Shown here: positions 1 through 64,000 of the stretch, piece after piece
Layout of the letters: every line of letters starts with the position of its first letter
Numbering within the stretch: position 1 is the first letter of the stretch
Assembly (NCBI RefSeq): GCF_004025535.1
Contig: NZ_QJRG01000039.1
Location: 1 to 64,000, forward strand
Direction of reading: 5' to 3'
Origin: Pseudomonas alkylphenolica
Lineage (GTDB): Bacteria > Pseudomonadota > Gammaproteobacteria > Pseudomonadales > Pseudomonadaceae
DNA: 64,000 bases
Notes under the pieces: generated by a model
The model's input: the letters and a program-made list of their open reading frames with translations, nothing else
What the model was told of the DNA's origin: nothing
The model's database searches: none
Program-made: the position numbers and the translations under genes

Positions 1-3000
1 GCCTGTCCGGCTCGCAGCAATTCGAAGGCCCGTCGGCGCAGTACGTCTTCACCGCCACCCTGAGCCATGCCTCCAAAGGCGTGACTACGATCACCACCGA
101 TAAGGGCGTGATCACCATTGCTGACGGTCAGAGCACCGGCACCTTGAAAATTGATGCTGGCAACGGCGAAGACGTCTTGAAGGACGGCAGCTCGTTGACC
201 GCTACGATCATCGGTGTAAACGGTCCTGGCTTTGAAAGTCTGGGCGTTCAAGCGGGCAGTGGCTCCGCGACATCGACGGTGGTAGATACCACCGATACGG
301 TCTTCGCCAAGATCAGCATTGATGGCAACGCCTCTGTCACCGAAGGTGGCGTGCTGACATACAAGGTTGAGTTGGTAGACCAGAACGGTATCGCGGTAAC
401 AGTTCCAAGCGGCAAGTCCGTGACCGTAAGCCTGGATTGGGGCGGTTCGGCCAACACCACCGCTGATATCACCGGCAAACTGCCGACCAGCGTCACCATC
501 AGTGGCGGCAACAGCAGCACTTCGTTCCCCGTTCAGACATTCGACGACACCTTGATTGAAAAAAGCGAGTCGCTGACCGCCACCATCAAGGGTGTGACGG
601 ACACCAACAACGTGTTTGAAAACCTGGCCGTCGGCAGTCAGAACACCGCTACCGGTACGATTCTGGACAATGACAGCGGTCCAACTGTCACCAGTGATAG
701 CGCAACAATCCTGGAAAGCGGTAAGGGCGGTGGCAGCGATGTGGTTCTGGTGCTCGACCGTTCTGGCAGCATGGGGCCGCAGGGCGGCGATCCAGACGGC
801 AGTGGCCCGTACACTACGCGCATCGCCATGCTCAAGGATGCGGTGAGTAACCTCTTTGCGTCCGGCACTGTGCACTCGGTGTTTATTGTCTCGTTTTCAA
901 GCTCCGCGACGTTCCATGATTCGGGCCAAAATGGTGGCTGGTATACCAATCTTGAAGACGCGATGAAAGCGATTGACGCTATCCAGGCGTCTGGTGGGAC
1001 CAACTACAACAATGCACTGACAACCGTGATCGACAAATTCACAGCACCTCCACCTGGTGGCGGCAAGCTGGTGTCTATCTTCATGTCGGATGGCGAACCT
1101 TCTACTGGCGCTTCGGAAACGAAGTGGATCAACTTCCTCGAAGGCAATAAATTCGACGAATCCTTCGCCGTGGGCTTTGGTGGCCTGAGCAACAGCGATA
1201 AGAACTTCCTGGAGCCGATTGCCTGGAAACCAGGCGAGACAGCCGGCTCCATCACCAACGGCTCGAACGACAAAAACGTATTGGTAGTTGAAACCTCGCT
1301 CAGCTCCTTGACCGATGCACTGGTAACCAGCGCCGGCGGCAGCGTGGTGTCGGGTAATGTCACCACCAACGATACCGGGGGTACTGCTGGTTGGGCGGCC
1401 AATGGCTGGAAGATGGATTCGGTGGAGGTCAACGGAACGATTTACAAGTTCGCCAATGCCAACGACGTGAAAACGTTCGACCTTGGCAATCTCGGCAAGC
1501 TGACCTTCAAAGCCGATGGCAGCTATACCTTCACCGGCAAGGACAACTTCGATACCTCAACGTCCCTTCAGACCGTTGTGAAGTACACGGTGAAGGATGC
1601 CAATGGCGAGACCGCCGAGTCGACACTGACGCTGACCGTCAATGATCGTAGCGACCCGATTGCCACTGATGACAACGCGACGGCTACGTTGACGTCCAGA
1701 AGTGTCACAGCAGCAGATACATACACAACACTGGCGAACTTCAACAGTGGCAGTGAAACCAACGCGTGGAAGTTCAACACCACTCCTGTGGACCAGAATC
1801 TCGCGGACCTGTCGAGCAGCTCGGTGCTGAAAGCGAATCTCAGCAGCTGGCAGACCAGTTCGCTCAGCGGCAGCACTTCGGATGCCAGCCGCAGCAGCAG
1901 TGCCTTGGTATTGAAAGACAATAACGGCAGCAGCGATGGCGATGCCCAGGCGCTGACGCCGACTTACAAGACCGGAACAGGTGCTGGCGAAACGTTGTCG
2001 TTCACGACCAGTTTCAGCAATTTCAACAGCGGTGACACCGCACAATGGTCGCTCTACAAGAGCACTGATGGTGGTAACACCTGGTCCTTTGCGCAGAGTG
2101 GGTCTATCTACTCCACGACGAAATCGGTTACTACCGATGCGCTGGATGCCAATAGCCAGTACCGGATTCTCCTGAATGTGCACGATGGCAGCGGCAACTC
2201 CTCCAGCAAGCTGGCGACGGTAACGTTCGACGATTTCACTGCCAAAGTGCCAGGTGCAACGACCATCGAATGGTCAGCAACGCCAGTTTCCGGCTCGGTG
2301 CAAGACAACGACCTCTGGGGCAGCAACGGGGAAACCTCGTCCTTGTCGGTGAAGGTCAACGGCAACTGGACGGAGATCCCGGTAGGCGGCACTACGGTCA
2401 AGGGCAGCTTTGGTGACTTGGCAATCAAGAGCGATGGCTCCTATACCTACACCCCGACCGTCAACAAGGATAACGCCGGCAAAACGGACCAGTTCGAGTA
2501 CAAGGTGACCCAGGCCGATGGAGACTCAGATACGGCACACCTGGACATCACCATCGCTACGACCGGCCCTGGAGCCACCACGACTCAGTCTGCGTCTTAC
2601 TCGCTGCTGGCCAGTGAGGAGCAGGACATCCTCTTCACCCAGAGTGATTCGCACACGGTATACGGCAACCACGGTAATGACCTTCTGGTCGGCACCAATG
2701 CTGCCGACACCTTCGTGTGGAAAGCCGGCGACACCGGTAACGATGTGATTCGGGACTTCAAGCCTGTCGAAGGCGACCGTCTGGACCTGAGTGATCTGCT
2801 TCAGGGCGAGAAGGCCAGCACCATCGACAACTACCTGAAGATCACCACGGTCAACAGTGAGTCGACTCTGCAGGTCAGTTCCGAAGGCAAACTCAACGAC
2901 GCCGGCGGCCTGGCCAATGCCGACGTGACGATCAAGCTGGAAGGCGTCAACTGGGCCAACACCACGATCAACTCGCTGGTGAGCGGCGCCGACCCGACCA

Positions 3001-3026
3001 TCAAGATCGACCACTCCAACAGCTGA
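1..3026 (+). CDS. lapA: LapA-like large RTX adhesin, C-terminal part (5' end outside window)
   Basis: The reading frame is open from base 3 with no start, so this is the C-terminal ~1,007 residues of a larger protein. Counting from a GTG at 81, one sees Calx-beta/Ig-like repeats (about 1-215), then a von Willebrand A domain at about 220-400 with a MIDAS motif (DRSGSMG). VCBS-like domains follow (about 420-530 and 740-835), separated by a Ser/Thr-rich jelly-roll-like section. The end has an RTX-type segment (GNHGNDLLVGTNAADTF) and a glycine/aspartate-rich type I secretion tail ending IKIDHSNS. LapA-family adhesins are exported by LapEBC and held at the surface until LapG cuts an N-terminal di-alanine site, which lies outside this window. 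The adjacent lapD and lapG support the name; the lapBC transporter genes are not downstream. A different LapA-family adhesin such as MapA cannot be excluded without the N-terminus. Confidence 0.85.
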   Translation, partial: LSGSQQFEGPSAQYVFTATLSHASKGVTTITTDKGVITIADGQSTGTLKIDAGNGEDVLKDGSSLTATIIGVNGPGFESLGVQAGSGSATSTVVDTTDTVFAKISIDGNASVTEGGVLTYKVELVDQNGIAVTVPSGKSVTVSLDWGGSANTTADITGKLPTSVTISGGNSSTSFPVQTFDDTLIEKSESLTATIKGVTDTNNVFENLAVGSQNTATGTILDNDSGPTVTSDSATILESGKGGGSDVVLVLDRSGSMGPQGGDPDGSGPYTTRIAMLKDAVSNLFASGTVHSVFIVSFSSSATFHDSGQNGGWYTNLEDAMKAIDAIQASGGTNYNNALTTVIDKFTAPPPGGGKLVSIFMSDGEPSTGASETKWINFLEGNKFDESFAVGFGGLSNSDKNFLEPIAWKPGETAGSITNGSNDKNVLVVETSLSSLTDALVTSAGGSVVSGNVTTNDTGGTAGWAANGWKMDSVEVNGTIYKFANANDVKTFDLGNLGKLTFKADGSYTFTGKDNFDTSTSLQTVVKYTVKDANGETAESTLTLTVNDRSDPIATDDNATATLTSRSVTAADTYTTLANFNSGSETNAWKFNTTPVDQNLADLSSSSVLKANLSSWQTSSLSGSTSDASRSSSALVLKDNNGSSDGDAQALTPTYKTGTGAGETLSFTTSFSNFNSGDTAQWSLYKSTDGGNTWSFAQSGSIYSTTKSVTTDALDANSQYRILLNVHDGSGNSSSKLATVTFDDFTAKVPGATTIEWSATPVSGSVQDNDLWGSNGETSSLSVKVNGNWTEIPVGGTTVKGSFGDLAIKSDGSYTYTPTVNKDNAGKTDQFEYKVTQADGDSDTAHLDITIATTGPGATTTQSASYSLLASEEQDILFTQSDSHTVYGNHGNDLLVGTNAADTFVWKAGDTGNDVIRDFKPVEGDRLDLSDLLQGEKASTIDNYLKITTVNSESTLQVSSEGKLNDAGGLANADVTIKLEGVNWANTTINSLVSGADPTIKIDHSNS

Positions 3027-3041
3027 TGCCCAGCGCCCGCG

Positions 3042-3060
3042 GCAACCCGGTACGGGTTGC
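3042..3060 (+). terminator. Hairpin after the adhesin gene
   Basis: A perfect inverted repeat GCAACCCG/CGGGTTGC with a 3-base loop begins 16 bases after the adhesin stop. It lacks a clear T-run. A second GC-rich imperfect hairpin (TCGCCAGGCGC..) sits at 3109-3131. Together they probably end the long adhesin transcript. Confidence 0.5.
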
Positions 3061-3184
3061 TGTGGGGTTCGGGCTTGGCCTGCGCGACATTCGCACGGCA
3101 TACTCGCTCGCCAGGCGCGCGCCTGGGCGAGCTTGGCCTATGCTGCTGACTGCGGTGATGGACTCACAATTGGAGGGATACCCC

Positions 3185-3526
3185 ATGTACTACGTGCAAC
3201 GCGATGCACAGGGTCGGTTGGCGCGGGTCGAGGCCGCTCCCTATGCCGAATACACGGAGTTGTTGCCGGCCGACCATGCCGAGATTCAGGACTGGTTTGC
3301 CGACAATACCGTCGAGAACAGCCTCAAGCAGCTCAAGCAAAGCGACCTGGACATGATCCGGGTTCTTGAAGACCTGATCGAAGTGCTGACCGCAAAAGGG
3401 GTGATCAGCATCACCGACCTGCCGGCCGGTGCCCAGGCCAAATTGCTCAACCGCTCCACAGCGCGTGAAGCGTTAGGTGGCTTGAGCAACCTGATTGATG
3501 ACAGCGAAGAAAGAGGCCTGATCTAG
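3185..3526 (+). CDS. Small conserved Pseudomonas protein (often misnamed 'tryptophan synthase subunit beta-like')
   Basis: A 113-residue acidic protein. The ATG at 3185 is chosen because GGAGG lies 8-12 bases upstream; the frame stays open further back but there is no ribosome site there. It starts MYYVQRDAQG and has a central helical stretch (LKQLKQSDLDMIRVLEDLIEVL), which may be an amphipathic or coiled-coil helix. There is no signal peptide or membrane segment. Similar Pseudomonas proteins are often labelled tryptophan synthase beta-like, but this is far too short for TrpB and has no PLP site, so that name should not be trusted. It lies between the adhesin and lapD; any part in adhesion is only a guess from position. 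Confidence 0.75.
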   Translation: MYYVQRDAQGRLARVEAAPYAEYTELLPADHAEIQDWFADNTVENSLKQLKQSDLDMIRVLEDLIEVLTAKGVISITDLPAGAQAKLLNRSTAREALGGLSNLIDDSEERGLI

Positions 3527-3542
3527 GCCCAGTCTCTGAAGG

Positions 3543-3568
3543 CCAGCAGGCCCCATGAGGCCTGCTGG
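3543..3568. terminator. Bidirectional hairpin between convergent genes
   Basis: A perfect 10-base-pair stem, CCAGCAGGCC/GGCCTGCTGG, with a 6-base loop sits between the stop at 3526 and the lapD stop at 3576. It is well placed to terminate both convergent transcripts. Confidence 0.65.
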
Positions 3569-3575
3569 TTGCGGT

Positions 3576-5522
3576 TTATCGCCAGGGCGCCGGTTCGCCG
3601 ACCAGCCGGCCCTGCACGCCGTAAATGCCCATTTCGCACAACACCTTGAGTTCACCTTCGGTTTCCACGCGCTCGGCGATCAGTGGCAAATCGATGCTGT
3701 GCGCTGCACGCTGGATCGCTTCGATGAACAGGCGTTTGTGCTGCTCCTGATCGATGGCGCGAATATAGCTGCCGTCGATTTTCAGGTAAGCCAGGCCCAG
3801 ATGGGCCAGGTTGCCGATCATGCTGAAACGCCCACCAAAACGTTGCAGGCTCAGGCTGAAGCCCAGGGCGTGCAAGCGTCGGGTCAGCTGTTCGAGGGCG
3901 GCCTGATCGGGCAGCTGTTCTTCACCGATTTCCAGGGTCAGGCGCGGCCCCAGCGCCGTGTATTGACCCAGTAGCTCATAGACCCGTTGCAGTGCCTTGG
4001 GGTCGGCCAGCGTCGCAGCCGACAGGTTCAGGGCCAGGGCTTCGGTGTGGTTGAGCAGATGCTTGAGTACTTGCTCGAGCATCAGGATGTCCAGCCGCGT
4101 CGACCAGCCAAAACGCTCCAGCCAAGGCAGAAAGCGCCCGGCCGCTACGGCCTGGCCCTGATCGTCGAGCAAACGTGAAATGACCTTGTAGTGCAGGACC
4201 TTCTCCGGGGCATCGCAGGCCACCACCGGCTGGAAAAACAGCTGGAAGCGCCCATGCTCCAGGGCCTCGTCGAGCAGGCGATGCCAGGTATGGTGGGTTT
4301 CACCGCTCTGCGGCGCCGTACCTTGTTCAAAGCACACCCAGCCTGGTTCCACCTGGGCTTCGGCGCGGGCCAGCGCTTCATCGGCCAGCTTCAGCAGTAC
4401 CTGGGGGGCATCGCCCGGGCTGTAGGGCGCCATGCCGATACAGGCCACCGGGGTTACATCGGTAGCGCCGGTTTCGGCCAGGCTCTGCAGGGTGCCCTCA
4501 AGGGCCTGGGCCAGTTGAATCGCTTCCTCATGCACCAGACCGGGTGCCAGTACGGCGAACTCGCCGCCACGGCTGCGGGTGATCAGGTTGTTGGTTTCCG
4601 GGTAATTGGCGCAAGTACGCTGCAGCTGCTGGCCGACTGCCTGAAGGAGTTGATCGGTATGCTGGCCACCCAGTCGCTGGTTAAGCCCGGCCAGGTCCTT
4701 GACCCGCAGCAGCAACAGGTAACCCGGCCGGGCTTCTTCCATGTTGCTGACTTGGGCATTGAGCTGCATTTCGAAATAGCGGCGGTTGGCCAAGCCGGTC
4801 AGGCTGTCCTGATACGACTCGACCCGCAGCTTTTCACTGCGTTCCGCCTGCTCTTTGAACAACGCCTTGAGCTTCTCGACCATCTGGTTCATGGCCTGCA
4901 CCACACGGCGCAGTTCGGGGGTGCGCGGCAGGTCGGGCAGGCTGAGGAATTCACGGCGGGCAATGGCGTGCGACTGCTCCACCATGTAGTCCAGGGGCTT
5001 GAGTTGCCGACGCAGCAGCAGTGCGCCGAGCACGGCGCTCAAGGCACCACACAGCAGCAACCAGCCCAGGCTGCCCAGGGCGCTCTGCCAGAGCTTGGCC
5101 AGGGCAAACATGGGATGGCTGACCACTTCGACACGGGCAGCCTGTTGCCAGCCGCGGCTGACGATAGCATCGCCGCCAGCAGCCTCAAGACCGATCAGGC
5201 GCGTGAACCAGGCGGGTACGCCGTTGGCGTCTGGCTCGGCGTGACGCTCCACCAGCACCGCGTTGGAGCCCGAATCGATGACCTTGATACTCGAGTAATA
5301 ACCGCTGTCGAAAATCGAACTGACCATCAGTTCGACCATCGCCGGATCGTCGATGTTCGGCGTCAGCGACAATGCCAGGGCAGTGGCTGCGTCCTGGGCG
5401 TGCGAGCGCAGCTGATTGACGTACTGGCTACGCGAGCTTTCCAGGCTGACCATGAAGCTGCCACTGAAGGCGACTACCAGGAACAGGCAGATGGCAAGCA
5501 GCAATTGTTTGAACAGTGACAT
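3576..5522 (-). CDS. lapD: LapD, c-di-GMP receptor controlling adhesin release
   Basis: Inner-membrane c-di-GMP sensor of 648 residues. When it binds c-di-GMP it holds LapG in the periplasm, so LapA stays on the surface. Membrane segments lie at about 5-27 and 150-172 and flank a periplasmic LapD/MoxY-type output domain; then come a HAMP segment, a GGDEF-like domain and an EAL-like domain. Both catalytic motifs are degenerate: the cyclase site reads RGGEF and the EAL position reads KVI. This fits a receptor rather than an enzyme and matches known LapD. It starts 10 bases after lapG ends, so the two form a lapG-lapD operon. Confidence 0.95.
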   Translation of the reverse strand: MSLFKQLLLAICLFLVVAFSGSFMVSLESSRSQYVNQLRSHAQDAATALALSLTPNIDDPAMVELMVSSIFDSGYYSSIKVIDSGSNAVLVERHAEPDANGVPAWFTRLIGLEAAGGDAIVSRGWQQAARVEVVSHPMFALAKLWQSALGSLGWLLLCGALSAVLGALLLRRQLKPLDYMVEQSHAIARREFLSLPDLPRTPELRRVVQAMNQMVEKLKALFKEQAERSEKLRVESYQDSLTGLANRRYFEMQLNAQVSNMEEARPGYLLLLRVKDLAGLNQRLGGQHTDQLLQAVGQQLQRTCANYPETNNLITRSRGGEFAVLAPGLVHEEAIQLAQALEGTLQSLAETGATDVTPVACIGMAPYSPGDAPQVLLKLADEALARAEAQVEPGWVCFEQGTAPQSGETHHTWHRLLDEALEHGRFQLFFQPVVACDAPEKVLHYKVISRLLDDQGQAVAAGRFLPWLERFGWSTRLDILMLEQVLKHLLNHTEALALNLSAATLADPKALQRVYELLGQYTALGPRLTLEIGEEQLPDQAALEQLTRRLHALGFSLSLQRFGGRFSMIGNLAHLGLAYLKIDGSYIRAIDQEQHKRLFIEAIQRAAHSIDLPLIAERVETEGELKVLCEMGIYGVQGRLVGEPAPWR

Positions 5523-5532
5523 CTGTGCTCCT

Positions 5533-6225
5533 TTAGTAAACCGGTTCGGCCGGGAAACCTTCGGCCTGCATCTTTTTCAACAGGTCCTGCCAGCGCGACA
5601 AGCGTTTGGTGTCGCCGACCTTCTTGTTGCCCGTCGCACCGGTCAGCCACAGACCTTCACCGTTGAAGGAATAGACTGGCAGCAGATCGGTGCGTTCACT
5701 GGCGGGCTTGATGGCATCCATCAGGCTGTCCAGAACCAGGGGCATGGCATTGGGCGTTGCGTAGTAAGTCAGGACCATGTGTGCGCGGTTCTGGCGCAGT
5801 GCCTTGACGTATGTGATGCGCAGCTTTTCCGCCGGCACGCCCATGCGCCGCAGGCTGAAGTACTTGGCGATAGCATAGTCTTCACAGTCGCCGGCACCCT
5901 TGATCAGTGCCTGGATCGGGGTTGCCCAGTAATCCGTCTCACGCCACAGGTCGATGTCTTCGACATAGCGCAGCTGGTGGTTGAAGAACTGGTTGACCCG
6001 CTTGAGCTGCTCGGCTTCGCTGTCCTGTTTCTGGGTGCTCAGCAGGTTCTGCCAGGCATCGATACGGCCTTGTCCTGCACCCAGTGCCCCGTACAGTGAC
6101 TGGGCCTTGCGGCTGATCTGGGAAAAGTCCCAGTCGGCGTGCAGGCTGCCCAGCAACAGGCAGCCGAGCATAACGGCAAGGCTCAGCCGGCGCAGGGTCA
6201 GGTGAACAGTCCAGCGTCTCGTCAC
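5533..6225 (-). CDS. lapG: LapG, periplasmic cysteine protease
   Basis: A bacterial transglutaminase-like cysteine protease (DUF920/peptidase C93) of 230 residues that cuts the N-terminus of LapA-type adhesins when c-di-GMP is low. The frame is open back to 6354, but the GTG at 6225 is preferred: it has AGG upstream and places a clean signal peptide at the start (MTRRWTVHLTLRRLSLAV.. ending near SLHA). The catalytic residues are visible: Cys in KGAGDCEDYA, His in NRAHMVLTYY and Asp in LVLDSL. Known LapG needs calcium, and the Asp/Glu residues near the active site are consistent with this. It is the first gene of the lapG-lapD operon. Confidence 0.93.
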   Translation of the reverse strand: MTRRWTVHLTLRRLSLAVMLGCLLLGSLHADWDFSQISRKAQSLYGALGAGQGRIDAWQNLLSTQKQDSEAEQLKRVNQFFNHQLRYVEDIDLWRETDYWATPIQALIKGAGDCEDYAIAKYFSLRRMGVPAEKLRITYVKALRQNRAHMVLTYYATPNAMPLVLDSLMDAIKPASERTDLLPVYSFNGEGLWLTGATGNKKVGDTKRLSRWQDLLKKMQAEGFPAEPVY

Positions 6226-6527
6226 TACGAAAACCTGCGCAGACCTATGGAAAAGCACCGATGGTGCGGCCTTGCCCCTAAAAAAACAATGGCACCTTAC
6301 AATCACGGTGGCATCAGTCTGACCACCCTCATCGCGGGCGCTTGCCCACCACATCGGAGTGGCTTCCCTTGGAGAAAAACTTCATTCACGATAGCAATTA
6401 TCGCCGCAGCCATTGCCATCCGCCCTGAGCGGGGCCCTTCCGAGCGGTTTGACAAGCACCCACCCCCTGACTACGGTGATTGGATCCAATTCCCGCCGTG
6501 TTCCGACGACAAAGGGCAGAGTAAAGC
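6226..6527. other. Divergent intergenic region between lapG and a GntR regulator gene
   Basis: About 300 bases with no convincing gene. It carries the promoters for lapG (leftward) and for the GntR gene (rightward). The only clear structure is the 12-base palindrome at 6479-6490 with promoter-like boxes beside it, listed separately. Confidence 0.6.
6449..6490 (+). promoter_or_regulatory. Promoter with VanR-type palindromic operator for the GntR gene
   Basis: A consensus -35 TTGACA at 6449-6454 and a weak -10 (TACGGT, 6472-6477; 17-base spacing) are followed by the perfect palindrome ATTGGATCCAAT at 6479-6490. This is the same sequence as the half-operator of the Caulobacter vanillate regulator VanR, also a GntR/FCD protein. 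It lies where a transcript would start, 38 bases before the start codon, so autorepression is the simplest reading. Confidence 0.6.
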
Positions 6528-7220
6528 GTGACCCAAAAATCCAGACCATTGAGCGAAATACTGGGCAGCGAGCAAGTGCCGCCGCACCTGGCTCGGAGTG
6601 TGATTGAAGAGCGGTTGCGCAGCGCTATTCTCGATGGTCGCCTGCCCCCGGGCATGGCGCTGCGTCAGCAAGAGCTGGCGTCGTTGTTCGGGGTCAGCCG
6701 CATGCCGGTGCGCGAAGCCTTGCGCCAACTCGAAACGCAATCGTTGCTGCAGGTAGTCGCCCACAAGGGTGCGGTGGTGGCGCCATTGATCGGCGAAGAT
6801 GCCATGGACTCCTATGCTTTGCGGGTGCTACTCGAAAGCGAGGCATTGCGCCAGTCGATTCCCCGTCTTGATGCCGATGACATTGCCCTGGCGCGCAGCT
6901 ACATCGCCCAGCTGGAGAACGAAACCCGGCATGCCGAAATCGGTCGTCTGAACCGGCTGTTTCACATGAGCCTGTACAGCAAGGCAACGAACAAGAAGCT
7001 GTTGCACCTGATTGAAATCGAGCTCAATGAAGAGGAGCGCTTCTTGCGTTTTCACCTGTCGTCGATGGGCCTTGGCAAATTGACGCAGGATGACCACAAC
7101 GCTCTGGTTGATGCTGCCAACGACAAGGCCGTCGAGGATGCCGTCAGGGTACTCGAGCGTCACTTGAGCAAGGCCGAAAAAACCATCCGGGCCTATCTGG
7201 ACAGTCGTCCGGCCGAGTAG
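6528..7220 (+). CDS. GntR family regulator, FCD (FadR/VanR) subfamily
   Basis: A 230-residue DNA-binding regulator starting at GTG. The winged helix is at about 22-78 (LASLFGVSRMPVREALRQLE), followed by an all-helical FCD ligand-binding domain. Putative metal/ligand residues include H146 in LNRLFHMS, H190 in DDH and H212 in ERHLSKA. FCD regulators usually sense small carboxylic acids. The ligand here is unknown and no catabolic gene is adjacent; lapG diverges on one side and an esterase gene lies 140 bases downstream. A palindrome identical to a VanR operator unit sits in its own promoter, so it may belong to the VanR branch, but no vanAB genes are in the window. Confidence 0.88.
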   Translation: MTQKSRPLSEILGSEQVPPHLARSVIEERLRSAILDGRLPPGMALRQQELASLFGVSRMPVREALRQLETQSLLQVVAHKGAVVAPLIGEDAMDSYALRVLLESEALRQSIPRLDADDIALARSYIAQLENETRHAEIGRLNRLFHMSLYSKATNKKLLHLIEIELNEEERFLRFHLSSMGLGKLTQDDHNALVDAANDKAVEDAVRVLERHLSKAEKTIRAYLDSRPAE

Positions 7221-7274
7221 GTCTGCCCCGCCAGGGGCGCTGGTGGTGTGATCTTTTGGAGTTATTTGGTTATT

Positions 7275-7322
7275 AATAAATAGCTTCTTATTCCTTTACG
7301 TTCATTTTCATGCCCCTATACT
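7275..7322 (+). promoter_or_regulatory. Promoter and AT-rich sulfur-type element before the esterase gene
   Basis: An AT-rich element AATAAATAGCTTCTTATTCC (7275-7294) lies just upstream of a -10-like TATACT (7317-7322), with TTTACG (7295-7300) as a possible -35. Closely similar elements occur before other sulfur genes in this window, which suggests a shared LysR-type (CysB-like) activator site. AGGAGG precedes the start codon at 7360. Confidence 0.4.
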
Positions 7323-7359
7323 TGGCCTCAAGCACGCAAACCCAGCAGGAGGCGTCCCC

Positions 7360-7941
7360 ATGCGCAATGATTCGATCCGTTACCTGATTGTGCCGGGCTG
7401 GCAAGGTTCGCCAGAGGATCATTGGCAGAGTCACTGGCAGCAGGTGTTGCCTAACAGCGCCCGGGTCGAACAGGCCGACTGGTTGACGCCGCAACGCCAG
7501 GACTGGGTCGCTGCCCTGGAAAGCGCCGTGGCGGCTGATGAGTCGCCGGTGATATTGATTGCCCACAGTCTGGGCTGCATCACCGTCGCCCATTGGGCAG
7601 CACAAGCCAGTGTCAGCCTGCTGCGTCGCGTCCGCGGTGCCTTGCTGGTAGCCCCGGCCGACGTCGAGCGCCCGACCTGTGCACCGGCCTTGCAAAACTT
7701 CGCGCCCATCGCACAGCAGTTGCTGCCGTTTCCAAGCCAGGTGGTCAGCTCCGATAACGACCCGGCAGTAAGCGCTCCGCGTGCGATGCAGCTGGCACGT
7801 GCCTGGGGCGCCGAAGTGGGCTTTCTCGCGGGCGCCGGGCATATCAACGTCAAGTCCGGGCACCGCCGCTGGGAGCAGGGCTTCGCTTACCTGTACCGCC
7901 TGCAGAGCCGCCTGGAACAGCACGCGCTTCGCCGCGCCTGA
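7360..7941 (+). CDS. RBBP9/YdeN family serine esterase (alpha/beta hydrolase)
   Basis: A small cytoplasmic alpha/beta hydrolase of 193 residues, typical for the RBBP9/YdeN family. The nucleophile is Ser70 in AHSLG, an Asp is offered by SDNDPAV and a His by GAGHINV. The early VPGWQGSPEDHW motif is diagnostic for the family. The start at 7360 has a strong AGGAGG ribosome site. The gene is followed after 63 bases by a truncated SfnR-like sigma-54 activator gene and appears to share its promoter, so it may act in sulfur-starvation metabolism. The natural substrate of this family is not established. Confidence 0.85.
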   Translation: MRNDSIRYLIVPGWQGSPEDHWQSHWQQVLPNSARVEQADWLTPQRQDWVAALESAVAADESPVILIAHSLGCITVAHWAAQASVSLLRRVRGALLVAPADVERPTCAPALQNFAPIAQQLLPFPSQVVSSDNDPAVSAPRAMQLARAWGAEVGFLAGAGHINVKSGHRRWEQGFAYLYRLQSRLEQHALRRA

Positions 7942-8004
7942 CGCCCAGGCAAGACCTTAATCAATCCAGCGCCCGGCCCCTGATGCTGCGGGCGGGAGTT
8001 TTCT

Positions 8005-8946
8005 ATGAGTCATCACGACACGTTCGGCCAGCCATTGCTGACCTTTCCTGAACTGGACAAAAGCCCGCTGAGCATCCGCGCCAAGGCGCTGGTATTCGTC
8101 GACCCGCGTTCACAGCAATTGCGCGAGGAGCTGGAGCTGTTGGCGCCATTGGCGTTGCCGGTGCTGATTCGCGGTGAGACCGGTACTGGCAAGGAATTGC
8201 TGGCACGGCAGATCCACCGTGCCAGTGATCGCAGTGGCCTGTTCGTCTCGGTCAACTGCGCTGCCATCAGCCCGACCTATGCCGATGCTGAACTGTTCGG
8301 CTACAGCGCCGGTGCCCACAACGGCGCGCCCAGCAGCCGGGCAGGGTGGTTCGGCTCGGCCAATGGCGGCACGTTGTACCTGGATGAAATCGCCGACTTG
8401 CCGTTGTCGATTCAGGGCAAATTGCTAGCCGCCCTGGAGAACCGTGAAGTGACGCGGGTGGGCGCCCAGCAACCCAACCCCGTAGACGTGCGCCTGGTGG
8501 CGGCATCGAGCATTGATCTGGGCGATGCCGTGAGTGTCGGCAAATTCAACGAGCGCCTTTACCACTATCTGCGCGAGGGCCAGTTGCAACTGCCTGCCTT
8601 GCGCGAGCGGGTCGGCGACATCCTGCCGTTGGCCGAATATTTCGTGGGTATCTACAGCCCGCGGCTGAACCTTGCAGTGCCACTGATCAGCGAGGCCGCT
8701 CAGCGGGTGCTGGAGCTGTATAGCTGGCCGGGCAACACCCGCGAGCTGGAGAACGTCATTCACTTTGCCCTGCTGGTCAGCAGCGGCGAGGAAATAAAGC
8801 CCCACCACCTGAACCTGGCAACGCCACTGCAGACACTGCAGAGCCAGCTGGATCAGCTGTGCCAGCACGCTGTGGCGCAGGAGCGCGATGCCTTGAAAGG
8901 CTTGCTGGAGCAGGCGCTGTTGCGTTTAACGCAAGGCGCAGCCTGA
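8005..8946 (+). CDS. SfnR-like sigma-54 activator AAA+ protein, degenerate GAFTGA and no DNA-binding domain
   Basis: A 313-residue enhancer-binding-protein core with no receiver domain, most like SfnR (regulator of sulfone/sulfonate use). Walker A is GETGTGKE (57-64), Walker B is LYLDEIADL (about 124-132) and sensor II is WPGNTRELEN (241-250). Two features are odd. The sigma-54 contact loop, normally GAFTGA, reads GAHNGA (103-108). The protein stops at ..LLRLTQGAA, just where the Fis-type helix-turn-helix of relatives would begin; neither other frame downstream encodes one. It may be a decaying regulator, or one that modulates another activator by forming mixed oligomers. It sits between an esterase gene and a MetQ-like gene in a sulfur context. 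Confidence 0.85.
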   Translation: MSHHDTFGQPLLTFPELDKSPLSIRAKALVFVDPRSQQLREELELLAPLALPVLIRGETGTGKELLARQIHRASDRSGLFVSVNCAAISPTYADAELFGYSAGAHNGAPSSRAGWFGSANGGTLYLDEIADLPLSIQGKLLAALENREVTRVGAQQPNPVDVRLVAASSIDLGDAVSVGKFNERLYHYLREGQLQLPALRERVGDILPLAEYFVGIYSPRLNLAVPLISEAAQRVLELYSWPGNTRELENVIHFALLVSSGEEIKPHHLNLATPLQTLQSQLDQLCQHAVAQERDALKGLLEQALLRLTQGAA

Positions 8947-8983
8947 GGCTATGCACGAGGCGCATCGGCTTTATGGTTAAAAT

Positions 8984-9003
8984 GGAATAAGCAGCTAAAT
9001 AAA
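8984..9003. promoter_or_regulatory. AT-rich element upstream of metQ-like gene
   Basis: GGAATAAGCAGCTAAATAAA lies about 115 bases before the metQ-like start. Read on the other strand it closely matches the element at 7275-7294 (15 of 19 positions by eye). It is a candidate binding site for a sulfur-responsive LysR regulator such as CysB. Confidence 0.35.
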
Positions 9004-9118
9004 AGATATTGTTCCGGCATAAAAAATCTAGGTATTGTCCGCTCCAAGCCAGCTAGCAATCTGCTGGCAACCTAATTTGCCGTCGACCGATGGCCCAGTA
9101 TTCGAATAAGGACTGCAC

Positions 9119-9904
9119 ATGAAAAAGGCTCTGTTGTTCACTGCTCTGGCGGCCGCTCTGTCGGTTGCAGGTTTCGCCCAGGCGGGCGAGAAACTGGTGG
9201 TTGCCGCCACCCCTGTACCGCACGCCGAAATCCTCGAGCTGATCAAACCGACCCTGGCCAAAGAAGGTGTGGACCTGGAGATCAAGGTATTCACCGACTA
9301 TGTGCAGCCTAACGTACAGGTCGATCAGAAGCGTCTGGACGCCAACTACTTCCAGACCCTGCCGTACCTGAAGAACTTCAACGAAGGTAAAGGGACCCAC
9401 CTGGAAACCGTGATCGGCGTGCACGTCGAACCGTTCGGTGGTTACTCGAAGAAGGTCAAGAGCCTGAGCGAGCTGAAAGACGGCGCCACCGTTGCCATTC
9501 CTAACGAAGGCAGCAACAGCGGCCGTGCTCTGCTGCTGCTGCAGAAGGCTGGCCTGATCACCCTGAAGGATCCGAAGAACGCCCTGGCCACCCCGAAAGA
9601 CATCGCCGAGAACCCGAAGAAGCTGAAGTTCCGCGAGCTTGAGTCGGCCATGCTGCCACGTGTGCTGGACCAAGTAGATCTGGACATGATCAACACCAAC
9701 TACGCTCTGGAAGCGGGTCTGAACCCGGCCAAGGACGCACTGGTCATCGAAGGTGCCGACTCGCCGTACGTCAACTTCCTGGTTGCCCGTCCGGACAACA
9801 AGGACAGCGACGCCATCCAGAAGCTGGCCAAGGCCCTGACCAGCCCTGAAGTGAAAGCCTTCATCGAGAAAAAGTACAGCGGCGCGGTTCTGCCGGCGTT
9901 CTGA
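9119..9904 (+). CDS. metQ: MetQ/NlpA family periplasmic binding protein
   Basis: A 261-residue substrate-binding protein of the NlpA family, which feeds D/L-methionine (and related sulfur compounds) to MetNI importers. The signal peptide ends at ..AGFAQA and there is no lipobox cysteine, so it should be a free periplasmic protein rather than the lipoprotein found in E. coli. Family motifs include TPVPHAEILE, DYVQPNVQV and NYFQTLPYL. No MetN or MetI gene is adjacent; the ABC genes that follow belong to a different (polar amino-acid) family. It may share the MetNI encoded at 52.5-54.3 kb. A strong terminator follows the gene. Confidence 0.9.
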   Translation: MKKALLFTALAAALSVAGFAQAGEKLVVAATPVPHAEILELIKPTLAKEGVDLEIKVFTDYVQPNVQVDQKRLDANYFQTLPYLKNFNEGKGTHLETVIGVHVEPFGGYSKKVKSLSELKDGATVAIPNEGSNSGRALLLLQKAGLITLKDPKNALATPKDIAENPKKLKFRELESAMLPRVLDQVDLDMINTNYALEAGLNPAKDALVIEGADSPYVNFLVARPDNKDSDAIQKLAKALTSPEVKAFIEKKYSGAVLPAF

Positions 9905-9933
9905 TCGCCACAGCCCTCGAATGCGCTGTAGCC

Positions 9934-9967
9934 AACGCCGACGTCGGGTGACCACGTCGGCGTTTTT
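9934..9967 (+). terminator. Rho-independent terminator after metQ
   Basis: An 11-base-pair perfect stem AACGCCGACGT/ACGTCGGCGTT with a 9-base loop runs into a five-T tract. This is a classic intrinsic terminator 30 bases past the metQ stop. Confidence 0.9.
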
Positions 9968-9976
9968 GTGTCTGCC

Positions 9977-10069
9977 TCAGGTACGGCGTTGAACCGCTCG
10001 CATCAGCGCCGCCAGCAGTTTCAGCAGCTCTTGAGGGTCGTGGGCGGGCAGTGTCGCAGGGGTGTTCAT
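9977..10069 (-). CDS. Possible 30-residue small protein
   Basis: A short frame on the minus strand starting ATG at 10069, with GGAAG about 10 bases upstream. It encodes a peptide that starts MNTPATLPAHDPQ and continues as a leucine-rich amphipathic helix (ELLKLLAALMRAVQRR). It lies in an otherwise empty 440-base gap between metQ and the amino-acid importer. The helix and ribosome site make it plausible, but length alone gives no confidence; conservation in related genomes would decide. Confidence 0.3.
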   Translation of the reverse strand: MNTPATLPAHDPQELLKLLAALMRAVQRRT

Positions 10070-10345
10070 CGTAGTTTTCTTCCATGAAAGTGAGGGAAGT
10101 GGCAGTCGTTGGATAGCCGTTGTGACGGAAAGATCCCGGCACACTCAAGGATTTCTCAGGTTAGCTGTTTGGGTGATATCAATATGCAATAAAGGTATTT
10201 AAATAAATATTCTTATACCTTTAAAGTCTTAGTCATTGTGCTCACCCGCACTGACAACTCCAGTTTAGAGCGGCCCGCTTATCCTCGGGCCGAGCTGAGA
10301 TCCTGCCATGTCGTACTGTCACCGCTTGCCGTCGAGGGCTTTTCC
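10070..10345. promoter_or_regulatory. Promoter region of the amino-acid ABC importer with a 9-base dyad
   Basis: The gap upstream of the importer holds a perfect dyad TAAAGGTAT (10190-10198) and ATACCTTTA (10215-10223) around a 16-base AT-rich spacer that contains AAATAAATATTCTTATACC. This resembles the element at 7275-7294 and is a good candidate operator for a LysR-type sulfur or amino-acid regulator. No further gene is seen here. Confidence 0.45.
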
Positions 10346-11011
10346 ATGAGCTTCGACGTTGCGTTCATCCTAAGCACTTTGCCCGCATTTCTCAAAGCTG
10401 TAGGGGTCACCTTGCAGGTGGGCCTGATCGCCATTGTCACCTCGCTACTGGTGGCGCTGGTCAATGCGGCGATTCTGGTCTATCGCACACCCTACCTGCA
10501 GCGTGTGGTGCAGCTCTATGTGGAGCTGGCGCGCAATACACCGCTGCTCATCCAGTTGTTCTTCGTCTACTTCGCCTTGCCGAGCCTGGGCCTGAAGATT
10601 TCCGGCTTTGCCGCGGCGATCATCACCATGACGTTTCTCGGCGGCGCCTACCTGACTGAAGTGCTGCGAGCAGGTGTCGAGGCGGTACCCCGGGCACAGC
10701 TGGAGTCGGGACGTTCGATCGGGCTGTCCGAGGCGCAGTTGCTGTGGCATGTGATCCTGCCGCAAGCCGGCTTGCTCAGCTTGCCGTCCCTGTTCGCCAA
10801 TTTTGTCTTTCTGCTCAAAGAGACCACGGTGGTCTCGGCGGTGGCGGTGCCAGAGATTCTCTACACCACCAAAAGCTACATCGCTCTTTATTACAAAACC
10901 TACGAGATGCTCGCGGTGCTCACGCTGATCTGCGTGCTGCTGTTCCTGCCCCTGTCGCTGTTGCTCCGGTACCTGGAAGGGAGGCTGCAACATGGCCAGT
11001 TCGGGTCTTGA
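10346..11011 (+). CDS. Polar amino-acid ABC importer, permease 1
   Basis: A 221-residue HisM/GltJ-type inner-membrane permease with several hydrophobic helices and the EAA-type loop around EAVPRAQLESGRSIGLSEAQ. The ATG at 10346 is chosen because GAGGG sits upstream; the frame is open back to 10238 but without a ribosome site. It overlaps the second permease gene by 20 bases, and the ATPase and binding-protein genes follow directly, forming a complete four-gene operon. The substrate is an amino acid; the upstream dyad and neighbouring sulfur genes hint at a sulfur-containing one, which is inference. Confidence 0.9.
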   Translation: MSFDVAFILSTLPAFLKAVGVTLQVGLIAIVTSLLVALVNAAILVYRTPYLQRVVQLYVELARNTPLLIQLFFVYFALPSLGLKISGFAAAIITMTFLGGAYLTEVLRAGVEAVPRAQLESGRSIGLSEAQLLWHVILPQAGLLSLPSLFANFVFLLKETTVVSAVAVPEILYTTKSYIALYYKTYEMLAVLTLICVLLFLPLSLLLRYLEGRLQHGQFGS

Positions 11012-11651
11012 GCTATTGCTGGTGTCGTTGCCGCAACTGGGCAGGGGCGCCGCGCAGACCTTGGCGATTTCGGCGCTGGGGATTGTTTTCAGCACCCTGG
11101 GCGGCGTGGCGTATGGGGTGTTGGCGAGCCTGAACCGTCGCGGCTTGAACCTGGTGCTACGCGTATACCTGGAGTTGTTCAGGGCGATTCCGGTGCTGGT
11201 CTGGCTTTACCTGCTGTTCTTCGGCTTGCCGATCTTCTTTGCCCTGAGCATTCCCAGCTTCTGGTGCGCCGTACTGGTGCTGTCGTTGTGGGGCAGCAGC
11301 GAAGTCGGTGAAGTGGTACGTGGCGCCTTGCGTTCGTTGCCACTCGGGCAGCGTGAGGCCGGGCTCTCCATCGGCCTGTCTGCCTGGCAGCTATACGGCT
11401 ACGTGTTGTTGCCGCAAGCCCTTAAACGCATGACCCCGCCGACCATCAACATTTACACGCGGATCATCAAGACCAGTTCGCTGGCCGTGCTGATCGGGGT
11501 GGTCGATGTCATCAAGGTCGGCCAGCAGATCATCGAGCGCACGTACGAGTCGGTGCTGATCTACGGGGTGCTGTTTCTGTTTTTCTTCTTTATCTGCTAC
11601 CCGCTCTCGGCCGCCTCGCGCGCCCTTGAGCGCCGCTGGACACACGCATGA
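10992..11651 (+). CDS. Polar amino-acid ABC importer, permease 2
   Basis: A 219-residue HisQ/HisM-type permease that pairs with the gene before it. It is highly hydrophobic, with the EAA loop at GALRSLPLGQREAGLSIGLS and a run of phenylalanines near the C-terminus (LFLFFFFICY). The start codon lies inside the end of permease 1 and the stop overlaps the ATPase start by 4 bases, indicating translational coupling. Two distinct permeases with one ATPase is the usual arrangement for this family. Confidence 0.9.
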   Translation: MASSGLELLLVSLPQLGRGAAQTLAISALGIVFSTLGGVAYGVLASLNRRGLNLVLRVYLELFRAIPVLVWLYLLFFGLPIFFALSIPSFWCAVLVLSLWGSSEVGEVVRGALRSLPLGQREAGLSIGLSAWQLYGYVLLPQALKRMTPPTINIYTRIIKTSSLAVLIGVVDVIKVGQQIIERTYESVLIYGVLFLFFFFICYPLSAASRALERRWTHA

Positions 11652-12424
11652 GCGCATTGATCGAGTTCGAGGGCTTCAACAAATTCTTCGGCGACCAGCA
11701 GGTACTGAAGGCTGTCGACCTGCAGGTACGGCGCGGCGAAGTGGTGGTGATCCTGGGGCCGAGCGGCTGCGGCAAGAGCACTTTGCTACGTTGCCTCAAC
11801 GGCCTGGAGAGCGCCGACGGCGGCCATTTGCGCCTGGGCGGTGAAGAATTGCTCGCGCCGGGTACGGACTGGCGTCAGGTGCGTCAGCGAGTGGGCATGG
11901 TGTTCCAGAGTTATCACCTGTTCGGCCACATGAGCGTGCTCGACAACCTGCTGCTGGGGCCGCTCAAGGTGCAAAAGCGCCAGCGCCATGAAGCCCTGGC
12001 CCAGGCGCAAGCCTTGCTGGCCCGTGTCGGCTTGCTGGACAAACGCGATGCCTATCCACGCCAGTTATCCGGTGGCCAGCAACAGCGCATCGCGATTGTC
12101 CGCTCGTTGTGCATGAACCCGGAAGTGATGCTGTTTGACGAGGTGACCGCAGCGCTGGACCCGGAGATGGTCAAGGAAGTGCTGCAAGTGATCCAGGGCC
12201 TGGCCCGTGACGGCATGACCCTGCTTATCGTTACGCATGAAATGGCCTTCGCCCGCGCGGTGGCCGACCGAATCGTGTTCATGGACGCCGGCAGGATCCT
12301 TGAACAAAACGACCCCGAGAGCTTCTTTTCGAACCCGCAGACCGCACGCGCGCAGCAGTTTCTGGAGAAATTCTCCTACATGGAAAGCCTGCCTAAAAAA
12401 ATGCCTGCGAAGGAGCTGTCATGA
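11648..12424 (+). CDS. Polar amino-acid ABC importer, ATP-binding protein
   Basis: A 258-residue GlnQ/HisP-type ATPase. Walker A is GPSGCGKST (37-45), the signature is LSGGQQQR and Walker B is VMLFDEVTAALDP. The proline common after the catalytic glutamate (DEPTSALD) is replaced by Val here, a known variant among amino-acid importers. The H-loop is in IVTHEMAFAR. It overlaps its neighbours by 4 bases on both sides, so the four genes are tightly coupled. Confidence 0.93.
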   Translation: MSALIEFEGFNKFFGDQQVLKAVDLQVRRGEVVVILGPSGCGKSTLLRCLNGLESADGGHLRLGGEELLAPGTDWRQVRQRVGMVFQSYHLFGHMSVLDNLLLGPLKVQKRQRHEALAQAQALLARVGLLDKRDAYPRQLSGGQQQRIAIVRSLCMNPEVMLFDEVTAALDPEMVKEVLQVIQGLARDGMTLLIVTHEMAFARAVADRIVFMDAGRILEQNDPESFFSNPQTARAQQFLEKFSYMESLPKKMPAKELS

Positions 12425-13299
12425 AAACTGCCAAGACCTCGAAACTGTTGTTGTCGCTGTTCAGCCTTGCCCTGTTGGCGGGGTGCAACAAGGCTGAAGA
12501 ACCGAACAAACCCGCGTCCGCAGGTGCATCGCCGGCGACCAGCTACCTGGAAACCATCAAGGCCCGGGACAAGCTGATTGTCGGCGTGTTCACCGACAAG
12601 CCACCGTTCGGTTTTGTGGACGAGAGTGGCCGCTATGTCGGGTTCGATACCGATATCGGGCGTCAGTTTGCCAAATCACTGCTGGGTGACGAGAACAAGG
12701 TCGAGTTCGTTGCGGTTGAACCGGCCAGCCGTATTCCTTTCCTGCAAAGCGACAAGGTTGACCTGATTCTGGCCAACATGACCGTGACCCCGGAGCGCAA
12801 GGAAGCGGTGGAGTTCACCAACCCGAACCTGCGTGTTGCCGTGCAGGCGCTGGTGCCTGAAGGCAGTAGCGTAAAGCATCTGGATGACCTGTCCGACAAG
12901 ACCACCATCGTTACTACCGGCACCACCGCCGATATCTGGCTGACGAAAAACCATCCGGACTGGAAGCTGCTCAAGTTCGAAAAGAACTCCGAGTCGCTGC
13001 AGGCGTTGGCCAATGGCCGGGGTGATGCCTATGCCCAGGACAACCTGATCCTGTTCAGCTGGTCGAAGCAGAACCCTGGCTACCGCGTGCTGGAAGAGAA
13101 ACTGGGCGAAGAAGCGCCGATTGCACCGGCAGTGAAGAAGGGCAACATCGAGCTGCGTGACTGGGTTAACGCCGAGCTGGCGCGCCTGGGTGAGCAGAAG
13201 TACCTGCTCAAGCTGTATGACCAATATGTGCGCAAGGAACTGAGCGAAGACACCAAGCCTGAGAGCGTGATCGTCGAAGGTGGCAAGTGGCAGGGGTGA
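12421..13299 (+). CDS. Amino-acid ABC importer, lipoprotein substrate-binding protein
   Basis: A 292-residue family 3 solute-binding protein. A lipobox LLAGC places the lipid-modified Cys at residue 22. Family motifs include KLIVGVFTDKPPFGFVDESG and the arginine-containing NMTVTPERKEAVEFTNP. It is the last gene of the importer operon and is followed by a strong hairpin. The ligand cannot be read from sequence; relatives bind polar amino acids including cystine. Confidence 0.88.
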   Translation: MKTAKTSKLLLSLFSLALLAGCNKAEEPNKPASAGASPATSYLETIKARDKLIVGVFTDKPPFGFVDESGRYVGFDTDIGRQFAKSLLGDENKVEFVAVEPASRIPFLQSDKVDLILANMTVTPERKEAVEFTNPNLRVAVQALVPEGSSVKHLDDLSDKTTIVTTGTTADIWLTKNHPDWKLLKFEKNSESLQALANGRGDAYAQDNLILFSWSKQNPGYRVLEEKLGEEAPIAPAVKKGNIELRDWVNAELARLGEQKYLLKLYDQYVRKELSEDTKPESVIVEGGKWQG

Positions 13300-13307
13300 A
13301 GGCCGGG

Positions 13308-13336
13308 AGGCCTGGTCGTATACGGTGACCAGGCCT
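13308..13336. terminator. Hairpin between convergent genes
   Basis: A perfect 10-base-pair stem AGGCCTGGTC/GACCAGGCCT with a 9-base loop, followed by TTGTT. It lies between the importer operon and the convergent hydrolase gene and can serve both. Confidence 0.7.
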
Positions 13337-13354
13337 TGTTGACTCAATACCTGG

Positions 13355-14173
13355 TTAGTAGTGTCGAGGTAACCAGTTGAGCAGCAGGTCAGTAACAACC
13401 TGTGGATTTTCCAGGTTCGAGATGTGTCCGGAAACCGGGATTTGTGCGGCCAGGCAATTGATCCACCTGGCCATCTCATTCGCTTCGGCGGGAGGCCGCG
13501 GCCGGTCCTGATCGCCAACTAGAATGATGGTGCGATCAGCAGGTAGTTGCGACAGCCGCTCAAGCAAGTCAGGACGTCCAAATATCAGCTTGCCCAACGG
13601 GAGCAGGCTGTCTCTGATCGTTGCACAATTCATGTTGCTTAGAGCCTGGTGAAACTGTTCGCGGATCTCAGGTACGGTCGGCTGCGTCGGGTGAAAGAAC
13701 ATCGGCACGATGATGTTGCGCAAATCCTCGGTAAACTGCCCGGCCTCTGCGACCGCATCAAGTAACTTGAAGTAATAGTCTCGAGTGTCTGGCGGTTCAG
13801 CGCCAAGGTACGTATCCATCAGCACCAGACGGTCGATGCGCTCTGGATTTTCGATAGCCAGTTGGGCGCCCCACATGCCGCCCACCGAGAGGCCGACCAG
13901 GTGGCAGCGATCGACGCTCAAGGCATCAAGGAAAGCCAAGTGTTGCCGGGTAACCCTGTTCAGGTCACACGTTCTTTCCGGTGGGGCTTCTGAGTCTCCG
14001 TGCCCCCACAGTTCTGGCACAAGCACCCGGAAGTGCCGGGAGAGCTGATTGATCTGTGGCCGCCACATCTCGGCATCCCACAGGTAACTATGACCGAGCA
14101 CCAAGGGGAACCCATGCCCCTCCTCGATGTAGGCCATTCGTGAGCCGTCTATGGTAACGAACTGCTTGCTCAT
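13355..14173 (-). CDS. Alpha/beta hydrolase (enol-lactonase/dehalogenase-like fold)
   Basis: A 272-residue alpha/beta hydrolase. The nucleophile is Ser96 in GLSVGG, the acid is probably Asp in VGDQDRP and the base is His in VSGHISNLENP. The oxyanion region is LGHSYLWDAEMW, and the protein most resembles 3-oxoadipate enol-lactonase and related small-substrate hydrolases. There is no signal peptide. By eye its base composition is more AT-rich than its neighbours, and it stands alone between two unrelated operons, so recent acquisition is possible. Its substrate is unknown. Confidence 0.82.
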   Translation of the reverse strand: MSKQFVTIDGSRMAYIEEGHGFPLVLGHSYLWDAEMWRPQINQLSRHFRVLVPELWGHGDSEAPPERTCDLNRVTRQHLAFLDALSVDRCHLVGLSVGGMWGAQLAIENPERIDRLVLMDTYLGAEPPDTRDYYFKLLDAVAEAGQFTEDLRNIIVPMFFHPTQPTVPEIREQFHQALSNMNCATIRDSLLPLGKLIFGRPDLLERLSQLPADRTIILVGDQDRPRPPAEANEMARWINCLAAQIPVSGHISNLENPQVVTDLLLNWLPRHY

Positions 14174-14268
14174 GAGGTTTTATTCCTTTGCATTGAGAGG
14201 GGCTCGAAACTAAAGCGTGACGTGACGCTTGCCTATCTTTGGTGCGAAAGGTTGTTTAACCGAATCTT

Positions 14269-16638
14269 TCAACGGGGTAGCAGACGAAGTGTGCTTTGCG
14301 CCGGAATCATCCCCATTTGCGCCTTGTGGTACCGCCCCTCGATATAGTCCCTGGCCTGGTCGGCATAATGCCGGTCGAACAGTACCCCGCTTTGCCCGAC
14401 CGGGTTGATGGTCAGTGCCTGCTCGGCATCGGCGAAATCAATCAGGCGTCGGGTTGAAGGCCCGTAGGTGACCGGCCAGGGCGCAGGGCCGATCTTCGCC
14501 GAGAGGTTGTTCGGCACTTCATGGGTGCCCGGCGCAGCGAACGGTCCGACGTTGAACAACAGGTTCAATGGCTTTTGCAGCCCCAGCGGATGGTTGTGGG
14601 TGAGGGTATGGGCTTTGCCCCATTGCCAGCCGGCCGGGTCGTTGCCCAAGGTCTCACGCAGGTGCGCCAGGCTAGCTCGCCAGGCCTGCTTGACGGCATC
14701 GTTGCGACTGCCATGTTCACTGCTGCCATGCTGACCCCACCAGGGCGACTCGGCGTCGGCGGTCAGGCGCGGCAACGCCGCATCAATGGCGCGGGTGCTG
14801 ATCAGGGTCTGGAACCAGGCATCACCCAGCTCGTCATGCAGGGCCGCATAGGCCAGGTCGTAGAGGAACTGGTTGAACAGCGTGGCGCTAACCGAATCCA
14901 GCGGGTAGTCACCGGTCCAGCTCGCCAGTTGCTCAACCAGCTCCTTCTCCTGATCGCCACTGGCTACTTCGCGCAAGGTCCCCAATAGCGGCGCCAGGGT
15001 ACGTGGGCCATAGTCACTGACCGTGTCGAGCTGCAGCGCCTGGCTGTTCAGCGTATCCCATCGGGTCTGTGGGTCGGCCAGGTGGCGGTCGATCTGTTGA
15101 CCGCGGTCGGGCAGGTTGTAGTAACCCGGAATCGGCATCGCTGCCGGCGGCTGGAAGTTGGCAGAGACGATGTAGCCGCTGGCTGGATTCTCCTCCTGCG
15201 GGTTGGCGCTGAACGGGTAGAAGCCAAGCTTGTCGGCCTGCACCGTGCTGCCGTCGAGGATAAACGCTGGGTTCACCCCGTCCGGGCGTACCGGCAACTG
15301 CGCCGCGGCCCACCAGCCGATGTCGCCACGGGCATTGGCCCAGACCAGGTTGAGGCCGGGCGCCTGGACCTTGGCGGCAGCGGCACGCATCTTGTCCAGG
15401 GTGTCTGCGCGATTGATCTGGTAAAAACCGTCGAGGATCGGGTTTTCGGTTTCCAGAAAGGCCCACCACATGGCAATCGGCGTGGGCCCGGCGTTGGCGC
15501 CGATGACGTCGTTGACGATTGGGCCATGGGGCGAGCGGCGCAGGGTGATGGTGACCGGTGCCTCGCCTTTGACGGCGATGGTTTCCTGGGTTGAGGTCAA
15601 GGCTTGCCACTGACCGTTGATGCGTACCTGCTCGGGATTGTCCGGGTTGACCTGCTCGGCGATCAGGTCGACATCGTCGTTCTGGAACATGGTCAGACTC
15701 CAGCCGAAATCGCGGTTGTGGCCCAGTGATGCGAAGGGGTTGAGGGCCTGGTGATAGCCGTAGAGGTTGAAGCCGGGCGCCGACAATTCCGCCTCGTACC
15801 AAACCGATGGCACGGCAAAGCTGATATGTGGGTCGCCGGCCAGCAGCGGCTTGCCGCTGCGGGTACGGCTGCCGGACACCGCCCAGGCGTTGCTGCCTTC
15901 GTACTGGGGAATGCCGGCTTCGCTCAGTGCCTGCTGGCTGACCAGGGCCAGTTGCTCCAGGCTTTTCCAGTCGGCGGAGGCCAGTGGTGGCCTGCTGTGC
16001 AGCGCCCCTTGGGGATTCCAGTCGAGGTCGAAGACCTTCAGGTATTCAGCGCCTAACTGATCGCGGATAAAAGTCAACGCCGGCTCCGTACGAAAGGCCG
16101 CCGCAAAGCTGTAGGCCATGTAGCCGGCAATACTCAGGGTGTCCTGTGCCGTGAAGGGGTGCGGGGTGATGCCCAGAGCATCGAACTCCATCGGTTTGGG
16201 ATGGCTGTCCTGCCAGGCGTTGACGCCATCGAGGTAGGCTTGCAGGGCAAGCCAGGCGGGCGCTTGCTTGTCCTGGCGGGCAACGATGCGTTCGGCTTGT
16301 TCACGAATGCGCAGGCTGCGAAACAGGGTGTCGGTTGGCAGCAGTTTGCTGCCGAGCACCTCGGCCAGTTCGCCTCGGGCCAGGCGGCGGATGATCTCCA
16401 TCTGGAACAGGCGGTCCTGGGCGTGCACATAACCCAGGGCGCGATACAGGTCGGTCTCGTTGCCGGCTTGTATATGCGGTACGCCACGGTCGTCATAGCG
16501 CACACTGACCGGCGCCTGCAAGCTGGCCAGGGTGACCTCGCCCTCGCGCTGCGGCAACTTGCCTTGCACATACCAGTAACCGCCGCCGGCGGCCGCGGCA
16601 ATGACCACAGCGAGGAAGGTCAGGCTGCGCTTCATCAA
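14269..16638 (-). CDS. Penicillin acylase family Ntn hydrolase (acyl-homoserine-lactone acylase-like)
   Basis: A 789-residue precursor of the Ntn-hydrolase family that includes penicillin G acylase and the Pseudomonas AHL acylases PvdQ and QuiP. A signal peptide or anchor lies at about 5-24. The self-cleavage site is Gly248-Ser249 in YEGSNAWAVSG; Ser249 becomes the N-terminal nucleophile of the beta chain. The beta chain carries GDPHISFAVPSVWYE, RRSPHGPIVND and the late HTLTHNHPLG motif. The enzyme is made as a proenzyme, exported and cut into two chains. Whether it prefers AHLs, penicillins or other amides cannot be told from sequence. Confidence 0.9.
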   Translation of the reverse strand: MMKRSLTFLAVVIAAAAGGGYWYVQGKLPQREGEVTLASLQAPVSVRYDDRGVPHIQAGNETDLYRALGYVHAQDRLFQMEIIRRLARGELAEVLGSKLLPTDTLFRSLRIREQAERIVARQDKQAPAWLALQAYLDGVNAWQDSHPKPMEFDALGITPHPFTAQDTLSIAGYMAYSFAAAFRTEPALTFIRDQLGAEYLKVFDLDWNPQGALHSRPPLASADWKSLEQLALVSQQALSEAGIPQYEGSNAWAVSGSRTRSGKPLLAGDPHISFAVPSVWYEAELSAPGFNLYGYHQALNPFASLGHNRDFGWSLTMFQNDDVDLIAEQVNPDNPEQVRINGQWQALTSTQETIAVKGEAPVTITLRRSPHGPIVNDVIGANAGPTPIAMWWAFLETENPILDGFYQINRADTLDKMRAAAAKVQAPGLNLVWANARGDIGWWAAAQLPVRPDGVNPAFILDGSTVQADKLGFYPFSANPQEENPASGYIVSANFQPPAAMPIPGYYNLPDRGQQIDRHLADPQTRWDTLNSQALQLDTVSDYGPRTLAPLLGTLREVASGDQEKELVEQLASWTGDYPLDSVSATLFNQFLYDLAYAALHDELGDAWFQTLISTRAIDAALPRLTADAESPWWGQHGSSEHGSRNDAVKQAWRASLAHLRETLGNDPAGWQWGKAHTLTHNHPLGLQKPLNLLFNVGPFAAPGTHEVPNNLSAKIGPAPWPVTYGPSTRRLIDFADAEQALTINPVGQSGVLFDRHYADQARDYIEGRYHKAQMGMIPAQSTLRLLPR

Positions 16639-16719
16639 GACTCCTTGTACTTTTTAGCGGACGTTGTGGTCCGATCATCGAGGTAAATCAGGACAGAGGA
16701 TAGCCCCTGAGGAGGGAAG

Positions 16720-17286
16720 ATGAGTCTCAGCGAAAAACAGAAAATGCTCACTGGCCAGCTCTACCACGCCAGCTGCCCGGAGCTGCAGGCCGAGCAAATT
16801 GCCAACAAGCACTGGATGCAGCGCTACAACAACAGTGCCGAACTGCTCAACGAGCAGCGCCATGGCCTGCTGCTGGAACACTTTGCGGCGGCGGGCGACG
16901 GCGCGGTTATCCGCCCGCCGTTCCATTGCGACTATGGCTACAACATCCGCGTTGGCCGCAACGTATTCATGAATTTCAACTGCGTGATCCTGGATGTATG
17001 CCCGGTCAACATCGGTGACGACTGCCAGATCGGTCCGGCGGTGCAGATTTACACCGCGGACCATCCACTGGACCCGGCGCTGCGCCGCAGCGGGCTGGAG
17101 AGCGGCCGACCGGTGACAATCGGCAGCAATGTATGGATCGGCGGCGGTGCGATCATTCTGCCGGGTGTCACCGTGGGAAATGACGCCGTGATCGGCGCGG
17201 GCAGCGTGGTGACGCGCGATGTGCCAGCTGGGGCGACGGTAGTAGGTAACCCCGCGCGTTCGCGTCAGGGCACCCAGGGGCAGTAG
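16720..17286 (+). CDS. maa: Maltose/galactoside-type O-acetyltransferase (Maa/NodL family)
   Basis: A 188-residue left-handed beta-helix acetyltransferase using acetyl-CoA. It has the N-terminal Mac domain (EKQKMLTGQLYHASCPEL), hexapeptide repeats from about residue 65, the catalytic His115 in YTADHPLDP and the GSNVWIGGGAIILPGV CoA-binding coil. The start has GAGGAGGG upstream. Its 3' end overlaps the convergent DUF6436 gene by 22 bases. The true acceptor sugar is unknown. Confidence 0.92.
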   Translation: MSLSEKQKMLTGQLYHASCPELQAEQIANKHWMQRYNNSAELLNEQRHGLLLEHFAAAGDGAVIRPPFHCDYGYNIRVGRNVFMNFNCVILDVCPVNIGDDCQIGPAVQIYTADHPLDPALRRSGLESGRPVTIGSNVWIGGGAIILPGVTVGNDAVIGAGSVVTRDVPAGATVVGNPARSRQGTQGQ

Positions 17287-17834
17287 CAACCCACGGCCAG
17301 GGTATGTGTGGCGCTGACTGCGCGGCCCTGATTCAAGGCCAGCAGAATCGGCTCGATGAAGCTGTTGCTCGCGTTGCAGGTCGCGCCTTCGCTGTAGGGG
17401 CCAAAGTAGGCCAGCTTGCCCTGGCGGTCCCAGATCGCTACGCCAGGGCTGGCGGGCAGGTGTTCGGCGCCGGGAAGCCCGGTCAGTGGTTTGAGCGCCT
17501 TGAGCGGTTCGGGCAGCTGGCCGCGGCTGCCTGGCTTTTGCACCACATAGAACACGACACCTTGCGGCGCATACTGCTCGATCAGTTCGGCCAGGTGTTG
17601 CTGATTGCCGACGTTGCACGGGCAGCTTGGGTCCCAGAAATGCACCAGGCGGATCGGCCCGGGGCCGGCGATTTCTGCGGGTAGCTGCAGGCGCTCGCCA
17701 GAAAACAAGGCAGTCTGATTGTCGAAGGGGCGCAGGTAGCGACTCTGGAAATTGTCATAGGCCCACCACAGACCGACAGCGCAAAGGGCAGCGACAAGCA
17801 GGCCGATGAGGGTACGGGGAGTGCGCGCGAGCAT
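17265..17834 (-). CDS. DUF6436 thioredoxin-fold membrane-anchored protein
   Basis: A 189-residue protein with an N-terminal signal-anchor (about 8-26) and a periplasmic thioredoxin-like domain. The redox motif is CPC (C71, C73) in FWDPSCPCNVGN, instead of the usual CxxC. Three more cysteines (C153, and C183/C185 in a C-terminal CYC motif) may form partner disulfides. Similar Pseudomonas proteins are annotated only as DUF6436. A periplasmic thiol-redox role is likely but not shown. The gene overlaps the end of the convergent acetyltransferase gene. Confidence 0.8.
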   Translation of the reverse strand: MLARTPRTLIGLLVAALCAVGLWWAYDNFQSRYLRPFDNQTALFSGERLQLPAEIAGPGPIRLVHFWDPSCPCNVGNQQHLAELIEQYAPQGVVFYVVQKPGSRGQLPEPLKALKPLTGLPGAEHLPASPGVAIWDRQGKLAYFGPYSEGATCNASNSFIEPILLALNQGRAVSATHTLAVGCYCPWVP

Positions 17835-17931
17835 GGGGCAATATCCGGAAAATGTCGCCTAGCTTGCCATGCTGGCGACGACAGCTGAATATCACAGATC
17901 AATATCCCGCTTTTGTATTTGGAATGGCTCT

Positions 17932-18873
17932 ATGACGGCAACCTTTCAACCCGACGCGTTGCGCGCCAGCCTGGCCCCCCTGGTTGCGCGACAGCCGTTG
18001 TCGTCCCAGGCGCAGGCCTATCAGCGTTACTACGGGCTCGACCTGCCTGCGCGCAAGGTCGAGCCACAGCGCTGGCTAGGGCGTTTCGACGTGGCCGGGT
18101 ACGAGGTGGTCGGGCAGGTCTGGTTGCCACCGGCGCCGGTCGCAACCCTGGTGCTGTTACATGGCTTCTATGATCACATGGGGCTGTACCGACATGTGAT
18201 CGACTGGGCGCTGGATCAGCAGTACGCAGTGATTGCCTGCGACTTGCCGGGCCACGGGCTGTCCAGTGGCGAGCGGGCCAGCATTGATGATTTCGCCACC
18301 TACCAACAGGTACTTCAGGCGCTGTTTGAACAGGGCCAGGCCCTTGGGCTGCCGCAGCCGTGGCATTTGTTCGGACAAAGCACGGGCGGGGCGATTGTCA
18401 TCGATCACCTGTTGCACAGCGGCGCACAAAGCCCGGCTCAGGGCCAGGTGATCCTGCTGGCGCCGTTGGTGCGGCCGCGTTCATGGCGGTGGTCGAAACT
18501 CAGTTACTGCCTGCTGCGCCCCTTCGTCAAAGGCATAGAGCGGCGATTCAGCGAGAACACCAACGACCCGACGTTCCTGCCGTTTTTGCAGGCTGACCCG
18601 TTGCAGCCCAGGCAGTTACCCACCGCCTGGGTGGGCGCCTTGGTGGCGTGGGTCAAACGCATCGAGGCGGCGCCGGCCAGCGCTCGCCAACCACTGATCG
18701 TTCAGGGTGAGTCAGACATGACGGTCGACTGGCCGCACAATCTCAAGGTGTTGCAGGAGAAATTCGCGGCCCCGGAGATCCTGCTGATTCCCGAGGCGCG
18801 TCACCATCTGGCCAATGAGCTGCCGACGATCCGTCAGCGTTATTTCGCCTTTATCGACCAGCGTCTGGGCTGA
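17932..18873 (+). CDS. Alpha/beta hydrolase, lysophospholipase/monoglyceride lipase-like
   Basis: A 313-residue serine hydrolase of the Hydrolase_4 type. The oxyanion motif is LLHGFYDHMG, the nucleophile elbow is GQSTGG, the acid is in QGESDMTVDW and the base is His in PEARHHLANE. The ATG at 17932 is chosen because the product matches the family from its first residues; the frame is open back to 17869. There is no signal peptide. The stop codon abuts the convergent DUF2059 stop with no bases between. Confidence 0.85.
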   Translation: MTATFQPDALRASLAPLVARQPLSSQAQAYQRYYGLDLPARKVEPQRWLGRFDVAGYEVVGQVWLPPAPVATLVLLHGFYDHMGLYRHVIDWALDQQYAVIACDLPGHGLSSGERASIDDFATYQQVLQALFEQGQALGLPQPWHLFGQSTGGAIVIDHLLHSGAQSPAQGQVILLAPLVRPRSWRWSKLSYCLLRPFVKGIERRFSENTNDPTFLPFLQADPLQPRQLPTAWVGALVAWVKRIEAAPASARQPLIVQGESDMTVDWPHNLKVLQEKFAAPEILLIPEARHHLANELPTIRQRYFAFIDQRLG

Positions 18874-19623
18874 TTATTTCAGGTCCGAGGTGTTCTGACC
18901 GACGGCGAGGCCGGCGCGCACGGCGGCCAGGGCAGCCTTGTAGTAAGTCTGGCCCTCGGCGGACTCGGCAAAGGTCGCGAACTCTTCCAGCTCGGCATCC
19001 GACAGGTCGCGGTACACATAGAGCAGGGTGTTGTTCAGTTCGCTGCCGATCTGCTCCATCAGGCGCTGGCGCTGACCATCCAGCAGGCTCTGCGCCTGAC
19101 CGCCACCGAGCAGGCCCGGGATCATCTGGCTGAGGCTGTCGGCGGCCACGCCGGCAATCGCCAGGCTGACCTCGGCACCGGCTTCGCGGGCTGGCAGTGA
19201 CTGCGCCAGGTGGCCGATGATCAGCAGGCGGTCATCGCTGGCCTGGACCTTGGGCAGGCCTTTGGCGTTCTTGGCCAGTTGGTCGCGACGGGTGGCGAGC
19301 AGTTCGGCGGCGACGATCTTGCGACCCAGCGGCGACTGGAAGAACGCCAATGCGGGCGCGGGATTGTTCAGGTTGGCGCGCAGCTGTGCCTGGGCACGCT
19401 TATCCACAGCCTGGGCCTGGAAACGCTGGTTGCTGTTGTTGACCAGAGCTTGATAAACAGCGGGCGGCAGACTGTTGCGATAGCGCTGCTGGGCGGCATC
19501 GAGGGCATCGGTAAAGTGAGCGCGCTGCTCGGGCCAGCCGGCGACCTTGTAAAGTTGGTCGAGGCTGTCTGCCCAGACAGGCGTGGTGCAGATCATCATC
19601 AGCAAAAAAAACAAACGGCGCAT
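18874..19623 (-). CDS. DUF2059 domain periplasmic protein
   Basis: A 249-residue exported protein with a clear signal peptide (MRRLFFLLMMICTTPVWA). Two DUF2059-like helical parts are visible: one around SLDQLYKVAGWPEQ and one near the end (LSDAELEEFATFAESAEGQ), the second having the classic 'L..EF..SP.G' pattern of this family. The function is unknown. It lies convergent with a hydrolase gene and divergent from a 2OG oxygenase gene. Confidence 0.82.
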   Translation of the reverse strand: MRRLFFLLMMICTTPVWADSLDQLYKVAGWPEQRAHFTDALDAAQQRYRNSLPPAVYQALVNNSNQRFQAQAVDKRAQAQLRANLNNPAPALAFFQSPLGRKIVAAELLATRRDQLAKNAKGLPKVQASDDRLLIIGHLAQSLPAREAGAEVSLAIAGVAADSLSQMIPGLLGGGQAQSLLDGQRQRLMEQIGSELNNTLLYVYRDLSDAELEEFATFAESAEGQTYYKAALAAVRAGLAVGQNTSDLK

Positions 19624-19736
19624 TCAGGACTCCTGTCGGCAGGGCGCTATTGTCTTGGCCTTGCCGGGCTTTGTCGAGAAGCCATTGCATACTCTCGGCC
19701 AAGTGGCGCTGTCGGATTTCGCAGCAGATCGATACT

Positions 19737-20369
19737 ATGCGCGACATGCACATATCCCCTGATGACCCCCAGCTGTCGCGCATCGTCGACGACCTGGCCA
19801 CCCGTGGCTGGTCGCAGCAAGATACCTTTCTTCCAGAGCCTTTGACCCTGGCGCTGGCGGCCGAGTGCCGCAAACGCGCCGCCGAAGGTGAACTGGAGCC
19901 GGCAGGCGTGGGGCGGGGCGTCGCCCAGGAGGTCCGCGAGGGCATTCGTGGCGACCGTATCCAGTGGCTGGAGTCCGGCCAGGCCGAGGCTTGCGATCAC
20001 TACCTGGCGTTGATGGACAGCCTGCGCCTGGCGCTTAATCGCGGCTTGTTCCTTGGCCTTGAGGACTTCGAGTGCCACTTCGCCCTGTATCCGCCGGGTG
20101 CCTTCTATCGTAAGCACGTCGACCGCTTTCGTGATGACGACCGGCGCATGGTTTCGGCGGTTATCTACCTCAACGAGGGGTGGCAGGCCGAACACGGCGG
20201 CCAGTTGCGCATGACCCTCAAGGGCGATGTCGAGCATGACGTGCAACCGATCGGCGGCTGCCTGGTGGTGTTTCTTTCCGGTGACGTCCCCCATGAGGTA
20301 TTGCCAGCCCAGCGCGATCGCCTGTCACTCACCGGCTGGTTCCGGCGTCGTGGCAACGAGCCGTTCTGA
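19737..20369 (+). CDS. 2OG-Fe(II) oxygenase (prolyl 4-hydroxylase-like)
   Basis: A 210-residue dioxygenase-fold protein. The iron ligands are visible as HxD in YRKHVDRF and a distal His in SGDVPHEVLPA; the 2-oxoglutarate-binding Arg follows in RDRLSLTGWFRR. The start could be ATG 19737 or ATG 19746, three codons apart; the frame is open further back without support. It is followed after one base by a DUF523 gene, so the two are co-transcribed. Substrate unknown; related bacterial proteins are thought to hydroxylate proteins or amino acids. Confidence 0.85.
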   Translation: MRDMHISPDDPQLSRIVDDLATRGWSQQDTFLPEPLTLALAAECRKRAAEGELEPAGVGRGVAQEVREGIRGDRIQWLESGQAEACDHYLALMDSLRLALNRGLFLGLEDFECHFALYPPGAFYRKHVDRFRDDDRRMVSAVIYLNEGWQAEHGGQLRMTLKGDVEHDVQPIGGCLVVFLSGDVPHEVLPAQRDRLSLTGWFRRRGNEPF

Positions 20370-20370
20370 G

Positions 20371-20853
20371 ATGCACAAGGTGCTGGTCAGTGCCTGCCTG
20401 CTCGGTCAGCCGGTGCGCTATGACGGTCGCGCCAGTGGTTACCCGGACTTGCTCCAGCAGTGGCAGACCGAGGGGCGGACCGTGCCGTTGTGCCCTGAAG
20501 TGGCGGGTGGTTTGCCAACCCCGCGGCCGCCGGCGGAAATCCCGGGCGGGCAGGGCGCAGCGGTGCTCGAGGGTGAGGTGCAGGTACTGACCGTCACGGG
20601 CGAGGATGTCAGTGCGCAGTTTATTGCCGGTGCGCAGTTGGCACTGGAGCTGGTGCGGCGCCATGGCATCCGGATTGCGGTACTCAAGTCGGGAAGCCCG
20701 TCGTGCGGCAACCGGCTTGTGTATGACGGCACCTTCAGTGGTACGAAGGTCGGCGGTGAGGGCGTGACGGCAGCGTTGTTGCGCCGCGAAGGGGTGCAGG
20801 TCTTCAGTGAGCTGGAGCTTGAAGCGGCGGAGCTGGCTTTAAAGCAGCTCTGA
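20371..20853 (+). CDS. DUF523 family protein
   Basis: A 160-residue protein typical of DUF523, with SACLLGQPVRYDG at the N-terminus, CPEVAGGLPTPRPP and the cysteine motif GSPSCG. The conserved cysteines suggest metal or Fe-S binding, but no function is established. It starts one base after the oxygenase stop. A GGGCTGC/GCAGCCC hairpin at 20891-20907 follows. Confidence 0.85.
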   Translation: MHKVLVSACLLGQPVRYDGRASGYPDLLQQWQTEGRTVPLCPEVAGGLPTPRPPAEIPGGQGAAVLEGEVQVLTVTGEDVSAQFIAGAQLALELVRRHGIRIAVLKSGSPSCGNRLVYDGTFSGTKVGGEGVTAALLRREGVQVFSELELEAAELALKQL

Positions 20854-20890
20854 TTCGAAGGCCGTGTGGGAACTGGTGACAGTCTGCGAT

Positions 20891-20907
20891 GGGCTGCAAA
20901 GCAGCCC
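20891..20907. terminator. Small hairpin between convergent genes
   Basis: A 7-base-pair perfect stem with a 3-base loop lies between the DUF523 gene and the convergent binding-protein gene. It is a weak intrinsic terminator because there is no T-run. Confidence 0.4.
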
Positions 20908-20918
20908 CAGCAACGCAA

Positions 20919-21689
20919 TCACTTCTTCGGCGGCTCGCTCGCATCCATCCCGAACCATTTTTGCGACAGGGTTTCGAGCCGGCCATCAGCCTTGATGCGC
21001 TGCAGCGCTTTGTCCACCGCACTGTGGAACGCCGGGTTGCCCTTCTGAAACGGAATCGCCAGGCTCAGGATCGGTCCGACGGTAGCCCCTTCTGTTACCG
21101 CTTGCTGGCTATCGCGAATGGCATATGGCACCAGCAGGCGGTCGCTGATGGCGGCATCGATCTGGTCGCTGGCCACATCCTTGATCGGCTGGGTGGCGTC
21201 TGGATAGCTGCGCAGATCTACGCCTTCGACCCCACGCGCCTGTTCGGCGAACTGGCTACCCTGAACCACCCCGAGGCTATGACCCTTGAGCGCATCGAGG
21301 TTGGTCAGCGAGCGCTTCTCTTCCTTGCGTACGATCAACTGGGCACTGGAGTAGCTGTAGGGTTCGCTGAAGTCCAGGCGTTCCTTGAGTTCGGGCGTGG
21401 CGGCTACCTGGTTCAGGGCAATGTCGTACTTGCCGCTTTCAACGCCAGGCAGCAGATCATCGCGGGTGGTGACGACGAACTCGGCGCGCACATCCAGCTC
21501 GTTGGCCAGCATTTGCCCCAGTTCGATCTCGAACCCGGTAAGGCTGTCGTTGTCCTTGAAGTTGAACGGCGGCATGTTGGCTTCGACGGCAATGCGCAGC
21601 TCACCGCGGTCGTTCATGTCGTCAATCAATTCTGCATGTGCCCATGGGCTAAGCAGGGCGGCAAGTAGTACCCCTATGGTCAAACGCAT
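20919..21689 (-). CDS. Orphan amino-acid (family 3) periplasmic binding protein
   Basis: A 256-residue exported binding protein; the signal peptide ends at SPWAHA. The fold motifs are clear: LRIAVEANMPPFNFKD, LTGFEIELGQMLA and VAATPELKERLDFSEPYSYSS. No permease or ATPase gene is nearby, so it either serves a transporter encoded elsewhere or acts as a sensor or chemotaxis ligand carrier. Ligand unknown. Confidence 0.85.
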   Translation of the reverse strand: MRLTIGVLLAALLSPWAHAELIDDMNDRGELRIAVEANMPPFNFKDNDSLTGFEIELGQMLANELDVRAEFVVTTRDDLLPGVESGKYDIALNQVAATPELKERLDFSEPYSYSSAQLIVRKEEKRSLTNLDALKGHSLGVVQGSQFAEQARGVEGVDLRSYPDATQPIKDVASDQIDAAISDRLLVPYAIRDSQQAVTEGATVGPILSLAIPFQKGNPAFHSAVDKALQRIKADGRLETLSQKWFGMDASEPPKK

Positions 21690-21927
21690 GTAAGTCCCTT
21701 GAATTCATTGGCAGTGAAAAAGATCGCCGCAGCTTTCTGATGATGCCACGGTCGAGCGCAACTTAGGACCGCCCCAATGCCTGGATGTTAGACGCAGGGA
21801 GAAATATTTTCTGTGTGAAATTTAAGATAAGTTCTGCCCCAATTGATCTATGGTTACAGACCATTGCCTTTCGTTTCACTGGCAAGGCTATTGAAAGCGA
21901 CTGAAGAAAAGAACACAGGAGAAGTGA

Positions 21928-22401
21928 ATGAACAGCCTAGTATCGCGTGCAGCCGTTGCCGGCCTGTTGATGGGGGTTTCGGTATTTGCCGCCGCCGAAG
22001 GCGTGAAGAGCCAGGAGCCGCCGAAGGACGCCAAGGTCTTCATCGTTTCCCCGGCCGACGGCGCTACGGTCGACAAGACCTTTACCGTCAAGTTCGGCAT
22101 CGAGGGCATTGCGCTCAAGCCTGCGGGTGATCCAACCGAGCACTCGGGCCATCATCACCTGCTGGTGGATGTCGACCAGGAGCCGGCAGCCGATCAGGTG
22201 CTGCCGACCAGCGCGCTGCCGGAAAACAAGGCGCCATTGCCTGCCGGCCCGCAAGTACTGCACTTCGGCAAGGCGCAAACCGAAGTTGAACTGACTCTGA
22301 CCCCGGGTAAGCACACCCTGCAACTGGTGCTAGGTGACAAGTTCCACGTGCCGTTCAAGCCAAGTGTTGAATCGAAGAAAATCACCGTCAACGTGCAGTA
22401 A
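21928..22401 (+). CDS. DUF4399 periplasmic protein
   Basis: A 157-residue exported protein: a signal peptide ending near VFAAAEG, followed by the DUF4399 domain, which includes VSPADGATVDKTFTVKFGI, a His-rich EHSGHHHLLVD segment and a late LTPGKHTLQLVLGD. The His cluster suggests metal binding, but the function is unknown. The start has AGGAGAAG upstream and a strong terminator follows. Confidence 0.85.
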   Translation: MNSLVSRAAVAGLLMGVSVFAAAEGVKSQEPPKDAKVFIVSPADGATVDKTFTVKFGIEGIALKPAGDPTEHSGHHHLLVDVDQEPAADQVLPTSALPENKAPLPAGPQVLHFGKAQTEVELTLTPGKHTLQLVLGDKFHVPFKPSVESKKITVNVQ

Positions 22402-22413
22402 GCGTTGCGGCAT

Positions 22414-22446
22414 AAAAAAGGGAGGCCACATGGGCCTCCCTTTTTT
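22414..22446. terminator. Bidirectional rho-independent terminator
   Basis: A 14-base-pair stem (AAAAAAGGGAGGCC/GGCCTCCCTTTTTT) with a 5-base loop. It has A and T tracts on both sides, so it can end both the DUF4399 gene and the convergent serA gene. Confidence 0.95.
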
Positions 22447-22460
22447 GTCGCCAGAAGAAC

Positions 22461-23690
22461 TTAGAACAGTACGCGGGAACGGATAGTGCCCTTGACCTGT
22501 TGCAGTTTTTCTTGCGCCAGATCCGAGTACTCGGCATCAACGTCGATCACCACGTAACCGACTTTCTCGTTGGTCTGCAGGAACTGACCGGAGATGTTGA
22601 TTCCGTTTTCGGCGAAGACTTTGTTGATCTCGCTGAGTACGCCCGGAATGTTTTCGTGGATGTGCAGCAGGCGGTGCTTGCCCGGGTGAGCCGGCAGGGC
22701 TACTTCCGGGAAGTTGACCGACGATACGGAGGTACCGTTGTCGCTGTACTTGACCAGCTTTTCAGCCACTTCCAGACCGATGTTGGCCTGTGCTTCGGCG
22801 GTGGAACCACCGATGTGCGGGGTCAGGATCACGTTGTCCAGGCCACGCAGCGGGCTTTCGAACTGCTCGTCGTTCGAGCGTGGCTCGACCGGGAACACGT
22901 CGATGGCTGCGCCGATCAGGTGCTTGTCCTTGATCGCTGCGGCCAGGTGATCGAGCTCGACCACGGTACCGCGGGCGGCGTTGATCAGGATCGAGCCCTT
23001 TTTCATTGCACGGATTTCTTTCTCGCCGATCATCCACTGGGTGGATGGCAGCTCAGGCACGTGCAGCGAAACGATATCGGCCAGGCCCAGCAGTTCGTGC
23101 AGGCTGGTGACCTGGGTAGCGTTGCCCAGTGGCAGCTTGGTCAGCGGGTCGAAGAAGTACACCTGCATGCCCAGGCTTTCGGCCAGGACCGACAGTTGCG
23201 TTCCGATCGAACCGTAACCGACGATACCCAGCTTTTTGCCACGGATTTCGAAGGAGTTCGCCGCGCTCTTGATCCAGCCACCACGGTGGCAGGACGCGTT
23301 CTTCTCCGGGATGCCGCGCAGCAGCAGGATCGCCTCGGCCAGCACCAGCTCAGCAACGGAGCGGGTGTTGGAGTACGGTGCGTTGAACACCGCGATGCCG
23401 CGCTCGCGAGCAGCGGACAGGTCGACCTGGTTGGTACCGATGCAGAAACAGCCGACAGCTACCAGTTTCTTGGCGCAGTCGAAAACCTCTTCGGTCAGTT
23501 GAGTACGGGAGCGGATGCCGATGAAGTGGGCATCAGCGATCTTTTCCTTCAGCTCGGCGTCCGGCAGGGAGCCGGTGAGGTACTCAATGTTGCTGTACCC
23601 GGCGGCCTTGAGGACGTCCACGGCGGATTGGTGGACGCCTTCGAGAAGAAGGAACTTGATCTTGCTCTTATCGAGAGAAGTCTTGCTCAT
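22461..23690 (-). CDS. serA: D-3-phosphoglycerate dehydrogenase
   Basis: A 409-residue NAD-dependent enzyme that starts the phosphorylated serine pathway. The NAD-binding motif is VGYGSIGTQLS, the catalytic His is in HIGGSTAEAQ, and a C-terminal ACT domain for serine feedback is present (HENIPGVLSEINKVFAENGI). The start is ATG 23690 (MSKTSLDKSK), matching known Pseudomonas SerA; the frame runs 19 codons further without support. It diverges from a D-2-hydroxyglutarate dehydrogenase gene. SerA also reduces 2-oxoglutarate, and the divergent enzyme recycles the product, so the pairing is functional. Confidence 0.97.
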   Translation of the reverse strand: MSKTSLDKSKIKFLLLEGVHQSAVDVLKAAGYSNIEYLTGSLPDAELKEKIADAHFIGIRSRTQLTEEVFDCAKKLVAVGCFCIGTNQVDLSAARERGIAVFNAPYSNTRSVAELVLAEAILLLRGIPEKNASCHRGGWIKSAANSFEIRGKKLGIVGYGSIGTQLSVLAESLGMQVYFFDPLTKLPLGNATQVTSLHELLGLADIVSLHVPELPSTQWMIGEKEIRAMKKGSILINAARGTVVELDHLAAAIKDKHLIGAAIDVFPVEPRSNDEQFESPLRGLDNVILTPHIGGSTAEAQANIGLEVAEKLVKYSDNGTSVSSVNFPEVALPAHPGKHRLLHIHENIPGVLSEINKVFAENGINISGQFLQTNEKVGYVVIDVDAEYSDLAQEKLQQVKGTIRSRVLF

Positions 23691-23767
23691 CTGCGTAAAC
23701 CTGTGTCCCGGAGAAAAAATGGCAGGGAAGTGAAGCTCTCGCAGCATCGGCCTGAAGCACGATCAGC

Positions 23768-23796
23768 GGGGGGCGTATGCTAGCATATGCACCCCC
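23768..23796. promoter_or_regulatory. Dyad in the serA / D2HGDH divergent promoter
   Basis: An imperfect 29-base dyad centred on the perfect 12-base palindrome TATGCTAGCATA, flanked by runs of G and C. It lies about midway in the 173-base region between the two divergent start codons and overlaps likely -10 sequences. It could be an operator that co-ordinates both genes. Confidence 0.45.
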
Positions 23797-23863
23797 AGAT
23801 GCGCCCATCCCTGGCACGTGAAGAGTGCTCAGGGTGACTATGAATAGTTCGAGAGTTCTATTG

Positions 23864-25261
23864 ATGACCGATTCTGCATTGCTTGATGAGCTGAAGACCC
23901 TGGTTGAGCCTGGCAAGGTACTCACCGACGCGGCTTCCCTCGAGACGTACGGCAAGGACTGGACCAAGCACTTTGCTCCAGCGCCCCTGGCGATCGTGTT
24001 TCCCAAGAGCACCGAACAGGTTCAGGCCATTGTCCGCTGGGCCAACCGGCACGCTGTGGCGCTGGTGCCTTCGGGCGGGCGTACCGGCCTGTCGGCGGCG
24101 GCTGTGGCGGCCAATGGCGAGGTGGTCGTTTCGTTCGACTACATGAACCAGATCCTGGCATTCGACGAATTCGACCGCACAGTGGTCTGCCAGCCGGGCG
24201 TGATCACCGAGCAGTTGCAGAGCTTCGCCGAAGACAAGGGCCTGTACTATCCAGTGGACTTCGCTTCTGCAGGTTCCAGCCAGATTGGCGGTAATATCGG
24301 CACCAATGCCGGCGGTATCAAGGTGATTCGCTACGGTATGACCCGTAACTGGGTTGCTGGCCTGAAGGTGGTCACCGGCGCTGGCGACCTCCTTGAGTTG
24401 AACAAAGACTTGATCAAGAACGCTACCGGTTACGACCTGCGCCAGCTGTTTATTGGTGCCGAAGGCACCCTGGGCTTTGTCGTCGAGGCCACCATGCGCC
24501 TGGATCGGGCACCGAACAACCTCACGGCGATGGTGCTGGGAACGCCGGATTTCGACTCGATCATGCCGGTATTGCACGCTTTCCGTGACAAGCTCGACCT
24601 GACTGCGTTCGAGTTTTTCTCGGACAAGGCCCTGGCCAAGATCATGGGGCGCGGCGATGTACCGGCCCCCTTTGATACCCCGTGTCCGTTCTATGCCCTG
24701 CTGGAGTTCGAAGCCAGCAACGAAGAAGTCGCCAACGATGCGCTGGCCACCTTCGAACATTGTGTGGAGCAAGGCTGGGTACTAGATGGCGTGATGAGCC
24801 AGAGCGAGCAGCAGTTGCAGAACCTTTGGAAGCTGCGCGAATACATCTCCGAAACCATCTCGCACTGGACGCCGTACAAGAACGACATTTCGGTAACTGT
24901 GTCGAAAGTGCCGGCGTTTTTGCGGGATATTGATGCGATTGTCGAAAAAAACTACCCGGACTTTGAAGTGGTCTGGTACGGCCACATCGGCGATGGCAAC
25001 CTGCACCTGAACATCCTCAAACCCGATGACCTGAGCAAGGACGAGTTCTTTGCCAAGTGCGCTACGGTGAACAAATGGGTGTTCGAGATCGTTCAACGTT
25101 ACAACGGCTCGATTTCTGCCGAACACGGCGTGGGCATGACCAAGCGCGATTACCTCACGTACAGCCGCTCACCCGCAGAGATTCAGTACATGAAGGCCGT
25201 AAAGGCGGTGTTCGACCCTAACGGGATTATGAACCCGGGCAAAATCTTCGCGGTCGAGTAA
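23864..25261 (+). CDS. D-2-hydroxyglutarate dehydrogenase (FAD-binding)
   Basis: A 465-residue flavoprotein of the FAD_binding_4 / FAD-oxidase C family. The FAD-binding loop is PSGGRTGLSAAA, with SSQIGGNIGTNAGG, and the C-terminal metal-binding motifs include GHIGDGNLHLN and SAEHGVGMTKRDYL. The ATG at 23864 (MTDSALLDEL) is preferred over an upstream in-frame start at 23825. In Pseudomonas the enzyme oxidises D-2-hydroxyglutarate made by SerA and passes electrons to ETF. The divergent serA gene strongly supports this over the alternative of D-lactate or glycolate oxidase. Confidence 0.9.
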   Translation: MTDSALLDELKTLVEPGKVLTDAASLETYGKDWTKHFAPAPLAIVFPKSTEQVQAIVRWANRHAVALVPSGGRTGLSAAAVAANGEVVVSFDYMNQILAFDEFDRTVVCQPGVITEQLQSFAEDKGLYYPVDFASAGSSQIGGNIGTNAGGIKVIRYGMTRNWVAGLKVVTGAGDLLELNKDLIKNATGYDLRQLFIGAEGTLGFVVEATMRLDRAPNNLTAMVLGTPDFDSIMPVLHAFRDKLDLTAFEFFSDKALAKIMGRGDVPAPFDTPCPFYALLEFEASNEEVANDALATFEHCVEQGWVLDGVMSQSEQQLQNLWKLREYISETISHWTPYKNDISVTVSKVPAFLRDIDAIVEKNYPDFEVVWYGHIGDGNLHLNILKPDDLSKDEFFAKCATVNKWVFEIVQRYNGSISAEHGVGMTKRDYLTYSRSPAEIQYMKAVKAVFDPNGIMNPGKIFAVE

Positions 25262-25302
25262 GTCAAAGGCATCAACGCTTTCCATAGCGCCAGGAGTCGG
25301 TA

Positions 25303-25968
25303 ATGAGCTATCAGCACCAGTATGTAGACGGCACGCGTATTCACTTTCCGCTAGGGAAAGTGGTGTGCATCGGGCGTAATTATGCCGAGCACGCCAAGGA
25401 GCTGGATAACCCGATCCCCACCGAACCGTTGCTGTTTATCAAGCCGGGCAGCTGCGTGGTGCCGGTTGATGGTGGCTTCAAGATCCCGACCGAGCGTGGC
25501 TCGGTGCATTACGAGGCGGAAATTGCCGTATTACTGGGCAAGTCGCTGTCGCTGGCGCCTAGCGAAGAAGAAGTGCTCGACGCCATTTCCGGTTTCGCGC
25601 CGGCGCTGGACCTGACCCTGCGTGACCTGCAGGCCGAACTCAAGGCCAAGGGCCTGCCGTGGGAGCGCGCCAAGTGCTTCGATGGCGCTTGCGTGCTGGC
25701 GCCGTTCGTTGCCGGCAGCACCTTCGAAGACCTCGCCGATATCGGTATCCGCCTGACCATCAACGGCGAAGTGCGCCAGGACGGTAACAGCGCGCTGATG
25801 CTCAACCCAATCGTGCCGATGATCCAGCACATGGCGTCGCAGTTCAGCCTGCAAGCCGGCGACGTGATTCTCACCGGTACTCCGGTCGGGGTGGGTCCGC
25901 TCAACCCGGGCGATGACCTGGTGCTGGAATTGCCTGGCGTAAGCCGTTTCGAAAGCAAAGTGCTGTAA
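25303..25968 (+). CDS. Fumarylacetoacetate hydrolase family protein
   Basis: A 221-residue FAH-fold enzyme of the YcgM/FAHD1 type, which act as acylpyruvases or oxaloacetate decarboxylases. Visible motifs are CIGRNYAEHAKEL, the metal-binding SVHYEAEIAVLLG and GFAPALDLTLRD, and the late TGTPVGVGPL. It starts 41 bases after the D2HGDH gene and is probably in its operon. A hairpin with arms TGGCAGCCAGG/CCTGGCTGCCA at 25978-26002 follows. Confidence 0.9.
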   Translation: MSYQHQYVDGTRIHFPLGKVVCIGRNYAEHAKELDNPIPTEPLLFIKPGSCVVPVDGGFKIPTERGSVHYEAEIAVLLGKSLSLAPSEEEVLDAISGFAPALDLTLRDLQAELKAKGLPWERAKCFDGACVLAPFVAGSTFEDLADIGIRLTINGEVRQDGNSALMLNPIVPMIQHMASQFSLQAGDVILTGTPVGVGPLNPGDDLVLELPGVSRFESKVL

Positions 25969-25977
25969 CGCCTCCTG

Positions 25978-26002
25978 TGGCAGCCAGGCCCCCTGGCTGC
26001 CA
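25978..26002 (+). terminator. Hairpin after the FAH-family gene
   Basis: A perfect 11-base-pair stem with a 3-base loop lies 10 bases past the stop. It is probably a terminator, although the following T content is low. Confidence 0.6.
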
Positions 26003-26133
26003 TCGCTATTGTTGAGCCCGGTGGTCGGGCTTTGCCATTTTTTTCACAAACAATCCGGATAATGTTTGCCGGCCTGGTGCTGCAAAGAGTGCTGGCGTTG
26101 TGTTATTAACTGGCAAAAAAGAGCACTCATTTC

Positions 26134-27066
26134 ATGGCCACTCCCCTTCCTTCCCGCGGTTCCTTGTCCTCTGCGCGCAAGCGCCATCTCGCGTTGCGTT
26201 GGTCAACCTGGGTGGCTGCAGCGGCAATCATCGGTTATGGCGTGGCCATTGCCATGCATTGGGATGATCGCGGGGTGCTGTGGTTGCAGGAGCGCTTCGA
26301 AAGCCCGGCCGAACAGCAAGCCAGCATCTGGCTGCCGGACTATCAGGTTGATATCGATGCCAAGGTGTTGCCCGGCATGGAGGACGATGAAGCGTCCGAC
26401 CTGACCTATAACCCGGTCAGCAAAACCCTGTTTGCGGTCATGGGCAAGAACCCCTTCCTGGTCGAACTGACCCTCGAAGGCGACGTGCTGCGCAAGATGC
26501 CGTTGGTCGGCTGGAGCAACCCTGAAGGCGTGGCGATGCTCGAAGGCGGGCGTCTGGCGATTGTCGACGAGCGTGACCATACCCTGACTGTCGTTACCCT
26601 GACGGCAGACACCCAGTCACTGAATATCGCCGACTTCACGCCTTATGACTTGGGGCCTTCGGCGAACCAGAACAAAGCCTTCGAAGGGGTTGCCTGGGAC
26701 CCGCTGCAAAAACGCATCCTGCTTGGTGAAGAACGTCCGCCTGCGCTGTTCTCGTTGAGCAGTGATGGCCACAGCCCGTTGACTGGCGACAAGCAGCCAC
26801 TGCTGAGCGACGAACTGGACTTGCGCAACCTGTCGGCGTTGGGTGTTGACCCGCGCACCGGCCATCTGCTGGTACTGTCTGCTGACTCCAATATGTTGCT
26901 GGAGCTGGACGAGAAGGGCGAACAGGTGAGCTTCATGACCCTGCTCGGTGGCTTCAACGGCCTGAGCAAGCGCATTCCGCGTGCCGAAGGCGTGGCCATG
27001 GATGAGCACGGTACCCTGTACATCGTCAGTGAGCCTAACCTGTTCTATCGTTTCAAGAAGCCCTGA
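26134..27066 (+). CDS. SdiA-regulated domain protein 1
   Basis: A 310-residue protein with an N-terminal membrane anchor (about 28-46) and a beta-propeller-like SdiA-regulated domain. Repeated motifs include DDEASDLTYNPVSKTLFAV, NPEGVAMLEGGRLAIVDER and NKAFEGVAWDP, and it ends SEPNLFYRFKKP. The family resembles phytase-like and esterase-like propellers with acidic metal-binding loops, but the function is unknown. A paralogue follows directly at 27152. Confidence 0.85.
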   Translation: MATPLPSRGSLSSARKRHLALRWSTWVAAAAIIGYGVAIAMHWDDRGVLWLQERFESPAEQQASIWLPDYQVDIDAKVLPGMEDDEASDLTYNPVSKTLFAVMGKNPFLVELTLEGDVLRKMPLVGWSNPEGVAMLEGGRLAIVDERDHTLTVVTLTADTQSLNIADFTPYDLGPSANQNKAFEGVAWDPLQKRILLGEERPPALFSLSSDGHSPLTGDKQPLLSDELDLRNLSALGVDPRTGHLLVLSADSNMLLELDEKGEQVSFMTLLGGFNGLSKRIPRAEGVAMDEHGTLYIVSEPNLFYRFKKP

Positions 27067-27151
27067 CTCAGGAGCTTTCCTACGTCGGGATTAAGTTTGG
27101 TTTCAGTTGCATGTGGTTTGATTCAGGCCGTCCCCTACCGAGTCCACCTGA

Positions 27152-28066
27152 ATGCGCCGCTCCATCCGCCTGCCCCTGATTGTACTTGCCGTCGGCTTGC
27201 TGGCCCTGCTTCTGCTTGCAGCAGCGGGGCAGCATTACCGTTTGTTCGAGCGCGGCTGGTTCAACCTGAAAGCCTGGTGGCAGCCTACCGAGCAGGGCAT
27301 TGGCCTGGACCAGTACCGTGCGGTGCTCCAGGGCATACCTGTCGAAGGTCTGGACGACGACGTTTCGGCGCTGACCTACGACCCCGACCGCAACAGCCTG
27401 TTCACCGTGACCAACCAGCGTTCCGAGCTGATCGAGCTGTCGCTGGACGGGCGCATCCTGCGGCGGGTGCCGCTCACCGGGTTTGGTGATCCGGAGGCGG
27501 TGGAGTACGTCAGCACCGGCAGCTACGTGATTACCGACGAGCGCGAGCAGCGCCTGATTCGCGTGCGCTTGAACGACAGTACGCGATTCCTGGATGCCAA
27601 GGATGCCGAGCAGCTTACCCTCGGTATTGGCCTGAACGGCAACAAGGGCTTTGAGGGGCTGGCCTACGATGCTGTGGGCAAGCGCCTGTTTGTCGCCAAG
27701 GAACGTGACCCGATGCTGATCTACGAGGTGCATGGTTTTCCCCATGACAACCCGGAGCAGCCCTTTGCGGTGCATGTCGTGCAGGATCAGAAGCGAGATT
27801 CACGGCTGTTCGTGCGTGACTTGTCGAGCTTGCAGTTTGATGAGCGTAGCGGGCACTTGCTGGCCCTGTCGGATGAGTCGAAGCTGGTGGTCGAGCTCGA
27901 TACCAAAGGTAAACCCTTGAGCACGATGTCGCTGCGCAAGGGCTTCCAGGGCCTGGAGCAGAGCGTGCCCCAGGCCGAAGGCATCGCCATGGACGATGCC
28001 GGGACCATTTACCTGGTCAGCGAGCCGAACCTGTTCTACGTGTTCAAGAAACCGACCGAGCAGTAA
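27152..28066 (+). CDS. SdiA-regulated domain protein 2
   Basis: A 304-residue paralogue of the preceding gene with the same layout: membrane anchor at about 6-23, DDVSALTYDPDRNSLFTV, DPEAVEYVSTGSYVITDER, NKGFEGLAYD and the ending SEPNLFYVFKKP. The two copies have clearly diverged, so the duplication is old. They are 85 bases apart and may be co-transcribed. Role unknown. Confidence 0.85.
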   Translation: MRRSIRLPLIVLAVGLLALLLLAAAGQHYRLFERGWFNLKAWWQPTEQGIGLDQYRAVLQGIPVEGLDDDVSALTYDPDRNSLFTVTNQRSELIELSLDGRILRRVPLTGFGDPEAVEYVSTGSYVITDEREQRLIRVRLNDSTRFLDAKDAEQLTLGIGLNGNKGFEGLAYDAVGKRLFVAKERDPMLIYEVHGFPHDNPEQPFAVHVVQDQKRDSRLFVRDLSSLQFDERSGHLLALSDESKLVVELDTKGKPLSTMSLRKGFQGLEQSVPQAEGIAMDDAGTIYLVSEPNLFYVFKKPTEQ

Positions 28067-28095
28067 ATGTGGGGGCGGCGGGAACGCCCCAACCC

Positions 28096-28767
28096 TCAGG
28101 CCTTGAGGGTCTTGACCCCTTCAGGGGTGCCCAGCAACAGCAGGTCCGCTGGGCGCGCGGCGAACAGACCGTTGGTCACTACGCCGACAATCGCGTTGAT
28201 CTGGCTTTCCAGTTCCACTGGGTTGGTAATCTGCATATTGAACACATCGAGGATGATGTTGCCGTTGTCGGTGATCACCCCTTCACGATAGACCGGGTCG
28301 CCGCCCAGCTTGACCAGCTGGCGCGCCACATGGCTGCGGGCCATCGGAATGACCTCGACCGGCAGCGGGAACGCGCCGAGTACCGGTACCAGCTTGCTGG
28401 CGTCGGCGATGCAGATGAAGGTCTTGGCCACGGCAGCAACGATCTTCTCGCGGGTCAGGGCTGCGCCACCGCCCTTGATCAGGTTCAGGTGCTCGTCGCT
28501 CTCGTCGGCGCCGTCGACATAGAACTCCAGGTCGCTGACGGTGTTCAGCTCGTACACCGGAATGCCATGGCCTTTCAGGCGTGCGGCGGTGGCTTCGGAG
28601 CTGGCAACTGCGCCGTCGAAGGCGGTCTTGTGCTTGGCCAGGGCGTCGATGAAGCAGTTGGCGGTCGAACCGGTGCCGACGCCGACAATGCTCTTGTCGT
28701 CGAGCTTGGGCAGAATGAAATCGACAGCGGCCTGGGCGACAGCCTGTTTGAGTTGGTCCTGGGTCAT
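28096..28767 (-). CDS. rpiA: Ribose-5-phosphate isomerase A
   Basis: A 223-residue RpiA that interconverts ribose-5-phosphate and ribulose-5-phosphate in the pentose phosphate pathway. The phosphate-binding GVGTGSTA, the catalytic VDGADESD and [12 protein letters not shown] motifs are all present. The start is ATG 28767 ([10 protein letters not shown]); the much longer frame back to 29400 only reads through the antisense of ilvA. It diverges from ilvA. Confidence 0.97.
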
Positions 28768-28902
28768 GCGGGCTCCGAAACGGGGAGGAGTATCGTGAAG
28801 GCGCGTAGTATAGCGGCTAAAACCCGGCACTTGCTGTGGTCGCCCGACAAGGCGCTGGGGTAGACTTCCAGCCCCGCCCAACCGCCCAGTGATGCTTTCC
28901 CG

Positions 28903-30417
28903 ATGCTCGAACAGTACGTCAAGAAGATCCTCACCTCGCGCGTTTACGACGTTGCGGTCGAAACCCCGTTGCAGACCGCTGGCCAGCTGAGCAAGCGCCT
29001 GGGCAACAACATCCTTCTCAAGCGCGAAGACCTGCAGCCGGTGTTCTCCTTCAAGATCCGCGGCGCCTACAACAAGCTGGCCCAGTTGACGCCTGAAGAG
29101 CTGGCCCGTGGCGTGGTCACCGCCTCGGCCGGCAACCATGCCCAGGGTGTGGCGCTGGCGGCGCGGGAGCTGGGGATCAAGGCGACGATCGTCATGCCCA
29201 AGACCACCCCGGAAATCAAAGTTGAAGGCGTGCGCTCGCGCGGTGGCAAGGTCGTGCTGCACGGCGATTCGTTCCCGGAGGCGCTGGCTTATTCGCTGAA
29301 GCTGGTTGAGGAAAAGGGCTTCGTCTATATCCATCCCTACGATGACCCGCACACCATTGCCGGGCAGGGCACGGTGGCCATGGAAATCCTCCGTCAGCAC
29401 CCGGGCCAGCTGGACGCGATCTTCGTACCGGTGGGCGGCGGCGGCCTGATCGCCGGCATCGCTGCCTACGTGAAGTACCTGCGCCCTGAGATCAAGGTCA
29501 TTGGCGTTGAACCGGACGACTCAAATTGCCTGCAAGCCGCGATGGCAGCGGGTGAGCGGGTGGTATTGCCGCAGGTCGGGCTGTTTGCCGACGGCGTGGC
29601 GGTGGCACAGATCGGCCAGCACACCTTTGACATCTGCAAAGAGTATGTCGACGAAGTAGTGACCGTCAGCACCGACGAGATCTGCGCTGCAATCAAGGAT
29701 ATCTACGACGATACCCGCTCGATCACCGAGCCTGCCGGCGCTTTGGGTGTGGCAGGTATCAAGAAATATGTCGAGCTCAAGGGTGTCAGCGGGCAAACCC
29801 TGGTGGCCATCGACTCGGGGGCCAACGTCAATTTCGACCGCTTGCGCCATGTTGCCGAGCGCGCCGAACTGGGTGAAGGGCGTGAAGCAATCATTGCGGT
29901 GACCATTCCCGAGCAGCCAGGTAGCTTCAAGGCGTTCTGTGAAGCGATCGGCAAGCGCCAGATCACCGAGTTCAACTACCGCTATCACGCCGATGGTGAG
30001 GCGCACATTTTTGTTGGCGTACAGACTCATCCTGACACCGATCCGCGCAGTGCCCTGCTGCAAAGCCTGACCGACCAAGGCTTCCCGGTACTTGACCTGA
30101 CCGACAACGAGCTGGCCAAACTGCATATCCGCCACATGGTCGGCGGGCATGCGGCGCGGGTCAGCGACGAGCTGGTACTGCGTTTCGAGTTCCCGGAGCG
30201 CCCGGGGGCGCTGTTCAACTTCCTCAACAAGCTGGGTGGGCGCTGGAACATCTCGATGTTCCACTACCGCAACCATGGCGCGGCAGATGGTCGCGTGGTC
30301 GCCGGCCTGCAAGTTCCGGATGATGAGCGCCACCTGGTACCGGCCGCGCTGGCCAAGATCGGCTACCCGTACTGGGACGAAACCGACAATCCGGCCTATC
30401 GGCTGTTTCTGGGCTGA
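28903..30417 (+). CDS. ilvA: Threonine ammonia-lyase, biosynthetic
   Basis: A 504-residue PLP enzyme converting threonine to 2-oxobutyrate, the first step to isoleucine. The PLP lysine is in [11 protein letters not shown], the phosphate loop is VGGGGLIAG, and two C-terminal ACT-like regulatory domains follow from about residue 325 ([28 protein letters not shown]). The length and two regulatory domains match the feedback-inhibited biosynthetic form rather than the catabolic TdcB. Confidence 0.97.
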
Positions 30418-30455
30418 GCGACTAAGCTCAGGGCAGTCCACAAGGAAGCAATGAC

Positions 30456-30884
30456 ATGGAACACCTGACTACCCTCAAGGCGCTGCATATTTCGGCAACC
30501 GTGTTGTTGCTGGGCAGCGCCCTTGGCCTGGCGATCTGGACCTGGCTGGCGCGTCGCAAGGGCGATGCCACGGCGCACACCCGCTTGCTGCAGCGGCCGC
30601 TGGTGTTCGTCTGGTTGTTGATGGGCATTTGCCTGGTGAGCATGCCGTTCACCGGCTGGTGGCTGGTGCACCTGATCGGCTGGCCGCTGGGCCAGACCTG
30701 GCTGCTGGCCTCCAGCGTGATCTACACATTCGGGGCGTTCAGTTGGTTCTGGCTGTTGGCGCGGGTGAATCGCTGGCGTTCGGCGCCGACGGTTGGCGGC
30801 GCGACGTTTACCCTGGTGCTGGCGGTGTTCAGTGGCGTGTGCTTTATCGCCATCGCCGGCCTGATGGGGGCCAAGCCAATCTGA
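30456..30884 (+). CDS. DUF2269 membrane protein
   Basis: A 142-residue integral membrane protein with four predicted hydrophobic helices. It matches the DUF2269 pattern: an early KALHISATVLLLGSALGLA, then PLVFVWLLMG and PFTGWWLVH. Family members carry conserved His and Trp residues in the membrane and no known activity. It begins 38 bases after ilvA. Confidence 0.8.
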   Translation: MEHLTTLKALHISATVLLLGSALGLAIWTWLARRKGDATAHTRLLQRPLVFVWLLMGICLVSMPFTGWWLVHLIGWPLGQTWLLASSVIYTFGAFSWFWLLARVNRWRSAPTVGGATFTLVLAVFSGVCFIAIAGLMGAKPI

Positions 30885-30899
30885 CGGCGGCGCGCCTTA

Positions 30900-30918
30900 T
30901 CGCCGGCAAAGCCGGCGA
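30900..30918. terminator. Hairpin between convergent genes
   Basis: A perfect stem TCGCCGGC/GCCGGCGA with loop AAA lies between the DUF2269 gene and the convergent HAD gene. The sequence is of the kind found in Pseudomonas REP elements and may act as a bidirectional stop. Confidence 0.5.
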
Positions 30919-30939
30919 TGGGCTGCACAGCAGTCCTGA

Positions 30940-31596
30940 TCAGTCGCGCAAACTGATCACCGGCCAGCCACGCTGCTCGGCCTCGGCCCGCAGGTTCGGG
31001 TCCGGGTCCACAGCCACCGGGTTGGCCACCTGCTTGAGCAACGGCAAATCATTCATCGAGTCGCTATAGAAGTAGCTGCCTTCGAGGTTAAAGCCGTTTT
31101 CTTCCAGCCAGCGGTTCAGGCGCGTCACCTTGCCTTCACGGAAGCACGGTATATCGGTACTGCGTCCGGTGTAGCGGTCATCAACCCTTTCGCACTCGGT
31201 GGCCAGCAGAGTCTCTACGTCCAGACGTTTGGCAATCGGGCCGGTGATGAAACGGTTGGTGGCGGTGATGATGACCAGCTTGTCACCCGCTTCGCGGTGC
31301 TTTTTCAGCAGGGCCAGGGCCTTGGGCAGGATGATCGGTTCGATGCAGTCGCGCATGAAGTCCGCATGCCATTCGTCGAGCTGGGCCATGTCGGTGGCAG
31401 CCAGGATTTCCAGGGTAAATTCCAGGTAGGCATTCAGATCCAGCGTGCCGGCCTGGTAGTCCTGATAGAAGGCGTCGTTACGATTCTTGTACGCTACCGG
31501 GTCGAGAATACCGCGTTCACACAGGTAGTCGCCCCACGCGTGATCGCTGTCGCCACCCAGGAGCGTATTGTCGAGATCGAATAAAGCCAGGCGCAT
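30940..31596 (-). CDS. HAD superfamily phosphatase (SerB-like, HAD-IB)
   Basis: A 218-residue HAD hydrolase. Motif I is [11 protein letters not shown], motif II is the Thr in [10 protein letters not shown], and motif III/IV is in [13 protein letters not shown]. The subfamily IB pattern and length fit proteins labelled 'HAD family hydrolase' or histidinol-phosphatase-like in Pseudomonas. A second in-frame start five codons upstream (31611) is possible. It lies divergent from rppH; the substrate is not known. Confidence 0.87.
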
Positions 31597-31736
31597 CGCA
31601 GTCACTCGCATAACTTCTGAAAAGTCCCACAGAATACGGACTTTTCACATCGGTGCACATAAGGTAAACAGGCGCGTTGCTGGCCTTGTGGGCTTTGTGG
31701 AACAATGCCGTGACATGCGTTTGCGAGGTTGCTGCC

Positions 31737-32216
31737 GTGATCGACCCCGATGGTTTTCGCCCCAATGTTGGGATCATTCTTACGAATGATCTCGGGCAGG
31801 TGCTATGGGCTCGGCGGATCAACCAGGATGCCTGGCAGTTTCCCCAGGGTGGTATCAACCCTGAAGAAACGCCAGAAGATGCCCTGTACCGCGAGCTGAA
31901 CGAAGAAGTGGGGCTGGAACGCGATGATGTTGAAATTCTTGCCTGCACCCGCGGCTGGTTGCGTTATCGTTTACCCCAACGTCTGGTCCGTACTCACAGC
32001 CAACCGCTGTGCATCGGCCAGAAGCAGAAATGGTTTCTCCTGCGCCTGGTCTCGAACGAGCAGCGGGTGCGGATGGATTTGACCGGTAAGCCGGAGTTCG
32101 ATGGCTGGCGCTGGGTCAGTTATTGGTACCCGCTGGGCCAGGTGGTGACATTCAAGCGCGAGGTTTACCGCCGCGCTCTCAAAGAGCTTGCCCCGCGCCT
32201 GCTGGCGCGCGACTGA
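31737..32216 (+). CDS. rppH: RNA pyrophosphohydrolase
   Basis: A 159-residue Nudix enzyme that removes pyrophosphate from mRNA 5' ends to start decay. The GTG at 31737 gives the family N-terminus [17 protein letters not shown]. The Nudix box is complete in [22 protein letters not shown]. It is followed after 22 bases by ptsP, the usual order in gammaproteobacteria. Confidence 0.96.
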
Positions 32217-32238
32217 CGACGGAGTTCGACCCCGAGCC

Positions 32239-34518
32239 ATGCTCAATACGCTGCGCAAGATCGTCCAGGAAGTTAACTCCGCCAAGGATCTCAAGACGGC
32301 GTTGGGGATCATTGTGTTGCGCGTTAAAGAGGCCATGGGCAGTCAGGTCTGTTCGGTCTACCTGCTTGACCCCGAGACCAACCGCTTCGTGCTGATGGCT
32401 ACCGAGGGTCTGAACAAGCGCTCGATCGGCAAGGTCAGCATGGCGCCCAACGAAGGTCTGGTCGGCCTGGTCGGTACGCGGGAAGAGCCGCTCAACCTGG
32501 AAAATGCCGCCGATCACCCGCGCTATCGCTACTTCGCAGAAACCGGTGAAGAGCGTTTTGCTTCGTTTCTCGGTGCACCGATCATCCACCACCGGCGTGT
32601 GGTCGGGGTTCTGGTTATCCAGCAAAAGGAGCGGCGCCAGTTCGACGAGGGTGAAGAAGCCTTCCTGGTGACCATGAGCGCCCAGCTCGCCGGCGTTATT
32701 GCCCATGCAGAAGCCACCGGCTCGATTCGTGGCCTGGGCCGCCAGGGCAAGGGTATCCAGGAGGCCAAGTTCGTCGGTGTGCCCGGTTCTCCCGGTGCTG
32801 CGGTGGGTAAAGCGGTGGTCATGCTGCCACCGGCCGACCTCGATGTGGTGCCGGACAAGAGCGTCGATGACATCAACGCTGAGTTGACCCTGTTCAACAA
32901 CGCCCTGGAAGGTGTGCGCGAAGACATGCGCAACCTCTCCGCCAAACTTGCCACGCAGTTGCGCCCGGAAGAGCGCGCCTTGTTCGACGTCTACCTGATG
33001 ATGCTCGACGATGCGGCCCTGGGCGGCGAAGTGGTGCAGGTGATCAAGACCGGGCAGTGGGCCCAGGGTGCCTTGCGCCAGGTGGTGGGCGAGCACGTCA
33101 ACCGCTTCGAGTTGATGGACGACGCCTACCTGCGGGAGAGGGCTTCCGATGTGAAGGATCTGGGCCGGCGTCTGCTGGCCTACCTGCAGGAAGCACGGCA
33201 GCAGACGCTGGTCTATCCCGATAACACCATTCTGATCAGTGAAGAACTGACCCCGGCAATGCTCGGCGAAGTGCCGGAAGGCAAGCTGGTGGGCCTGGTG
33301 TCGGTGTTGGGCTCGGGCAACTCCCACGTGGCGATTCTGGCCCGGGCCATGGGTATCCCCACGGTAATGGGCCTGGTCGACCTGCCGTATTCGAAGGTCG
33401 ACGGCATCGACATGATCGTCGATGGCTACAAGGGCGATGTCTACACCAACCCCAGCGATGTGCTGCGCAAGCAGTACGCCGAGGTGGTCGAGGAAGAACG
33501 CCAGCTGGCCCAGGGCCTGGATGCCTTGCGTGAGTTGCCGTGCATTACCCTCGATGGTCACCGCATGCCGCTATGGGTCAACACCGGCCTGCTTGCCGAT
33601 GTCGCACGTGCCCAGCAGCGTGGCGCCGAAGGCGTCGGGCTGTACCGCACCGAAGTGCCCTTCATGATCAACCAGCGCTTCCCCAGCGAAAAAGAGCAGC
33701 TGGCGATTTACCGCGAGCAACTGGCAGCCTTCCACCCGTTGCCGGTCACCATGCGTAGCCTGGACATCGGTGGTGACAAGGCACTGTCCTATTTCCCGAT
33801 CAAGGAAGACAACCCCTTCCTTGGCTGGCGCGGTATCCGCGTGACCCTCGACCACCCGGAAATCTTCCTGGTGCAGACCCGTGCCATGCTCAAGGCCAGT
33901 GAAGGCCTGAACAACCTGCGCATCCTGCTGCCAATGATTTCCGGTATTCACGAACTGGAAGAAGCCCTGCACCTGATCCACCGTGCCTGGGGTGAAGTGC
34001 GCGACGAAGGCACTGACGTGCCGATGCCACCGGTGGGGGTAATGATCGAAATCCCGGCGGCGGTATACCAGACCCGCGAGTTGGCGCGTCAGGTGGACTT
34101 CCTCTCGGTCGGCTCCAACGACCTGACCCAGTACCTGCTGGCGGTAGACCGCAACAACCCGCGTGTTGCCGACCTCTACGATTACCTGCACCCTGCGGTG
34201 CTGCAAGCGCTGCAGAACGTGGTGCGCGATGCCCATGCCGAAGGCAAGCCGGTGAGCATCTGTGGCGAGATGGCCGGTGATCCGGCTGCGGCGGTTTTGT
34301 TGATGGCCATGGGCTTTGACAGCCTGTCGATGAACGCCACCAACTTGCCGAAGGTCAAGTGGATGCTGCGCCAGGTAAGCCTGAGCAAGTCCAAGGAGCT
34401 TCTGGCCCAGGCCATGGGCATCGACAACCCGCAAGTTATCCACAGCTCGCTGCAGCTGGCCCTGAAAAACCTGGGCCTGTCGCGGATGATCAACCCCGGT
34501 TCAGCGAAAAGCCTCTGA
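32239..34518 (+). CDS. ptsP: Nitrogen PTS enzyme I (PtsP)
   Basis: A 759-residue phosphotransferase of the nitrogen PTS: it takes phosphate from PEP and passes it to NPr (PtsO) and EIIA-Ntr. An N-terminal GAF domain (about 1-150) senses small molecules such as glutamine in relatives. The phosphohistidine is in GSGNSHVAILARAMG and the C-terminal PEP-binding barrel has GLYRTEVPFM and SVGSNDLTQYLL. The start is ATG 32239 (MLNTLRKIVQEV). It is in an operon with rppH. Confidence 0.96.
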   Translation: MLNTLRKIVQEVNSAKDLKTALGIIVLRVKEAMGSQVCSVYLLDPETNRFVLMATEGLNKRSIGKVSMAPNEGLVGLVGTREEPLNLENAADHPRYRYFAETGEERFASFLGAPIIHHRRVVGVLVIQQKERRQFDEGEEAFLVTMSAQLAGVIAHAEATGSIRGLGRQGKGIQEAKFVGVPGSPGAAVGKAVVMLPPADLDVVPDKSVDDINAELTLFNNALEGVREDMRNLSAKLATQLRPEERALFDVYLMMLDDAALGGEVVQVIKTGQWAQGALRQVVGEHVNRFELMDDAYLRERASDVKDLGRRLLAYLQEARQQTLVYPDNTILISEELTPAMLGEVPEGKLVGLVSVLGSGNSHVAILARAMGIPTVMGLVDLPYSKVDGIDMIVDGYKGDVYTNPSDVLRKQYAEVVEEERQLAQGLDALRELPCITLDGHRMPLWVNTGLLADVARAQQRGAEGVGLYRTEVPFMINQRFPSEKEQLAIYREQLAAFHPLPVTMRSLDIGGDKALSYFPIKEDNPFLGWRGIRVTLDHPEIFLVQTRAMLKASEGLNNLRILLPMISGIHELEEALHLIHRAWGEVRDEGTDVPMPPVGVMIEIPAAVYQTRELARQVDFLSVGSNDLTQYLLAVDRNNPRVADLYDYLHPAVLQALQNVVRDAHAEGKPVSICGEMAGDPAAAVLLMAMGFDSLSMNATNLPKVKWMLRQVSLSKSKELLAQAMGIDNPQVIHSSLQLALKNLGLSRMINPGSAKSL

Positions 34519-34528
34519 CACCTACGGC

Positions 34529-34550
34529 CTTCGCGGGTAAACCCGCGAAG
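34529..34550. repeat. REP-type hairpin after ptsP
   Basis: CTTCGCGGG TAAA CCCGCGAAG, a perfect 9-base stem, matches the core of Pseudomonas REP elements. It lies between the ptsP stop and the convergent NRDE gene and could also act as a transcript end or stabiliser. Confidence 0.65.
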
Positions 34551-34569
34551 AGTCATGCCAGCGATAGCG

Positions 34570-35316
34570 TCAAACCTGCACGTCCACTTCCCCCAGATGC
34601 CCCCCGAACGGCCCGAAACTGCGTTCCACCAGGCGCCGCCGGCCATCGGCCTCGACGATCAGCACGGTACTGGCCCGCGTCCCGTAGTTCTGACTGGCAA
34701 TGAACACACTCGACAACAAGCGTTCGGTACCAAGCCCCACGCCGGTTTCCGGCAGCTCGCTGTCGGCAGCCTGCTGGTTGTCCCCCAACAAGGCGAGCAA
34801 CGGCTCGGGCTGAGGGTCGTCGAGGTGCTGGCTCAGCACGCTGCGCGCCTTGAGCAGCTTCGGCCACGGGGTGTCCAGCCCGGCATTGGACAAGCCGTAA
34901 ACCCCTTCGCCAAGCAGCTGCACCCTGGCGTCCCGGGCATTCAGGTAACCCAGCGTGTGGCCGTCGCCGACCAGCAGGTTGAACCCCGAGTACTGCTGGC
35001 TGCGGCTGGCAACCTGGTCCAGGTAGGCCTCGACACCCAGCTCACCGCGCAAAAACGCCGCCACCAGCTCGCCCCTTGAGCGCGGGCCTTGCGGCTGTTG
35101 CGGGTCGCGGATGTTGGTCAGCGCGGCAAAGCGCCCGCCCGGGCCAACGCCCAGCCAGGTGCCGCCGGCTTCCAGGTCACGTCCGGCGACGACCCCCGGT
35201 GCATCGTCCCAGGTACCCAGCATGCGGCTGGGGCGGGCATAGAACTCATCGCGGTTGGCCGCAACGATCAGTGGCTGGGCATGCCCGGGGCGCCAGGCAA
35301 AAACGATCAGACACAT
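34570..35316 (-). CDS. NRDE family protein (TANGO2-like)
   Basis: A 248-residue protein of the NRDE/TANGO2 family, named for the motif AANRDEFYARPS near its start (MCLIVFAWRPGH). Other family motifs are GGTWLGVGPGGRFAALTN and the late YGTRASTVLIVEADG. The fold belongs to Ntn hydrolases and the N-terminal Cys2 could be a nucleophile after Met removal. Related proteins have been linked to haem trafficking, but the bacterial role is not settled. Confidence 0.88.
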   Translation of the reverse strand: MCLIVFAWRPGHAQPLIVAANRDEFYARPSRMLGTWDDAPGVVAGRDLEAGGTWLGVGPGGRFAALTNIRDPQQPQGPRSRGELVAAFLRGELGVEAYLDQVASRSQQYSGFNLLVGDGHTLGYLNARDARVQLLGEGVYGLSNAGLDTPWPKLLKARSVLSQHLDDPQPEPLLALLGDNQQAADSELPETGVGLGTERLLSSVFIASQNYGTRASTVLIVEADGRRRLVERSFGPFGGHLGEVDVQV

Positions 35317-35445
35317 AGGTGGTCCTCTGTGTTTTTGTTCACTCTACCGATAGCGCCAGGCCGGATCTATAGACTAAACGTGTCTTCACTAGAGCCGCAG
35401 GCCTACCTTCCGTTACCATGCCGGACTGAATTTACGGGGGCGACA

Positions 35446-36228
35446 ATGGAATTCGTGCTCTATCTGCTGCTGGGCGCCTGTGCAGGCGTGCTGGCCGGGC
35501 TGTTCGGGGTTGGTGGCGGGATCATCATCGTGCCGGTGCTGGTCTTCAGTTTCACCTTGCAGGGCTTTGACGCCTCGGTGCTCACCCACCTGGCCGTCGG
35601 TACCTCGCTGGCGACCATCGTGTTCACCTCGATCAACGCCATTCGCGAGCACCACCGCAAAGGTGCGGTGCAATGGCCGATCTTCATCTGGATGACCCTG
35701 GGCATCCTGCTCGGCGCCGGTATCGGCGCCAAGACGGCTGCGGCGATCCAGGGCCCGATGCTGCAGAAGATCATCGGCGTGTTTGCCCTGGTGATTGCCG
35801 TGCAGATGGCCCTGGACCTCAAGCCCAAAGCCAGTCGCGGCATCCCTGGCAAAGCCGGGCTGACGGCGGCAGGCGGGGTGGTCGGCTGGGCGTCGGCGAT
35901 TTTTGGTATCGGCGGCGGGTCGCTGACCGTGCCGTTCCTGACCTGGCGCAGCCTGCCGATGCAACAGGCCGTGGCGACGTCTTCGGCGTGCGGCTTTCCG
36001 ATTGCGGTGGCCAGTGCCCTGAGCTTTATCTGGCTGGGCTGGCACGAGCCCCAGTTGCCTGCGCATAGCCTGGGCTTTGTCTACCTGCCAGCGCTGTTGG
36101 GGATTGCCCTGACCAGCATGTTTTTCGCCCGCTTTGGCGCGCGCCTGGCGCATAAATTGTCGCCACGCCTGCTCAAGCGGCTGTTCGCCGCGCTGTTGTT
36201 CTGTGTCGGCCTGAGCTTTTTGCTTTAA
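35446..36228 (+). CDS. TauE/SafE family permease (sulfite exporter-like)
   Basis: A 260-residue membrane protein with about eight helices and the repeated family motif [13 protein letters not shown] / [13 protein letters not shown]. TauE/SafE members export sulfite or organosulfur anions, but many orthologues have unknown cargo. The ATG at 35446 has GGGGGCG upstream. It is followed 14 bases later by lgt, with thyA after that, a common Pseudomonas order that suggests a housekeeping operon rather than a taurine pathway. Confidence 0.88.
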
Positions 36229-36242
36229 CGAGAGGAGTCACC

Positions 36243-37052
36243 ATGCTGCCTTACCCGCAGATCGATCCCGTGGCCGTTGCCCTGGGACCGCTGAAAATTC
36301 ACTGGTACGGCCTGATGTACCTGGTCGGCATCGGTGGTGCCTGGCTGCTGGCTTCGCGCCGGCTGAACCGCTTCGACCCGACCTGGAGCCGCGAAAAACT
36401 CTCGGACCTGGTGTTCTGGCTGTCGATGGGTGTAATCGTCGGTGGACGCCTGGGCTACGTGCTGTTCTACGACCTGCACGCGTACCTGGCCAACCCGGCG
36501 CTGATCTTCGAGGTGTGGAAGGGCGGCATGTCGTTCCACGGCGGCTTTATCGGCGTAATGCTGGCGGCATTGTGGTTCGGCAAGCGCAACAACAAGTCGT
36601 TCTTCGAGTTGATGGACTTCGTCGCGCCGCTGGTGCCGATCGGCCTGGGTGCCGGGCGTATCGGCAACTTCATCAATGCCGAACTGTGGGGCAAAGCCAC
36701 CGACGTGCCCTGGGCCATGGTCTTCCCGCCGTTCAGCGACCCGGCCCAGTTGCCACGTCACCCGTCGCAGCTGTACCAGTTTGCCCTGGAAGGTGTGGCA
36801 TTATTCCTGATCCTTTGGCTGTACTCGCGTAAACCGCGCCCTACCATGGCCGTTTCCGGCATGTTCGCGCTGTTCTACGGCATCTTCCGCTTCATCGTGG
36901 AGTTCGTCCGGGTACCCGACGCCCAGCTCGGCTACATTGCCTTCGGCTGGTTGACCATGGGTCAGTTGCTCTGCGTACCGATGATTGTCGGTGGCATCTT
37001 CCTGATCTGGTGGGCCTACAACCGTAAACCCACGGCCAAGGCCGCCGTTTGA
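36243..37052 (+). CDS. lgt: Prolipoprotein diacylglyceryl transferase
   Basis: A 269-residue inner-membrane enzyme adding diacylglycerol to the lipobox cysteine of prolipoproteins. The Lgt signature [13 protein letters not shown], the active-site [12 protein letters not shown] and [12 protein letters not shown] are present, with seven likely membrane helices. The start has AGAGGAG upstream. Confidence 0.97.
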
Positions 37053-37058
37053 TTTTCC

Positions 37059-37083
37059 ACGGCAGGGGCGATCCCCCTGCCGT
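37059..37083 (+). terminator. Hairpin between lgt and thyA
   Basis: ACGGCAGGGG/CCCCTGCCGT forms a 10-base-pair stem with a 5-base loop, followed by CTTT, 7 bases past the lgt stop. It probably partly terminates lgt transcripts before thyA. Confidence 0.65.
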
Positions 37084-37101
37084 CTTTGCTACAGGTAAGC
37101 C

Positions 37102-38073
37102 ATGAAACAGTATCTAGATCTGGTCCGCGACGTCATCGAAAACGGCACCCTGCAGGGTAACCGTACCGGTATCCGCACCATCAGCCTGCCTGGCGCCATG
37201 TTGCGCTTCGACCTGCAGAAAGGCTTTCCGGCCATCACCACCCGCAAGCTGGCGTTCAAGTCGGCTATCGGCGAAATGGTGGGGTTTCTGCGCGGCGTGA
37301 AGAACGCTGGCGAGTTCCGTGAGCTGGGCTGCAAGGTCTGGGACCAGAATGCCAACGAAAATGCCCAGTGGCTGGCCAACCCGTTCCGCCAGGGTCATGA
37401 CGACCTCGGCGAAATCTATGGTGTGCAATGGCGCCAATGGCCGGCTTACAAGCGCATTCCGCTGAGCAACCCGGCCGCGATCGAACTGGCGCAGAGCCAG
37501 GGCTTCCAGGCGATTGCCCAGTCTGAAGAAGATGGCGAAGCCTTTGTCGTGCTGTACAAGGCGATCGACCAGATTCGCCAGTGCATCGACACCATCCACA
37601 ACGACCCGGGCAGCCGCCGTATCCTGTTCCACGGCTGGAACTGCGCCCAGCTCGACGAAATGGCCCTGCCGCCGTGCCACCTGCTGTACCAGTTCCACCC
37701 GAATGTCGAGACCAAGGAAATCTCCCTGACCCTCTACATCCGCTCCAACGACCTGGGCCTGGGCACACCGTTCAACCTCACCGAAGGCGCTGCGCTGTTG
37801 TCGCTGATGGGCCGCCTGACCGGCTACACGCCGCGCTGGTTCACCTACTTCATCGGTGATGCGCACGTGTACGAAAACCACCTGGACATGCTGGGCGAGC
37901 AGCTCAAGCGCGAGCCGCTGGCAGCGCCGAAGCTGGTGATCAGCGATCGCGTACCGGAGTTTGCCAAGACCGGCGTGTACGAGCCGGAGTGGCTGGAGAA
38001 GGTCGAGCCGAGCGACTTCAGCCTGGAAGGTTATGAGCACCATGCGCCAATGACGGCGCCGATGGCGGTCTGA
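37102..38073 (+). CDS. thyA: Thymidylate synthase
   Basis: A 323-residue enzyme methylating dUMP with methylene-tetrahydrofolate. The catalytic Cys is in [12 protein letters not shown], the folate/dUMP motif is [14 protein letters not shown], and [13 protein letters not shown] binds phosphate. It is longer than the 264-residue E. coli enzyme because of an internal insert, as in other pseudomonads. folA, which regenerates its folate product, is 12 kb away. Confidence 0.96.
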
Positions 38074-38150
38074 TTTACGCGTCTTCAATGACTGCCCAAT
38101 CCTTTTCACAGGATCAGGGTGGCAGCCTTTCGCGGGTACGGTGCAGCTTT

Positions 38151-38176
38151 CTGTGGGAGCGGGTTTACCCGCGAAA
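38151..38176. repeat. REP element
   Basis: CTGTGGGAGCGGGTTTACCCGCGAAA is a classic P. putida-type REP sequence with a GCGGG..CCCGC hairpin, between thyA and cadR. A partial copy (TTTCGCGGGTA) lies 20 bases upstream in opposite orientation. Confidence 0.8.
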
Positions 38177-38190
38177 AGTCCACAGGCAAT

Positions 38191-38634
38191 TCAGTGCCCG
38201 TGGCTCCTGCCCACATGCGAGTGCTCCGCCTCGGGCGCCGTCACTGCACCGTTAACCTCCAGGTGCTGGAGAATCGAGCACTGCACCTCTTTGGAATGGC
38301 AATGCTGGCGTAGCTCCAGCAATTGCGCTTGCAACGCCTGCAACCCTTCGATTCGCGAATTGACGTGCTGGATATGCTCGTCGATCAGGGCGTTGACGCT
38401 TTCACACTGGTCGTCCGGGCTGTCGCGCAGGCGCAGCAGGCTGCGGATTTCTTCCAGGGTCATGTCGAGGGTGCGGCAGTTGCGGATGAAGGTCAGGCGC
38501 TCGACGTGGGCCTGGGTGTACAACCGATAATTACCTTCGCTGCGTGCAGGCTCTGGCAGCAGGTTTTCCCGCTCGTAGTAACGGATGGTTTCCACGGCGC
38601 AGTCGGTGGCCTTGGCCAGTTCTCCGATCTTCAT
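38191..38634 (-). CDS. cadR: CadR, MerR-family cadmium-responsive regulator
   Basis: A 147-residue MerR regulator activating cadA in cadmium (and zinc or lead). The helix-turn-helix starts MKIGELAKATDCAVETIRYYE, a dimerisation helix follows, and the metal-binding cysteines are at 77, 112 and 119 exactly as in P. putida CadR. A His-rich tail (HSHVGRSHGH) gives the second cadmium site known in CadR. The start is ATG 38634. It diverges from cadA across an operator at 38661-38681. Confidence 0.97.
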   Translation of the reverse strand: MKIGELAKATDCAVETIRYYERENLLPEPARSEGNYRLYTQAHVERLTFIRNCRTLDMTLEEIRSLLRLRDSPDDQCESVNALIDEHIQHVNSRIEGLQALQAQLLELRQHCHSKEVQCSILQHLEVNGAVTAPEAEHSHVGRSHGH

Positions 38635-38657
38635 CTGAAAATACCTCGGCAGGTTGC

Positions 38658-38688
38658 TTGACCCTATAGTGGCTACAGGGTGTTCACT
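38658..38688 (+). promoter_or_regulatory. cadA promoter with CadR operator
   Basis: The dyad ACCCTATAG / CTACAGGGT (38661-38681) sits between a -35 TTGACC (38658-38663) and a -10-like TTCACT (about 83-88). The spacing is about 19 bases, the overlong spacer typical of promoters that MerR proteins untwist. Confidence 0.85.
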
Positions 38689-38716
38689 TGGCAACAGGAC
38701 ATTTAGGGATGAACCC

Positions 38717-40951
38717 ATGAACCAGCCTGTCAGCCATATCCCGGGTAACGACCCGCATGATCACGCCAACCATAAGCATGCCCATAGCTGCTGCTCTCAC
38801 GACGCCGCACCGGCACTGGTGCAGTTGAGCGAAGCGGCCAGCGACACGGCGCGCCTGAGCCGCTTCCGGATCGAGGCCATGGACTGCCCGACCGAACAGA
38901 CGCTGATCCAGAACAAACTGGGCAAGCTGGACGGGGTCGAGCAGCTGGAATTCAACCTGATCAACCGCATCCTCGGTGTGCGCCATACCCACAGCGACAC
39001 CCAGGCCATCGAGCAGGCCGTGGCCTCGCTGGGCATGCAGGCCGAGCCGTTGTCAGACACTGCTGAACAAGCCGTCCCCGAGCCTGCCCCGGTGAAAAAA
39101 CACTGGTGGCCGTTGGCGCTGTCGGGGGTGGCGGCGATTGCCGCCGAGGTCATCCACTTTACCGCGCTGGCACCCAACTGGGTGGTGGCGCTGGTGGCGC
39201 TGCTGTCGATTCTCTGCTGTGGCCTGGGCACCTATAAAAAGGGCTGGATTGCCCTGAAAAACCGCAATCTCAACATCAACGCGCTGATGAGCATCGCGGT
39301 GACCGGCGCGGTGTTGATCGGCCAGTGGCCGGAAGCGGCCATGGTCATGTTCCTGTTCACCGTTGCCGAGTTGATCGAAGCCCGCTCGCTGGACCGTGCG
39401 CGCAACGCCATCGGCGGCTTGATGCAGTTGAGCCCGGACATGGCCACGGTGCAGCAAGCCGATGGCCAATGGAATGAGGTCGAGGTCGGCCAAGTCGCTT
39501 TGGGCGTTCTGGTGCGTTTGCGTCCCGGTGAGCGGGTCGGCCTGGATGGCGAAGTGGTCAGCGGCCAGTCGAGCATCGACCAGGCGCCGATTACCGGCGA
39601 GAGCCTGCCGGTGGAAAAAGGGCCGGGTGACAAGGTGTTCGCGGGCACCATCAACCAGGCCGGTTCACTGGAGTACCGGGTGACGGCGGCCGCTGGGCAA
39701 TCGACCCTGGCGCGCATCATCAAGGCGGTGGAGGAGGCCCAAGGCGCCCGTGCCCCGACCCAGCGTTTCGTTGATCAGTTTTCGCGCATTTACACGCCGG
39801 CGGTATTTGCCCTGGCGCTGGCGGTTGCGCTGATTCCGCCGCTGTTCATGGCCGGTGCCTGGTTCGACTGGATCTACCGCGCCCTGGTGTTGCTGGTGGT
39901 GGCGTGCCCGTGTGCCTTGGTGATTTCTACGCCAGTGACCATCGTCAGCGGGCTGGCGGCGGCAGCGCGCAAAGGCATTCTGGTCAAGGGCGGGGTGTAC
40001 CTCGAAGGCGGTCGCAAGCTGGACTTCCTCGCGCTGGACAAGACCGGCACGATCACCCACGGCAAGCCGGTGCAAACCGATCATGTTCTGCTTGAACCGT
40101 TGTTCGAAGGGCGTGCCCAGGCATTCGCCGCCAGCCTTGCCGACCGCTCCGATCACCCGGTGTCGCGTGCCATTGCGGTATGGGCCAACGAACAGCAGTT
40201 GCCCTTGAGTGAAGTTACGGCGTTCGAAGCCCTGGCCGGTCGCGGTGTACGCGGCGAAATTGACGGCAAGTTGTATCACCTGGGCAACCACCGCCTGGTT
40301 GAGGAGCTGGGCCTGTGCTCGCCGCAGCTGGAAGCCCGGCTCGATGCCCTGGAGCGCCAGGGCAAGACCGTGGTGCTGCTGCTCGACACGTCCGGCCCGC
40401 TGGCGTTGTTCGCGGTGGCCGACACGGTCAAGGAGAGCAGTCGCGAGGCCATTGCCGAACTGCATGCCCTGGGTATCAAGACTGTCATGCTCACCGGTGA
40501 CAATCCCCACACTGCCGAGGCGATTGCCGCGCAAGTGGGCATCGACCACGCTCAGGGCAACCTGCTGCCGGCCGACAAGCTGAAGGCGATAGACGACCTG
40601 TATGGCCAGGGGCATCGGGTCGGCATGGTCGGCGACGGTATCAACGATGCACCGGCGCTGGCCCGTGCCGAGATCGGCTTTGCCATGGCGGCGGCCGGTA
40701 CCGACACGGCGATCGAGACGGCTGATGTGGCGCTGATGGATGATGACTTGCGCAAAATCCCGGCCTTCGTCAGGCTTTCGCGCCAGACAGCGGCGATCCT
40801 GACCCAGAATATCGTCCTGGCCCTGGGGATCAAGGCGGTGTTCCTGGCGATCACCTTCGCCGGTATGGCAACCATGTGGATGGCGGTGTTCGCCGATATG
40901 GGCGTGAGCCTGTTGGTGGTGTTCAACGGCCTGCGTCTGCTGCGCAAATAG
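38717..40951 (+). CDS. cadA: Cadmium/zinc/lead-exporting P1B-type ATPase
   Basis: A 744-residue heavy-metal pump. The N-terminus is His-rich (HDHANHKHAHSCCSHD), followed by a metal-binding domain with MDCPTE rather than CxxC. The transmembrane CPC motif is in VVACPCALVIS, the phosphorylated Asp is in DKTGTITHGK and the hinge is GDGINDAPALA. These mark the P1B-2 (Zn/Cd/Pb) group. ATG 38717 follows AGGGATG. It is controlled by the divergent cadR. Confidence 0.96.
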   Translation: MNQPVSHIPGNDPHDHANHKHAHSCCSHDAAPALVQLSEAASDTARLSRFRIEAMDCPTEQTLIQNKLGKLDGVEQLEFNLINRILGVRHTHSDTQAIEQAVASLGMQAEPLSDTAEQAVPEPAPVKKHWWPLALSGVAAIAAEVIHFTALAPNWVVALVALLSILCCGLGTYKKGWIALKNRNLNINALMSIAVTGAVLIGQWPEAAMVMFLFTVAELIEARSLDRARNAIGGLMQLSPDMATVQQADGQWNEVEVGQVALGVLVRLRPGERVGLDGEVVSGQSSIDQAPITGESLPVEKGPGDKVFAGTINQAGSLEYRVTAAAGQSTLARIIKAVEEAQGARAPTQRFVDQFSRIYTPAVFALALAVALIPPLFMAGAWFDWIYRALVLLVVACPCALVISTPVTIVSGLAAAARKGILVKGGVYLEGGRKLDFLALDKTGTITHGKPVQTDHVLLEPLFEGRAQAFAASLADRSDHPVSRAIAVWANEQQLPLSEVTAFEALAGRGVRGEIDGKLYHLGNHRLVEELGLCSPQLEARLDALERQGKTVVLLLDTSGPLALFAVADTVKESSREAIAELHALGIKTVMLTGDNPHTAEAIAAQVGIDHAQGNLLPADKLKAIDDLYGQGHRVGMVGDGINDAPALARAEIGFAMAAAGTDTAIETADVALMDDDLRKIPAFVRLSRQTAAILTQNIVLALGIKAVFLAITFAGMATMWMAVFADMGVSLLVVFNGLRLLRK

Positions 40952-40958
40952 AGGATGT

Positions 40959-41828
40959 ATGTTGAGTTCCGAGTTGAAAGCCTTCTACATGGTTGCCCGT
41001 CTGGGCAGCATCACCCTGGCGGCGAAGAAACTCGGGCTCAGCCAACCGACGGTGACCACGCAGATCCGCAACCTGGAAAGCCAGTATGCGGTAGAGCTGT
41101 TCTACCGCGGCGGCCGCCGCCTGACCCTCAGCGATGACGGGACGCGGCTGCTGCCGATGGTCAAGACGTTGCTGCAGCAGGAAGCCGATATCGAGTTCTT
41201 TCTGCGCAACAGCGGTCAGGTCCAGGGCAGCTTGCGCATTGCCGCCACCGCGCCGTATTACATCCTCGACCTGGTGAAGATCTTTCGTGAGCGCCTGCCG
41301 CATGTCGAGGTCTCCGTAGAGATCGGCAATTCCCAGCAGGTCCTCGAGTTGCTTGAGGACTACCGGGTGGACATTGCCGCGTCTTCACAGCTGCTTGAGG
41401 ACACGCGCCTGGTTCGTCGCGTGCTGGGTACTGATCCGCTGGTGGTGGCGGTGCATCGCAATCACCCGCTCGCCAGCCGCGACTCGCTGCCGTTGTCGGC
41501 TTTGGCCGGGCACTGCCTGCTGGTGCGTGAACAAGGTTCGACCACACGCAAGCTGACCGAGCAGATGCTCGATGAGGCGAGGGTCAAGGTGGGCTCGATA
41601 CTGGAAATCGGTAGCCGTGAGTCGATCCGTGAAGCGGTGCTGCGCAACATCGGCATCAGCCTCATTGCCCGCCATGAAGTGCCGCATAACCCGGAGTTGC
41701 GGGTGCTGAGCCTGGACAACGCACCGGTGATGCACGAGTACCTGTATTGCCTGAAAGAGCGGCGCCAGGCGCGTCTGCCTGCGGCCTTTCTGGGCCTGGC
41801 CCAGGAAGTGTCGGCGCTGGAAATCTAA
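40959..41828 (+). CDS. LysR regulator, aminophosphonate-operon type
   Basis: A 289-residue LysR-type regulator: winged helix at about 1-60 (FYMVARLGSITLAAKKLGLSQPTVTTQI), then a substrate-binding domain. It matches what I recall as the LysR clade found with 2-aminoethylphosphonate genes. It lies just upstream of, and in the same direction as, a PhnT2/U2/S2-type importer, which supports a role as its activator. It starts only 7 bases after cadA ends, but that is probably chance rather than shared function. Confidence 0.87.
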   Translation: MLSSELKAFYMVARLGSITLAAKKLGLSQPTVTTQIRNLESQYAVELFYRGGRRLTLSDDGTRLLPMVKTLLQQEADIEFFLRNSGQVQGSLRIAATAPYYILDLVKIFRERLPHVEVSVEIGNSQQVLELLEDYRVDIAASSQLLEDTRLVRRVLGTDPLVVAVHRNHPLASRDSLPLSALAGHCLLVREQGSTTRKLTEQMLDEARVKVGSILEIGSRESIREAVLRNIGISLIARHEVPHNPELRVLSLDNAPVMHEYLYCLKERRQARLPAAFLGLAQEVSALEI

Positions 41829-41952
41829 CCCACTTCATCTGCACCCACACCCAAATCTGCCTATACCACTATCGGCAGCTTTTGCTTGGTAGCCACAGAA
41901 CCTTCGCATTCCCCCCCTAGCATGGCCCTCATTCGCTCGATGAGGTCTTGCC
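41829..41952 (+). promoter_or_regulatory. Promoter region of the phosphonate operon
   Basis: This 124-base gap precedes the importer genes. It holds GCC-TATACCACTATC-GGC, a candidate LysR-type dyad, and a CTCAT/ATGAG repeat at about 41931-41943 close to the start. No gene is seen here. Confidence 0.35.
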
Positions 41953-43017
41953 ATGAACACTCCGCTCGCAAACCCAGGCGCACAGATGAAGGTGCGCGGT
42001 ATCCACAAGCGTTTCGGCGCCTTTACCGCCCTGCAGGATGTCTCGCTCGATATCGCCGCCGGTGAGCTGGTGTGCTTGCTGGGCCCGTCCGGGTGTGGCA
42101 AGACCACGCTGTTGCGTTGCATTGCCGGCCTGGAGCGCCAGGACCGTGGCACCCTGTACATCGGCGACCGCGATATCTCCGACCTGCCGCCGCAGGCTCG
42201 CGACTACGGCATTCTGTTCCAGTCCTACGCGCTGTTCCCCAACCTGACCGTCGAAGCCAACATCGCTTATGGCCTGGCTGGTAGCGGCCGCGATGAGGTG
42301 CGCCAGCGCGTGGCACAGATGCTTGAGCTGGTCGGCCTGTCGGGCAGCGAGAAGAAATACCCCGGCCAACTGTCGGGCGGTCAGCAGCAACGGGTGGCCC
42401 TGGCCCGCGCACTGGCACCGGCACCTTCGCTGCTGTTGCTCGATGAGCCGATGTCGGCCCTCGATGCGCGGGTGCGTGAGCATCTGTGTACCGAGCTTCG
42501 CCAGCTGCAACGCCAGCTGGGCATCACCACCCTGATGGTGACTCATAACCAGGACGAGGCCATGCTCATGGCTGATCGCATCGCGGTGATGAACAACGGC
42601 CAGGTCGAGCAGTACGCCACCCCGCAGGAAATCTACGACAAGCCTGCCACCCCGTTCGTGGCCGAGTTCGTCGGTCAGGGTAACTGGCTACCGTTCCAGC
42701 GTCACAGCGACAGCCATGCCCAGGTCGGTGCGCTGAACATGCGCCTGGCCGACGGCGCCGGTCAGGCCCGCAGCGGCCGTTTGTTCTGTCGCCCCGAAGC
42801 CATCAGCGTCAACCCGCCGGTGCATGAAGAGAACCTGTTCCCGGCACGGGTGCGGGAGATTACCTTCCTCGGCAACCGCTGCCGGATGAGCTTTGAGTTC
42901 AACGAACTGCCGGGCCACGCGCTGCTGGCCGAAGTTGCACCCGAGTCGATGCCGCGCCTGGGCTCCCAGGACATCTGGGTTGCCCTGCCACCGCGCAGCC
43001 TGCAGGTGTTTGCCTAA
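41953..43017 (+). CDS. Putative 2-aminoethylphosphonate ABC importer, ATPase (PhnT2 type)
   Basis: A 354-residue ATPase of the spermidine/iron/phosphonate importer class. Walker A is GPSGCGKTT, the signature is [15 protein letters not shown], Walker B is LLLLDEPMSALD and a C-terminal TOBE-like region follows. Such proteins are split between iron and aminophosphonate transport by context; the FAD oxidoreductase and HD oxygenase genes downstream favour phosphonate. The permease gene begins 1 base after its stop. Confidence 0.87.
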   Translation: MNTPLANPGAQMKVRGIHKRFGAFTALQDVSLDIAAGELVCLLGPSGCGKTTLLRCIAGLERQDRGTLYIGDRDISDLPPQARDYGILFQSYALFPNLTVEANIAYGLAGSGRDEVRQRVAQMLELVGLSGSEKKYPGQLSGGQQQRVALARALAPAPSLLLLDEPMSALDARVREHLCTELRQLQRQLGITTLMVTHNQDEAMLMADRIAVMNNGQVEQYATPQEIYDKPATPFVAEFVGQGNWLPFQRHSDSHAQVGALNMRLADGAGQARSGRLFCRPEAISVNPPVHEENLFPARVREITFLGNRCRMSFEFNELPGHALLAEVAPESMPRLGSQDIWVALPPRSLQVFA

Positions 43018-43018
43018 G

Positions 43019-44743
43019 ATGGCCGCGCCAATGGCCATGCCGATCGCGCATGCGAAGGCAGCACAGCGCTCCGGCGCCTCACTGGGTGATCGACTGTTTG
43101 TGGTCGGCGGTAAATGGCTGCTGCTTCTGCTGCTGACGGTCGCGGTACTGCTACCGTTGCTGGCGATCTTCTGGCGCGGCTTCAGCAGCGATGCCGGGCA
43201 GGGCGGTGGCCTGGTTGCCGCCCGTGAATTGTTTGCCAGCGCCAACTTTCACTGGTTGCTGGGCAATAGCCTCAAAGTCTCGATCAGCGTCGCCGCGATT
43301 GTCGTGCCACTGGCTTACCTGTTCGCCTACGCCTTGCAACGCACGCTGATCCCCGGCAAACGCATCTGGCGCGGTATTTCGCTGTTGCCCTTGCTGGCGC
43401 CGTCAATGCTGCCAGCCATTGCCCTGGTGTACCTGTTCGGCAACCAGGGGCTGCTGCGCGGGCTGCTCAGCGACAACATCTATGGCTTCTGGGGCATTGT
43501 CCTCGGTGAAGCCATCTACACCTTTCCGCATGCCCTGATGATCTTGCTCTCGGCGCTGTCGCTGGCCGATGCGCGCTTGTTCGATGCCGCTTCAAGCATG
43601 GGTGCCGGTCCTTGGCGTGCTTTCCACAGCATCACCTGGCCGGCCACCCGCCAGGCGGTATTCGCTGCGTTCTGCCTGGTGTTCACCCTGACCATCACCG
43701 ACTTTGGTGTGCCGGTTGTGGTCGGTGGTGATTATCAGGTGCTGGCGCTTGAGGCCTACAAAGCGGTGGTCGGTCAGCAACAGTTCGGTCGCGGCGCGTT
43801 GATCGGCATGGTCCTGCTGGTGCCGGCGCTGCTCAGTTTCAGCGTCGATGCCTGGCTTCGCCGCCGTCAGGGTGATGCCATGAGTGGCCGCGCCCAGGTG
43901 TTCGTGCCGCAACCGTCGCGCCGTCGCGATGCCTGGTTCCTGGCTGTGGTACTGGCGGTGTGTGCAGTGCTGGTGCTGGTGGTGGGCATGGCGGTGTACT
44001 CGTCGCTGGTGACCTTCTGGCCGTACAACATGACCTTGTCGCTCAAGCACTATCAGTTTGACGAAACCGCGGGTGGTGGCTGGCTGGCTTACACCAACAG
44101 CCTGACTATGGCACTGGGAACTGCATTGATCGGCAGCGCGGTGATTTTCACTGGCGCCTACCTGATGGAAAAAACCAAGGGTCAGCGTTCGCTCAATCTG
44201 GTGCTGCGCTTGCTCAGCTTTGTGCCGATGGCGGTGCCTGGCTTGGTTCTGGGCCTGGGCTACGTGTTCTTCTTCAACCTCACCAGCAACCCGCTGCATG
44301 TGTTCTACGGCAGCATGGCGCTGCTGGTGGTGTGCACCATTGCTCACTATTTGACCACCGCAAACATGACCGCAACCACCGCCCTGCGCCAGCTCGACGG
44401 TGAGTTCGAAGCCGCTGCGCTGTCGCTCAAGGCGCCCCTGTACCGCCATTTCCTGCGGGTAACCGTGCCGATCTGCCTGCCAGCGCTGCTAGACATCGTC
44501 CGCTACCTGTTCGTGTCGGCGATGACCACGGTATCGGCGGCCATCTTCCTCTACAGCCCGGACACCATCCTCGCCGCTGTCGCCGTGCTGAACATGGACG
44601 ACGCCGGCAACGTTGGCGGTGCCGCAGCCATGTCGACGCTGATCCTGCTGACCAGCGCGAGTGTTTCGCTGCTGCTGGCCTGGGCCTCGCGCGGCCTGTT
44701 GCAACGCTCCCAAGCCTGGCGCCAGCGCGCGCCAGGTCAATGA
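43019..44743 (+). CDS. Putative 2-aminoethylphosphonate ABC importer, double permease (PhnU2 type)
   Basis: A 574-residue permease made of two fused binding-protein-dependent transport domains, each with an EAA-like loop (DAASSMGAGPWRAFHSI and AAALSLKAPLYRHFLRV). About twelve membrane helices are visible. The start ATG 43019 is immediately after the ATPase stop; the open frame further upstream is the antiphase of that gene. Fused double permeases are usual for iron and for the PhnU2 phosphonate family. Confidence 0.88.
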   Translation: MAAPMAMPIAHAKAAQRSGASLGDRLFVVGGKWLLLLLLTVAVLLPLLAIFWRGFSSDAGQGGGLVAARELFASANFHWLLGNSLKVSISVAAIVVPLAYLFAYALQRTLIPGKRIWRGISLLPLLAPSMLPAIALVYLFGNQGLLRGLLSDNIYGFWGIVLGEAIYTFPHALMILLSALSLADARLFDAASSMGAGPWRAFHSITWPATRQAVFAAFCLVFTLTITDFGVPVVVGGDYQVLALEAYKAVVGQQQFGRGALIGMVLLVPALLSFSVDAWLRRRQGDAMSGRAQVFVPQPSRRRDAWFLAVVLAVCAVLVLVVGMAVYSSLVTFWPYNMTLSLKHYQFDETAGGGWLAYTNSLTMALGTALIGSAVIFTGAYLMEKTKGQRSLNLVLRLLSFVPMAVPGLVLGLGYVFFFNLTSNPLHVFYGSMALLVVCTIAHYLTTANMTATTALRQLDGEFEAAALSLKAPLYRHFLRVTVPICLPALLDIVRYLFVSAMTTVSAAIFLYSPDTILAAVAVLNMDDAGNVGGAAAMSTLILLTSASVSLLLAWASRGLLQRSQAWRQRAPGQ

Positions 44744-44784
44744 TCGCCTTACCCATCCCTCGTACCGCTCAAAGGAACCGCATC

Positions 44785-45810
44785 ATGTTCAAGCCACTTG
44801 CTCTTGCCGCTGCCGTCCTCACTGTGTTCAGCCTGAAGGCTACGGCCGCAGAAACCCAGCTGACGGTCTACACCGCCCTCGAAGCCGAACAGCTCAAGAG
44901 CTACAAGCAGGCCTTCGAAAAGGCCAACCCGGATATCGAGATCAAATGGGTACGCGATTCCACCGGCATCATCACTGCCAAGCTGCTGGCCGAAAAAGAC
45001 CGTCCGCAGGCTGACGCGGTATGGGGCCTGGCCGCCTCCAGCCTGGCGATCCTCGACCAGCAGGGCATGCTGCAGAACTACGCGCCCAAAGACCTCGACA
45101 AGATCGGTGGCAACTACCGCGATGCTGCCAACCCGCCTGCCTGGGTCGGCATGGACGTCTGGGCCGCGACCATCTGCTTCAACACCGTTGAAGCCGAGAA
45201 GCAGGGCCTGACCAAGCCGGTGAGCTGGCAGGACCTGACCAAGCCTGAATACAAGGGCAAGATCGTCATGCCGAACCCGGCATCGTCCGGCACCGGCTTC
45301 CTGGATGTCAGCGCCTGGCTGCAGACCTTTGGTGAACAGCAAGGCTGGGCGTACATGGATGGCCTGCACCAGAACATCGGCCAGTACGTTCACTCCGGCT
45401 CCAAGCCGTGCAAGCTGGCGGCAGCCGGTGAGTTCCCGATCGGTATCTCCTTCGAGTACCCGGCCGTGCAGCTCAAGCGCCAGGGCGCGCCGCTGGATAT
45501 CGTCCTGCCGAAAGAAGGCCTGGGCTGGGAAATCGAAGCCACTGCAGTGCTCAAGGGCAGCAAGCACGAAGACGCAGCCAAGCGCCTGGCCGACTTCTCG
45601 GCAAGCCCGGCAGCGATGGACCTGTACAAGGAGAACTTCGCCGTACTCGCCCAGCCAGGTATCGCCAAGCCGCAGACCGAACTGCCGGCCGACTACGAAC
45701 AGCGCCTGATCAAGAACGACTTCGCCTGGGCGTCGAAGAACCGCGACACCATCCTGGCCGAATGGCGTAAGCGCTATGACGGCAAGTCGGAGAAGGTGGC
45801 GCAGCAGTAA
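44785..45810 (+). CDS. Putative 2-aminoethylphosphonate ABC importer, binding protein (PhnS2 type)
   Basis: A 341-residue periplasmic binding protein with a signal peptide ending LKATAAE. It has the Fbp-like fold start LTVYTALEAEQLKSYKQAF and the WVRDSTGIITAKLLAEKDRPQADAVWG region. Iron-binding relatives use paired tyrosines; here the family and operon point to an aminophosphonate ligand instead. ATG 44785 has AAGGAA upstream. It is followed by an inverted REP pair, which may lower expression of the enzyme genes beyond. Confidence 0.87.
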   Translation: MFKPLALAAAVLTVFSLKATAAETQLTVYTALEAEQLKSYKQAFEKANPDIEIKWVRDSTGIITAKLLAEKDRPQADAVWGLAASSLAILDQQGMLQNYAPKDLDKIGGNYRDAANPPAWVGMDVWAATICFNTVEAEKQGLTKPVSWQDLTKPEYKGKIVMPNPASSGTGFLDVSAWLQTFGEQQGWAYMDGLHQNIGQYVHSGSKPCKLAAAGEFPIGISFEYPAVQLKRQGAPLDIVLPKEGLGWEIEATAVLKGSKHEDAAKRLADFSASPAAMDLYKENFAVLAQPGIAKPQTELPADYEQRLIKNDFAWASKNRDTILAEWRKRYDGKSEKVAQQ

Positions 45811-45826
45811 CACCGGGTTGGCTTGA

Positions 45827-45885
45827 CCTGTGGGAGCGGATTCATCCGCGAAAGCGCACTTCGCGGATAAATCCGCTCCCACAGG
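45827..45885. repeat. Inverted REP pair (REPIN-like)
   Basis: Two REP copies in opposite orientation, 45827-45852 and 45860-45885, with cores GGGAGCGGATTCATCC and its near reverse complement. The pair can fold into one long hairpin. It sits inside the phosphonate operon, between the transport and enzyme genes. Confidence 0.88.
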
Positions 45886-45920
45886 CGATAGGCTCACCGC
45901 TAATTCTGAAGGACATTCCA

Positions 45921-47048
45921 ATGACCGATCTGTTGATCGTCGGCGCCGGTATTCTCGGCCTTTCCCATGCGTATGCCGCTGCGCGTCGTGGCCTCAAGGT
46001 CCGCGTGTTCGAGCGCAACGCCACTGCGCTCGGCGCTTCGGTGCGCAACTTCGGCCAGGCGCTGGTCACCGGCCAGCCGCCGGGCGAGATGCTTGAGCTG
46101 GCCAAGGCCAGCCGCGGTATCTGGGCGCATTGGTCGCGTCAGGCGGGTTTTGAACTGAAGAGCAACGGCTCGCTGTTGTTCGCGCGTACCGCTCTCGAAC
46201 AGGAGCTGCTGGAGGCGTTCTGTGCCGAGCGGGCTGTCGACCAGGGTTATCGCGTCGAGTTGCTGTCGGGTGCAGCACTCAATGACCTGTATGGTGGCCA
46301 GTTCCGTCATCACCGCGCAGCGTTGCGCGGCCTGGACGACCAGCAGTTGTATTCCCGTGAGGTGATCCCTACGTTGATCCGCTTCCTGCAGCAGGAGCTG
46401 GATGTGAGCTTTCACTTCTCCACCCTGGTGCGCGATATCGAACCCGGCCGCGTGTCGACCACGGCAGGCGAGTTCAGCGCCGAACAGATCGTGGTGTGCT
46501 CCGGGCACGACTACCAGACGTTGCTCGCCGAACCGATTGCCAGGCTGCAGCCGCAGGTTTGCCGCCTGCAAATGCTACGGGCGCGACCCCGGTTCAGCCT
46601 GAACCTGCAGCATGCCTTGCTGACCGGGCTGAGCTGCGTGCACTACGGCGCCTTTGCCGACCTGCCTCAGGCCCAGGCGCTCAAGGCGCAACTGCACCGC
46701 GACAGCCCGCACCTGATGGAACATGGCATTCACCTGCTGATCAGCCCCACGCCGCATGGCGAGCTGATCATCGGCGACTCGCACGCCTATGGCAGCGACG
46801 CTTCGCCGTTCAATGCCGAGCAGGTCGACAACTGGATGATCGAGCTGGCCGAGGACACCCTTGGCGGTCGCATCGAGGTGGTCGAACGCTGGCAGGGCGT
46901 CTATGGTTCTGGCGGGCCCGGGCCGTTTTCCCTGTTGCAGGTGGCGCCGGGGGTTCATGCGGCGCTGATGCACAGCGGTGTCGGCATGAGCGTCGGTCCG
47001 GCCCTGGCCGAGCGGCATATCGCTCGGCTGCTCAATGAAACGGGATGA
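45921..47048 (+). CDS. FAD-dependent oxidoreductase of phosphonate clusters (TIGR03364-like)
   Basis: A 375-residue DAO-family flavoprotein. The FAD motif is LIVGAGILGLSHA, and GASVRNFGQA is typical of the clade seen beside phosphonate genes. The C-terminal FAD contact is in LMHSGVGMSVGPALAE. Members are thought to oxidise amino groups of aminophosphonates (for example N-methylated or hydroxylated 2-aminoethylphosphonate), releasing an aldehyde. There is no PhnX, PhnA or PhnY gene here to take the product. The start of the HD oxygenase gene follows after 10 bases. Confidence 0.85.
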   Translation: MTDLLIVGAGILGLSHAYAAARRGLKVRVFERNATALGASVRNFGQALVTGQPPGEMLELAKASRGIWAHWSRQAGFELKSNGSLLFARTALEQELLEAFCAERAVDQGYRVELLSGAALNDLYGGQFRHHRAALRGLDDQQLYSREVIPTLIRFLQQELDVSFHFSTLVRDIEPGRVSTTAGEFSAEQIVVCSGHDYQTLLAEPIARLQPQVCRLQMLRARPRFSLNLQHALLTGLSCVHYGAFADLPQAQALKAQLHRDSPHLMEHGIHLLISPTPHGELIIGDSHAYGSDASPFNAEQVDNWMIELAEDTLGGRIEVVERWQGVYGSGGPGPFSLLQVAPGVHAALMHSGVGMSVGPALAERHIARLLNETG

Positions 47049-47058
47049 GGGGATAACA

Positions 47059-47613
47059 ATGAGAACGGCCGAACAGGTTGTCAGCGACGTATTCGCCCTG
47101 TATCAGCAGCATGGTGACGATGACTACATCGGTGAACCGGTGTCGCAGCTGGAGCACATGTCCCAGGCGGCGCAGCTGGCGCTGGACGAGGGCTACGACG
47201 ATGAGGTGGTGTTGGCGGCGTTCTTCCATGACATCGGCCACATCTGCGGCGGAGCCGAAGGCGACATGGGCGGCTTCGGCGCGATCAGCCATGAGCAGGT
47301 GGGCGCCAACTACCTGCGGCGCTGCGGCTTCAGCGAGCGACTGGCGAAGCTGGTGCAATACCACGTCGAAGCCAAGCGTTACCTGACGCTGCGTAAACCC
47401 GGTTACTACCAGCGCCTGAGCGAAGCCAGCCGACGCACCCTGGAATACCAGGGCGGCGTGATGAGCGAGGCAGAAGCGGATGCCTTCGAGCGCGACCCGT
47501 TGTGCGCAGTCAGCCTGCGCATGCGTGAGTGGGATGAGCTGGCCAAGGAGATGAACGTGCCGGTGATCGATCTGGACCTGCTCAAGGCCAAGGCGCTAAA
47601 GCTCCTGCACTAA
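47059..47613 (+). CDS. PhnZ/TmpB-like HD-domain diiron oxygenase
   Basis: A 184-residue HD-domain protein that in generic annotation would be a phosphohydrolase. All six expected metal ligands of PhnZ can be placed: H33, H57, D58, H78, H102 and D159. The Tyr-x-x-Glu pair that gates the PhnZ iron site is also present (Y23, E26 in DDYIGEPVSQLEH), as is a phosphonate-binding Lys (K106). PhnZ and TmpB cleave the C-P bond of 1-hydroxy-2-aminoethylphosphonate or its trimethylated form with oxygen. ATG 47059 has GAGGGGA upstream. It overlaps the convergent GTPase gene by 18 bases. Confidence 0.88.
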   Translation: MRTAEQVVSDVFALYQQHGDDDYIGEPVSQLEHMSQAAQLALDEGYDDEVVLAAFFHDIGHICGGAEGDMGGFGAISHEQVGANYLRRCGFSERLAKLVQYHVEAKRYLTLRKPGYYQRLSEASRRTLEYQGGVMSEAEADAFERDPLCAVSLRMREWDELAKEMNVPVIDLDLLKAKALKLLH

Positions 47614-48966
47614 CAGCTCGATCTGCTCCTGGCGCTCGGCCTGGTTGAGCCGTGCGCCGGGATTGAGTGACGACCACTGCGGATGCGCCCGCGCTTTGCT
47701 CAAGGCGTCCGGCAGCTTGCCCTCGCGCCAGCTCTGCTCCTGCGGCGAGCTCAACGTGATTCGCTCCATGGCTGCGTGCCCACGGCTGTCGAGTGCCTGG
47801 ATCAGTTGATGTTGACGCAGGGCCAACAAGCGCAGCACACCGTCATCCACGGTCAGTTCCCGTTGCCCCTTGAGCTTGCCGAGCAGGCGCGAGCCGTAGC
47901 TGCGTGCGGTTTGCAGCGCACCACCGGCGATCGCACCGGCCAAGGCTGCGGCACCCAGGGTCAAGCCGCCGACCAGCAGGTCGACACCCGCACCGGCGGC
48001 AGCGCCGGCTGCCACACCGCTGCCCAGGCGCACGCCGAGCAGCTTGAGGGTTTCCGGGTTGAACAGGTCGTCGCCCCAGCGACCATCGAGCAACGGTAAA
48101 TCGCTGGCGCTGGCATCGTCCTTGCGAAACGCATAGAGCTTGAGCAGGGCCTCTACGCAGCGTTGTTCACGCTGGCGAACGTCTTTGCGCAAGGCTTCGA
48201 TGGCCACCGCCTCTGCGCCTGGCTCGGCAACCACGCTACGGCGGCAGGCGGCGCAATCGAGCAGCAGTTCAGCGATCAGGCGCTTGCCGCTGAGCTGGCG
48301 GGACAGGCGCTGAGCTTGCTGATCGTCGATCAGCCGTTGCAGCGCCGGGCGGGACTTTTCCAGCATCAACGCCAGGCTTTCATACAGGCGGCGCTCGCCA
48401 TCCTCTGGCGGCGCGACGCTGTCGAAGCGCACCAGCGCATGCAAGCCAAGCCGTGCCAACGCCGCTCGCCAGTCAGGTTCGCGGTGGTCGCTGCTGGCGA
48501 CAAAATTGAGCACCGGCAGCAACGGCTTACCGCAGCTGGCGAGCACTTCCAGTTCATCCCGGTACTTGGCCAGCACCGGTTCACGGGCATCAATCACATA
48601 CAGGCCGGCGTCGCTGGCCAGCAGCTGGCGCAACACCTTGGCCTCCTGCTCGAAGCGCTGGCGTGCTTCGCTACCTTGCAGAAAGCGCTCCAGGCGCGAC
48701 GGACCGTCAAGGCGTTCGCCCGGGCGTTCCAGGCGTTCAAGATAATCAAGCAGGGCAATAGCATCTTCCAGGCCCGGCGTGTCGTACAGCTCCAGCAAGG
48801 GCTCGCCGTCTACCGACAAGCGCGCACCCTCGACATGGCGGGTGGTGCTGGGGCGGTGGGAGACTTCGCCGAAGCCGACGTCGCGGGTCAGGGTGCGCAG
48901 CAGCGAGGTCTTGCCAACATTGGTATGGCCGACCACGGCCAGTTTCAGCGGCTTAGTCATGGCCAT
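47596..48966 (-). CDS. GTPase with DUF3482 domain
   Basis: A 456-residue GTPase of the Era/YeeP-like class. The P-loop is GHTNVGKT (13-20), switch II is DTPG (62-65), and the base-specificity NKxD site is replaced by NFVAS, so guanine selectivity may be unusual. About residues 315-350 form a glycine-zipper hydrophobic hairpin (GSGVAAGAAAGAGVDLLVGG..), which could insert into or bend membranes. Its start overlaps the end of the upstream DUF2868 gene by 14 bases, so the two are translated together and probably act together. Function unknown. Confidence 0.87.
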   Translation of the reverse strand: MAMTKPLKLAVVGHTNVGKTSLLRTLTRDVGFGEVSHRPSTTRHVEGARLSVDGEPLLELYDTPGLEDAIALLDYLERLERPGERLDGPSRLERFLQGSEARQRFEQEAKVLRQLLASDAGLYVIDAREPVLAKYRDELEVLASCGKPLLPVLNFVASSDHREPDWRAALARLGLHALVRFDSVAPPEDGERRLYESLALMLEKSRPALQRLIDDQQAQRLSRQLSGKRLIAELLLDCAACRRSVVAEPGAEAVAIEALRKDVRQREQRCVEALLKLYAFRKDDASASDLPLLDGRWGDDLFNPETLKLLGVRLGSGVAAGAAAGAGVDLLVGGLTLGAAALAGAIAGGALQTARSYGSRLLGKLKGQRELTVDDGVLRLLALRQHQLIQALDSRGHAAMERITLSSPQEQSWREGKLPDALSKARAHPQWSSLNPGARLNQAERQEQIELLVQEL

Positions 48967-50344
48967 GCTCCAGCCAGTTCAGCGGGGCGCTGTCGGCATG
49001 TTCCAGGCCCAGCTGGTCGAGGGCCTGATGCCAGTCGCCAAGGCGGTCGGCATCCAGCACCTGACCGGGCAGGGCCTGCAGCAACCAGATGCGTGTGGCG
49101 CCGGCATTGCGGGCCAGTTCGGCGAGCAACGCCAGGCTGCCGCGGTCGGGCGAGCGGCGTGGGTCACAGGCGATGGCCAGGCGCGCCGGCGGAAAGCGGC
49201 TGAGTTGTTCGAGCAACTTGTTGCGCGATTCACGGCTGTCGAGAATGCCCGCGTCGCCGACGCTGGCAGGCAAAGCCGGCGGCCAGGGGCGCTGGTCGTC
49301 CAGTTCCAGGCCGACCAGCAGGGCACCGTCCGTGTGTTCGTTGCCCGTCTCGCGGACAATTTGCGGCAAGGCATCCGGGGCGGCATCGTTGACGCCAAGG
49401 CGCTCGCTGCTGGGCATCAGTGCTTCACGCAGCTGGCTATAGCCGGGCAGGTTGAGGTCCAGGCTCAGGCGTTGGCGGCCGCTGCGCCAGCGCCACAGGC
49501 ACAAGGCGGCCAGCAGCAGGCGCGGCATAATGCCGAATACCAGCAACACGCCAAGCAGCCAGCTGGCCCAGGCCTGGCGGGCCAGTTCAAGGGCGGGTTG
49601 GCTGTCGCCACTGGCGCGGATCATGGCGATGTCCGGCACGTTGAAGCCGAGCAGCGCAGGCAGTGCGCCAAGGGCCTGGGTCAGCCCGACGAAGGTGTCG
49701 GTGCCGAGAATGGTGGTCTCCCAGACGAAGCCGTAACGGCGGGTAGCCAACAGCACCAGCAGCATCACCAGCGCCGTGCCCAGTACCACCAGCCACAGGC
49801 CGTGGACCAGCAGCCCGATCAGCCAGCGGCTGAGCTTCTGGCGTTGCAGCAACACCAACAGTGCTGGCGCTAAATGCACGGCCTGGGCATCGCGGGCAAA
49901 CTTTTCGCTGAGCCATAGCCACAGCTTGCCGAGGGTTGCGGCCTGTTCCCCGGCGAAGAAAAAGCCCAGCACCCAACCGGCCAGTAGCAACAGGTTGAGG
50001 CCAAGCAGGCTGCCCAGGGCCCAGAACACATTGACCGGGCGCTGGCTGTCGCCGAGGGCGGCAAACGCCAGCCCGGCACCGCTGACGATCGCCAGCACCA
50101 GTAACAGCGCCAGCGCCAGCCGTGCACCTTGTTTCCAGTGCTGCAGGGCGCTGCGCATGCCGTCGCGCTCGGCCAGCCACAAGGCGCGCTGTTCAATGCG
50201 CGTTGGCAGGTCGCCGCCGTGTTGGCGGGCGCGGCGATTGGCTTCCTGATCCTCCAGGGGGCCTGCGTGTTCCTCGCGCAGCCGTACCGCTTCAGTGAGC
50301 CAGCGTTTGTCCAGGTCAGTCAGTGCAGTCACACGGTCGTCCAT
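48953..50344 (-). CDS. DUF2868 membrane protein
   Basis: A 463-residue inner-membrane protein with about four to five helices (around 74-97, 108-130, 174-199 and 262-285) and long cytoplasmic ends. The C-terminal soluble part (about 340-450) looks like a Rossmann-type domain lacking clear catalytic residues. It is encoded just ahead of the DUF3482 GTPase, with overlapping ends. The pairing resembles a GTPase and its membrane receptor or effector. No biochemical role is known to me. Confidence 0.82.
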   Translation of the reverse strand: MDDRVTALTDLDKRWLTEAVRLREEHAGPLEDQEANRRARQHGGDLPTRIEQRALWLAERDGMRSALQHWKQGARLALALLLVLAIVSGAGLAFAALGDSQRPVNVFWALGSLLGLNLLLLAGWVLGFFFAGEQAATLGKLWLWLSEKFARDAQAVHLAPALLVLLQRQKLSRWLIGLLVHGLWLVVLGTALVMLLVLLATRRYGFVWETTILGTDTFVGLTQALGALPALLGFNVPDIAMIRASGDSQPALELARQAWASWLLGVLLVFGIMPRLLLAALCLWRWRSGRQRLSLDLNLPGYSQLREALMPSSERLGVNDAAPDALPQIVRETGNEHTDGALLVGLELDDQRPWPPALPASVGDAGILDSRESRNKLLEQLSRFPPARLAIACDPRRSPDRGSLALLAELARNAGATRIWLLQALPGQVLDADRLGDWHQALDQLGLEHADSAPLNWLEHGHD

Positions 50345-50407
50345 TGATCAGGTCAGCCCAAAGCATAACCCAGGCATCGAAGATCGGGCTTTGCTATCCT
50401 CGCCGGC

Positions 50408-50926
50408 ATGAAAACATCACTTCCCCTCAGCCTGATCGCGGCGCTTGCCGACAACCGCGTGATCGGCATCGACAACCGCATGCCCTGGCATTTGCCAGGG
50501 GATTTCAAATACTTCAAGGCCACGACCCTGGGCAAGCCGATCATCATGGGGCGCAAGACCTGGGACTCGCTCGGCCGGCCACTGCCCGGGCGTTTGAACC
50601 TGGTGGTCAGCCGCCAGCCGGGGCTGCAGCTCGAAGGCGCCGAGGTGTTTGCGTCACTGGATGAGGCCATGTTGCGTGCCGAACAATGGGCGCTGGCGCA
50701 GGGCGTCGACGAGCTGATGCTGATTGGCGGTGCGCAGCTGTATACCCAGGCGATTGAACGTGGCCTGGCGGATCGGCTGTATCTGACGCGGGTCGAATTG
50801 AGCCCGGAAGGGGATGCGTGGTTCCCCGAGTTTGATGCGGCGCAGTGGCAGTTGGCATCGACCCAGGCAAATCCTGCAGAAGGCGACAAGCCTGCGTATC
50901 ACTTCGAGGTCTGGAAGAAGGCCTGA
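50408..50926 (+). CDS. folA: Dihydrofolate reductase
   Basis: A 172-residue chromosomal-type DHFR that regenerates tetrahydrofolate for thymidylate synthesis. The folate pocket is DNRMPWHLPGDFKYFK (catalytic Asp in PGDFK), NADPH binding is IIMGRKTWDSLGRPLPGR and GGAQLYTQAI. No resistance-type changes stand out by eye. It diverges from the DUF2868 gene. Confidence 0.96.
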   Translation: MKTSLPLSLIAALADNRVIGIDNRMPWHLPGDFKYFKATTLGKPIIMGRKTWDSLGRPLPGRLNLVVSRQPGLQLEGAEVFASLDEAMLRAEQWALAQGVDELMLIGGAQLYTQAIERGLADRLYLTRVELSPEGDAWFPEFDAAQWQLASTQANPAEGDKPAYHFEVWKKA

Positions 50927-50945
50927 CGTTGAAGCTGGTTAAGGC

Positions 50946-51003
50946 TTCGCGGATGAATCCGCTCCTACGATCGAAATCCTGTAGGAGCGGATTTATCCGC
51001 GAA
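50946..51003. repeat. Inverted REP pair
   Basis: Two REP cores in opposite orientation, TTCGCGGATGAATCCGCTCC at 50946-50965 and its near mirror at 50981-51003. They lie between the convergent folA and tcyP genes. Confidence 0.85.
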
Positions 51004-51010
51004 GGGCCCC

Positions 51011-52402
51011 TCAGCTATGACTCAATTCAGCATGCTTATCAGTGTTGAGCGTCTGGCGATCAGTCTGCTTGAGCATCTGGCTGGTAATTGCCCCGGCGGT
51101 CATCGAACCGTTCACGTTCAACGCCGTGCGGCCCATGTCGATCAGCGGTTCCACCGAGATCAGCAACGCCACCAGCTCGACCGGCAAGCCCATCGCGGGC
51201 AGCACGATCAGTGCGGCAAAGGTGGCGCCGCCACCCACACCAGCCACACCCACCGAACTCAGGGTCACGATGGCCACCAGCGTGGCGATCCACAGCGGGT
51301 CCAGCGGGTTGATGCCCACGGCGGGAGCCACCATGACCGCGAGCATTGCCGGGTACAGGCCGGCACAGCCGTTCTGGCCGATGGTCGCGCCGAACGACGC
51401 GGCAAAGCTGGCGATTGACTGCGGGATACCCAGGCGACGGGTTTGCGCCTCGATGCTCAGCGGAATGCTGGCCGCGCTGGAGCGGCTGGTGAAGGCAAAG
51501 GTCAGCACCGGCCAGACCTTGCGGAAGTAACGCAGCGGGTTGACGCCGCTGATCGCCAGCAGCACGCCGTGCACCACGAACATCAGGCTCAGGCCGATGT
51601 AGGACACCACCACAAAACTGCCGAGCTTGAGGATGTCGTCCAGATTCGAGCTGGCCACCACCTTGGTCATCAAGGCCAGTACGCCATACGGCGTGAGCGT
51701 CATCACCAGGCGCACCAGGCGCATTACCCAGGCTTGCAGGGTATCGATGGCGGTCAGTACGCGGTCGCCTTTTTGCGCATCGTCCTTGAGCAGTTGCAGG
51801 GCGGCCATGCCGAGGAACACGGCAAAGATCACTACGCTGATGATCGAGGTCGGCTTGGCCCGGGCGAGGTCTCCCACCGGGTTGCTGGGGATGAATGACA
51901 GCAGCAACTGGGGGATGTTGAGGTCGGCGACCTTGCCCACGTAGTCGCTCTGAATGGCTTGCATCCGCGCAGTTTCGGCCGTGCCGGCCACCAGGCCTTC
52001 GGCGGTCAGGCCGAACAGGTTGGTCAGGACGATACCGATCAGCGCGGCAATGGCCGTGGTGAACAGCAGGGTACCGATGGTCAGGAAGCTGATCTTGCCC
52101 AGTGACGAGGCATTGTGCAGGCGGGCCACGGCGCTGAGGATCGAGGCGAAGATCAGCGGCATGACGATCATCTGCAGCAGCTGCACATAACCGTTGCCGA
52201 CCAGGTCGAGCCAGCTGATGGTGGCCTTGAGTACCGGGTTGCCTGCGCCATAAATGGCATGCAGGGCAGCGCCGAACAGCACGCCCAGCACCAGGCCGAC
52301 CAGCACCTTCTTGGCCAGGCTCCAGTTGCCATGACGGGTTTGAGCCAGGCCTAGCAGCAATGCCAGGAACGCCAGCAGATTGAGTGACAGCGGCAGATTC
52401 AT
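51011..52402 (-). CDS. tcyP: L-cystine symporter (TcyP)
   Basis: A 463-residue sodium/proton symporter of the dicarboxylate/amino-acid (DAACS) family. It matches the cystine transporter TcyP, with [27 protein letters not shown] and the re-entrant loop [17 protein letters not shown]. About eight membrane helices are visible. It lies beside metNIQ and tcyJLN genes, consistent with sulfur uptake. The promoter lies in the 140-base AT-rich gap upstream. Confidence 0.92.
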
Positions 52403-52542
52403 TGAAGCTCCAGAAAAAACGCGGGGGCATCGCCTCTATGTGCGATTGCGAACAGAAATGCTAACAGCATGAAAACGAGCGAATTTATATCAAAAAGTAA
52501 TTTGCTTAGTCGTTTTCGGAATATGCCGCGTGCCCCCGCACT

Positions 52543-53187
52543 TCAGCGCTTGTTCAAGCCTTTGGCCAGACGGTCGCCACCCAGTTGAATCAACGCCACC
52601 AGCACCACCAGCATGACGATCACGGTGAGCATGATCTGGCTGTCGAATCGCTGGTAGCCATAGCGATAGGCAATGTCGCCAAGGCCGCCAGCACCGATGG
52701 CACCGGCCATGGCCGAGGAGTTGATCATGGTTACCAGGGTGATGGTAAACCCGCCGACGATGCCTGGCAGGGCTTCGGGCAGCAACACATGCCAGACGAT
52801 GTGCCAGCGTCGGCAGCCCATGGCCTGGGCTGCTTCGATCAAGCCGTGGTCGACTTCGCGCAGGCTGACTTCGGCGATGCGCGCGAAGAACGGTGTGGCG
52901 GCGATGGTCAACGGCACTACCGCGGCCCAGACCCCATAGGTGGTACCGACAATCAGGCGGGTAAAGGGAATCAGCGCGACCATCAGGATCAGGAACGGGA
53001 TCGAGCGGAACAGGTTGACGAAGGCCCCCAGTACCCGGTTCAACGCTGGTGCTTCGAAGATCCCGCCTTTACCGCTGGTGACCAGAATGACCGCCAGCGG
53101 TATGCCGGCGAGCAAGGCGATCAGCGACGACACGCCGACCATCAGCAGGGTATCGAGCACACCCTGGAGCAAGCGATCAGTCCACAT
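52543..53187 (-). CDS. metI: Methionine ABC importer, permease
   Basis: A 214-residue MetI permease with five helices and the family EAA loop around [19 protein letters not shown]. It overlaps the end of metN by 11 bases, as is common. This is the last gene of the sfnB-sfnB-monooxygenase-metQNI operon. Confidence 0.93.
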
Positions 53188-54304
53188 AACCCAGTACCTC
53201 TACCTGCGTGGCCCACTGCCGGGCGCGTTCAATGATCTGTTCAGCCGGGTGGGGCGAGTTCGCCACCGATACCAGCAGTTGCCCGAGTGGCCGGCCCTGG
53301 ATGGGCTCGATGCCACCCTGGAGCAGGCTGATCCGGCCGCCGAGGCGTGCGAACAATGTGGATAACTCCGGTGCCTGGCGTTCACTGCCGCTGACCTTGA
53401 GGTTCAGTACCAGCGCCGCATCGACGCTGCCCGGTTGTGGCTGCAGGCGGGCCTGCAGCTCTGCCGGCAAGGCCGCTTGCAACGGCGCGAGCAAGGTTTT
53501 GCTGACCTCGTGCCGGGGGTTGCCGAACACCTGCCACACTGCACCCTGCTCGACGATGCGCCCGTGCTCGAGCACCACCACCCGCTGGCAGATATCACGG
53601 ATTACCGCCATCTCGTGGGTGATCAGCACTATGGTCAGGCCCAGGCGCTGGTTGATGTCGCGCAGCAGGTCGAGAATCGACGCGGTGGTTTCCGGATCAA
53701 GGGCCGAGGTGGCTTCGTCGCACAGCAGGATGTCCGGGTCGTGCACCAGCGCCCGGGCAATACCCACGCGCTGCTTCTGCCCGCCGGACAGCTGCGCGGG
53801 GTAGGCGTGGTGCTTGTGCTCAAGGCCGACCAGCTCCAGCAGTTCGGCAACCTTGCGCTGGCGTTCGGCCTTGGCCACACCGGCGACCTTCAACGGTAGC
53901 TCGACGTTCTGCCACACAGTTTTCGCCGACATCAGGTTGAAGTGCTGAAAGATCATGCCGATGCGTCGACGCAGCCTTACCAGACGGTCTTCATCGAACG
54001 CGCCGATGTCGACCTGGTCGATCAGCACGCGGCCGGTGCTCGGTTGCTCCAGGCGATTGATGGTGCGGATCAGCGATGACTTGCCGGCACCGCTGCGCCC
54101 GATAATGCCGAAAATCTCGCCGCGCTGGATGTTCAGGTCAATGCCGTCCAGCGCTGGTGCGCTCTGCCCAGCGTAAGTCTTACCCAGGCCGATGAAGCGC
54201 ACATGGGCGCTGCTCAGTTCTGGGTGCAAGGCGTGCTGCTCTGCGTCTTTCGACGCCGTTTCAGGGGGCTTTCCAGACCTGAGGAGGGCGGTGGCAGCGC
54301 TCAT
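53177..54304 (-). CDS. metN: Methionine ABC importer, ATP-binding protein
   Basis: A 375-residue MetN ATPase. Walker A is GRSGAGKSS, the signature is [15 protein letters not shown], Walker B is [13 protein letters not shown], and a C-terminal NIL regulatory domain (about 300-375) senses methionine for feedback inhibition. ATG 54304 is chosen because it starts 1 base after the metQ stop; the longer frame to 54361 overlaps metQ. It is about 30 residues longer at the N-terminus than E. coli MetN. Confidence 0.94.
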
Positions 54305-54305
54305 G

Positions 54306-55112
54306 TCAGCTCTCCCAGCCTGGCTGGTAGAGTTTGCCGTGGGCTTTGTCCAGGGCGGCACGTACAGCAGGTGAATGCTGGTAGATGTCGATGAACTTAG
54401 CCAGGCGCGGATCGTCTTTGTTTTGCGGGCGGATGACGAACTGGATCACGTATTCCTTGTGATCGAGGCCGTCGAACAGCAGCGCCGAGGTGGCATCGAA
54501 GGTGTTGGCCAGGCGAATGTAGGCCGGGTAGCCCTGCACCAGGTCGGCATCATCGTAGGCCCGCACCAGTTGCACCGCCTCGACCTGGAGGATCTTCAAC
54601 TGCTTGGGGTTGGCGACGATGTCTTCTTCGGTGGCCTTGTAGCCAACGCCGGCCTTGAGGGTGATCAGGCCTGACTTGGCCAGCAGTTGCAGGCCGCGCC
54701 CGCTGTTGATCGGGTCGTTGGCGATGGCAACCGTGGCGCCTTGTGGCAGCTCCTCGAAGCTTTTGTATTTCTTCGAGTACAGGCCGACGTTGTTGATGAT
54801 GCCCGAGGCATAGGGCACCAGATCAAAACCGGCGGCCGCCTTGGCGTTTTCCAGGAACGGGATGTGCTGGAAGTAGTTTACGTCTATGTCGCCGCTGGCC
54901 AGGCTGACATTCGGCGCAATCCAGTCGCTGAACTCGATCAGTTCAACCGTCAGTCCCTGCTTTTTGGCTTCGCTGACAGCGGCCTCCAGGGGGATGGCGA
55001 AGGCGGCGGTGGTGCCGACTTTCAACGGCGCGTCGGCGGCCTGCGCGGTGCTGAACAGCCCCAGGGTCAGGGCCAGTGCCGCGACAGGGCGGGCAAGAAA
55101 GGTCTTAAGCAT
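54306..55112 (-). CDS. metQ: Methionine ABC importer, periplasmic binding protein
   Basis: A 268-residue NlpA-family protein with a signal peptide ending STAQAAD and no lipobox, like the copy at 9119. Family motifs: [22 protein letters not shown] and [19 protein letters not shown]. Its start overlaps the monooxygenase stop by 8 bases. The monooxygenase next door suggests the ligand may be a methionine-like or sulfonate compound rather than methionine itself. Confidence 0.93.
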
Positions 55113-56490
55113 GCTGTAGCGCTCCGGTCTCGGTGGTGTGGCGGTAGCTGGCGCCGGGGTGGTCGGCGGGCAGGTGCGGTTGTGCAGTGGCGAAAAGCTT
55201 CTCGCGAAGGCTTCCGGATTCGTAGGCGGTCTTGTAGGAGCCGCGGCGTTGCAACTCGGGGATCACCAGGTCGATGAAGTCGACATAGCTTTCCGGGGTA
55301 ACGGTACGGGTCAGGTTGAAACCGTCCAGGCCGGTTTCAGCGATCCAGCTTTCCAGCTCGTCGGCGACCTGGGCGGGCGAGCCGACCAGGGTTACGTAGC
55401 GCCCGCCCAGGGCGTGCTGGTCGAGCAGCTTGCGGCGGGTCCAGTCGTTGTTTTGCAGGCTTTTGGTCGCCGACTGGATGGCATTGCTTTTCACATACTG
55501 GATGGGTTCATCCAGCGCGTAGGTGGAGAAGTCGATACCGGTGGAGCTGGAGAAATGGGCCACGCCGGCTTCGGCGCTGGCATGGCGCAGGTACTCGGCG
55601 TGCTTGGCCCGGGCCTGTTCTTCGGTGCGCGCGACGATCACGGTCAGGCCCATGAACACCTTGACCGACTCGGCATCACGCCCCGCCGCCACGGCCGCTT
55701 CACGGACCTTGTCGACCTGGGCACGGGTACTGGCTTTGGTCTGGCCTCCGATGAATACACACTCTGCATGGTTGCCGGCAAAGGCCAGGCCGCGCTCCGA
55801 GGTGCCCGCCTGAAACAGCACCGGGGTGCGCTGCGGCGAGGGTTCGCAGAGGTGATAGCCCTCGACCCGGTAGAACTCGCCCTGGTGCTGCACCTTGTGC
55901 ACTTTGTCCGGCTGGGCATACACCCGCTGCTGGCGGTCGTTGATCACCGCACCGTCTTCCCAGCTGCCTTCGAGCAGTTTGTACAGCACCTGCATGTACT
56001 CGTCGGCCTGGTCGTAGCGGCGGTCGTGCTCGGGCTGCGCATCAAGGCCCATGGCCCGGGCGGCGCTGTCCAGGTAGCCGGTGACGATGTTCCAGCCGAC
56101 CCGGCCGCGGCTCAGGTGATCGAGGGTGGAAAGCTTGCGGGCGAACAGGTACGGCGGCTCATAGGTCAGGTTGGCGGTAAGGCCAAAGCCCAGGTGGCGC
56201 GTTACCGCCGCCATGGCCGAGACCAGTAGCAGCGGGTCGTTGACCGGCAGCTGGATCGACTCCTTGAGCGGCACGTCAACCGAGTTCTGATAGACGTCGT
56301 AGACCCCGACGATATCGGCGATGAACAGCCCGTCGAACAGCCCGCGCTCCAACAGCTGAGCCAGTTCGGTCCAGTACTCCAGGGTCTTGTACTGGGTCGA
56401 GGTGTCCCGTGGGTGAGTCCACAGGCCGTGGTTGATGTGCCCGATGCAGTTCATGTTGAAGGCATTGAGCAGGATCTTTTTCTTGGCCAT
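55105..56490 (-). CDS. FMN-dependent monooxygenase (NtaA/SnaA/DszA family)
   Basis: A 461-residue flavin monooxygenase using FMNH2 from a partner reductase. It has the family start KKKILLNAFNMNCIGHINHGLW and motifs WNIVTGYLDSAARAMG and PVLFQAGTSERGLAFAG. Relatives oxidise dibenzothiophene sulfone, nitrilotriacetate, sulfones or similar. It shares an operon with two sfnB genes and metQNI, so desulfurisation of an imported organosulfur compound is likely. It abuts the sfnB stop with a 1-base overlap. Confidence 0.9.
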   Translation of the reverse strand: MAKKKILLNAFNMNCIGHINHGLWTHPRDTSTQYKTLEYWTELAQLLERGLFDGLFIADIVGVYDVYQNSVDVPLKESIQLPVNDPLLLVSAMAAVTRHLGFGLTANLTYEPPYLFARKLSTLDHLSRGRVGWNIVTGYLDSAARAMGLDAQPEHDRRYDQADEYMQVLYKLLEGSWEDGAVINDRQQRVYAQPDKVHKVQHQGEFYRVEGYHLCEPSPQRTPVLFQAGTSERGLAFAGNHAECVFIGGQTKASTRAQVDKVREAAVAAGRDAESVKVFMGLTVIVARTEEQARAKHAEYLRHASAEAGVAHFSSSTGIDFSTYALDEPIQYVKSNAIQSATKSLQNNDWTRRKLLDQHALGGRYVTLVGSPAQVADELESWIAETGLDGFNLTRTVTPESYVDFIDLVIPELQRRGSYKTAYESGSLREKLFATAQPHLPADHPGASYRHTTETGALQHA

Positions 56491-57695
56491 CAGATGGTCC
56501 CCCGCAGTGGTGGGTTTTCATCGTTGAGGTAGTAGTTGCCGATGGCGTGGTACTTCCAGCGCACCGGGTCATGCAGGGTGTGCACGCGGGCGTTGCGCCA
56601 GTGGCGATCCAGGCCATGTTCGGCCAGGGTGGCCTGGCTGCCGGCGAGTTCGAACAGGGTGGTGCCGGCGGCCAGCGAAATCTCGGTGCTTATCGCCCGG
56701 GCTTCGGCCACGGCAATGGATGCAGCGGCCACCGTGGTGGCGTTGGGCTCGGCCTGGGCCCGGTCGAGGAATTCGCCAGCGCGTTCCAGCAGGGCTTCGG
56801 CGGCATGCAGACGGATGGCCAGGTGGCCAAAGGATTTCAGCGTCAGCGGGTCGTCACTGGCCTTGTCGATGCCGGAGTCGATCCATGGCCGGGTGCGTGT
56901 ACGCACAAAGTGCAGGGCGTCTTCGTAGGCGGCGCGGGCGATGCCGGTGTCGATGGCGGCATGAAGAATCTGTGCCAGCGGGCCGACCGTGGTGGGGCGC
57001 TCGAACGCGCTCTGGAAAGGGATCACATCCTCGGCGGCCACCTGCACGTTGTCGAACACCACCGAGCCGCTGCCGGTGGTGCGCTGACCGAAGCCGCTCC
57101 AGTCGTCGATCACGCTGAGCCCGGCACTGTCGGCCGGTACGAACGCGAGTTGCTGCACGCCTTGCTCATCAATGACCGAGGTCGGAATGCGTTGGGCGTA
57201 CAGGGCGCCGGTTGCGTAGAATTTGCGCCCGTTGATGCGGTACGCATCGCCTTCGCGGCTCAGTGTAGTGGTGCGGTCGTGGGCGGTTTTGGTGCCCAGT
57301 TCGGCCAGCGCGTTACCAAAGCGTTTGCCCGCCAGCACCTCGGCATACAGGCGCTGTTGCTGCGCCGGGCTGCCGTTGACCCGCAGCACTTCCAGGGCAT
57401 AGAAATGGTTTTGCGGAATCTGCCCCAGCGACGCGTCGGCCTGGGCGATACGGGCAATTACCTTGGCCAGGGTGACCGAGGATACACCCGCGCCGCCAAA
57501 GGCTTTGGGCACGCTGATGGCCCACAGGCCGGAGTGCGAGAACAGCGCCAGTTCCGGGTGCGGCAAACGTCGCTCACGGTCGCGCTCGATGCTGTCGCGG
57601 CGCAGTTCAACGGCCAGTGCTTCGGCAACCTGCAGGGCCTGGGCGTCAGTGTGGATCACCGTCACGTTTTCGTGCGGTTGTGGCAATAGGCTCAT
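56490..57695 (-). CDS. sfnB: SfnB family sulfur-acquisition oxidoreductase (copy 2)
   Basis: A 401-residue acyl-CoA-dehydrogenase-like flavoprotein. It matches the SfnB clade tied to sulfone and sulfonate use: PQNHFYALEVLRVNG, FYATGALYAQRIPT and SGFGQRTTGSGSVVFDNV. It probably oxidises a C-S compound, perhaps as a flavin-N5 monooxygenase like its relative DszC. It is 21 bases after the first sfnB and clearly a diverged tandem duplicate, sharing the ending YHAIGNYYLN/YHAVGTYHLN. Confidence 0.92.
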   Translation of the reverse strand: MSLLPQPHENVTVIHTDAQALQVAEALAVELRRDSIERDRERRLPHPELALFSHSGLWAISVPKAFGGAGVSSVTLAKVIARIAQADASLGQIPQNHFYALEVLRVNGSPAQQQRLYAEVLAGKRFGNALAELGTKTAHDRTTTLSREGDAYRINGRKFYATGALYAQRIPTSVIDEQGVQQLAFVPADSAGLSVIDDWSGFGQRTTGSGSVVFDNVQVAAEDVIPFQSAFERPTTVGPLAQILHAAIDTGIARAAYEDALHFVRTRTRPWIDSGIDKASDDPLTLKSFGHLAIRLHAAEALLERAGEFLDRAQAEPNATTVAAASIAVAEARAISTEISLAAGTTLFELAGSQATLAEHGLDRHWRNARVHTLHDPVRWKYHAIGNYYLNDENPPLRGTI

Positions 57696-57716
57696 AAAAG
57701 GGCTCCAGTGGTCTGG

Positions 57717-58958
57717 TCAGATCCAGGAATGCCGGGCAGGCAACGTACCGTTGAGGTGATAGGTGCCGACGGCGTGGTATTTCCAGCGCACCGGGTCATG
57801 GAGGGTGTGCACGCGGGCGTTGCGCCAGTGCCGGTCGAGGTTGAACTCGGCGAGGGTGGCGCGGCTGCCGGCAAGCTCGAACAGCTTCTCGCTGGCCTGC
57901 AGGGAGATTTCAGTGGTCAGCACCTTGGCTTCGGCCACGGCAATCGAGGCGCGGGCGGCAGAGGCGGCATCGACAGGTTCGGCGTTGACTTCATCAAGCG
58001 TGCGCGCCGCTTTGCTCAACAGCGCCTGGGCGGCGTGCAGCTCCAGTTGCAGGCGGCCGATGTCGGCAATCACGTAAGGGTCATCGCTGGCGCGCTCGAC
58101 CTTGGCATCGATCCACGGCCGGGCGCGTTCGCGCACAAAGCTGATGGCGTCGGCAACGGCGGCCTCGGCAATACCGGCATCAATAGCGGCCTGAATCAGC
58201 TGCGAGGCCGCCCCCTGAATATTGGGCACTTCGCCCTGGCGCCAGCTGTCGACCACAAGCTCGGCATCGACCGGCACGCGATCGAGCAAAACTGTGCCGC
58301 TGGCCGTGGTGCGCTGACCGAAACCGGACCAGTCATCGACAATGCGCAGCCCGGGCGTGCCGCGACGGACAAAGGCCAACACCTGGCGGCCTTCATCGTT
58401 CAGCGCCTTGACCGCGACCCAGTGGGCGAACAGGGCGCCGGTGGAGTAGAACTTCTGCCCGCTGAGCACGTAGTGGTCGCCCTCGCGGGTGATGCGTGCC
58501 TTGAGGTCCAGGGTGTGTTTGCTGCCGCGCTCCGGACCGGCATTGCCAATGCGCCAACCGTCGAGCACCGACTTGAACAGCAGCGCCTGCTGGCGCTCGT
58601 TGGCGGTGGTCTTGAGCATTTGCAGCATGCCGAACTGGTTTTGCGGGATCTGCCCCAGCGCCGGGTCGGCGGCGCTGATGATGCGGAACACCTCGGCAAT
58701 GGTGACAAACGAAACCTCAGGCCCACCGAATGAGCGGGGAATGGCGATACTGCCCAGGCCGCTGCGGGTGAACTGTTCAATTTCTGCCCAGGGCAGCTTG
58801 CGTTGCTGATCGCGGCGCGCGGCTTGGGTGCGGGCTGCTTCGGCCAGTTCATGGGCTGCTTGCAGGGCTTCTGCGTCGCTGCGCAGCACCTTGGACGGCA
58901 ACAACAGCGGGGCGCTGTCCAGGTCACTGTGGACGTTAGTATCTGCCAGACTGGACAT
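57717..58958 (-). CDS. sfnB: SfnB family sulfur-acquisition oxidoreductase (copy 1)
   Basis: A 413-residue paralogue of the next gene, with FYSTGALFAHWVAV, SGFGQRTTASGTVLLDRV and YHAVGTYHLNGTLP. It is the first gene of the long minus-strand operon running to metI. The 254-base gap upstream holds an AT-rich stretch (59110-59155) with an AATATTCC core on the minus strand, which may be the regulated promoter. Confidence 0.92.
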   Translation of the reverse strand: MSSLADTNVHSDLDSAPLLLPSKVLRSDAEALQAAHELAEAARTQAARRDQQRKLPWAEIEQFTRSGLGSIAIPRSFGGPEVSFVTIAEVFRIISAADPALGQIPQNQFGMLQMLKTTANERQQALLFKSVLDGWRIGNAGPERGSKHTLDLKARITREGDHYVLSGQKFYSTGALFAHWVAVKALNDEGRQVLAFVRRGTPGLRIVDDWSGFGQRTTASGTVLLDRVPVDAELVVDSWRQGEVPNIQGAASQLIQAAIDAGIAEAAVADAISFVRERARPWIDAKVERASDDPYVIADIGRLQLELHAAQALLSKAARTLDEVNAEPVDAASAARASIAVAEAKVLTTEISLQASEKLFELAGSRATLAEFNLDRHWRNARVHTLHDPVRWKYHAVGTYHLNGTLPARHSWI

Positions 58959-59212
58959 CAGTGCCGCTCCTTGGCTGCGCTCAATGCCCTGGCGTTTCGC
59001 ACTGGGGTGATTGTGTTCCTGACCATACCTACCTCACGTATTGGAAAGGTCGGCGCACGCTGCGCCGACTGAAATGCGCTGGTCCGGTGGTCCGGTTCAT
59101 ATACCCTAATGGTTGATTAAAATTAAATGAACTAACTTGTAGGAATATTAATAGAAGTGCTACTGCCTCTGGGTGAACACTCGAAGTTTCACCCAAGGCA
59201 TCTCTGGAGAAC
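58959..59212. promoter_or_regulatory. Intergenic region between tcyN and sfnB
   Basis: 254 bases without a gene. It ends the tcyJLN transcript on one side and starts the sfnB operon on the other (both on the minus strand). The AT-rich part at about 59110-59155 is the likely sfnB promoter. GGTGAA-CACTCGAAG-TTCACC at 59171-59192 is a dyad that may end tcyN transcription. I found no sigma-54 -24/-12 consensus. Confidence 0.45.
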
Positions 59213-59974
59213 TCAGTAGCCGGTGTTCTGCGTGCCGAGGAATTTGCCGAGGAATTGGCGTGTGCGTTCTTCTTTGGGATGGGCGAACAAGGCCTTGGCT
59301 TCGCCTTGTTCGACGATCACGCCTTTGTCGAAAAAGATCACCCGGTTGGCCACATCGCGGGCAAAGCTCATTTCGTGGGTGACGATGATCATGGTGCGGT
59401 TTTCTTCAGCCAGGCCACGGATGGTGGCGAGCACTTCACCGACCAGTTCAGGGTCCAGGGCCGAGGTGGGCTCGTCGAAGAGGATTACCTCCGGCTCCAT
59501 GGCCAGTGCGCGGGCAATGGCGACCCGCTGTTGCTGGCCGCCCGAGAGTTTGCGCGGATAACTGCCTTCCTTGCCGGCCAGGCCGACTTTGGCCAGCAGC
59601 TTCTGGCCCAGGGCGACGGCGGTGTCGTGGGGTGTCTTCTTGACCACCAGCGGGCCTTCGATAACGTTTTCCAGGGCGGTGCGATGCGGAAACAGGTTGA
59701 AGTTCTGGAACACGAAACCGACCTGCTGGCGCAGCTTGCGGATAAGCCCTTGCTGCTTGGTCAGCGGCAGGTTGGCGTCGATGGTCACATCACCGACCTG
59801 GATACGGCCGCTGGTGGGCGTTTCCAGCAGGTTCAGGCAGCGCAGGAAGGTGGTTTTACCGGAACCGCTGGGGCCGATGATGGCGATCACTTCGCCGGCC
59901 TCGACCGTCAGGCTGATGTCGTTGAGTACCGTCTGACCGTTGAACTGCTTGCTCAGTCGCTCTACTGCAATCAT
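59213..59974 (-). CDS. tcyN: L-cystine ABC importer, ATP-binding protein
   Basis: A 253-residue polar amino-acid importer ATPase, closest to TcyN (YecC). Walker A is GPSGSGKTT, the signature is [15 protein letters not shown], Walker B is [13 protein letters not shown]. It is the last gene of the dcyD-tcyJ-tcyL-tcyN set, starting 3 bases after tcyL ends. Confidence 0.92.
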
Positions 59975-59977
59975 GCC

Positions 59978-60646
59978 TCAGGACTCCTGGTCGTGCCGGT
60001 TGACCCGCGCTTCCAGGCGGTTCTGCAGGTGCGCAAGAACGCTGGCCAGCACCCAGTAGATCAGTGCGGCGGCAAGGTACATGGTGAAGACTTCGAAGGT
60101 GCGTGCGGTAATCAGCTGGGCCTGGCGGAACAGCTCCGGCACCTGGATGGTGGCCGCCAGGGCGGTGTCCTTGACCAGTGAGATAAAGCTGTTGCCCAAG
60201 GGTGGCAAGGCGGTGCGCGCGGCTTGTGGCAGGATTGCCCGGCGCATGGCCTGGCCGCGGGTCATGCCGATGCTGGCGGCCGCTTCCCATTGGCCACGAT
60301 CGATGGAACCGATGGCCGCACGGAGGATTTCACAGGCGTAGGCCGCCATGTTCAACGAAAAGCCGATCAGCGCCGCCGGCAGCGGGTCCAGTTCCAGGCC
60401 GATCTGCGGCAGGCCGTAATAGATCACGAACAGCTGCACCAGCAGTGGTGTGCCGCGGAAGAACGACACATAGATCCGCGCGATCCAGCTCGCCAGCTTG
60501 AACCGCGACAGACGCATCAAGGCCAGGGCAAAGCCCAGCAACAGGCCGAAAAACATCCCGCCGAGGCTGAGGACGACCGTGTAATACGCGCCCTTGAGCA
60601 AAAAGGGCGCGGAATCGAGAGCAAGTTGCAGGCTCTCTTCGATCAT
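59978..60646 (-). CDS. tcyL: L-cystine ABC importer, permease
   Basis: A 222-residue HisM-type permease, closest to TcyL (YecS), with the EAA loop in IGSIDRGQWEAAASIGMTRGQ and RIYVSFFRGTPLLVQLFVIYYG. It overlaps the tcyJ stop by 4 bases. A single permease gene implies a homodimer. Confidence 0.92.
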   Translation of the reverse strand: MIEESLQLALDSAPFLLKGAYYTVVLSLGGMFFGLLLGFALALMRLSRFKLASWIARIYVSFFRGTPLLVQLFVIYYGLPQIGLELDPLPAALIGFSLNMAAYACEILRAAIGSIDRGQWEAAASIGMTRGQAMRRAILPQAARTALPPLGNSFISLVKDTALAATIQVPELFRQAQLITARTFEVFTMYLAAALIYWVLASVLAHLQNRLEARVNRHDQES

Positions 60647-61437
60647 TTGGTGACGTCAGCGTTGAAGTACTTTTCGGAGAGCTTGGCCAGGGTGCCGTCA
60701 GCACGCAGTTTATCCAGCGCCTTGTTGATGGCATCGAGCAGTTCCGGCTCGCCCTTGCGTACGGTAACCCCGGCTTCCTGGCGGGAGAACGCCTCGCCGG
60801 TGACGGCAGTGTCCTGGGCTTTCTTCGCGTACTCCAGTGCGGCGAGGCGGTCGATCAGGATGGCATCGATGCGCCCTACGCGCAGGTCCTGGAACTTGCT
60901 CGGGTCGTCTTCATAGGTGCGTACGTCGGCTTTGGGCACTTCCTGTTTGACCCACTGCTCGTAGTTGGTGCCCAGGCCCACGCCGACTTTCTTCCCGGCA
61001 AGGTCTGCAGCGCCTTTGATATTCAGGTCAGCGAGCTTTTTCTTGAGCACCAGGGCCTGGATGCCGGACACGGTGTAAGGCTCGGAGAAGTCGTATTTCT
61101 TTTTGCGCTCTTCAGAGATGGTCACCTGGTTGACCACAGCGTCCAGGCGCTTGGACTCCAGCGCCGCAAGGATGCCATCCCACTTGGTGGTCTGGAGTTT
61201 GGCCTTGACCCCCAGTTCCTTGGCCAGCGCCTCCGACAGCTCAACCTCGAAGCCGGTCAGCTTGCCGCTTTCGTCGACGAAGCTGAAGGGTGGGTAGGTA
61301 CCCTCCAGGCCGATGGTGATAACGCCCTTGTCCTTGATCGTCTTTAGTTGCTCGCCGGCAATGGCCTGGCCAAGCAGGCTGGCGCCGAGCAGCAGGGCAA
61401 CGCCTGCAGTGACAATCCGTTTAGCGATTACAGTCAT
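60643..61437 (-). CDS. tcyJ: L-cystine ABC importer, binding protein
   Basis: A 264-residue family 3 binding protein matching FliY/TcyJ. The signal peptide ends GQAIAGE; motifs are GLEGTYPPFSFVDESGK, LTGFEVELSEALAKELG and NQVTISEERKKKYDFSEPY. Cystine or a cysteine derivative (djenkolate, sulfocysteine, diaminopimelate in relatives) is the expected ligand. Confidence 0.92.
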   Translation of the reverse strand: MTVIAKRIVTAGVALLLGASLLGQAIAGEQLKTIKDKGVITIGLEGTYPPFSFVDESGKLTGFEVELSEALAKELGVKAKLQTTKWDGILAALESKRLDAVVNQVTISEERKKKYDFSEPYTVSGIQALVLKKKLADLNIKGAADLAGKKVGVGLGTNYEQWVKQEVPKADVRTYEDDPSKFQDLRVGRIDAILIDRLAALEYAKKAQDTAVTGEAFSRQEAGVTVRKGEPELLDAINKALDKLRADGTLAKLSEKYFNADVTK

Positions 61438-61545
61438 GTCGAAGCCCCAATGTTGTTGTGTAGTGGTTGGCGACTATAGGGTGATGCTGTATAGGCTTAA
61501 AAATAATACAAATTCATTTTCTTATGCCTGCTTTGCATAAGCGGT
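61438..61545. promoter_or_regulatory. dcyD-tcyJ gap with dyad CTTATGC/GCATAAG
   Basis: A 108-base gap. It contains a perfect 7-base dyad CTTATGC..GCATAAG (61521-61541) next to AAATTCATTTTCTTATGCC, which resembles the AT-rich elements before other sulfur genes here. It may hold a separate regulated promoter for tcyJLN or a dcyD terminator. Confidence 0.4.
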
Positions 61546-62544
61546 TCAATCATTCCACACCTCAGGGTAGGCGAATAATGCCGGGGCCCCACCGGTGTGC
61601 AGGAAAATCAGCGGGCCGTCGTCGAAGCGCTGGCGGGCAATGCCGTCGAGGAGCCCGGCCATGGCCTTGCCGGTGTACACCGGGTCCAGCAGCAGTCCTT
61701 CCTGGGCGGCCAGCAAACGAATGGCCGCCAGCGTGCCGGCATTCGGCTCGCCATAACGTGGCGCGAAGTATTCGTCCCAGAGTTGCACAGTGAAGTGGTC
61801 GGGCAGGCGCGCACCCAGCAATTCGGCGGTGCGTTCGGCCAGCCCTTGCACTTTCGGGCGTTGGGCTTCGTCAGTGCGTGAGACGGTGACGCCGATCACC
61901 GGCAGTGCCGGCAAGGCTTCGGCCAGCGCCAGGGCCAGGCCGCTGTGGGTACCGGCGCTGCCGGAGGCAAGCACGACGCCGGCGAAGGTCTGGCCGCTTT
62001 GCGTGATCTGCTCGGCCAGCTCAAGCCCGGCCCGTACATAGCCTAGGGCGCCGAGCGCGTTGGAGCCGCCGATGGGCACGATGTACGGCTTGCGACCGCT
62101 GGCGTGCAAACGCACGGCCAGGGCCTGCAGTTGCTCATCGGCGTTGTCGAGGTTATCCACAAGCTCGACCTTGGCGTCGAACAGCTCCAGCAGCAGGCGG
62201 TTGCCGTTGCCCAGGTAGTTCGCCGAGTCGGTGCCGATGGGGTTTTCCAGCAGGGCCACGCAACCCAGGCCCAGGCGTGCGGCGAGTGCGGCGGTCTGGC
62301 GGACATGGTTGGACTGGATCGCACCGGCGGTAACCAGGGTATCGGCACCCTTGCTCAAGGCATCGGCAGCCAGGTACTCGAGCTTGCGCAGTTTGTTGCC
62401 ACCCAGGGCCAACGGCGTGCAGTCATCACGTTTGACGTAGACATCACGGCCAACCCAGGCTGAGAGGCGGTCCAGTTTTTCAAGCGCGGTAGGCGCGCCA
62501 AGCAGGTCCAGACGATTGAAGCGGGCGAGCTGTCGGTCGATCAT
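61546..62544 (-). CDS. dcyD: D-cysteine desulfhydrase
   Basis: A 332-residue PLP enzyme of the ACC deaminase/D-cysteine desulfhydrase family, releasing sulfide, pyruvate and ammonia from D-cysteine. The PLP lysine is in [14 protein letters not shown], with [14 protein letters not shown] and the phosphate loop [14 protein letters not shown] 62544 ([10 protein letters not shown]) is preferred to the in-frame ATG 62586. It is linked to tcyJLN as in E. coli, where dcyD is also in the cystine operon. It diverges from epsC. Confidence 0.93.
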
Positions 62545-62736
62545 GGCAATGCATCTGCAAGGGAAAATTCGACTATAGGCAGGCACTGGCCCCTGGGCAA
62601 ATTCCGGCCTTATGCCAGCGTTATTGCGTTCTGGAATAAAGGGTTATTTTTTCCCATACGGCCATTTGCCGTAGAGTAAATACTTATCAGGTGGCCAGAT
62701 CATTCCAGTAATGCCGCCGTGGCAGGAGACGTAACC
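62545..62736. promoter_or_regulatory. dcyD / epsC divergent promoter region
   Basis: This gap holds TTATTGCGTTCTGGAATAAAGG (about 62611-62642) and TTATGCC (62610 area), again matching the recurring sulfur-gene element. It likely carries a regulator site that drives both divergent genes. Confidence 0.4.
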
Positions 62737-63669
62737 GTGAGCGAGAACGCGCAAACAGGGCATTGGCAACTGCAGGGCATTGTTGCCGGCTTGCGTAGCG
62801 CCCGAGACAAGTGGCGCACCAGCAATGGGCGTAGCAGTGGCGAACAGGGCGGGCGCGAACTGCCTTCGCGTGAAGCCATGCGCCATATTCTTGAGCAACT
62901 GTGCGGCGCACTGTTCCCCATGCGCCTGGGGCCAGTGGACCTGCGCGAGGAAAGCGAAGACTTCTATGTCGGCCATACCCTCGACTCGGCGCTGACCGCC
63001 TTGCTCGCCCAGGCCCGGCTGGAACTGCGCTATGTGGCGCGCAAGGGCCCGTGCAATGCCGCTGATGTCGATGCCACGGCGCTGCGCCTGATCCAGGATT
63101 TCGCCGCGGCATTGCCAGGCTTGCGCAGTCTGCTCGATACCGACGTACTGGCAGCGTTCCACGGTGACCCGGCGGCGCGCAGTGTCGATGAGGTGCTGCT
63201 GTGCTATCCGGGCATCCTCGCGGTGATCCATCATCGCCTTGCCCACCACCTGTATCGGGCTGGCCTGCCGCTGCTGGCGCGGATCAGTTCGGAGCTGGCG
63301 CATTCGGCCACCGGTATCGATATTCACCCGGGCGCACAGATCGGCCAGAGCTTCTTCATCGACCATGGCACCGGTGTGGTGATTGGCGAAACCGCGATCA
63401 TCGGTGAGCGCGTGCGTATTTACCAGGCGGTGACCCTGGGCGCCAAACGCTTCCCGGCGGACGAGGACGGGCAACTGCTCAAAGGCCAGCCACGCCATCC
63501 GATCGTCGAGGACGATGTGGTGATTTATGCCGGCGCGACCATTCTCGGGCGCATCACCATCGGCAAGGGTTCGACCATTGGCGGCAATGTCTGGCTGACT
63601 CGCAGTGTGGCCCCGGGCAGCAACCTGACCCAGGCCAATCTGCAGCACGACGACGGCACGCAGAAGTAG
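62737..63669 (+). CDS. epsC: Serine O-acetyltransferase (EpsC type)
   Basis: A 310-residue serine acetyltransferase of the EpsC/plant-like clade, making O-acetylserine for cysteine synthesis. The hexapeptide beta-helix carries HPGAQIGQSFFIDHGTGVVIGE, with the active-site His, and VTLGAKRF. The GTG at 62737 is chosen because CAGGAG lies 9 bases upstream; a GTG at 62719 is also in frame. Synthesising the acceptor for sulfide next to D-cysteine desulfhydrase closes the sulfur-assimilation loop. Confidence 0.93.
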   Translation: MSENAQTGHWQLQGIVAGLRSARDKWRTSNGRSSGEQGGRELPSREAMRHILEQLCGALFPMRLGPVDLREESEDFYVGHTLDSALTALLAQARLELRYVARKGPCNAADVDATALRLIQDFAAALPGLRSLLDTDVLAAFHGDPAARSVDEVLLCYPGILAVIHHRLAHHLYRAGLPLLARISSELAHSATGIDIHPGAQIGQSFFIDHGTGVVIGETAIIGERVRIYQAVTLGAKRFPADEDGQLLKGQPRHPIVEDDVVIYAGATILGRITIGKGSTIGGNVWLTRSVAPGSNLTQANLQHDDGTQK

Positions 63670-63713
63670 CCAGGCGCAGGCCTGGAATGTGGCGTCGGGT
63701 CGCATCGCGACCC
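63670..63713 (+). terminator. Tandem hairpins after epsC
   Basis: CCAGGC-GCAG-GCCTGG (63670-63685) and GGGTCGC-ATC-GCGACCC (63697-63713) follow the epsC stop directly. They probably end its transcript, although there is no T-run. Confidence 0.55.
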
Positions 63714-63722
63714 CCATCCATG

Positions 63723-63750
63723 TTTAACTTGAACGTTCATTCAAGTTAAA
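63723..63750 (+). promoter_or_regulatory. BetI-type operator before the choline transporter gene
   Basis: A perfect dyad TTTAACTTGAA / TTCAAGTTAAA with a 6-base spacer, containing TTGAACGTTCA. It is the form of TetR-family BetI sites that derepress choline genes. It lies 93 bases before the transporter start. Confidence 0.75.
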
Positions 63751-63842
63751 ACGGTGGTCCGCTGCCGGTGTTCAACAGGAGGAGACCCTTTGCTGAACCC
63801 GTTCAATCCAAGCCTTTCCCCTCGATTCGGGGTGCACGTTTA

Positions 63843-64000
63843 ATGGGTGCCCCGAGTTCCTTAGCCAGCGGCAAGATCCGCATGAATCCGCCGGTGTTCT
63901 ACTTCGCGGCGAGCTTTATCCTCATATTCGGACTGGTGGTCATCAGTAACCCGCAAGCGGCGGGCGAATGGTTGCTGTCGGCGCAGAACTGGGCGGCCAA
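63843..64000 (+). CDS. betT: BCCT choline/betaine transporter, N-terminal part (runs off window)
   Basis: The first 52 codons of a membrane transporter: MGAPSSLASGKIRMNPPVFY, then a hydrophobic helix (FAASFILIFGLVVI) as in BetT and other BCCT proteins. Start ATG 63843; an in-frame ATG at 63882 is an alternative. The BetI-type operator upstream supports choline as substrate. It is cut by the window edge. Confidence 0.82.
   Translation, partial: MGAPSSLASGKIRMNPPVFYFAASFILIFGLVVISNPQAAGEWLLSAQNWAA

Follow-up and report, generated by a model that had tools for sequence, protein, structure and literature searches.

Among the bEBP homologues in which the GAFTGA motif is defective, those that have been characterised are known to bind DNA themselves. 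Such GAFTGA-defective proteins, including the sigma-70-dependent TyrR, DhaR and HupR, are reviewed in PMC3162934, where the sections drawn on here also state that about 4% of activators have no DNA-binding domain, no signal domain, or neither. FleT is described, in the part of PMC7175178 used here, as the only known bEBP without both a regulatory and a DNA-binding domain; in Rhodobacter (Cereibacter) sphaeroides it serves flagellar regulation as an activator that partners FleQ (PMC7277832, in part), with which it works in a complex (PMC7175178, PMC7277832 and PMC4145663, in part). Excerpts from PMC4145663 and PMC9542535 further state that paralogous bEBPs mix in one oligomer, i.e., HrpR/HrpS and VnfA.

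Here we describe a bEBP-derived protein, which we call EBPx, encoded in the window (the whole stretch of 64,000 nucleotides that was analysed). We regard the case as about evenly balanced that EBPx is an ATP-binding pseudo-activator of sulfur acquisition, working through protein contacts and not through sigma-54 remodelling. Our literature search, with subscription journals mostly outside its scope, found no description of this family, and the supplementary list of PMC3162934 may include members. In P. donghuensis, a gene named "sfnR" (BV82_3639, "AAA domain family protein") falls with other sulfur genes in the portion of PMC10256816 consulted, and could encode either SfnR or EBPx.

The EBPx gene and protein

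The interval 8005–8946 (+) is a genuine open reading frame of 313 aa, as the preliminary description of this DNA had held in calling it a clean open frame. The features that we place on it are as follows.

8005..8946, + strand: EBPx, apparently an SfnR-derived pseudo-activator of 313 aa (open reading frame, Pfam domains, orthologues)
8062..8112, + strand: N-terminal motif SPLSIRAKALVFVDPRS, mostly invariant in EBPx orthologues and partly common to SfnR (SIRAxAxVFxDxxS)
8173..8196, + strand: Walker A, GETGTGKE, with Lys63 (in 135/135 orthologues)
8311..8328, + strand: L1 loop, GAHNGA, where sigma-54 activators have GAFTGA (GAFTGA in 0/135 orthologues; 52 loop variants)
8374..8391, + strand: Walker B, LYLDEI, with Glu128 (in 135/135 orthologues)
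8503..8511, + strand: sensor I, with Ser169 replacing the usual Asn/His (Ser in 135/135 orthologues)
8545..8571, + strand: arginine-finger segment, FNERLYHYL (FREDLYYRL-like in others), both Arg lost
8731..8748, + strand: sensor II, GNTREL (GNTRELENV in the window), with Arg246 (in 135/135 orthologues)
8818..8943, + strand: variable C-terminal tail, standing where a Fis-type HTH would be (tail length and faster evolution)

Pfam identifies Sigma54_activat (PF00158, E 1.9e-53) and AAA_lid_14 (E 5.6e-19) in this protein, the domain and lid by which we judge bEBP membership, and the same holds for 50/50 members of EBPx alignment A2. Translation of 8005–8946 bears out the earlier reading of the loop as GAHNGA. 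The same reading had taken the AAA+ core to be intact, which holds for Walker A, Walker B and sensor II and fails for both arginine fingers and the sensor I Asn/His: the finger positions are Asn182 and Tyr188, the Asp beside the first finger is replaced by Arg184, and sensor I is Ser169.

The nearest named EBPx orthologue is that of P. alkylphenolica (98% identity). In the genome from which the window comes (6.17 Mb, with 26 strong Sigma54_activat matches), the closest paralogue is an SfnR-type activator of 366 aa with 48% identity, GAFTGA and an HTH-like end; the genome thus encodes both EBPx and SfnR, on different contigs. A FleQ-like c-di-GMP site in EBPx was considered and ruled out, since the LFRS motif is missing before Walker A, where a protein of the same genome that we take to be FleQ-like has it; we assume here that LFRS marks FleQ-type, c-di-GMP-responsive bEBPs. 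A structure prediction made from 52 close sequences had a mean pLDDT of 55.7 and was left out of the argument.

Residues kept and lost across EBPx orthologues

Loop, finger and tail features were taken from 160 orthologue rows (135 distinct), drawn from part of the 274 EBPx-bearing Pseudomonas genomes and from other genera, and were compared with 30 SfnR rows and 32 other bEBP rows (24 from the window's own genome and eight SfnR-like ones from elsewhere). These 62 rows represent 61 distinct proteins; the SfnR of the window's genome sits in both comparison sets, and so occurs twice. We take EBPx positions 182 and 188 to correspond to PspF R162 and R168, and the sensor I and Asn84 assignments were likewise made from general motif knowledge.

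The residues of the ATP site itself are kept, with Lys63, Glu128 and Arg246 each present in all 135 distinct orthologues and Asp127 in 134 of them, while the counterpart of the glutamate-switch Asn, Asn84, is Asn in 106 and Ser in 29. The arginine fingers are gone: position 182 is Arg in 0/135, being occupied by His, Asn, Asp, Leu, Ser or Tyr, and position 188 is Tyr in 134/135 and Arg in one, whereas both finger arginines are present in 30/30 SfnR rows and 32/32 other bEBP rows. At position 184, where others have Asp, 127/135 EBPx proteins have Arg. One finger Arg and the Asp are both retained in a single exception, which is among the most divergent EBPx rows. The replacement of the sensor I Asn/His by Ser is universal in EBPx (135/135), and Ser also occurs there in 1/32 other bEBP rows. 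For the second finger, PMC7175178, in the part seen, reports that NtrC1 R299 (equivalent to PspF R168) contacts the gamma-phosphate in trans.

The loop has diverged into 52 different forms, none of them GAFTGA, with Phe left in 2/135 and Thr in 6/135. These forms are far from GAFTGA in 120 of the 135 orthologues and near-canonical in 15 (GAYSGS in nine, GSYTGS in three, and GSFTGS, GSYSGS and GAYSGA in one each). The variants GAYTGS, GSYTGA and GAFTGS are present among the 32 other bEBP rows, the first two of them in what seem to be normal activators, and loss of sigma-54 contact is less certain for the 15 EBPx orthologues with near-canonical loops; these 15 have lost the arginine fingers and the HTH as well. 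We also observed four orthologues (L106, L122, L126 and L132) that retain Phe/Tyr-Thr in the loop (GSYTGS, GSFTGS), with fingers and HTH lost.

Loop positions 104–108 have a mean entropy of 1.65 bits, against 0.57 for the EBPx core, 0.00 for the SfnR loop and 0.47 for that of other bEBPs. At the same time, 129 of the 252 EBPx core positions are conserved at 95% or more, and 19 positions are fixed in EBPx yet held by 10% or fewer of the 62 other bEBP rows. Judged from these alignments, constraint is relaxed at the would-be sigma-54 contact, with new constraint elsewhere in the protein. The loss of features goes beyond chance, because the odd features are common to 135 distinct orthologues.

The missing HTH and the C-terminal tail

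Alignment with SfnR showed that EBPx ends at the point where the SfnR tail runs into its HTH, in agreement with the first description, in which the C-terminus was said to stop where the Fis HTH should begin. EBPx orthologues are 273–329 aa in whole length. The tail past NTRELE is 24–80 aa long in the 151 of 160 EBPx rows having this motif, vs. 123–125 aa past NIRELE in the 30 SfnR rows, and the LGxSRN-type HTH motif occurs in 0/160 EBPx rows vs. 29/30 SfnR rows. Pfam is unsuited as a test for this HTH, as at E 0.001 it shows none in SfnR either. Inspection by eye of the three forward frames of 8947–9118 and the three reverse frames of 8801–9118 found no HTH, which discards an HTH hidden in another frame beside the EBPx stop and upholds the earlier remark that other frames past the stop do not encode the missing helix.

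Domain scan, alignment and frame inspection found no DNA-binding domain at either end of EBPx, and EBPx could therefore reach a promoter only via another protein. This weighs against a regulator working with sigma-70, as the GAFTGA-defective TyrR, DhaR and HupR are reported to do (PMC3162934): the loss of GAFTGA in EBPx is the same kind of change, but a DNA-binding domain was found at neither end, and we consider such a role very unlikely.

Origin of EBPx within the SfnR group

In a tree of 70 proteins, rooted at the midpoint, the 33 EBPx rows form one clade with support 100/100, and the sister to this clade (100/95) is a pair of SfnR-like proteins, L146 and L229, both of which retain the two finger arginines and an HTH-like end and read GAFSGA in the loop. 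The group uniting SfnR with EBPx is split from 23 other bEBPs of the window's genome with support 100/99. On this tree EBPx is placed as having arisen inside the SfnR group of sigma-54 activators; within the rows sampled, HTH and fingers disappear on the branch that leads to all EBPx. In the sister pair, GAFSGA has Ser in place of the Thr of the sigma-54 loop.

Distribution and selection

Within Pseudomonas, 274 of 298 genomes carry EBPx, i.e., 273 with a best match below 1e-100, plus one (G096) in which the copy is truncated by a contig end. Best E-values in this table were judged by eye at a cut of 1e-100, with the weakest accepted EBPx at 3.5e-113, and some of the EBPx-less Pseudomonas genomes are incomplete (73–90%). 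The G096 case shows that some absences in the table may reflect assembly gaps.

In the wider family, orthologue-profile matches at E <= 1e-100 occur in 60/119 genomes and 12/19 genera, although the match in one of these 60 genomes (G444) is the SfnR-like L229, not EBPx. At the level of the order, matches at E <= 1e-70 occur in 5/145 genomes, the sole one from outside the family carrying complete SfnR-like proteins.

The EBPx core has dN/dS values of 0.026–0.115 (11 pairs), and the tail 0.16–0.58 (nine pairs where it is defined). Three orthologues from genomes without SfnR are as constrained as the others compared, with core values of 0.026–0.049. It had been proposed that purifying selection on the ATPase core with consistent loss of the HTH would speak for a real role, and this is the pattern that the orthologues show, for GAFTGA as well as for the HTH. 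A normal GAFTGA and HTH in orthologues would have pointed to recent local decay; either is found in 0/135.

An early-stage pseudogene, its frame open by accident, had been the second of the two readings first offered, and the key functional motifs missing in the single window sequence do favour it. The orthologues in about 274/298 Pseudomonas genomes, the matches in half of the family genomes surveyed, the low core dN/dS and the invariant ATP-site residues contradict this reading, and we rule out a pseudogene or recent decay as an explanation that has next to no probability left. As judged from these comparisons, EBPx is an old, strongly conserved Pseudomonas protein, not a local decay.

Co-occurrence with SfnR

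With G096 moved to its proper class, 204 of the 298 genomes have both EBPx and SfnR, 70 EBPx only, three SfnR only and 21 neither. The two genes co-occur above chance (Fisher p 1e-8, calculated on the uncorrected 203/70/4/21), an excess for which common descent could by itself account. SfnR is thus missing from about 70 of the 274 EBPx-bearing Pseudomonas genomes, and in 20 of these 70, searched again with a profile at 1e-65, no other SfnR-family protein was found, the next matches being longer activators with open frames of 446–538 aa. A second set comprised 30 genomes, of which 27 represented 11 genera of the family other than the window's; leaving out G444 as EBPx-less gave 29 EBPx-bearing genomes, 26 from other genera and three from the window's genus (one of which, G113, is also in the first table). 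In 16 of these 29 there is no SfnR match at 1e-85.

These counts bear on the other reading first offered, a dominant-negative partner that enters SfnR rings and, having no sigma-54 loop, fingers or DNA binding of its own, poisons them and dampens sfn promoters. Such a partner would be in keeping with the descent of EBPx from the SfnR group and its retention of the SfnR-type N-terminal motif, with its place among sulfur genes, and with the joint presence of both genes in the 204 genomes, the window's own included. Against it stand the EBPx-bearing genomes without SfnR in both sets (about 70/274 and 16/29), the continued constraint on the three EBPx genes from SfnR-less genomes, and the location of EBPx and SfnR on separate contigs in the window's genome. 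Since about 70 genomes have EBPx without SfnR, and the three such orthologues compared are constrained, SfnR is not needed for EBPx retention, and EBPx must have a constant partner other than SfnR. Dampening of SfnR may therefore apply where SfnR exists and fails as a general role, and overall we think it unlikely.

We are equally doubtful of a positive partner of the FleT kind, in which EBPx would join SfnR or another complete bEBP in a hetero-oligomer and alter promoter choice or strength. FleT of Rhodobacter works complexed with FleQ, and EBPx has the same bare architecture; but EBPx, without either finger and mostly without a workable sigma-54 loop, would give no help to hydrolysis at the neighbouring site, and no universally co-occurring activator was identified, co-occurrence having been examined for SfnR only.

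Neighbourhood of EBPx

The genes next to EBPx in the window are as follows.

7360..7941, + strand: YdeN/RBBP9-like serine hydrolase, probable operon partner (Pfam Ser_hydrolase, E 3.3e-69; directly upstream of EBPx)
9119..9904, + strand: MetQ/NlpA-type solute-binding protein (Pfam Lipoprotein_9, E 2e-102; downstream of EBPx)
10340..13299, + strand: polar-amino-acid-type ABC transporter genes (best NCBIfam models of glutamine, cystine and ectoine types, all below cut-off)

We use YdeN and RBBP9 as names for the Pfam Ser_hydrolase family. The gap of 63 bp between the two genes suggests an operon in which EBPx follows YdeN. A YdeN-like gene lies immediately 5′ of EBPx in 80/80 named loci (79 Pseudomonas, with P. 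batumici counted twice, and one Paucimonas MAG), at a gap of 9–157 bp, and a MetQ relative is present in 79 of these 80; relatives of the permeases and binding protein of 10340..13299 are present in 42–43 of them. Among 19 distant loci, YdeN is next to EBPx in 14. The remaining five are all from one genus (g3), where a YdeN relative is present away from EBPx in 12/12 genomes searched.

Sulfur-type neighbours in the lineages examined include a CysA-type ATPase, a sulfate-binding protein, MetN, MetQ, a Met/Cys PLP enzyme and TonB-ExbB-ExbD. For example, TonB-ExbB-ExbD precedes YdeN in 53/99 loci (with the family calls for the TonB receptor, TonB and ExbB made at locus L062), and MetQ and a Met/Cys PLP enzyme neighbour EBPx in genus g3. 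An ABC ATPase is encoded upstream in many loci; the five such proteins scanned are of CysA type by their best NCBIfam model, pass TIGR00968 (sulfate subfamily) and miss the CysA equivalog cut-off. At one locus, L221, a sulfate-binding protein, a permease and a CysA-type ATPase are all near EBPx. Some loci also have neighbours without a plain sulfur link, i.e., a GGDEF protein, an OprD porin, a 2-hydroxyacid dehydrogenase, a BCCT transporter and cytochrome bd.

In the window, LapD- and LapG-like genes and a GntR regulator stand in place of TonB/ExbBD, an arrangement that among the 80 loci is matched by L061 alone. The end of a LapA-like adhesin gene and the LapD- and LapG-like genes occupy 81–6354 and adjoin the sulfur locus; the Lap names are our own assignments. 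With LapG and LapA relatives in 1/80 named loci (L061; flanks of up to 8 kb, some shorter), a link between EBPx and the LapD/LapG-like genes is local only and was discarded, and TonB-ExbBD seems to have been displaced by a local rearrangement that put Lap genes beside the sulfur locus.

On genomic grounds, the YdeN-like hydrolase is the leading candidate for a partner of EBPx. No EBPx genome without YdeN was seen among those examined for YdeN, these genomes not being independent of one another. YdeN is also found in EBPx-less genomes, in 12/24 below 1e-80 and 14/24 below 1e-20, and because it occurs without EBPx and the two genes lie apart in genus g3, the link may be one of co-regulation only.

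Promoter and leader

An upstream sulfur-type promoter had also been described for this gene, a claim that our search does not sustain. The -24/-12 pattern, allowing one mismatch at most, has five matches in the window vs. 7.0 expected, and the only nearby match is inside the upstream gene; a sigma-54 promoter directly upstream of EBPx is thus at chance level and was rejected. The one sigma-70-like site in 6300–9200 (0.7 expected by chance) is at 7295–7322, before the YdeN gene. Between YdeN and EBPx lies one further feature.

7970..7998, + strand: 5′ leader of EBPx, with a potential GC hairpin at 7970–7994 abutting the ribosome-binding GGGAG at 7994–7998 (sequence)

Immediately 5′ of the EBPx start, GGCGGGAG is found in 100 of the 110 Pseudomonas loci compared (redundant ones kept), and an AACGCC arm further upstream, which with GGCGGGAG can form a hairpin, is also present in 59 of the 110. 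In many loci outside the genus the hairpin is missing or unclear. Under a shuffling control that keeps relatedness, the covariation score of the leader was reached by 4/500 shuffles, and the pair changes on both sides by 27/500; folding gave a mean z of -1.0, with 16% of 55 leaders below -2. Rfam gave no match in 6400–9200 up to E 5, and a model of the leader found one significant site in the genome, i.e., this leader (150 of 3,696 first-look candidates scored). Covariation and folding thus lend weak to moderate support to a structured RNA.

A proposed role for EBPx

By sequence, EBPx keeps the cis half of the ATP site, i.e., Walker A, Walker B and sensor II. It has lost the residue normally found at sensor I, the DNA-binding domain, GAFTGA, and both of the arginine fingers that would serve its neighbour. 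Such a protein would bind ATP and would form no self-sufficient remodelling ring; its usual loop, in most species, could not touch sigma-54, and sigma-54 promoters would not be opened by it. EBPx may then be a nucleotide-dependent regulatory subunit that acts through protein contacts in the response to sulfur limitation. Where a complete activator exists, EBPx could cap its ring or mix into it, because it would accept an arginine finger but donate none.

As to what EBPx contacts, another activator is a candidate beside the YdeN-like hydrolase. We give roughly half of the weight to a partner other than SfnR or to a role outside transcription. Heteromers with SfnR-type activators, and heteromers with some other activator, we each regard as unlikely, to about the same degree, and the remaining options for partner or role are more improbable still. 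A more specific form of the preferred reading, which we put forward tentatively and hold to be less probable than the general one, is that EBPx is an ATP-gated switch off the sigma-54 pathway, controlling sulfur acquisition by binding the YdeN/RBBP9-like hydrolase or a transporter component. If true, a sigma-54 activator would have turned into a pseudo-activator with a new, non-promoter output in the Pseudomonadaceae.

EBPx is both common and old, and the loss of its parts was selective, in that the ATP site retains its receiving side and has lost its donating one. To our knowledge, few pseudo-enzymes derived from AAA+ activators are known. Pfam scores EBPx far above the Sigma54_activat cut-off, so genome annotations and regulon counts probably include it among the activators, or under the name SfnR, in the majority of Pseudomonas genomes. 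EBPx would offer a clean test of the capacities left to a ring ATPase when the adjacent subunit hydrolyses no ATP. It also hints at an unexplored layer of control over sulfur scavenging in Pseudomonas.

Comparison with known systems

The closest relatives of EBPx by tree are the SfnR proteins, with which it has in common the absence of an N-terminal receiver domain, the SIRAxAxVFxDxxS start and the sulfur setting. SfnR differs in having GAFTGA and both fingers (30/30) and an LGxSRN-type HTH (29/30), where EBPx has none of these save for one finger in 1/135. TyrR, HupR, DhaR, VpsR and other GAFTGA-defective bEBP homologues have, like EBPx, lost the sigma-54 contact motif, but the characterised ones are DNA-binding, whereas no DNA-binding domain can be recognised in EBPx. 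A precedent for heteromers of paralogous bEBPs is provided by HrpR/HrpS and VnfA; all three proteins carry DNA-binding domains, that of HrpR and HrpS being an HTH, and EBPx carries none.

FleT is alike in being a bare AAA+ bEBP with neither a regulatory nor a DNA-binding domain, a likeness of domain architecture, and it differs in being the activator partner of FleQ in a flagellar system. On its sequence features, EBPx would be the second example of the bare, FleT-type architecture, and a further reduced one.
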